Below are positions 1-19,958 of a stretch of DNA of 19,958 bases, piece after piece; within the stretch, counting starts at the first letter, position 1, and every line of letters starts with the position of its first letter. The notes below the pieces were generated by a model. The model did no database searches, was not told the DNA's origin, and worked only from the letters and a program-made list of their open reading frames with translations. The DNA is from an uncultured delta proteobacterium. Lineage in GTDB: Bacteria; RBG-13-61-14; DRUE01. The translations under genes and the position numbers were made by a program. The DNA lies in assembly GCA_903930515.1 (NCBI GenBank), contig CAIYYW010000117.1, positions 1 to 19,958 of the forward strand, written 5' to 3'.

Positions 1-1260
1 GTTCTGTTCCATGCAGTCCATCACATTTGAGTTGAAATATTTTGCCGCGGCGGTCTCCAGGTTTTTATGCGCCTGCCCGCTTGAGTGAGTGACCGGCAGC
101 AGTTCCCGCGTCATCTCCGGAAAGGTCCCCTGGTTGTCCACTTTGACGAAGTCCACGCCGGAACCCTTGAGGAATTTGTACCAGGTGTCCCAGAATTTCT
201 CGCCGGCGTCCGAGCGCGGGTCCGGGACCGCGACTTTATCGGAGATCGGCAGCAGACAATCCTGGCAGGCGCGGCCGGCGTCCGAGTCAATCTGGATTCC
301 GTTCCAGTAGCCGTCAAAGGTGTGCCAGACCCCGACCCAGGTGATGCCGTAATCCTCTTTCAGGGTCTTCACGGTCTGTTTCATTCCGCCGGGAAATTTT
401 TCCGGGTCGGCCTCCAGTCCGGTGAGATAGAGTTTTCCCTGCCACCAGGGATTCATAGTTTGCTTGTTGACCTGGGACCAGCCGTCGTCAATCAGAATCC
501 AGCGCGCGGGCACGCCGGCTTTTTTGAAACTCGCGGCATTGTTATACAGGTCCTGCTGAGTCACCCGGCGGTAGTAGGTGTTCCAGGAGCACCAGCCCAG
601 GTATCCCCAGATCTCCGGGAATTTCTTTTCCACCCGGCGCTTGCCGATCACGCCCTTCGGGTCAACTTCCTTCATTACCTTGAACCCGTAATCATAAATA
701 TCATCAATCAACCGATACGGGTCATCCCCCCATCCGATCGCGAACATAGGCACTCGGGAAGGCGCAAACCTGGAATCAAGACTGTCCGCGACCGCAATCA
801 CCTTTTTGCCGTCTCCGTGGAGATATGTGCGCAGGCCCCCGCCGACCAATGCGATCATACATCCCCATTGTCCGTTCTTTTCCTGCCAGAGCGCGAACTG
901 GGTCTGGTTCGGAATTTGACCGAGCGAATCAACCCAGACCGGCGCGGTCTGGAAGGGCGCGAAGATCGGCCCGCCCTGGAAATAAGACACTTGCGCCATT
1001 TTCACTTCCGGCGGGGTCATCTCCAGGATTATGGAATTCCGGCCCGGCAAGGCAGGTCCTTGATAGCTTATTGCCACGGCGAAAAGATCTTTTTCCGCTT
1101 TAAAGAGTTCAATCTTTTTTTCGCCAAAGCCCGGCGCCGTGATCGTGATCCGGTTCTGCAAATCCTTCTGTTCCCAGGCCGCGCTTGCTTGAAGTCCGAA
1201 TCCGAGCGCCATTGAAACCACGATCGCCAGGCTCCAGGAATTTATTTTCTGCCGATTCAT
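1..1260 (-). CDS. Exported alpha-galactosidase of the Sip1/raffinose synthase family, C-terminus beyond window
   Basis: Only the first 420 residues are present; the frame is open to the left edge. Residues 1-28 look like a Sec signal peptide (basic MNRQK start, hydrophobic core, cleavage near QASA-A), so the enzyme is probably periplasmic or outer-membrane exposed. The catalytic TIM-barrel motifs of the GH36-type Sip1 family are visible: GWCSWNTYY (222-230), WILIDDGW (254-261) and DFVKVDNQ (370-377), where the Asp of KVD is the expected nucleophile. Family members hydrolyse or transfer alpha-galactosyl groups of raffinose-type sugars; the exact substrate cannot be told here. The start is fixed by GGAGGAG seven to nine bases upstream of ATG at 1260. 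A promoter lies in the 70-base gap behind the radical SAM gene. Secretion is unusual compared with the cytoplasmic plant raffinose synthases and fits a degradative role. Confidence 0.85.
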   Translation of the reverse strand, partial: MNRQKINSWSLAIVVSMALGFGLQASAAWEQKDLQNRITITAPGFGEKKIELFKAEKDLFAVAISYQGPALPGRNSIILEMTPPEVKMAQVSYFQGGPIFAPFQTAPVWVDSLGQIPNQTQFALWQEKNGQWGCMIALVGGGLRTYLHGDGKKVIAVADSLDSRFAPSRVPMFAIGWGDDPYRLIDDIYDYGFKVMKEVDPKGVIGKRRVEKKFPEIWGYLGWCSWNTYYRRVTQQDLYNNAASFKKAGVPARWILIDDGWSQVNKQTMNPWWQGKLYLTGLEADPEKFPGGMKQTVKTLKEDYGITWVGVWHTFDGYWNGIQIDSDAGRACQDCLLPISDKVAVPDPRSDAGEKFWDTWYKFLKGSGVDFVKVDNQGTFPEMTRELLPVTHSSGQAHKNLETAAAKYFNSNVMDCMEQN

Positions 1261-1292
1261 TTTACTCCTCCTCCAAACCAGGTTCTGTCTGA

Positions 1293-1322
1293 ATTCTACC
1301 CGAATTCGCTCGGATAAATCAA
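1293..1322 (-). promoter_or_regulatory. Predicted sigma-70 promoter of the alpha-galactosidase gene
   Basis: Read leftward, TTGATT (1322-1317) is followed after 18 bases by TAGAAT (1298-1293). This puts the start site about 25-30 bases before the ATG at 1260 and lets the gene be transcribed separately from the radical SAM gene upstream. Confidence 0.45.
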
Positions 1323-1330
1323 AAGGCTTT

Positions 1331-2818
1331 TTATCGGATCAGGGCGCGGAAGAATTTGGGGATGTATTCGGGGTGAGCAGAGATGGTGGGTCCGTATTTT
1401 TTGAAAAAGCGGACCGGGTGCCGGTAGAGCAAATTCAGGTTGAGGGACCAGAAGGCCCGGCGATGGATTTTGAGCAATTCCTCGGGCGGCACTTCGGAAA
1501 GAGGGAGTCGGGTCACATAATAATTATTGGCGTCTTCAAAATTATGATCTCGGGGAAGGCTGCCGGTTTGGATCGCCAACTCGGCCAGCGGGGTTCCGGG
1601 CAGAGGGGTGAAGATCAGGAGGTAACAGCGATCCAACTCCAGGGAGCGCGCGTAGTTGACGGTGTTCATAATTTGCTCCCTGGTTTCGCCCGGAAAGCCG
1701 ATGATAAAAAAACCGCAGGTTTCGATCCCGATCTTTTTGATCACCTTGACCATTTCCCGGGTTTTTTCCAGGTTCACCGGCTTCTTGATCAAATTCTTGA
1801 GCACCCAGGGGTCTCCGCTTTCCACCGCAACCGTGATCTCGTAACAGCCGGACTGCTTCATCAATTCCAGCATCTCCTGATCCAAACTCCAGACCGCGAT
1901 CCCGTTGGGGGTGTTCCAGATTAAATCCAGCTTCCGGTCTACCATTGATTGGAACAGACGCTTGGCCCGCTTCCGGTCTCCGATCAAATTGTCTTCCTCA
2001 AACTTGACTTCTTTAATCCGGTAGCGATCCTTCAAATGTTCCAGTTCGGCAATGACCTTTTCCACCGGACTGGTGCGGTAGCAAAATCCCCAGTGGGCGG
2101 TGGAGGAGCAAAACCCGCACCGGAACGGACAGCCCCGGCTGGTGATAATGGCCAGGCTTCTCCGCGAGCGCGACAGGCTCTGCATCGGGGCATTGATCTC
2201 AAAATATTTCTCCACCGGAAACAGCTCCCGGGCCGGCAAAGGAAGTTGAGCAAGGTCGTCCAGATACGCCACCCGGGAATTGATCCGGATGCGGCCGTTC
2301 TCGCGAAAGGCGATTCCGGGAATTTCTCCGATCCGGCCTTTTCCATTCAGGGCGTCAATCAACCTGGAAAAAGCGAGTTCGCCCTCGCCCAGCACAATGT
2401 AATCCAGCTTGCTGGTGCTCAGGCAGGATTCAGCCAGGAAGGAAGGATGGGTCCCGCCGGCAACCGTGACGATGGAGGGATCAAGTTTTTTCACCAGCTC
2501 CGCCAGCTTGCGGATGATCGGGAACTGGCTGGAGAACAGGCAGGAAAAACCTACCAGATCGGGCTTAAGCTCTTCCACCCGATTGATGATTTCCCGGTCG
2601 GAAAGACCGAACCGGATCAAATTTTTCCCGAGCGGTTCAAGATGATAATACCCTTCCACCGAAGCGTCCAGGACTTTCACTTCCACCTGATCCTTGACCC
2701 AGCTTGCCAGGCTGGCGACCCCGAGCGGAAGCTCGCAGGTATTATTGGTGAACCGGAAGTTTGGCACGGGCGGAAAAATTAAAAGCGCCCGTTGGATTTT
2801 TCCAGGGTTTGAATCCAT
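1331..2818 (-). CDS. B12-binding-domain radical SAM protein of unknown substrate
   Basis: This 495-residue protein has the architecture of class B-like radical SAM enzymes. An N-terminal cobalamin-binding Rossmann domain (about 10-160) carries the family landmarks LPLGVASLASWV (30-41), PDLVGFS (86-92), GGTHPS (121-126) and LGEGE (143-147). It is followed by a radical SAM barrel with the CxxxCxxC cluster motif C230-C234-C237 in SRGCPFRCGFC, and a C-terminal region of about 100 residues. I do not see the classical DxHxxG base-off cobalamin motif. Relatives do methylations, ring contractions and other difficult carbon chemistry in lipid, hopanoid, chlorophyll and antibiotic pathways. No dedicated neighbour tells which applies here. 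No Shine-Dalgarno precedes ATG 2818; a promoter with its -10 about ten bases upstream suggests a nearly leaderless message. The next gene, alpha-galactosidase, lies 70 bases downstream with its own promoter. Confidence 0.88.
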   Translation of the reverse strand: MDSNPGKIQRALLIFPPVPNFRFTNNTCELPLGVASLASWVKDQVEVKVLDASVEGYYHLEPLGKNLIRFGLSDREIINRVEELKPDLVGFSCLFSSQFPIIRKLAELVKKLDPSIVTVAGGTHPSFLAESCLSTSKLDYIVLGEGELAFSRLIDALNGKGRIGEIPGIAFRENGRIRINSRVAYLDDLAQLPLPARELFPVEKYFEINAPMQSLSRSRRSLAIITSRGCPFRCGFCSSTAHWGFCYRTSPVEKVIAELEHLKDRYRIKEVKFEEDNLIGDRKRAKRLFQSMVDRKLDLIWNTPNGIAVWSLDQEMLELMKQSGCYEITVAVESGDPWVLKNLIKKPVNLEKTREMVKVIKKIGIETCGFFIIGFPGETREQIMNTVNYARSLELDRCYLLIFTPLPGTPLAELAIQTGSLPRDHNFEDANNYYVTRLPLSEVPPEELLKIHRRAFWSLNLNLLYRHPVRFFKKYGPTISAHPEYIPKFFRALIR

Positions 2819-2826
2819 CAGACATA

Positions 2827-2862
2827 ATATTATTGCTTTTATGGCCGGTTGTCTAGAACCGG
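2827..2862 (-). promoter_or_regulatory. Promoter with overlapping palindrome upstream of the radical SAM gene
   Basis: Read leftward, TAGACA (2855-2850), a 17-base spacer and TAATAT (2832-2827) form a promoter whose start site would be at about 2820, at the ATG. An exact inverted repeat CCGGTT-gtctag-AACCGG (2845-2862) covers the -35 element and is placed as a repressor operator would be. It could also fold as an RNA hairpin, but no T-run follows it in the leftward direction. Confidence 0.4.
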
Positions 2863-2910
2863 ATAAAAAAAACTGCGGACATTTTCCCGGCCTTGATCGC
2901 CAACTCCGCC

Positions 2911-2932
2911 AATAAAACCCGGGACGGCCCGG
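2911..2932 (-). terminator. Likely intrinsic terminator after the barrel-like protein gene
   Basis: Read leftward, CCGGG-CCGT-CCCGG forms a five-base GC stem with a tetraloop, followed by GTTTTATT, about 27 bases past the stop codon at 2959. The stem is short, so this is only probable. Confidence 0.45.
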
Positions 2933-2958
2933 AAAGCGACTAAAAATTCAGAGCCGAA

Positions 2959-3735
2959 TTATTTTATGTTCGGATTATACCCGAAGAGCAAATTGAGGTT
3001 TGCCTGCCATCCCCCCTGAAGGTCTCCGTCCAGAACCTCCAGATCGTGGAATTTGAATTCATCATCGTCCAGGTTGAAAAACAAATACCCGCCGGTGAGT
3101 TGAATCCAGAAATACTTTACCGGGGCGATCCAGACCCCGGCATAGGGAAGCGCCATATAAGTTCCCTTGGTCTCGGACCATTCTTCATCCCCTCCCAGGT
3201 CCGCGCCGTGAGCCGCGATCGTAACCCCGATTGCGCCGAGCATGGTCCCGGCCAGAATCCCGAAATTATTGTTCAGGGCGTGATTGTATTCCAACAACAA
3301 GCCCCCTCCCCCGGTGGTGATCTCGGCGCTCAAATCCTCGCCGTTGACCTCGTCCTTCGTGAACTGCTTGATGGTGGCGAAGCCGTATCCCCCGAAGCGG
3401 AAGTCCTTGTAGATCATTCCGCCCATTCCGCCGATCGGCATCAGGAAATTATCAAACTCGTCAATGCCCCGGTCCTCGGTCAGTTTATCCAGGGGGGAAA
3501 GATCAATCCACATATACCCCGCAAAGGCTCCTCCGAACCCGCCCAGGTTGGGATTGATCGGATTCTTCCCGGCGGGCGCGGCGCATCCCTGCTCCGGAGC
3601 CGCCGTTCCTCCCATCGCCAGATTGATGCCGTCGCTTAGGTTAAAGCTTAAATCGTCGCCTCTGCCGGCAATAGCATTAGACCCGATCAGCAGGATTGCC
3701 AGAAAGGTCCCCATCCAAACCATGCCTCTTCTCAT
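2959..3735 (-). CDS. Exported barrel-like protein of unknown function
   Basis: I do not recognise a named family. The start is set at 3735 (258 residues, MRRGMVWMG) because AGGAGG sits six bases upstream; an in-frame ATG at 3762 has no such site. Residues 1-23 are a signal peptide (basic start, hydrophobic WMGTFLAILLIGSNAIA, cleavage before GRGDD). The mature part is rich in Gly and alternating hydrophobic/polar stretches with aromatic girdles (GGFGGAFAGYMWIDL, GGGGLLLEYN, FWIQLTGGYLFF, WQANLNLLFGYNP), as in small outer-membrane beta-barrels. Acidic loops (DEEWSE, DDDEFKF) lie between strands. A Cys at mature residue 28 sits in an Ala/Pro-rich N-terminal linker. The C-terminal residue is not the usual Phe, so barrel assignment is inference. 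A strong promoter just upstream suggests an abundant product. No functional link to neighbours is evident. Confidence 0.72.
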   Translation of the reverse strand: MRRGMVWMGTFLAILLIGSNAIAGRGDDLSFNLSDGINLAMGGTAAPEQGCAAPAGKNPINPNLGGFGGAFAGYMWIDLSPLDKLTEDRGIDEFDNFLMPIGGMGGMIYKDFRFGGYGFATIKQFTKDEVNGEDLSAEITTGGGGLLLEYNHALNNNFGILAGTMLGAIGVTIAAHGADLGGDEEWSETKGTYMALPYAGVWIAPVKYFWIQLTGGYLFFNLDDDEFKFHDLEVLDGDLQGGWQANLNLLFGYNPNIK

Positions 3736-3772
3736 CCCAGCCCTCCTTTGAAATCTTTTCATAATATAACAT

Positions 3773-3801
3773 TATATAACTTTCCAGTAGAAAAAGGTCA
3801 A
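3773..3801 (-). promoter_or_regulatory. Strong sigma-70-type promoter of the barrel-like protein gene
   Basis: Read leftward, TTGACC (3801-3796), a 17-base spacer and TATATA (3778-3773) make a near-consensus promoter, preceded by an A/T-rich stretch that could act as an UP element. The leader would be about 30 bases and include the AGGAGG ribosome site. Confidence 0.65.
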
Positions 3802-3857
3802 GAATTTCTATTCATAAATTTTCATCAATCCCGGTCCAAAAAGTATTTCAGCCTGGA

Positions 3858-5297
3858 TTAAGGCTTCACCATCAAACGCCTTTGACTCTTTCCACTTAAA
3901 GGGGAAACGGACAGAAGATGATTTTGCCGGTCAACGGTGAATTCGCCCTCCGGCTCCAGAATTATGGAAGGCTCTCCGCCATAAATTCTTTCCGGCAGAT
4001 ATATCTCCGTGGGAGATTTTAGCTCGGGATTTTCCCGCCAGCCCAGCTCCAATTCCCCGGTTTCCGGATCAAAGGAAAATTTATCAATCTTTCCGGAAAC
4101 TGCCCGGGGATAGGGCCGGTCCAGCGCGAGCGCTCCGGGCCGGAGCGACCCGTCGGGTTCAAAGATGGAAGTGTTCTCCAGGTTCCAGACGGTCTTGCTG
4201 ATGGACGCTTCCCAGAAGGTCCCGGAAAGAAGTAGCTGGTCAATCGTCCCGTACAACTTATTTATATATGAGGGCGCGCTCTTGAAAAGCGGCGAGATCC
4301 CGTACTCGGTCAAAAGCGCCGGCGAATTCCAAAAATCCCCGAGCGCCCGGTCCCTGGTCAATCCCCTGCGGATCAGCTTTTGCTGCCCGGCCTTGCCGAA
4401 GGGAATTCCAAAAGTGCCGGGATCATAATAATGGGGCGCCAGGACCAGGTTGTTGATCTCCGGCTTGGTCATCCGCGGATTCCAGGCGCCCTGGTTTTCC
4501 AGCGGGCAAAGATCAACCAAGATCAAGTAGCGCGGGTCAGCCGACTGCACGGCCTTTGCGACCTTTTGATCCAGCCGGAACAAATGCTCCTGATTCCATT
4601 CCGAATAATGAGCCATTCCGCTCCAGCCCGGAAACGGCTCATTGATCGGCTCAAACCCGATCACGGCCGGCTCATTTTTATATCTCTCCGCCAGCATCCG
4701 GAAGAACGCCGCGTAACTGTCCTGGACTCCGTCCGCGTTGGACCAGAACCGGTCAGCCGTGCTTGCCACAGGATTGGTGAAATAGCGCAAAGACCAGAGC
4801 CGGCAATCGGCGTGAGCAGGGTCGTTTTGATATTTTTCCGGAAGAGCCCAGTCCGGGAGGCCGTCTCCGCAGAGCCTCCGGGAATACAAATCCTGGTGGC
4901 TGTCAATGATGATATAAATTCCGCGTCGGGCAAAAGCCTCCACCATCGCGTCATATTTTTGAAGGTAGTCCTGGTCATATTTGCCCCGCGCCGGCTCCCC
5001 GGCCTCGTAAATCACCAGCAGACGAACCACATTGAACCCCAACGACTGGACCCGGTCCGCGTATTTATTAAGCGCGGTCTCAAAATCCGGCTCCGGGTCA
5101 AAGGGAAAAAAGGGAGGCATCTTGCTCCGGCCCCCGGTATTCACTCCCCGCAAAATCACCTCCCGGCCTTCGCCGTCCTTGAGCCGATTTTGGTCGGCGC
5201 GCAGGACGGACAATTTCTCCGAATTCCCGGCGCCCGAAGCCATCCCCGCCGAAAAAATCAGCAGGCCCGCAACCATCCATCCCTTTTTCTTTCTCAT
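3858..5297 (-). CDS. Exported GH5 glycosidase, endoglycoceramidase-like
   Basis: The protein has 479 residues with a signal peptide (1-22, MRKKKGWMVAGLLIFSAGMA). The (beta/alpha)8 barrel of glycoside hydrolase family 5 spans about 45-375. Its motifs are IDSHQDLYSR (131-140), the acid/base Glu220 in EPINEPF, APHYYDP (287-293) and the nucleophile Glu331 in LLTEYG. The HQD-x-YS motif, the APHYYDP motif and the small C-terminal beta domain beginning YPRAVSG (about 396-402) are typical of endoglycoceramidases, which cut the glycan from the ceramide of glycosphingolipids. Other activities on beta-glucosyl glycolipids or glycans are possible. The start has AAAGGGGA about eight bases upstream. It is divergent from the chemoreceptor gene, and a long palindrome lies between them. 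The downstream barrel-protein gene has its own promoter. Confidence 0.82.
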   Translation of the reverse strand: MRKKKGWMVAGLLIFSAGMASGAGNSEKLSVLRADQNRLKDGEGREVILRGVNTGGRSKMPPFFPFDPEPDFETALNKYADRVQSLGFNVVRLLVIYEAGEPARGKYDQDYLQKYDAMVEAFARRGIYIIIDSHQDLYSRRLCGDGLPDWALPEKYQNDPAHADCRLWSLRYFTNPVASTADRFWSNADGVQDSYAAFFRMLAERYKNEPAVIGFEPINEPFPGWSGMAHYSEWNQEHLFRLDQKVAKAVQSADPRYLILVDLCPLENQGAWNPRMTKPEINNLVLAPHYYDPGTFGIPFGKAGQQKLIRRGLTRDRALGDFWNSPALLTEYGISPLFKSAPSYINKLYGTIDQLLLSGTFWEASISKTVWNLENTSIFEPDGSLRPGALALDRPYPRAVSGKIDKFSFDPETGELELGWRENPELKSPTEIYLPERIYGGEPSIILEPEGEFTVDRQNHLLSVSPLSGKSQRRLMVKP

Positions 5298-5335
5298 CTG
5301 ATTTCCCCTTTCCAGCTTTTTTCATTATTACCCAA

Positions 5336-5362
5336 CCCGGGCATTTAGATCAAATGCCCGGG
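5336..5362. repeat. 27-base perfect palindrome between the GH5 and chemoreceptor genes
   Basis: CCCGGGCATTT (5336-5346) is exactly complementary to AAATGCCCGGG (5352-5362) around a five-base loop, AGATC. No T-run follows on either strand, so it is not a normal intrinsic terminator. A second, weaker repeat GAATCC/GGATTC (5363-5368, 5377-5382) adjoins it. Read leftward it covers the -35 and spacer of a possible GH5 promoter (TTGATC 5353-5348, 17 bases, weak TAATAA 5330-5325), so it could be an operator or a structured leader. Confidence 0.6.
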
Positions 5363-5397
5363 GAATCCCGGGGATCGGATTCGCCGGTTTGATCAAG

Positions 5398-5425
5398 TTG
5401 ACATTTCCCGACCGGTTGATATTCT
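5398..5425 (+). promoter_or_regulatory. Predicted sigma-70 promoter of the chemoreceptor gene
   Basis: A consensus -35 TTGACA (5398-5403), a 16-base spacer and TATTCT (5420-5425) lie about 65 bases before the ATG at 5490. The promoter is a housekeeping type and not the sigma-28 type common for chemotaxis genes. Confidence 0.55.
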
Positions 5426-5445
5426 GGAAGAAAATTTGAGAGGGA

Positions 5446-5493
5446 ATGGGAACACATAAGGATAAAGATGAGATGTTAATGGTGTTGGGATGA
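5446..5493 (+). CDS. Possible 15-residue leader ORF coupled to the chemoreceptor
   Basis: ATG at 5446 opens a 15-codon frame (MGTHKDKDEMLMVLG) whose TGA overlaps the chemoreceptor ATG as ATGA. The chemoreceptor start lacks a convincing Shine-Dalgarno, so coupled translation would make sense. The purine run GAGAGGGA before this ATG is closer than ideal. The peptide itself resembles nothing I know and may be chance. Confidence 0.25.
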   Translation: MGTHKDKDEMLMVLG

Positions 5494-7352
5494 GCAAGAA
5501 AGATTTCCTGGTTCGTTTGGTCTCGGTGATGTGCCTGATCGCGCTGTTCCAGATGATGGTCAGCGAAATCCTGTTGTTCCAGGTGATCCATCCGACCTGG
5601 AAAGACCTGCTCCGGATGGTCACCCTTCCCGGGCCGGTGCTGGTGGTGTTCCTGTCCATTTTTTTCCTGTGCGTTTATTTTTATATCCGGAAGATCCTGC
5701 TCTTCCTGACTCGGGCCGGCCGGTCCGAGTTGCTGGAAGAAAGTTTTGTTCAATCGGTCCAGGACCGGGTGGTGAACTTTCCGTATTTTATGGCCATCTT
5801 CGCGTATCCGTTCTGGATGGGCGGGGGCGCTTTTGCGACCTGGATCGTCTGCCGGAGCCTGCATTGGCCTCTGGTGTTTGCTTTTTACGGGCTGCTGGGC
5901 GGCCTGATCAGCTCCCTGATCTCAACCCCGATGGCGATTTACGGATACGCCTGGGTGATGACGCCGGTGATCGAGCGGAGCATCTCCGCGATCCCGAACC
6001 TGGCCCCGGCCCGGACCGCGGGGAAGAGGATTTCCGTGATGGCCAAGCTGACCATTACCGTGCTCTCCCTGATCATCGCCAGCTCCAGCTATATGGGGAT
6101 CGTGGGATACAAGCAGGCGAACGATATTTTTGAAAATATGTCGCAGGTGGAAAAGCTTTTGCCAGATTCCAGCCGGGAGAGCCTGTTGAAAAGGGCGGAA
6201 CAAACCGTGGAACCCCGCCCCAAGTCGGCCTCGTATTATAACGCCCAGATCGGGAACCTGAAGATTTTTTACATCAGCACCATGGCCCTGGCCATCATCC
6301 TCTCCCTGATCTTGAGCGTGGCCTCTGCCCATTTCATCACCAGCCCCTTAAGGGTGCTCAAGAAATCCGCCCAGCAGATTGAGGAAGGGGATTATAACCA
6401 GCCGGTGCAGGTGATCACCAATGACGAGCTTTCGGAAATGGCGTCTTCCTTCAACCAGATGATGCAGACCATTGTGCTCAACCTGATTGAGATGGAATCG
6501 GTGGTGGAAAAATTGAAGAACGGACTCCGGCAGATTGATGAGACCGTCCACACCATCCTCTCGGTCAGCGCCCAGCAGGCGAGCGGGTCAGCTGAGCAGG
6601 CCTCGGCTTTGCAGGAAACCTCGGCGATCACCCAGGAGATCGCGAGCACGGCGCGCGAGATTGAGGAGCGGGCGAAGTTGATGGATACTGCGGCGTCATC
6701 CACCCTGGAGAGTTGCCAGGGCGGTGAGGAAAAACTGGAACAGTCGCAACAGGAATTTTCCGCGATCTCCTCTCAGATGGAGGCGATCCAGGGGGCGATG
6801 GGAGAATTGAATGTGCGCTTCCGCGAGACCTACCGGATCGTGGACCTGATCCGGGACATCGCGGAAAAGACCGAGATTTTGGCCCTGAACGCCAGCATTG
6901 AGGCGGCCGGGGCCGGCTCCGAGGGGAGACGGTTCCGGGTGGTCGCGGACGAGACCCGGAGACAGGCTCTCCGAAGCGCGGAGGCGATGAAGCAGATCAA
7001 GGACCTGGTCAGCATCATCCAGCAGGCCACCATGGACAGCGCCAATGTCACCAAGGCGGGAAGGGACAAGGTGTCTTCCGGGGCCAAGACCATTGAGGAA
7101 GCGCTGATGGCTTTGAAGACCATTTCCGATTTCGCGGAGTCAACCCTGGCCTCTTCCCGCGAGATCGCCCTGTCCACCACCCAGCAGACCAGGGCCTCCG
7201 AGCAACTCGCGACTTCGGTTTCGGAGATCTATTCGCTGGCCAAGCAGATCGAGAAAGGCTCGGCCGAGATCGACTCCACCATCAACAACCTCCAGCAATT
7301 CGCCGAGTCCCTCCGCAAGACGGTCCAGGGGAAAAAGCCCTCTCGGGCCTGA
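5490..7352 (+). CDS. Methyl-accepting chemotaxis-type receptor with multi-helix membrane input region
   Basis: The 620-residue protein has hydrophobic helices at about 7-33, 45-73, 98-120, 125-160, 182-207 and 254-281. A HAMP linker (about 282-335, TSPLRVLKKSAQQIEEGDY) and a long coiled-coil signalling domain (about 345-610) follow. The conserved tip is recognisable as ILALNASIEAAGAG (463-476) followed by GRRFRVVADE (479-488). Compared with Tsr, Arg388 is Gly474, Glu391 is Ser477 and Phe373 is Glu459, so trimer and CheA/CheW contacts differ. There is no Cache or four-helix ligand domain; the one clear extracytoplasmic loop is only about 46 residues (208-253). Signals may therefore be sensed through the membrane region. 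No che genes are nearby. The start at 5490 is the first ATG after an in-frame stop at 5469. The 3' end carries, on the other strand, a terminator for the convergent DHS-like gene. Confidence 0.88.
   Translation: MSKKDFLVRLVSVMCLIALFQMMVSEILLFQVIHPTWKDLLRMVTLPGPVLVVFLSIFFLCVYFYIRKILLFLTRAGRSELLEESFVQSVQDRVVNFPYFMAIFAYPFWMGGGAFATWIVCRSLHWPLVFAFYGLLGGLISSLISTPMAIYGYAWVMTPVIERSISAIPNLAPARTAGKRISVMAKLTITVLSLIIASSSYMGIVGYKQANDIFENMSQVEKLLPDSSRESLLKRAEQTVEPRPKSASYYNAQIGNLKIFYISTMALAIILSLILSVASAHFITSPLRVLKKSAQQIEEGDYNQPVQVITNDELSEMASSFNQMMQTIVLNLIEMESVVEKLKNGLRQIDETVHTILSVSAQQASGSAEQASALQETSAITQEIASTAREIEERAKLMDTAASSTLESCQGGEEKLEQSQQEFSAISSQMEAIQGAMGELNVRFRETYRIVDLIRDIAEKTEILALNASIEAAGAGSEGRRFRVVADETRRQALRSAEAMKQIKDLVSIIQQATMDSANVTKAGRDKVSSGAKTIEEALMALKTISDFAESTLASSREIALSTTQQTRASEQLATSVSEIYSLAKQIEKGSAEIDSTINNLQQFAESLRKTVQGKKPSRA
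7332..7350 (-). terminator. Intrinsic terminator of the DHS-like gene, inside the chemoreceptor 3' end
   Basis: Read leftward, AGGCCC-GAGA-GGGCTT followed by a T-run (7336-7332) makes a GC-rich stem with a GNRA-type loop and U-tract. It lies about 120 bases past the DHS-like stop codon, within the last codons of the convergent chemoreceptor gene, so the two messages overlap. Confidence 0.65.
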
Positions 7353-7416
7353 ACCGCAAAGCCCCGGCTGGGATTGATCAGGCGGGCCGCTTGAGGCTAA
7401 GATGCCCTGCGGTTCA
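7350..7416. repeat. Nine-base inverted repeat bounding the convergent intergenic region
   Basis: TGAACCGCA (7350-7358, starting at the chemoreceptor stop codon) is exactly complementary to TGCGGTTCA (7408-7416) across a 49-base loop. It is not followed by a U-tract in the rightward direction. It may close a structured 3' region; no tRNA-like T-arm is present. Confidence 0.35.
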
Positions 7417-7471
7417 ATAAATTTTGTCTTCCCGGTGTTTTTTGCGTCTTTACGCCGGAAAAAATTTTACT

Positions 7472-8596
7472 TTATAACTTGGGCATAATCTCCGAGATCT
7501 TGGTTTCTTTTTTCAGCTTGGAGACCAAGGCGGGCAGTTTTTTCATCAGCCGTTTATGCCCGCTGAATTTACCCTTCTCCAGCGCGTATCCGAAAATAAT
7601 CGGGACCGCGATGGTGGTATCGGAATAGACCACCACGCTGCTGGCGAGACGCTCGGGTTTGATCTTTCCCCAACTGATGGCCTCCTCGGGGGTGGCTCCG
7701 CTCAATCCGCCCCAGTGGGGGGAATCAATGGTGATCTGGATGTCGTAATCGTGCCCGGACACATCAATCCCGCATTGGATCCTGAGCATGGGCTGGGTCT
7801 GGAGGTAGAAGTTTTTGGGAGAGCCCCCGCCCACGATCACCACCCCGTTCTTTTGGGCCCCGTTCACAATCGCGCTGGTTTCCACCACATCCTGGATCGG
7901 GTCCAGGTCAAACTCAAACCCCTTGATCCGGACCAGGGCCAGGTTCATCCCGATTTCGGAATCGCCCGGAGAGCTGGTATAGATCGGAACATCATACTTG
8001 GCGGCAGTCGCCACCATACTGTTCTCCGGCTTCACCCCGTCTTCCAATAAGGCCTTGCCCAAGGCGTAATGAAATTCCGCGGTGCTCATTTTCTTCCCGG
8101 CCAAATCCTTGAGCACTTCCAACAGCCATACATCCGACCGGATGTTGACCTCCTCGGCCAGGAAAATGTCGTAAATCCGGTCAATATTTTTCTTGTTCAG
8201 GGCGCAATCGTCCACCCGGAAATGTCCCTGATACATCGGCAGCTCCAGCGCATACGCGAGGTCGTGGAAGACATTGGCGCCGGTGGCGATGATCCAGTCA
8301 ATGCCGCCTTTCTCAATCATCTGCGAGATCAATCCGCCCATCCCGGTGGGGGTCATTGCCCCGGCCAGGGTCAGGCCGATGGTGGCCTTTTCCTTGAGCA
8401 TCGTCTCATAAATCCGGCAGGCGGTGGCGATCCGGCCGGCCTGGAACGAGCCGGAATCGGCATACACCCCGACCAGGTCGGAAAATTTGGACCCGGCCGG
8501 AATCTTCAGCGCCTTTATCCTCCGGGCATGAATCGGAGGGGCCTGAAAGCTTTTCGGAATCCGGACCTGTTTCCATGCTTTTCTCTTCGGACTCAT
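7472..8596 (-). CDS. Deoxyhypusine-synthase-like protein, probably a homospermidine synthase
   Basis: The 374-residue protein has the NAD-binding fold and motifs of the DHS family: TLAGAMTPTGMG (76-87), IIATGANVFHDL (102-113), GGGSPKNF (256-263) and SGATPEEAISWGKI (299-312). Lys311 matches the lysine that carries the aminobutyl intermediate in human DHS (Lys329). The acidic pair of eukaryotic DHS in the GGVEED motif is replaced by VFHD, as in bacterial DHS-like proteins. Bacteria lack eIF5A, so hypusine formation is not expected. The family parallel is transfer of an aminobutyl group from spermidine to putrescine, giving homospermidine. The divergent neighbour is an ornithine-decarboxylase-type enzyme that would supply putrescine. 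The start is supported by GGGAG six bases upstream of ATG 8596. The substrate remains inference. Confidence 0.85.
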   Translation of the reverse strand: MSPKRKAWKQVRIPKSFQAPPIHARRIKALKIPAGSKFSDLVGVYADSGSFQAGRIATACRIYETMLKEKATIGLTLAGAMTPTGMGGLISQMIEKGGIDWIIATGANVFHDLAYALELPMYQGHFRVDDCALNKKNIDRIYDIFLAEEVNIRSDVWLLEVLKDLAGKKMSTAEFHYALGKALLEDGVKPENSMVATAAKYDVPIYTSSPGDSEIGMNLALVRIKGFEFDLDPIQDVVETSAIVNGAQKNGVVIVGGGSPKNFYLQTQPMLRIQCGIDVSGHDYDIQITIDSPHWGGLSGATPEEAISWGKIKPERLASSVVVYSDTTIAVPIIFGYALEKGKFSGHKRLMKKLPALVSKLKKETKISEIMPKL

Positions 8597-8657
8597 TTTA
8601 TCTCCCTTCCAAATCGGCAGCGCCTTGCGGGGCGCAACCTGGAAAAATTCGGACTAA

Positions 8658-8686
8658 AAAATAGCATTTAAAAAAAGGGTTGTCAA
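8658..8686 (-). promoter_or_regulatory. Promoter of the DHS-like gene
   Basis: Read leftward, a perfect TTGACA (8686-8681), a 17-base spacer and TATTTT (8663-8658) lie about 60 bases before the ATG. Its -35 is only 25 bases from the -35 of the divergent decarboxylase promoter, so one regulator could act on both. Confidence 0.65.
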
Positions 8687-8711
8687 ATTTCGCGCGGGAT
8701 CGGCTCCGAGC

Positions 8712-8740
8712 TTGCAAAGCGCGAAGAGACAGGGTATATA
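8712..8740 (+). promoter_or_regulatory. Promoter of the ODC-like gene
   Basis: TTGCAA (8712-8717), a 17-base spacer and TATATA (8735-8740) lie about 40 bases before the ATG at 8779. The arrangement is back-to-back with the DHS-like promoter. Confidence 0.6.
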
Positions 8741-8778
8741 AAATCTGTTTTCAAATAAGGCGGCGAAGGAGAGAAAAG

Positions 8779-9921
8779 ATGTTGACCATAGAGCAGATGA
8801 AAAAGTCCTTGGAGGTTGACAAGCTGGAGACCCCGTGCCTGGTGTTGGACAAGCGGATCATCAAGCGCAAATACCAGGAGATCAAGAACAGCATTGCGGG
8901 GGTCAAGGTTTTTTACGCGGTCAAGGCCAATCCCGATATTGAGGTGTGCCGGTTCCTGAATGAGCTGGGATCCGGGTTTGAAGTGGCCTCGGTCAACGAG
9001 CTGAGGTTAGTCCTGGGCATCGGCGCCAGCGCGAAGAATGTGATCATCAGCAACATTTTAAAGCCGGTGGAATTTATCCGGGAGGCGCACCGGTCCGGGG
9101 TGGAATATTTCGCCTTTGACAGCGAGATGGAGGTTGACAAACTTTCGGAGCACGCCCCGGGGAGCAAGGTTTATCTCCGGATCGTGGTGGATAATACCGG
9201 GAGCGAGTGGCCGCTCTCGCGCAAGTTCGGGGCCGATCCCTCCATGGCGCTGGACCTGCTCCGCTACGCGCGTTCCTCGCGGGTCATCCCCTACGGGATC
9301 ACCTTCCATGTCGGGTCCCAGTGCATGAACCCGCTTAACTGGAGCAACGCCCTGATCACGGCCGCGGGAATTTTCCATCTGGCCAAAAAGAACGGGATTG
9401 ACTTGAAGCTGATCAACCTGGGCGGGGGAATCCCGGTCAAGCATTTGAAGAAGACCCCGAAGATTTCCGAGATCAAATACCAGATTGAAAAAAACCTGCG
9501 CGACGCTTTTTCCGATCATCCCGGTCTGGAGCTGATGATTGAGCCGGGGAGGGCAATGGTGGGGGACGCCGGGAATATCATCACCAAGGTGATCCTCAAG
9601 GCCGAGCGCGGCGCCGAGACCTGGCTCTATCTGGATGTCGGGGTGTTCAACGGCCTGATGGAAACCATAGAGGGGTTCACCTACGAACTGGTGAGCGAGA
9701 AGGAGATGTCCGGGTTCGTGGATAAAATGGAAATGATCCCATACACCGTTGCCGGACCGTCCTGCGACAGCGTGGACACAATGTTTGAGGGATATAAGCT
9801 GCCCAAGGACTTGACCCTCGGCGACCGCATCTACATCATCAACGCCGGCGCCTACACCCTTTCTTACGCCTCCCATTTCAACGGCCTGGAGCCGCCCCGG
9901 GTGTATTTTATTGAGAAGTGA
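8779..9921 (+). CDS. Ornithine/lysine/diaminopimelate-type decarboxylase of the alanine-racemase fold, likely ornithine decarboxylase
   Basis: This 380-residue enzyme belongs to fold-type III PLP decarboxylases. Lys49 in FYAVKAN forms the internal aldimine; HVGSQ (177-181), LGGGIP (214-219) and EPGR (255-258) bind PLP; GPSCDSVD (326-333) carries the Cys329-Asp330 pair that comes from the partner subunit of the dimer; AGAYT (356-360) is the C-terminal phosphate-side motif. The length fits the short eukaryotic-like ODC/LDC branch and not the longer arginine decarboxylase or DapA-linked forms. Ornithine as substrate, giving putrescine, is inferred from the divergent DHS-like gene; lysine or both are possible. 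The start is ATG 8779, with AAGGAG seven bases upstream. A longer frame begins at 8680 but its extra 33 residues are Arg-rich and overlap the promoter. Confidence 0.9.
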   Translation: MLTIEQMKKSLEVDKLETPCLVLDKRIIKRKYQEIKNSIAGVKVFYAVKANPDIEVCRFLNELGSGFEVASVNELRLVLGIGASAKNVIISNILKPVEFIREAHRSGVEYFAFDSEMEVDKLSEHAPGSKVYLRIVVDNTGSEWPLSRKFGADPSMALDLLRYARSSRVIPYGITFHVGSQCMNPLNWSNALITAAGIFHLAKKNGIDLKLINLGGGIPVKHLKKTPKISEIKYQIEKNLRDAFSDHPGLELMIEPGRAMVGDAGNIITKVILKAERGAETWLYLDVGVFNGLMETIEGFTYELVSEKEMSGFVDKMEMIPYTVAGPSCDSVDTMFEGYKLPKDLTLGDRIYIINAGAYTLSYASHFNGLEPPRVYFIEK

Positions 9922-9944
9922 TTCGGGCTTTCATTTTTGCTTAA

Positions 9945-10613
9945 TCAATTTCCCTTTTCAGAAAGCATCGCCAAATTTCTCGGCAGGCAAAAGGTCTGAT
10001 AGGGGCGGAGCTTGGAAAATTGCACGCCCGGGATATCTCCCGCAACAGGGCGCCATTGGGCCAGCCTCCAGAACCGGTCAATGTCCATGGTCTCAATATA
10101 ACCGAACGGGTTGGCGATGGTGAACTGCTTTTTCGCCGGGTCAATCCCGATGATGACGCAGAAATGCCCGACCGGGGTTCCCGGCTTGAAAAAGTTTTCC
10201 GTGAGGAAAGTCGCGATCACCGGATAGCCCTGGCGCAGGGAGTCGGCCACCGCCTGGTCGGTCGCGGCCTTGCCTTTGATTATTTTCGCTTGCAGGCCGG
10301 TCCCGGTCTGGTCCAGGTATTGGTTTAATCCCCGGGCCATCATCCCGTTGGAGGTTCCGACCAGACGATTGGTTTTCATCGCCTGGGCCAGATCTTTTTC
10401 CGGCATCGGATGACCGAGGAACTCCAGGACCATCCGGGCCGCGGCCGGTCCGCAGGTGTAGGGGGTCTCCTGTTGATGGACCGGGAAATTCGCGAGCAAG
10501 ATCGGGCCTTTTGGCTGAGCGGCCGCTTGATTCAAAGCCGATGATGAAGAGCCGACCAGAAGAAAAGCGCAGATCAGAATCCCCAAAAACCGCCGGAATA
10601 ATTTTCTTCCCAT
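9945..10613 (-). CDS. Exported C39-family cysteine peptidase-like protein
   Basis: The 222-residue protein has an N-terminal signal peptide (1-33, hydrophobic FLGILICAFLLVG, cleavage near AAAQ). The papain-like C39 fold follows: Gln48, Cys54 in the QQETPYTCGPAAA motif, His150 in GHFCVIIGI and Asn168 in IANPFGY. These match the oxyanion Gln, catalytic Cys, His and Asn/Asp of the family. Classical C39 enzymes cut double-glycine leaders while fused to ABC transporters; this one is free-standing and exported with no transporter nearby, so it more likely acts on envelope or external peptides. ATG 10613 has GGGAGGA upstream. A 37-codon membrane-peptide ORF lies 19 bases before it and may form an operon with it. 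It converges on the ODC-like gene with only 23 bases between. Confidence 0.82.
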   Translation of the reverse strand: MGRKLFRRFLGILICAFLLVGSSSSALNQAAAQPKGPILLANFPVHQQETPYTCGPAAARMVLEFLGHPMPEKDLAQAMKTNRLVGTSNGMMARGLNQYLDQTGTGLQAKIIKGKAATDQAVADSLRQGYPVIATFLTENFFKPGTPVGHFCVIIGIDPAKKQFTIANPFGYIETMDIDRFWRLAQWRPVAGDIPGVQFSKLRPYQTFCLPRNLAMLSEKGN

Positions 10614-10632
10614 CGTGTCCTCCCGGAAAAGC

Positions 10633-10746
10633 TTAATCAGGTTTTTCCTTCTTCCGCTCCAGATGCGCAGCCGGGATCATTCCCGGAACCAACCCAAGGA
10701 TCAATGCCGAAAAGATCAGCGCAAATATTTTGTCTTTCCTCCGCAC
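10633..10746 (-). CDS. Possible 37-residue single-span membrane protein
   Basis: A GTG-started frame encodes a basic N-terminus (MRRKDK), a hydrophobic segment (IFALIFSALILGLVPGMIP, about 7-25) and a charged tail (HLERKKEKPD). This charge pattern is that of a small inner-membrane protein or signal-like peptide and not of random sequence. It ends 19 bases before the C39 gene on the same strand. A possible promoter (TTGATC, 18 bases, TAGACT, about 10783-10754) would start transcription at about the GTG, so the message would be leaderless; there is no Shine-Dalgarno. An upstream in-frame TTG is also possible. Family unknown. Confidence 0.45.
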   Translation of the reverse strand: MRRKDKIFALIFSALILGLVPGMIPAAHLERKKEKPD

Positions 10747-10804
10747 CAAAACAGTCTAGCACAGCGGATATTTCAGGATCAACCATTCGGCAAACCCCGG
10801 GGAT

Positions 10805-10833
10805 TTGACCGGGTTCATGGAATCGGCTATCTT
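10805..10833 (+). promoter_or_regulatory. Promoter of the regulator/glycyl radical enzyme operon
   Basis: TTGACC (10805-10810), a 17-base spacer and TATCTT (10828-10833) precede the regulator ATG by about 65 bases. It appears to be the only promoter for the following five tightly packed genes. Confidence 0.6.
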
Positions 10834-10837
10834 AGAA

Positions 10838-10850
10838 GTGGTCATACCAC
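10838..10850 (+). promoter_or_regulatory. FadR/GntR-type operator on the operon start site
   Basis: GTGGT-CAT-ACCAC is a perfect 13-base inverted repeat matching the TGGTnnnACCA core known for FadR, PdhR and other FCD-subfamily GntR regulators. It covers the predicted transcription start just after the -10 box, so the regulator encoded next probably represses its own operon until an effector binds. Confidence 0.65.
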
Positions 10851-10896
10851 CAGACCAAAAATTAAAAATGCGGGCGGGGGATGACCGGGGGAAAAA

Positions 10897-11658
10897 ATGA
10901 GCTCAGGCGGAAAATTCAAGCCGGTGAAGCGGGAAGGTCTATCCGACCAGGTATATCAGGCCCTGCGCCGGCGGATCATCCAGGGAAAGATTAGGGCCGG
11001 GGAAAAATTGCCGGCCGAGCGGGAGCTGGCGCTGAGCTTCCAGGTCAACCGCGGCGCCATCCGCGAGGCCCTGAGCCGTCTGGAGGAGAACCGCCTGCTC
11101 AGCATCAAGCAAGGCTCCGGCGCCCTGGTCCTGGACTGGACCCAAAGCTTCCGTCTGGATTTTCTCGCCGACCTGCTCTGGGTAAACGGCAAGATCAATT
11201 TCCAGGCCTTCCGATCCGTGCTTGAGCTCCGCGAAATCCTGGGGCCCGAACTGGCCGGGTACGCGGCCAGGCGCGCGGGCAAGCGCGAAGTGAATCAGCT
11301 TCTGAAAATCGCTCAGGAATTGAAACAGGCCCGGGAGCAGCCGGAAAAATTCCAGCAACTTGAGTATCGCTTCAATCAAACTTTGGCAAGCGCGAGCGGT
11401 AATTTGGCGTTCCAGTTTCTGGTCAATTCCATCGGGAGCATCTATCTGAAAAACGCCCCGATCTTCCGGCTCGGAATCGCCCCGCTCTTGGATTCGGCCG
11501 GCAAATACCTGGAGGTCGCAAGGGCGGTCCAGGCCGGCAATGAAAAGAAATCAAGAAGACTGATCCGGGAACTGTTTAAAGAGTCCGGACGGGCGTTCTA
11601 TAAGTTGATTGAGAATGGGCGGAATCAAGCGCGCAAAGGAAACCGGACCGGTGGTTAA
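10897..11658 (+). CDS. GntR family transcriptional regulator, FadR (FCD) subfamily
   Basis: The 253-residue protein starts with a winged helix-turn-helix (about 14-80: LSDQVYQALRRRIIQG, then KLPAERELALSF and REALSRLEENRLL). An all-helical FCD effector domain (about 100-235) follows. In FCD proteins that bind a metal, an Asp and three His residues coordinate it and the motif usually reads DxxFH; here it reads EYRFNQTLASASGN, with His replaced by Asn, and few His are present. The ligand is therefore probably held without the metal, as in acyl-CoA-binding FadR. It is the first gene of the glycyl radical operon and has a matching palindrome at its own promoter. Autorepression relieved by the pathway substrate or product is the simplest reading. 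Start ATG 10897 follows a GGGGG run at five bases. Confidence 0.88.
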   Translation: MSSGGKFKPVKREGLSDQVYQALRRRIIQGKIRAGEKLPAERELALSFQVNRGAIREALSRLEENRLLSIKQGSGALVLDWTQSFRLDFLADLLWVNGKINFQAFRSVLELREILGPELAGYAARRAGKREVNQLLKIAQELKQAREQPEKFQQLEYRFNQTLASASGNLAFQFLVNSIGSIYLKNAPIFRLGIAPLLDSAGKYLEVARAVQAGNEKKSRRLIRELFKESGRAFYKLIENGRNQARKGNRTGG

Positions 11659-11702
11659 GTAATCTGCAAAGCCCTGACCTTTAAGTGCAAGGAGGATTGC
11701 AA

Positions 11703-14141
11703 ATGTCGGAAAATGTGCGGCTGCGGGATCCCGGCCGGGGTCTGGTGGAAGAGGTCTATGCTTTAAAGCTGGAGGGATTTCCGCGGGCGCAAAGGCTTCG
11801 GGAAGCGATTATGCAGGAGACACCGGCGGTGGGATTGGAGCGGTCGAGCCTGCTCACGGACTATTTTGAAAAGAACGGTTTTGATCTGGAGCATCCGCTT
11901 CTGCGCCAGGCCGACTCGCTCAAGTATGTGCTCGCGCATCTGACCCCGGCGATATTTCCGGAGGAGTTGATCGTGGGCGGCTGCACGGAGCACCGGCTGG
12001 GATGCGTGATGTTCCCGGAGTTCCAGGCGTCGCTGATCTGGCCGGAATTGATCCAGCTCCCGAGGCGGAAGCGCTGGCCGGTGAACATTTCCGAGCAGGC
12101 GATTGCGGAATACAGCTTCCGGATCTTTCCGTATTTCAAGGACAAGAACATCCACGAGTGGACCAAGAGACGCTTTGGGCGCCGCGAGAGCATCAGGCTG
12201 ATGGAGCGGATGGTGTTTTACCTGATCGCGCTCCCGAACGGGGTGTCTCATTTGATCCCGAACTATCCGATCGCGGTTCGGCTGGGCTTCAACCGGATCA
12301 TGGAAATGGCGGGTGAAAAGAAAAAGGCGGTCACCGGGAAGGGCAAGGACGCGGATGCGCCGCGGGAATTTTACCGGGCGGTTGAGACGGTTTCGGAAGG
12401 GGTGATCAAGTTCGCGATCAACCATTCGCTCAAGTGCCTGAAGCTGGCGGAAAAGGAGCCGAACCCGGAGCGGAAGCGGGAGCTGGTGGGGATTTCCAAA
12501 ATTTTGGGCCGGGTCCCGGCCGAGCCGGCTCGGACCTTTTGGGAAGCTTTGCAAAGCCTCTGGATAACGCACTTGGCGGTTTTGCAGGAGAACTCCGATT
12601 TGGCCGTGAGCTTCGGGAGGATGGACCAGTTGCTGCTCCCCTATTTTGAGCGGGATCTGGCCGAGGGAAGGGTTGATCTGAGCAAGGCGATGGAGCTTCT
12701 GATGTGCCTCTACATCAAGACCAACGACCACACCCCTTTGGTCCCGGCAATGGGAGAGGCGCTCTTCAGCGGGAGCGCCACCAACCAGTCCATCACCCTG
12801 AGCGGGGTTGATCCGGATGGGAAGGACTGCACCAATCTCCTGAGCTATATGATGGTCAAGGCGCTGGATTTGCTCCGGCTCCGGGAGCCGAATGTGGACG
12901 CGAGATTCCATAGAGCCTCTCCGGAACTATGGTATGAGAAGGTTTTGGAATCGGTCCGGTCCACCGGGGCCGCGCCCGCGCTTTACAATGACGATGCGAT
13001 CGTGCCGGCGCTGGTGAGCAAGGGCTTGAAGGTGGAAGACGCTCGGGATTACGGCGTGATCGGCTGCGTTGAAACCCAGGTCCAGGGCAAGTCCTATCCG
13101 ATGACCGGGGCCATCCTGCTCAATATCGCGGCGATCCTGGAACTGTCGCTCAACAACGGCATCCATCCCTTTTCCGGACTTCCGGTCGGACCGGAGACCG
13201 GGTATTTGCGCGACTTTCAAAATTTTGATCAGGTCTGGGGCGCGTTCCAAACCCAGTTGCAGGCGATGGCGGACCAGTCGGTTGACGCGGAGACCGCCTA
13301 CGACCAGGCGCATCAGGAGCTGCATCCGATCCCGCTGCTCAGCGCGCTGATTGAGGGGCCGATGGAAAAGGGGAAGGATTTGACCGAGGGCGGCGCGCTA
13401 TATAATTCCAGCGGGGTCTGGGTGGTCGGGCTTGCGGATGTAACGGATTCGCTCGCCAGCCTCAAGAAGCTGGTGTTTGAGGAAAAACGGGTGAGCGCGA
13501 AAGGGATGGAGGACGCGCTTAAAGCGGATTTCAAGGGGTTTGAAAAAATCCAGGCGCTGTGTTTAAGCCGCGCCCCCAAATACGGGAACGATGACCCGGA
13601 GGCCGACGATCTTGCGGTAAAGGTTGTGGACGCGATTGACCGGGCGTATGGGAAACACCTGAACTACCGGGGCGGTCCGTACCAGGCCGGTTTTTGGACC
13701 ATGACCATGCATACCGGATACGGAAGAGCCACCAGCGCCTTCCCGAGCGGAAGAAAATCCGGGGCCTCGCTCGCGAGCGGAGCCACGCCGGTGAGCGGGG
13801 CAAGCCGCAAAGGCCCGAGCGCCGCGCTCTCCTCCACGGCCAAGCTCCCGGCCTGCGGGTTGGCCAACAGCATCGCCAACAACCACAAGATTCCAGCCGG
13901 CCTGTTGCAGGAGCCGGGAAAGATCAAGGTCCTGCAGCAACTGGTCAGGGGCTTTTTCCAAAAAGGCGGGCTCCAGGTACAATTCGTGATCGCGGACAAG
14001 AAGATGTTGGTGGACGCGATCAATAATCCGGAGCTGGCCAAGGACCTGCTGGTCCGGGTGAGCGGATACACCGCTTATTTCGGGGACCTGAACCGGGCGA
14101 TGCAGGAGGAGATCGTTAACCGGACCGAGGATATAATTTAA
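11703..14141 (+). CDS. Glycyl radical enzyme of the dehydratase/lyase type, substrate unknown
   Basis: The 812-residue protein is a full-length PFL-fold enzyme. The C-terminal RVSGYTAYF motif holds the glycyl radical at Gly788, 24 residues from the end. The thiyl Cys455 lies in IGCVETQVQGK with Glu457 two residues on, the Cys-x-Glu arrangement of glycyl radical dehydratases, lyases and decarboxylases; pyruvate formate-lyase has Cys-Cys. Other family landmarks are ELIVGG (near 87), GRMDQ, KYGNDDPEADD and the P-SGRKSG loop. The GCVET, LELSLNNG and KYGNDD stretches recall hydroxyproline dehydratase from memory, but the pocket region differs, so the reaction is not assigned. Start ATG 11703 has AAGGAGG seven bases upstream. 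There is no N-terminal microcompartment-targeting extension and no shell genes. Its activase is encoded four genes on. Confidence 0.93.
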   Translation: MSENVRLRDPGRGLVEEVYALKLEGFPRAQRLREAIMQETPAVGLERSSLLTDYFEKNGFDLEHPLLRQADSLKYVLAHLTPAIFPEELIVGGCTEHRLGCVMFPEFQASLIWPELIQLPRRKRWPVNISEQAIAEYSFRIFPYFKDKNIHEWTKRRFGRRESIRLMERMVFYLIALPNGVSHLIPNYPIAVRLGFNRIMEMAGEKKKAVTGKGKDADAPREFYRAVETVSEGVIKFAINHSLKCLKLAEKEPNPERKRELVGISKILGRVPAEPARTFWEALQSLWITHLAVLQENSDLAVSFGRMDQLLLPYFERDLAEGRVDLSKAMELLMCLYIKTNDHTPLVPAMGEALFSGSATNQSITLSGVDPDGKDCTNLLSYMMVKALDLLRLREPNVDARFHRASPELWYEKVLESVRSTGAAPALYNDDAIVPALVSKGLKVEDARDYGVIGCVETQVQGKSYPMTGAILLNIAAILELSLNNGIHPFSGLPVGPETGYLRDFQNFDQVWGAFQTQLQAMADQSVDAETAYDQAHQELHPIPLLSALIEGPMEKGKDLTEGGALYNSSGVWVVGLADVTDSLASLKKLVFEEKRVSAKGMEDALKADFKGFEKIQALCLSRAPKYGNDDPEADDLAVKVVDAIDRAYGKHLNYRGGPYQAGFWTMTMHTGYGRATSAFPSGRKSGASLASGATPVSGASRKGPSAALSSTAKLPACGLANSIANNHKIPAGLLQEPGKIKVLQQLVRGFFQKGGLQVQFVIADKKMLVDAINNPELAKDLLVRVSGYTAYFGDLNRAMQEEIVNRTEDII

Positions 14142-14153
14142 ATGGAGACGGGA

Positions 14154-15470
14154 ATGAGAATAAAATATTTACTGCTCGCGCTCGCCGTTCTGATCGCGGG
14201 TCCGGCCGGAAGGGCGCAGGCCGCGCCGGAAAGATTTTCGGTTGACTATTTTGGTTACCCGGTCAATTTCACCTGCTCCGCGATCCCCTCGGGGCATCCG
14301 GCGAAAAGCTTTGAAAAGCTGATCCAAAAGGACTTGGCCGAGCTTGGGAACTGCCCGGACGCGTTGTCGCAACTCTCGCAACAGCTTGGGTTCCAGAATC
14401 ACCATTACGGCCGGATCCTTCTGTTCTGGAAATTCGCGGAGACTTTCACGGGACCGAGGACCGCGAAAGGATGGGTCTCGTTCGCGGAGGCCGTCTCCGG
14501 CAGGAAAATGGGACGCAATGATAGGATCGCCCTGATTTACGCGCTCCTGGTCAAGGCCGGGTATGGCGGCCGGATCGTGGAAGACCGGACGGAATATTAT
14601 ATCCTGCTCCAGGTCCAGGACAGTTTGGCGGGTATTTATTTCAAGGGGTATCAGGCCTACCGGATTTGGGAGCCGGGATACCCGTTTGAGGAAATCCCGG
14701 CCGGTAAAATTTCTCCGACCTTGAACTTCCCGGAGATTTTTCATAACGGAGCCCCGGTGAGTTTTGACACCCTGGGATCGGTTCCCTGGAACCAGACCCG
14801 GAAGGGGTCGGAGGTCAAATTTAAAAGTCCGGAAGCATGCCCGGTGACCTGGAATTTCAGCCGGGAGCGGCTCCCGGGCTACGAGGAATACTTGAAGTTC
14901 TGGCCCCGCAAAAGGGAAATCCAGGCGCTGGTTTCCGACGAAATTTTCGCCCCGTTCAATCTGTCCGGGAAATTTAATCCGGGTAAAAATTATGAAGTTC
15001 AGGAGCTGAGCGACGCTCAGTTCGGGAATTGCCTGTTCAAATGGGTGCGGCTCAATGCCCCTTATGCCACCGGCCGGCAAAACCCGCGCAACCCGGTGGA
15101 AACAATTTTTCGGGACCGGAAGGGCGACTGCGACGAGCTGTCTTTTTCCCTGCTCGCGGTTTTGCGCGAGGCCGGGTATCCGGCGGATGATATCCGGATG
15201 GCGGTCTGGCCCAAGCATATGACCCTGGCGGTGGCGCCTTTGAGCGAGCCCGGCCCGGACAGTTACCTGAGCGCGAAGACCAAGTGCAGTTTTTTGGAAG
15301 CCGGGAAGGAATTTTATGTGATGGACACCTCGTATCTGTGCAAGGAAAAAACTCCGGAGGGGAAGATCCTCAGCATTCCGGAAGATCAATGCTGGATCAA
15401 ATGGGGGATGTGCAGTTACGATGTTTTGGGCGGGCAAAAATTTATTTCCCAGCCGGTGGAAAGGGAATGA
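14154..15470 (+). CDS. Exported transglutaminase-like protein with a degenerate first repeat
   Basis: From ATG 14154 (GGAG six bases upstream) the product is 438 residues with a clear signal peptide (1-23, MRIKYLLLALAVLIAG, cleavage near AQA-A). An ATG at 14142, directly after the previous stop codon, would add four residues. The C-terminal half has the transglutaminase/protease-like triad Cys326 (DRKGDCDELSFSLLAVL), His355 (WPKHMTLAV) and Asp391 (FYVMDTS). Residues 117-137 (RKMGRNDRIALIYALLVKAGY) align without gaps to 322-342, with Arg121 in place of the Cys, so the first half looks like an inactive copy. Members cross-link, hydrolyse or amidate peptides. Its place between the glycyl radical enzyme and its activase is unexplained: it may process a peptide-linked substrate outside the cytoplasm. 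Confidence 0.78.
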   Translation: MRIKYLLLALAVLIAGPAGRAQAAPERFSVDYFGYPVNFTCSAIPSGHPAKSFEKLIQKDLAELGNCPDALSQLSQQLGFQNHHYGRILLFWKFAETFTGPRTAKGWVSFAEAVSGRKMGRNDRIALIYALLVKAGYGGRIVEDRTEYYILLQVQDSLAGIYFKGYQAYRIWEPGYPFEEIPAGKISPTLNFPEIFHNGAPVSFDTLGSVPWNQTRKGSEVKFKSPEACPVTWNFSRERLPGYEEYLKFWPRKREIQALVSDEIFAPFNLSGKFNPGKNYEVQELSDAQFGNCLFKWVRLNAPYATGRQNPRNPVETIFRDRKGDCDELSFSLLAVLREAGYPADDIRMAVWPKHMTLAVAPLSEPGPDSYLSAKTKCSFLEAGKEFYVMDTSYLCKEKTPEGKILSIPEDQCWIKWGMCSYDVLGGQKFISQPVERE

Positions 15471-15489
15471 AGGCAAAGGAGAGCGGAGA

Positions 15490-15930
15490 ATGATCAACCC
15501 GCAGGCGGGAAGGCAAAAGGCGGCGGTGGAATGGATGCGCTGGATTGCGATCGGGTTCGGGCTAAAGGCGCTGGCCTTTTTCCTGAAACGGCAGGGGAAA
15601 AAGGATCCATTGCTGGGCCGGGCTTTGGCCGAGTTTAACGGGGTGTATCGGTTTGAAAGCGGGGACCGAAGGTTCGCGCGCTATCTGGTATTGGAAGGGG
15701 GTAAAGTGTTTGCGGGAAAGAACCGGGCGGGAGAGCCTGATTTTAAATTGACCATTTTCGATCCGAGCAAGCTCAGCCTGCGCGGCCGGCAGGAGATGGT
15801 TTTGGAGATCATCATCGGCAACAAGATCGGCCAGACCGGGAACCTTTTTTACCTTTACCAGTTCGGCTTTATCCTGAGCCTGCTGGACCGCAGTTTCAAG
15901 AGGAAAAAAAGCAAAAGGGGTTTGCCCTGA
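15490..15930 (+). CDS. Small SCP2-like (sterol carrier) domain protein
   Basis: The 146-residue product starts at ATG 15490, with AAAGGAG eight bases upstream; upstream in-frame ATG 15421 lies inside the previous gene and is unlikely. A basic, hydrophobic helix (about 13-33, VEWMRWIAIGFGLKALAFFL) could anchor it to the membrane. The remainder has the feel of the SCP2 fold: a first strand set (GVYRFESGDRRFARYLVLEGG), a conserved-type KLTIFDPSKLSLRG segment, then an amphipathic helix (EMVLEIIIGNKI) and a hydrophobic C-terminal helix (LYQFGFILSLLD), ending in a Lys/Arg-rich tail. SCP2 domains bind lipids or other hydrophobic compounds. I recognise this from pattern only. It sits 19 bases after the transglutaminase-like gene and 11 before the activase, so it is in the operon. 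Confidence 0.6.
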   Translation: MINPQAGRQKAAVEWMRWIAIGFGLKALAFFLKRQGKKDPLLGRALAEFNGVYRFESGDRRFARYLVLEGGKVFAGKNRAGEPDFKLTIFDPSKLSLRGRQEMVLEIIIGNKIGQTGNLFYLYQFGFILSLLDRSFKRKKSKRGLP

Positions 15931-15941
15931 ACGGGCGGGAG

Positions 15942-16880
15942 ATGCCAACGGTTGAAGAAAAAACAGCGGCGCTGGTCTCGGACCTCCAGCGGTTTTCCAT
16001 CCACGACGGGCCCGGCATCCGGACCACGGTTTTTTTCAAGGGATGTACCTTGCGCTGCCAATGGTGCCAGAACCCGGAGACCCTGAAATTTGAAAACGAG
16101 CTGGTCTTTTCATCGGAGCGGTGCATCGCCTGCGGGGACTGCGCGAAAAATTGCCCGAACCATGCGATCAAGTTTGATCACGGTCCACATATTGAATTCA
16201 GCGTCTGCAAGAACTGCTTCACCTGCGCGGATGCCTGCCCGAGCCGGGCGCTAGAGCCGGCCGGGAAAGAATACGGCGCAGAGGCGCTCGCAACCGAGCT
16301 GTTGAAAGACCGGGAATTTTATCAGCCGGAAGGCGGGGTCACTTTAAGCGGGGGCGAGCCGTTTTCGCAGGCGAAATTTTTGCTGGAGCTGCTGCCGATT
16401 TTGAAGCGCGAGAAAATACATATTACAGCCGAGACCTGCGGTCATTTCAATTATGAGGCGGTTTTGCCCAGCCTCAAGATGGTGGACCTGATCCTGTTTG
16501 ATCTGAAAGCGCTTAACCCGGATTTGCATCAACGCCTGACCGGAAAGGATAATGAGTTGATCCTGAAAAACCTCCGCCGGATCCTTGACCTGAAAATCCC
16601 GCATCAAATCCGGATGCCCCTGATCCCGGGATTGAACGATCAGGAATCAGAATTGAAAGGGATCGCGGAATTCTTGAAATCGCTCGGCGAACCCGAACTC
16701 TGGCTTTTGCCCTATCACCGGCTGGGAGAGAGCAAGCTGAAAAAACTCAACACCGAGATGAAACCGCTCGGCCTGAAGAGCTACTCCGAAAAAGACCTGC
16801 GCTCCAAGGCCGGGATCGTCGCCGCTTGCGGCATCACCGCGCGGACCTTCAACTTCAGCGTTCCGCCCTCAACCTTTTAA
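15942..16880 (+). CDS. Glycyl radical enzyme activating enzyme (radical SAM activase)
   Basis: The 312-residue protein matches the PFL-activase family with an extra ferredoxin-like insert. The radical SAM CxxxCxxC is Cys35, Cys39 and Cys42 (KGCTLRCQWC), preceded by the family signature FSIHDGPGIRTTVF. Two four-cysteine clusters follow: Cys61-64-67-71 and Cys89-92-95-99. The SAM-binding GGEP is at 137-140. Two-cluster activases go with glycyl radical dehydratases, lyases and decarboxylases and not with pyruvate formate-lyase, whose activase lacks them; this agrees with the Cys-x-Glu site of the enzyme at 11703. It abstracts the hydrogen from Gly788 of that enzyme. It begins 11 bases after the SCP2-like gene with only a weak purine run before the ATG, so translation is probably coupled. 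No terminator is visible after it. Confidence 0.95.
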   Translation: MPTVEEKTAALVSDLQRFSIHDGPGIRTTVFFKGCTLRCQWCQNPETLKFENELVFSSERCIACGDCAKNCPNHAIKFDHGPHIEFSVCKNCFTCADACPSRALEPAGKEYGAEALATELLKDREFYQPEGGVTLSGGEPFSQAKFLLELLPILKREKIHITAETCGHFNYEAVLPSLKMVDLILFDLKALNPDLHQRLTGKDNELILKNLRRILDLKIPHQIRMPLIPGLNDQESELKGIAEFLKSLGEPELWLLPYHRLGESKLKKLNTEMKPLGLKSYSEKDLRSKAGIVAACGITARTFNFSVPPSTF

Positions 16881-16892
16881 AAGTTAAGCCAG

Positions 16893-16940
16893 TCAAAAGC
16901 GTATCCATATCCCGCGGATGATCGGGTTATGTTTTTTCAT
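16893..16940 (-). CDS. Possible 15-residue peptide gene with a perfect Shine-Dalgarno
   Basis: The leftward frame reads MKKHNPIIRGIWIRF then TGA. AAGGAGG (16956-16950) lies nine bases before the ATG, as good a ribosome site as any in the window. A plausible promoter lies upstream (TTGTTT 17047-17042, 17 bases, TATAGA 17024-17019), giving a leader of about 70 bases. The peptide is basic and hydrophobic with one Trp. It could be a leader peptide, a small membrane-active peptide or a chance frame. Nothing downstream on that strand is co-transcribed in a sensible way, since it runs into the activase gene in antisense. Confidence 0.4.
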   Translation of the reverse strand: MKKHNPIIRGIWIRF

Positions 16941-17018
16941 ATGACTTTTCCTCCTTGGTTCTCGGTTAGATTCCTGATCTTTCTCCCGCATTTACAAATC
17001 CGGTCCGTTTCTAAAAAC

Positions 17019-17047
17019 TCTATACCACGGTCGTAAATGGAAAACAA
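17019..17047 (-). promoter_or_regulatory. Weak promoter upstream of the 15-residue ORF
   Basis: Read leftward, TTGTTT (17047-17042), a 17-base spacer and TATAGA (17024-17019). The -35 box matches consensus poorly, so this is supportive and not decisive. Confidence 0.3.
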
Positions 17048-17065
17048 GCGGCTCGGGCTGCGGGT

Positions 17066-17093
17066 TTGTATTTTGGCGGGCCGGGATTAGAAT
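17066..17093 (+). promoter_or_regulatory. Predicted promoter of the threonine aldolase gene
   Basis: TAGAAT (17088-17093) is a good -10; TTGTAT (17066-17071) 16 bases upstream is a weak -35. The start site would be near 17100, leaving a leader of about 20 bases that contains AGGAG (17108-17112). Confidence 0.4.
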
Positions 17094-17118
17094 TAGGAAA
17101 AATATTCAGGAGTGTGGA

Positions 17119-18144
17119 ATGATTGTAGATTTAAGAAGCGACACGGTCACGAAGCCGGGGCCGGAGATGAGAAAAGCGATGGCCGGGGCCGAGGTCGGGG
17201 ATGATGTTTTCGGGGAAGACCCGACCATCAACCGCCTGCAGGAAATGTCGGCGGAGCTGACCGGGAAAGAGGCGGCGCTGTTTATGGCTTCGGGCACGAT
17301 GAGCAACCAGGTCGCGATCAAGACCCATACCCGCCACGGGGACAGCGTGATCGTGGGAGAGGGCTCCCATTCCTATTTGCTGGAGAGCGGCGCTATTTCG
17401 GCGCTCAGCGGGGTGCTCCCGATTGTGGTGGGCAAGGGCGGGACCTATACCAAGGCGGAAATGGTCCCGGCCATCGTCGGGCGGAGCGTCCACAATCCCC
17501 AGACCACTCTGGTGATGGTGGAAAACACCCATAACCAGGGAGGCGGGGTGGTTTTTCCGCTGAAGGACCTCGCGGAAATCTGCGCGGAAACGCATGAGCG
17601 CGGTCTCAAGGCCCACCTGGACGGGGCGCGGATATTCAACGCCGCGGTCGCGCTCGGGATAAATGTAAGGGAGATTACGAAACATTTCAACTCGGTCAGC
17701 TTCTGCCTGTCCAAGGGGCTGGGCGCGCCGGTGGGGTCGGTATTGTGCGGGAGCAAATTATTCATTGAGGGGGCGCTCCGGTTCCGGAAAATGTTCGGGG
17801 GCGGGATGAGGCAGGCGGGGATTTTGGCCGCGGCCGGGATTTGGGCGCTTGATCATAATATTGAACGGCTCTCGCAGGATCATCGGCAAGCGCGGCGTCT
17901 GGCCGAGGCTTTGGAAGAATTGCCCGGGGTTGAGATAGATCTGAACCGGGTGCAAACCAACATCGTCATTTTTAAAATCAACCGGCCCGGGCTTGACTCG
18001 CTAAAGCTCACGGTCCGGCTCAAGGAAAACGGGGTGCTGGCGCTTCCGGTCAGCCGCGAGCGGATCCGGATGGTAACCCATCTGGATGTTGACGCGGCGG
18101 GGATTGATCACGCGATAAAAATTTTCCACCAAATCCTCGGATAG
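17119..18144 (+). CDS. ltaE: Low-specificity L-threonine aldolase
   Basis: The 341-residue enzyme is a fold-type I PLP protein that splits L-threonine or allo-threonine into glycine and acetaldehyde. The N-terminal signature [10 protein letters not shown] is at 4-13, followed by GDDVFGEDP (27-35). His84 ([11 protein letters not shown]) stacks on PLP as His83 does in E. coli LtaE. HLDGAR (166-171) gives the PLP-binding Asp168 and the carboxylate-binding Arg171. Lys199 in [13 protein letters not shown] is the aldimine lysine. Length and motifs are normal for the family. ATG 17119 has AGGAG six bases upstream. The glycosyltransferase gene begins five bases after its stop codon, so they are co-transcribed, although no functional link is obvious. 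It is separated from the glycyl radical operon by 238 bases containing its own promoter. Confidence 0.93.
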
Positions 18145-18149
18145 GCCGG

Positions 18150-19676
18150 ATGAGCGCGAACCCCGATCGCGGAGACCGCCGGATCATCGCCTTTATTCTG
18201 CTGCTGGCTTGCGCGGTTTTTTCACTCGCGCTCTGGCATGCGCGCCGAAGCGGCGTGATCCAGATTGACGACGCCTTCATCACCTTCCGTTACGCGGAGA
18301 ATTTGGCGCGGGGCAACGGTTTTGTGTTCAATCCCGGAGAGCGTCTGCTCGGGACCACCACCCCGCTTTTTTGCCTGCTGCTGGCCTTGCTCCGGCTGCT
18401 GGGATGCAAGCCGACTTTGGGGGCCGACCTGCTCAATTTGTTGGCCGCGATTTTTTCCGCCGGCCTGGTTTTTCTGATCGGGCGGGAAGCCAAAAACCGC
18501 GCTCTGGGCTTGACTGCGGCGATCCTGTTGATCTTTTTCCCGCATCTCTGGATGAACCTGGGCTCGGGAATGGAAACGATGTTCACCATTTTTCTCGCCC
18601 TGTTGCTGGTCTGGCTGGACCTTAAAAACCGGCCGGCCGCGGCCGGGATCGTCGCCGCGGCCATGCTCTTGACCCGGATTGACACGCTCGCGCTTTTGGC
18701 CGGGGTGTTGTTGGTCCGATTTTTTCAGAACCGGAAACAGGCTTTGATCCTGGCCTTTGCCTGTCTTGCGGCTTTGGTCCCCTGGCTGATATTTTCCTTC
18801 AGTTACTTCGGCTCTCCCATCCCTCATTCTCTGCTGGCGAAGAAGCTGATTCATCCGCTCTTCGCCAGCCTGGTTTTCAAAAAATATCTCTACTGGTTTT
18901 TCGGGTTGCAGGAACAGGGAAGCAAATGGGTGTTGGGCCTGCCCATCCTGATTGCTTACACCCTGTTCGCGGTCCTGGGCGCGGGCCGGGCGGTCTGGCG
19001 GGAGAGGAAGCTTCTGGTATTTATTCTCTGGATCGGTTTCTTTTTCGCCGGGATGGTTTACGGAAGGGTCGGCCCGTTCCATTGGTATCGGATTCCGATG
19101 CTGAGCGGGTATTTGATCCTGGCCGCTTTGGGCATTCAATGGGTGTCGCAAGCCGCGCTCAGGCGGAACCAGAAGCTTGCGGACGGCCTGTCCGTTTTCC
19201 TCGCCATCTCCCTTGCGGCCTGTTTTATCTATTTTTTGCCCGCGATCAGTTTTGAAAAACTGACCGACAAGGAAAAGGCGAACTTTGCCATCGCGCAAAA
19301 GGCCAAGGAATTGGCAAGGCCGGGAGACAAGATTTTGGCGGGAGAAGTGGGGATGATCGGGTATCAGTTGCTGGATTATTATGTGATTGACAGCGCGGGT
19401 TTGGTCTCAGGGCAGGTTTATCAAATCCGGAAGCGGGAGAAGGAGAACCTGATCAAGCTCAACCCGAACTATCGGTGGGACTGGGGGGGGACTCCGGGAT
19501 GGGTGAAAGCGGTCCTAAGCCGGGAGCGTCCGGAGTTTATCATCAGCGAGCTGAAGTATCTGCATCTGAAGACCCTGGTTAACGACCCGTGGTTTCAGGA
19601 ACAATATCAGGTCATCGGCGATTCCCGGTTTGAGCGGAGCGCCGTGATCCTGTTTCAGCGAAAGGGGAGAAAATGA
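18150..19676 (+). CDS. GT-C superfamily integral membrane glycosyltransferase
   Basis: The 508-residue protein has a short basic N-terminus, a first membrane helix (about 11-29) and then the IDDAFITFRYAENLARGNG motif (39-57). The Asp pair 40-41 in the first extracytoplasmic loop is the catalytic or metal-binding signature of GT-C enzymes. About ten hydrophobic helices follow to near residue 370, with a YFGSPIPHSLLAKK loop after the helices, and a soluble C-terminal domain of about 130 residues. The FNPGER and YFG-x-P-x-PHS-x-x-AK loops resemble the arabinosyl/mannosyl lipid-donor transferases (AftB-like, PMT-like). It likely transfers a sugar from a polyprenyl-phosphate donor to an envelope glycan, lipid or protein at the outer face. 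Donor and acceptor are not predictable. It starts five bases after the threonine aldolase stop and ends 16 bases before the convergent GH38 gene. Confidence 0.82.
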   Translation: MSANPDRGDRRIIAFILLLACAVFSLALWHARRSGVIQIDDAFITFRYAENLARGNGFVFNPGERLLGTTTPLFCLLLALLRLLGCKPTLGADLLNLLAAIFSAGLVFLIGREAKNRALGLTAAILLIFFPHLWMNLGSGMETMFTIFLALLLVWLDLKNRPAAAGIVAAAMLLTRIDTLALLAGVLLVRFFQNRKQALILAFACLAALVPWLIFSFSYFGSPIPHSLLAKKLIHPLFASLVFKKYLYWFFGLQEQGSKWVLGLPILIAYTLFAVLGAGRAVWRERKLLVFILWIGFFFAGMVYGRVGPFHWYRIPMLSGYLILAALGIQWVSQAALRRNQKLADGLSVFLAISLAACFIYFLPAISFEKLTDKEKANFAIAQKAKELARPGDKILAGEVGMIGYQLLDYYVIDSAGLVSGQVYQIRKREKENLIKLNPNYRWDWGGTPGWVKAVLSRERPEFIISELKYLHLKTLVNDPWFQEQYQVIGDSRFERSAVILFQRKGRK

Positions 19677-19692
19677 AAACCATCAGGTTGGA

Positions 19693-19958
19693 TCATTTCT
19701 CAAATACCAGCAGAACCGTGGCCAGGGAATAAGGCATCTCCAACTCCACCTTGCCGTCCTTGATCAAAAGCGGCTTCAACTCCCGCTCCAGGCCGTCGGT
19801 GAGGAAAGCTTGTTGGATTTTATTATCGGTCAAACCAAGATGCACCGTAACCGGCTCTGGATTATATCGGAACAATCTCACGATTACTCCATTGTGAGAC
19901 TCAGCCTGTTTTTGCGCAGTGACCAGGACATCGCTTCGGTCAATTTTGAAAAGATCAA
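19693..19958 (-). CDS. C-terminal fragment of a GH38-type alpha-mannosidase, N-terminus beyond window
   Basis: The leftward frame is open from the right edge and gives 87 residues ending at TGA 19695-19693. The segment VLVTAQKQAESHNGVIVRLF is the characteristic C-terminal beta-sandwich motif of family 38 alpha-mannosidases (usually K-x-A-E-D-G-x-G-x-I-x-R-x-Y/F). It is followed by an acceptor-side strand region and the closing VELEMPYSLATVLLVFE, matching the usual P-x-x-I-x-T ending. The catalytic domain lies outside, so activity cannot be checked. It would hydrolyse alpha-mannosyl linkages and is the third glycosidase in the window, beside the alpha-galactosidase and the GH5 enzyme. A GTG at about 19881 could be mistaken for its start, but the frame and homology continue upstream. 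Confidence 0.72.
   Translation of the reverse strand, partial: DLFKIDRSDVLVTAQKQAESHNGVIVRLFRYNPEPVTVHLGLTDNKIQQAFLTDGLERELKPLLIKDGKVELEMPYSLATVLLVFEK

Follow-up and report, generated by a model that had tools for sequence, protein, structure and literature searches.

Characterised glycyl radical enzymes (GREs) act, to our knowledge, on small metabolites or, in the case of the fumarate-adding enzymes, on hydrocarbons or aromatics. The locus described here raises the question of what such an enzyme does when it is encoded together with an SCP2-like lipid-carrier protein and an exported transglutaminase-like protein, and which of these partners belongs to it. A first-pass annotation had taken the two partners together as the hallmark of the system, and had proposed a peptide-linked or lipid-like compound as its substrate.

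A five-gene operon around a glycyl radical enzyme

The window (the whole stretch of 19,958 nucleotides that was analysed) corresponds to contig C117 of a draft genome of 3.6 Mb. Its closest relatives that bear names are Deltaproteobacteria bacterium RBG_13_61_14 and isolate CSMAG_2661. Papers, PMC13170169 among them, rank RBG-13-61-14 as a candidate phylum. We compared the window with the other available member of its genus, a second species (G001), and with a genome of the same order (G002).

Five genes lie on the plus strand in the order GntR/FCD regulator, GRE, transglutaminase-like protein, SCP2-like protein and activase (Table 1), and the gaps between them, read from the sequence, are 44, 12 or 0, 19 and 11 bases, exactly as first annotated. 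The promoter that had been placed ahead of the regulator corresponds to a promoter-like site conserved in G001. The locus of G001 has the same five genes in the same order, with protein identities of 66–67% (GntR), 76% (GRE), 56% (transglutaminase), 58% (SCP2) and 78% (activase), and nucleotide differences between the two loci fall mostly at third codon positions. The palindrome behind the -10 element, TGGTCATACCA, occurs once in the window, and G001 carries an identical copy at the corresponding position. We assign it to the TGGTNNNACCA class of sites, to which FadR/PdhR-like regulators bind, and this argues that the operon is likely autoregulated by its own GntR/FCD product through this site. 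No regulator precedes the GRE in G002.

Table 1. Positions of the operon's genes, catalytic codons and upstream elements within the window.
Feature	Position	Strand	Evidence or remark
Promoter-like site TTGACC-N17-TATCTT	10805–10833	+	G001: same spacing and -10; -35 is TTGACA
Operator-like palindrome TGGTCATACCA	10839–10849	+	Directly behind -10 element
GntR/FCD-family regulator	10897–11658	+	GntR E 8.8e-22, FCD E 5e-16
GRE, 812 aa, His183/Cys455/Glu457/Gly788	11703–14141	+	PFL-like E 8e-185, plus Gly_radical
Catalytic Cys455-x-Glu457 codons (GCVE)	13065–13073	+	Alignment
Codon of radical glycine Gly788 (RVSGYTAYF)	14064–14066	+	Glycine motif
Exported transglutaminase-like protein	14142–15470 (second possible start 14154)	+	Transglut_core E 1.7e-6
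SCP2-like lipid-carrier protein, 146 aa, hydrophobic N-terminal helix	15490–15930	+	SCP2 profile
GRE activase, radical SAM, two auxiliary 4Fe-4S motifs	15942–16880	+	TIGR02494

The second gene has the sequence features of the GRE superfamily, namely a PFL-like domain, a catalytic cysteine and a C-terminal glycyl radical motif, and the adjacent activase expected of a superfamily member is present in the same operon. This radical SAM protein scores 313.8 bits against TIGR02494 (cut-off 174) and carries a CxxxCxxC motif and two ferredoxin-type Cys4 motifs, in agreement with its annotation as a two-cluster activase. The predicted Cys-His-Asp transglutaminase fold was also borne out, with a Transglut_core match above the gathering score and the triad Cys330, His359 and Asp395. 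An internal duplication of this protein was considered and dropped, as BLAST gave no significant match.

Partners of the enzyme in other genomes

The two partners fared differently. In G002, a GRE 71% identical to that of the window is followed by SCP2 and activase genes with no transglutaminase between them, and no transglutaminase match was found anywhere in that genome; among all SCP2-GRE loci read, only the window and G001 carry the gene. We therefore rejected the transglutaminase as a core partner: the pair is no hallmark of the system, and the peptide-linked half of the proposed substrate is left unsupported. Judged by its distribution, this exported protein is an addition specific to the genus. 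A case for a pathway that acts on a peptide-linked compound, with this protein as an essential partner, could still be made from the position of its gene within the operon, collinear in G001, where the Cys-His-Asp triad is kept; we consider it very unlikely, both from the distribution just described and since the transglutaminase is exported whereas the GRE is cytoplasmic. Absence of the partners beside close homologues, which the first-pass annotation had named as grounds for abandoning its proposal, was thus found for the transglutaminase and clearly not for SCP2, and a lipid-like compound is still the best inference.

An SCP2-type domain accompanies the GRE at every locus of the clade, in 23 of 23 genomes from several deep lineages. 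In six genomes it has a gene of its own downstream of the GRE, which in G056 and G059 (GREs with about 39% identity to that of the window) follows directly; in the other 17, G022 and G037 among them, it is fused to the GRE N-terminus. As SCP2 precedes the GRE in one form and follows it in the other, the pairing is not explained by simple inheritance of a single gene order. In G401 (L121), counted among the 17 fusions, an in-frame TGA lies between the SCP2 and GRE parts of a gene that is otherwise fused, and is either a real split or a sequencing error.

Similarity searches over a sampled set of species yielded the clade, and members without SCP2 may exist beyond that sample. A contig scan with the window GRE alone returned two close relatives only, and a fused N-terminus used as query matched 13 of 386 diverse genomes. 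The G056 GRE, a query without the SCP2 domain, matched 12 of 385 genomes at E≤1e-160, and all 12 were SCP2-coupled. Within phyla, the fused gene was present in 7 of 7 genomes (phylum of G258), 4 of 7 (G037) and 5 of 9 (G022). Among the fetched loci, an HMM built from 18 SCP2 domains matched clade loci exclusively, in 23 genomes; it found nothing at other fetched GRE loci of the same genomes, nor in YbiW, HypD, CutC or PflB. A further SCP2-like fragment lies on another contig of G266.

We placed these enzymes in a maximum-likelihood tree of 40 GREs that included other full-length GREs from the coupled genomes. The 14 coupled enzymes formed one clade with support of 100/100 and one change of state for SCP2, a result that identifies them as one group and does not speak to the absence of uncoupled members, because members were found by mutual similarity. 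The nearest lineages in the tree are a GRE of G026 (L020) and one from an Acinetobacter towneri plasmid (L055); unlike the clade of the window, neither has an SCP2 domain at its locus. Taken with the single supported clade, this suggests that the coupling probably arose a single time, at the clade's base. The window GRE falls inside the clade and has an adjacent SCP2 gene, and by these comparisons appears to represent a GRE subfamily, so far uncharacterised, whose members consistently come with a lipid-carrier domain of the SCP2 type.

Two other groups in the tree deserve mention. The A. towneri GRE is encoded on a mobilizable plasmid with its own activase, and a related GRE occurs on Moraxella plasmids. 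A second group of GREs, consisting of L002 (from contig C377 of the window's own genome), L084 (G002) and L082 (G258), sits on its own long branch; these have the motif GCLENT, the glycine motif RVTGYNAYF and no SCP2, and among solved structures they are closest to glycerol dehydratase and CutC.

The assignment of the carrier depends on the group. The window protein alone matches PF02036 at E 0.008, under the Pfam cut-off, whereas the 18-member group can be placed in that family: PF02036 is matched at E≤0.1 by 10 of the 18, and no other family by as many, two isolated fused domains pass the gathering score for SCP2, and the best PDB matches of the 18-row profile are three SCP2/lipid-transfer chains (E 0.004–0.005). 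An AlphaFold model of the window SCP2 protein, built from a shallow alignment, reached a pLDDT of 51 and, like the transglutaminase model, was unusable. From the profile matches, the window carrier is probably SCP2-like and may have a lipid cavity. In the characterised cases, proteins with an SCP2 fold carry lipids on behalf of soluble enzymes: UbiJ is a binder of quinone intermediates, and UbiT, its proposed anaerobic counterpart, also exists as a UbiT-UbiU fusion (PMC6747719). In ubiquinone biosynthesis, as in the window operon, these SCP2 accessories stand beside soluble enzymes, but the enzymes they serve are not GREs, and the likeness of UbiJ to the window carrier is at the level of the fold family (UbiJ E 0.7).

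Enzyme chemistry and candidate substrates

Cys455, Glu457, Gly788 and His183 of the window GRE align with Cys433, Glu435, Gly763 and His164 of glycerol dehydratase. The positions aligned with H281, S282, D447 and Y339 of that enzyme, which we take to be its substrate (glycerol) contacts, carry for the most part nonpolar residues or Asn/Asp in the clade. Since the catalytic residues are kept and the contact positions replaced, the clade enzymes appear to retain the radical elimination machinery without the polyol-binding pattern. The B12-independent glycerol dehydratase (1r8w/1r9d) thus shares with the window GRE the fold, the Cys-x-Glu, the radical glycine and the aligned histidine, and differs from it in its glycerol contacts and in lacking the SCP2 partner.

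Scores against known families agree with the first-pass placement of the GRE outside those described, as it falls far under every characterised-family cut-off: 617 against 678 for TIGR01774 (PFL2/glycerol dehydratase), and, in NCBIfam, 486 against 1100 for HypD, 471 against 1050 for CutC and 454 against 1000 for sulfopropanediol dehydratase. CutC, HypD and YbiW resemble the window system in consisting of a GRE of the Cys-x-Glu class plus an activase; they form separate clades, however, with no SCP2 domain at their loci, and the window GRE is far under the CutC and HypD equivalog cut-offs. Its best solved relative is A. fulgidus PFL2 (2f3o; 472 bits), and glycerol dehydratase (467 bits) is among the best. 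Scores are much lower for MasD and the benzylsuccinate synthase TutD (about 205 bits each) and for 4-hydroxyphenylacetate decarboxylase (194 bits).

These distances bear on two alternatives. The gene assA is listed for the RBG-13-61-14 phylum (PMC13170169), and an SCP2 protein could carry an alkane, as might suit an alkylsuccinate synthase of the AssA/MasD type that adds hydrocarbons to fumarate. With the fumarate-adding enzymes far more distant than glycerol dehydratase, and with no known Ass/Bss small-subunit gene recognised in the operon, we regard this as extremely unlikely; the scores do not support the assA label for the window GRE, which may or may not be a gene that the paper scored. 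In genomes of this kind, assA or generic pyruvate-formate-lyase labels may mask a different chemistry. Alternatively, the GRE could belong to an anaerobic pathway of isoprenoid quinones or other polyprenyl lipids, where it might, for example, decarboxylate or dehydroxylate the head group by radical chemistry, the SCP2 protein taking the part of UbiJ or UbiT, which are SCP2 proteins of quinone synthesis (PMC6747719). Some GREs do decarboxylate aryl acids (NCBIfam families), but the decarboxylase is the more distant relative here, no quinone-pathway gene was recognised among the annotated neighbours, and we judge this distinctly improbable.

We hypothesize that the window operon belongs to a GRE subfamily in which the SCP2 protein presents a lipid-like substrate for radical elimination, a reading to which we give a little more than even credence. 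In such a pathway, the activase would generate the glycyl radical on Gly788, the radical would move to Cys455, and Cys455 would abstract a hydrogen from a hydroxyl-bearing carbon, with Glu457 and His183 serving as acid/base. Elimination of a neighbouring group (water, alkoxy or other) would then leave a carbonyl product, as in glycerol dehydratase or choline lyase. By analogy with UbiJ and UbiT, the SCP2-like protein may hold the hydrophobic substrate and hand it to the soluble GRE, as UbiJ does for quinone intermediates, and the GntR/FCD regulator would repress the operon from TGGTCATACCA until its ligand binds. Candidate substrates are glycerolipid-like molecules, such as a monoacyl- or alkylglycerol, or another hydroxy-lipid. 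The pairing of GRE and SCP2 is established by comparing genomes; we infer the lipid substrate, the elimination chemistry and the regulation, and the identity of the substrate is the least certain part. A more specific and tentative guess, one of several possibilities and with a minor chance of being right, draws on the relationship to glycerol dehydratase, the SCP2 domain and a small number of neighbouring genes: SCP2 would take up a monoacylglycerol, an alkylglycerol or a phospholipid headgroup, and the GRE would break a C-O bond in the glycerol moiety of this glycerolipid.

The GRE might instead act on a small soluble metabolite, with the SCP2-like domain as an accessory that assists folding or oligomerisation, shields the radical or attaches the enzyme to the membrane. 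Other GREs do have accessory subunits, for example the small subunits of hydroxyphenylacetate decarboxylase or benzylsuccinate synthase, although we know of none with an SCP2 fold. SCP2 folds can be kept as scaffolds, and the sugar-type FGGY kinases that neighbour the GRE in G037 and G316 would fit a small polyol. We nevertheless think this rather unlikely, as the polyol contacts of glycerol dehydratase are mostly lost and characterised SCP2 folds carry lipids (PMC6747719).

Returning to the lipid-carrier reading, the finding of an oxygen-sensitive GRE with its own lipid carrier in all 23 genomes suggests an undescribed class acting on fatty, membrane-type molecules. The GRE superfamily itself is known; what is new is a subfamily with a dedicated lipid carrier. 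We found no link between GREs and SCP2, and nothing relevant on GREs with ether lipids or with transglutaminases, in the open-access literature searched; the architecture may already be listed, unremarked, in subscription papers or domain-architecture databases. If the more specific guess of a glycerolipid substrate is right, these would be the first GREs on membrane-lipid-type molecules and would provide an oxygen-independent means of breaking or remodelling ether or glycerol lipids in anaerobes. According to reviews, the tetrahydrobiopterin-dependent alkylglycerol monooxygenase is the only known enzyme that cleaves alkylglycerol ethers (PMC3617469, PMC7911779), and the clade bears on how anaerobes break such lipids. 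Its occurrence throughout the seven genomes sampled from one group of phylum rank, and in part of the genomes of other groups, would point to radical lipid chemistry in little-known lineages.

Genes flanking the SCP2-GRE loci

No flanking gene was constant across the SCP2-GRE loci. The activase adjoins the GRE at many of them; it was not found beside the GRE in G037, G316, G121, G384, G394, G395 and G396, where some contigs end near the gene. Directly behind the activase, G258 and G393 encode an aminotransferase fused to a long-chain acyl-ACP-reductase-like domain. The locus of G397 includes a hydrolase closest to monoacylglycerol lipase, and those of G022 and G401 a short-chain dehydrogenase. 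Together, these neighbours, found in separate lineages, lean weakly towards lipids.

Fusion proteins of about 1020 residues, in which a class-III aminotransferase is linked to a domain that resembles long-chain acyl-ACP reductase and PigE, are encoded directly behind the GRE activase at L044 (13243–16305) and L104 (11027–14170), and could make long-chain amines. Two candidate links were dropped. FGGY kinases stand beside the fused GRE only in G037 and G316 among the loci read. An exported protein with a C39-like cysteine-peptidase fold is encoded divergently from the window operon (9945–10613, minus strand), and homologues lie near the fused GRE of the related genomes G384, G395 and G396; the link is absent at the remaining loci and was treated as coincidence.

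Elsewhere in the window, outside the operon, an exported GH5 enzyme with a Glyco_hydro_5_C domain is encoded at 3858–5297 (minus strand). This is presumably the build of endoglycoceramidase-type glycolipid hydrolases, a lipid theme within the window. A homospermidine/deoxyhypusine-synthase-family protein (7472–8596, minus strand; 408 bits against a cut-off of 450) is encoded divergently from an ornithine/diaminopimelate-type decarboxylase (8776–9921, plus strand), and the pair is possibly part of an unusual polyamine pathway.

Follow-up and report, generated by a model that had tools for sequence, protein, structure and literature searches.

Introduction

The eliminases among the glycyl radical enzymes (GREs) act, to our knowledge, on small water-soluble substrates, and the accessory subunits that we know of in GREs are small iron-sulphur proteins. 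Such small subunits accompany arylacetate decarboxylase (HPAD) and benzylsuccinate synthase (BSS). We know of no SCP2 (sterol-carrier-fold) partner for the glycerol and propanediol dehydratases. Outside the GREs, the SCP2 domains of MFE-2 and of alkylsulfatases are thought to bind or present the hydrophobic substrate.

A Cys-x-Glu (CxE) motif is the mark of the eliminases, and in hydroxyproline dehydratase (HypD) the residues that bind hydroxyproline (Hyp) have been defined by structure and mutagenesis as D278, S334, D339, F340, Y450 and T645 (PMC7077986). Alkane activation of a PflD type has been proposed for Archaeoglobus PflD and for the 'assA' genes of the phylum considered here (PMC8163825, PMC13170169), and Ass/Bss calls resting on PflD-like enzymes have been published for Hermodarchaeota (PMC8163825); another study separated PflD-like genes from the true fumarate-adding enzymes (PMC6776118). 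Anaerobic routes for C-O cleavage in lipids are poorly known.

Here we analyse a stretch of 19,958 nucleotides (the window) in contig 117 of a 3.65 Mb draft genome of 401 contigs, from an uncultured bacterium of the RBG-13-61-14 lineage. It encodes a GRE belonging to a previously undescribed branch in which an SCP2-like domain is found beside the enzyme or fused to it.

Results

The operon and its two intact radical proteins

The GRE reading frame (11685-14141, plus strand) could begin at a GTG at 11685, but a ribosome-binding site, AAGGAGGATTGCAAATG, favours the ATG at 11703 (Table 1). Counted from that ATG, the active-site residues carry exactly the numbers Cys455, Glu457 and Gly788 under which the earlier note had described an intact enzyme, and the protein is covered by the Pfam families PFL-like (PF02901, 616.7 bits, E 8e-185) and Gly_radical (PF01228, 81.0 bits). 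An AlphaFold model with the enzyme's own clade as input (pLDDT 88.9, pTM 0.91) can be overlaid on solved GREs with 770-780 residues matched at 1.7-1.8 Å, far beyond chance. With a PFL-like barrel, a glycyl radical loop, a single Cys-x-Glu and an activase of its own, the enzyme is of the eliminase (PFL2/dehydratase) type. The activase is likewise intact, scoring above the cut-off of TIGR02494 (313.8 bits) and below those of the substrate-specific activase models.

Table 1. Features of the window, with selected codons of the GRE numbered from the ATG at 11703
Feature	Position	Strand	Basis
Deoxyhypusine-synthase-like protein	7472-8596	-	homospermidine biosynthesis model, 408 bits (cut-off 450)
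Ornithine/diaminopimelate-decarboxylase-like protein	8773-9921	+	
GntR/FadR-type regulator	10897..11658	+	Pfam GntR, FCD, FadR_C
Glycyl radical enzyme (GRE), 812 aa	11703..14141	+	Pfam PF02901 and PF01228, residue numbering, ribosome-binding site, AlphaFold model
GRE His183 codon	12249-12251	+	
GRE Cys455 codon	13065-13067	+	
GRE Glu457 codon	13071-13073	+	
GRE radical Gly788 codon	14064-14066	+	
Transglutaminase-core protein, begins directly after the GRE stop	14142..15470	+	Pfam Transglut_core
SCP2-like (sterol-carrier-fold) protein, 146 aa	15490..15930	+	sequence, weak Pfam SCP2 match, model fold, kept beside or fused to clade GREs
Radical-SAM glycyl-radical activase with two ferredoxin-type [4Fe-4S] motifs	15942..16880	+	TIGR02494

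The genes of the operon run from the regulator through the GRE, the transglutaminase-core protein and the SCP2-like protein to the activase. The regulator, which also lies upstream of the GRE in the related genome G001 (67%), probably controls the operon. Farther upstream, the deoxyhypusine-synthase-like and decarboxylase-like genes diverge from one another and, judged by sequence, are probably a bacterial polyamine pair.

The gene between the transglutaminase-core gene and the activase has a ribosome-binding site, AAAGGAGAGCGGAGA, before its ATG. Its product scores 16.4 bits (E 0.012) against Pfam PF02036, under the gathering score of 21.3, and we therefore call it SCP2-like and do not file it as a member of the family. 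Its fold is nonetheless that of SCP2: an AlphaFold model that drew on 15 relatives (pLDDT 80.9) matches UbiJ-SCP2 with a Foldseek E of 5.3e-7 and human SCP-2L with Z 10.3 (110 residues at 2.7 Å), with the SCP2 domains of the alkylsulfatases SdsA1 and Pisa1 close behind. The earlier note had passed over this gene, which is both the marker of the family and the main clue to the substrate.

SCP2-linked enzymes fall into a single clade

An SCP2-like gene comes just after the GRE in all three sampled genomes of the phylum, with one gene between them in two. G001 (a 76% relative) repeats the order seen in the window, namely GRE, transglutaminase, SCP2 and activase, and G002 (a 71% relative) has GRE, SCP2 and activase; both keep the activase close to the GRE. 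The transglutaminase-core gene, present between the GRE and SCP2-like genes in the window genome and G001 (locus L013) only, is absent from G002 (L014) and so probably stands outside the core system. In the phylum of G003, a metagenome-assembled genome labelled Deltaproteobacteria, GREs of ~40% identity have an SCP2 gene directly downstream, and in other GREs, of ~985-1020 aa, the SCP2 domain makes up the N-terminus (residues ~1-150). Scanning 395 genomes of G003's phylum with an SCP2 profile gave matches in 43, nearly all of them within or beside such a GRE, and a wider sample contained SCP2-linked GREs outside that phylum as well. Because the same domain recurs across the clade as an adjacent gene or an N-terminal fusion, we rule out that the SCP2-like reading frame is unrelated to the GRE.

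As exceptions, L066 (G072) and L067 (G175) have orphan SCP2-like genes that match the same profile, and L069 (G007) an SCP2-like gene with an activase, in each case with no GRE within the stretch read. The clade-type GRE of L077 (4450-7038, G149) is broken by one in-frame TAG, its SCP2 and activase genes being intact, and a GMC-type oxidoreductase lookalike lies upstream of it. In L006 (2343-4165, a 69% relative) the GRE is broken into two frames at ~2909 and is cut off by the end of the contig. A LutA-like gene on the same strand precedes it by 37 bases, and a LutB-like gene is transcribed divergently.

We placed 49 GREs in a tree, 36 of them SCP2-linked (18 by an adjacent gene, 18 by fusion). 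Outside these were HypD, CutC, glycerol dehydratase (GDH), YbiW, AfPFL2 (Archaeoglobus fulgidus PflD), a Moraxella and a Chloroflexota plasmid GRE, three other GREs of the window genome, the second GRE of G003, L060 and L072. All 36 SCP2-linked enzymes, from several phyla and including that of the window, are united in one clade (ultrafast bootstrap 100, SH-aLRT 100), its limits being those seen within a collection sampled by similarity to the window. The 18 fused enzymes group in a single subclade (100/100), and one change on the tree suffices for the SCP2 label and another for fusion. Among the outside GREs with readable flanks (300 bases for CutC and YbiW; GDH and AfPFL2 excluded) no SCP2 homologue was found. 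Neither L060 (37%) nor L072 (39%) has an SCP2 gene in its vicinity, and both lie outside the clade, whose boundary is thus not a matter of percent identity alone. The nearest outgroup is L072, with weak support, and AfPFL2 is also among the nearest.

As for the outside enzymes themselves, the GRE of L072 (7823-10261, G421) lies near lookalikes of 2-oxoacid:ferredoxin oxidoreductase genes, with neither SCP2 nor activase gene nearby. The three further GREs of the window genome, on contigs 184, 260 and 377 (L015, L017 and L016), sit on other branches, and that of contig 260 is followed by what looks by eye like a creatininase.

We found nothing on a GRE-SCP2 pairing in the literature searched, which is weak evidence given that subscription papers were mostly not covered, and searches on ether lipids and on SCP2 plus GRE returned nothing linking the two.

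The pocket departs from those of known families

The GRE scores 617 bits against the broad NCBIfam family PFL2-3 (cut-off 678) and lies far under the cut-off of every NCBIfam equivalog, sulfopropanediol dehydratase included (454 of 1000 bits). Classical pyruvate formate-lyase can be set aside, as the window enzyme has a single Cys (GCVE) where that family has two adjacent cysteines, and scores 164 against 994 bits for TIGR01255. Sequence identity is 35% to AfPFL2, 34% to GDH, 31% to CutC and 29% to HypD. In superpositions of the model, AfPFL2, GDH and the propanediol dehydratases are tied (Z 48.0-49.0), followed by CutC (47.3) and HypD (46.8), with the succinate synthases at about 40.

HypD thus ranks below AfPFL2 and GDH in both sequence and structure, contrary to the special resemblance proposed in the earlier note. 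The LELSLNNG and KYGNDD stretches cited there are present in the GRE, but similar ones occur in AfPFL2 and CutC, and they are therefore not special to HypD. The idea that the enzyme is a HypD or a close variant of one has on its side the common fold, the CxE motif, the equivalents of H160 (His183 here) and Glu436 (HypD structure 6vxc), and an activase whose best equivalog is the HypD activase model, albeit under its cut-off (296 of 425 bits). Against this, the identity is half or less of the ~60% that was to support the function if the proline-binding residues were kept, the score for NF043068 is 486.2 against a cut-off of 1100 bits, and all six Hyp-binding residues are replaced, D278, S334, D339, F340, Y450 and T645 aligning with L300, F355, T360, N361, L472 and M667 (here and below, alignment may misplace single positions by one or two columns). 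Nor was a proC-type gene seen nearby, in agreement with the earlier note; that family was matched by none of the scanned genes of the window. We regard an identity with HypD as already refuted, leaving it scarcely any credence.

If the enzyme dehydrated a short, soluble vicinal diol such as glycerol or propanediol, with the SCP2 linkage incidental, this would account for the closeness of the B12-independent glycerol and 1,2-propanediol dehydratases (1r8w, 5i2a, 9rco), which share the CxE motif and are among the best structural matches (Z 48-48.7; 48.7 and 48.6 for glycerol and propanediol dehydratase). However, of H164, H281, S282, E435 and D447, which we take from the GDH structure to be its polyol-binding residues, only H164 (His183 here) and E435 have retained equivalents; H281 aligns with Leu, S282 with Ala, Y339 with Asn and D447 with Gly469 or Thr468. 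An incidental linkage also sits badly with its presence in 36 of 36 clade members, and we consider a short-diol dehydratase improbable.

CutC has the fold, the CxE motif and the equivalents of T502 and F389 in common with the window GRE. Of the residues that presumably line its pocket (D216, Y208, F395, Y506 and T502), T502 alone is kept, D216 being replaced by His, Y208 by Ala, F395 by Asn and Y506 by Leu, and the TIGR04394 score is 470.6 of 1050 bits. Full conservation of one known pocket, the outcome named in the earlier note as telling against a new specificity, is therefore absent for HypD, GDH and CutC alike and, with the equivalog scores, this supports its reading of an eliminase-branch enzyme whose specificity corresponds to no characterised subfamily.

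Within the clade, His183, Glu457, Gly788 and Trp665 are constant in all 36 members and Phe355 in 35, and Cys455 is invariant in a 22-member alignment. Position 468 is Thr or Ser (Asn in one member) and positions 300, 361 and 469 vary, so substrates may differ among members. On these alignments the clade appears to keep the hydroxyl-handling His-Glu pair of the eliminases and to have lost the polyol- and proline-binding residues.

Genomic surroundings give hints of lipid metabolism

Among the fused members, seven loci (L057, L058, L079, L080, L082, L084 and L085) have a TetR-type regulator close to the GRE; acyl-CoA (FadD-type) ligases occur in L058, L079, L084 and more weakly L082, and kinases for glycerol or related sugars in L058, L084, L076 and L092. 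Two fused loci from two genomes (L071 and L083) have a beta-oxidation operon of SDR, GRE, SDR, thiolase and FadB. A regulator weakly similar to the FadR type of the window and G001 lies directly upstream of the fused GRE of L070. As related genomes account for several of these loci, the counts are not independent; we read them as hints of lipid metabolism, not as proof.

The adjacent-gene members have other neighbours: a calcineurin-like phosphoesterase (metallophosphatase) upstream in some, DUF6765 with a duplicated protein in others. By eye, DUF6765 had looked like a zinc phospholipase C or S1-P1 type enzyme, an assignment that a profile search of solved structures did not support. The duplicated protein is seen as a single copy of ~320 aa or a tandem duplicate of 620-820 aa (L047 10595-12507, L048 4260-6728, L074 15198-17345), with no match in Pfam or among PDB sequences.

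Discussion

We propose the SCP2-like protein as a putative partner subunit or substrate carrier of the GRE. On balance, the GRE probably serves as catalytic subunit in a radical eliminase of two components, its SCP2 partner presenting a lipid-like hydroxylated substrate. The SCP2 fold, its linkage to every clade member, the invariant CxE and His183, the structural closeness to AfPFL2 and the glycerol and propanediol dehydratases, and the lipid-type context all speak for it. Since the partner is proposed to present a hydrophobic substrate, a lipid-like alcohol or diol is to be expected; a long-chain 1,2-diol or a 1-O-alkylglycerol, with products entering acyl-CoA metabolism, is the most concrete, if speculative, guess at its identity. 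In such a reaction the activase would generate the Gly788 radical, which would move to Cys455, and the resulting thiyl radical would take a hydrogen from the carbon bearing or adjoining a hydroxyl. Glu457 and His183 would then manage the hydroxyl proton as the neighbouring OH or OR departs. The SCP2-like protein, which may associate physically with the GRE, would bind the substrate's hydrophobic portion, or pull the substrate from membranes, and hand it over.

Some observations run against a lipid eliminase. The adjacent-gene branch has the metallophosphatase, DUF6765 and duplicated-protein genes instead of fatty-acid genes; LutA/LutB-like genes lie by the 69% relative in G003; and in the window, apart from the SCP2 gene, lipids are hinted at only by the FadR-type regulator, while FCD regulators sense organic acids too. 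SCP2-fold proteins, moreover, need not bind substrate. The partner could instead be structural or regulatory, serving in radical protection, activase docking or as a scaffold for a GRE with an ordinary, soluble substrate. Small accessory subunits have precedents in HPAD and BSS, the closest fold match, UbiJ, works in a protein complex, and the clade's context is not lipid-related throughout. The known GRE subunits, though, have other folds, where SCP2 domains are attached to enzymes (MFE-2, SdsA1-type alkylsulfatases) the pathway is one of lipid or alkyl metabolism, and the fused members repeatedly have lipid genes close by; we therefore think a structural role unlikely.

The clade is marked by a lipid-carrier partner, and the fusion makes this link difficult to discount. 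It suggests a radical chemistry that acts on lipids, with anaerobic bacteria applying GRE chemistry to fatty or other oily molecules. More tentatively, and with less confidence than in the two-component eliminase itself, this may be a widespread, undescribed subfamily whose SCP2 subunit or domain brings membrane lipids (long-chain diols, alkylglycerol ethers and the like) to C-O cleavage. If true, anaerobes would gain an oxygen-free means of breaking down recalcitrant lipids. The SCP2 partner thus raises the significance of the GRE and yields a lipid hypothesis that can be tested.

Comparison with known systems

The nearest solved structure is AfPFL2 (2f3o; Z 49.0, rmsd 1.8 Å over 771 residues), which has the GCVE motif in common with the window GRE, lies just outside the 100/100 clade and has itself a putative function. 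This proximity, and the assA gene reported from an RBG-13-61-14 genome (PMC13170169), could suggest a PflD-type, fumarate-adding enzyme of alkane activation. An X-succinate synthase (BssA/AssA/MasD) is nevertheless at odds with the locus: the activase scores 196.5 bits against the 496-bit cut-off of the BssD-type model TIGR04003, the operon showed no gene for a BssB/BssC-like subunit, its sole small gene being the SCP2-like one, sequence and structure are nearer the eliminases than BssA or MasD, and CxE is an eliminase mark (PMC7077986). We hold alkane activation to be very improbable, less credible even than the short-diol dehydratase, and urge caution in metagenome work that names PflD-like GREs 'assA' alkane-degradation genes, including the one report from this phylum.

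The eliminase with a lipid-presenting partner that we favour has its counterpart outside the GREs. The SdsA1/Pisa1 alkylsulfatases and MFE-2, enzymes of lipid or alkyl metabolism, likewise have a catalytic domain paired with or fused to an SCP2 fold, and their catalytic domains are unrelated to GREs.
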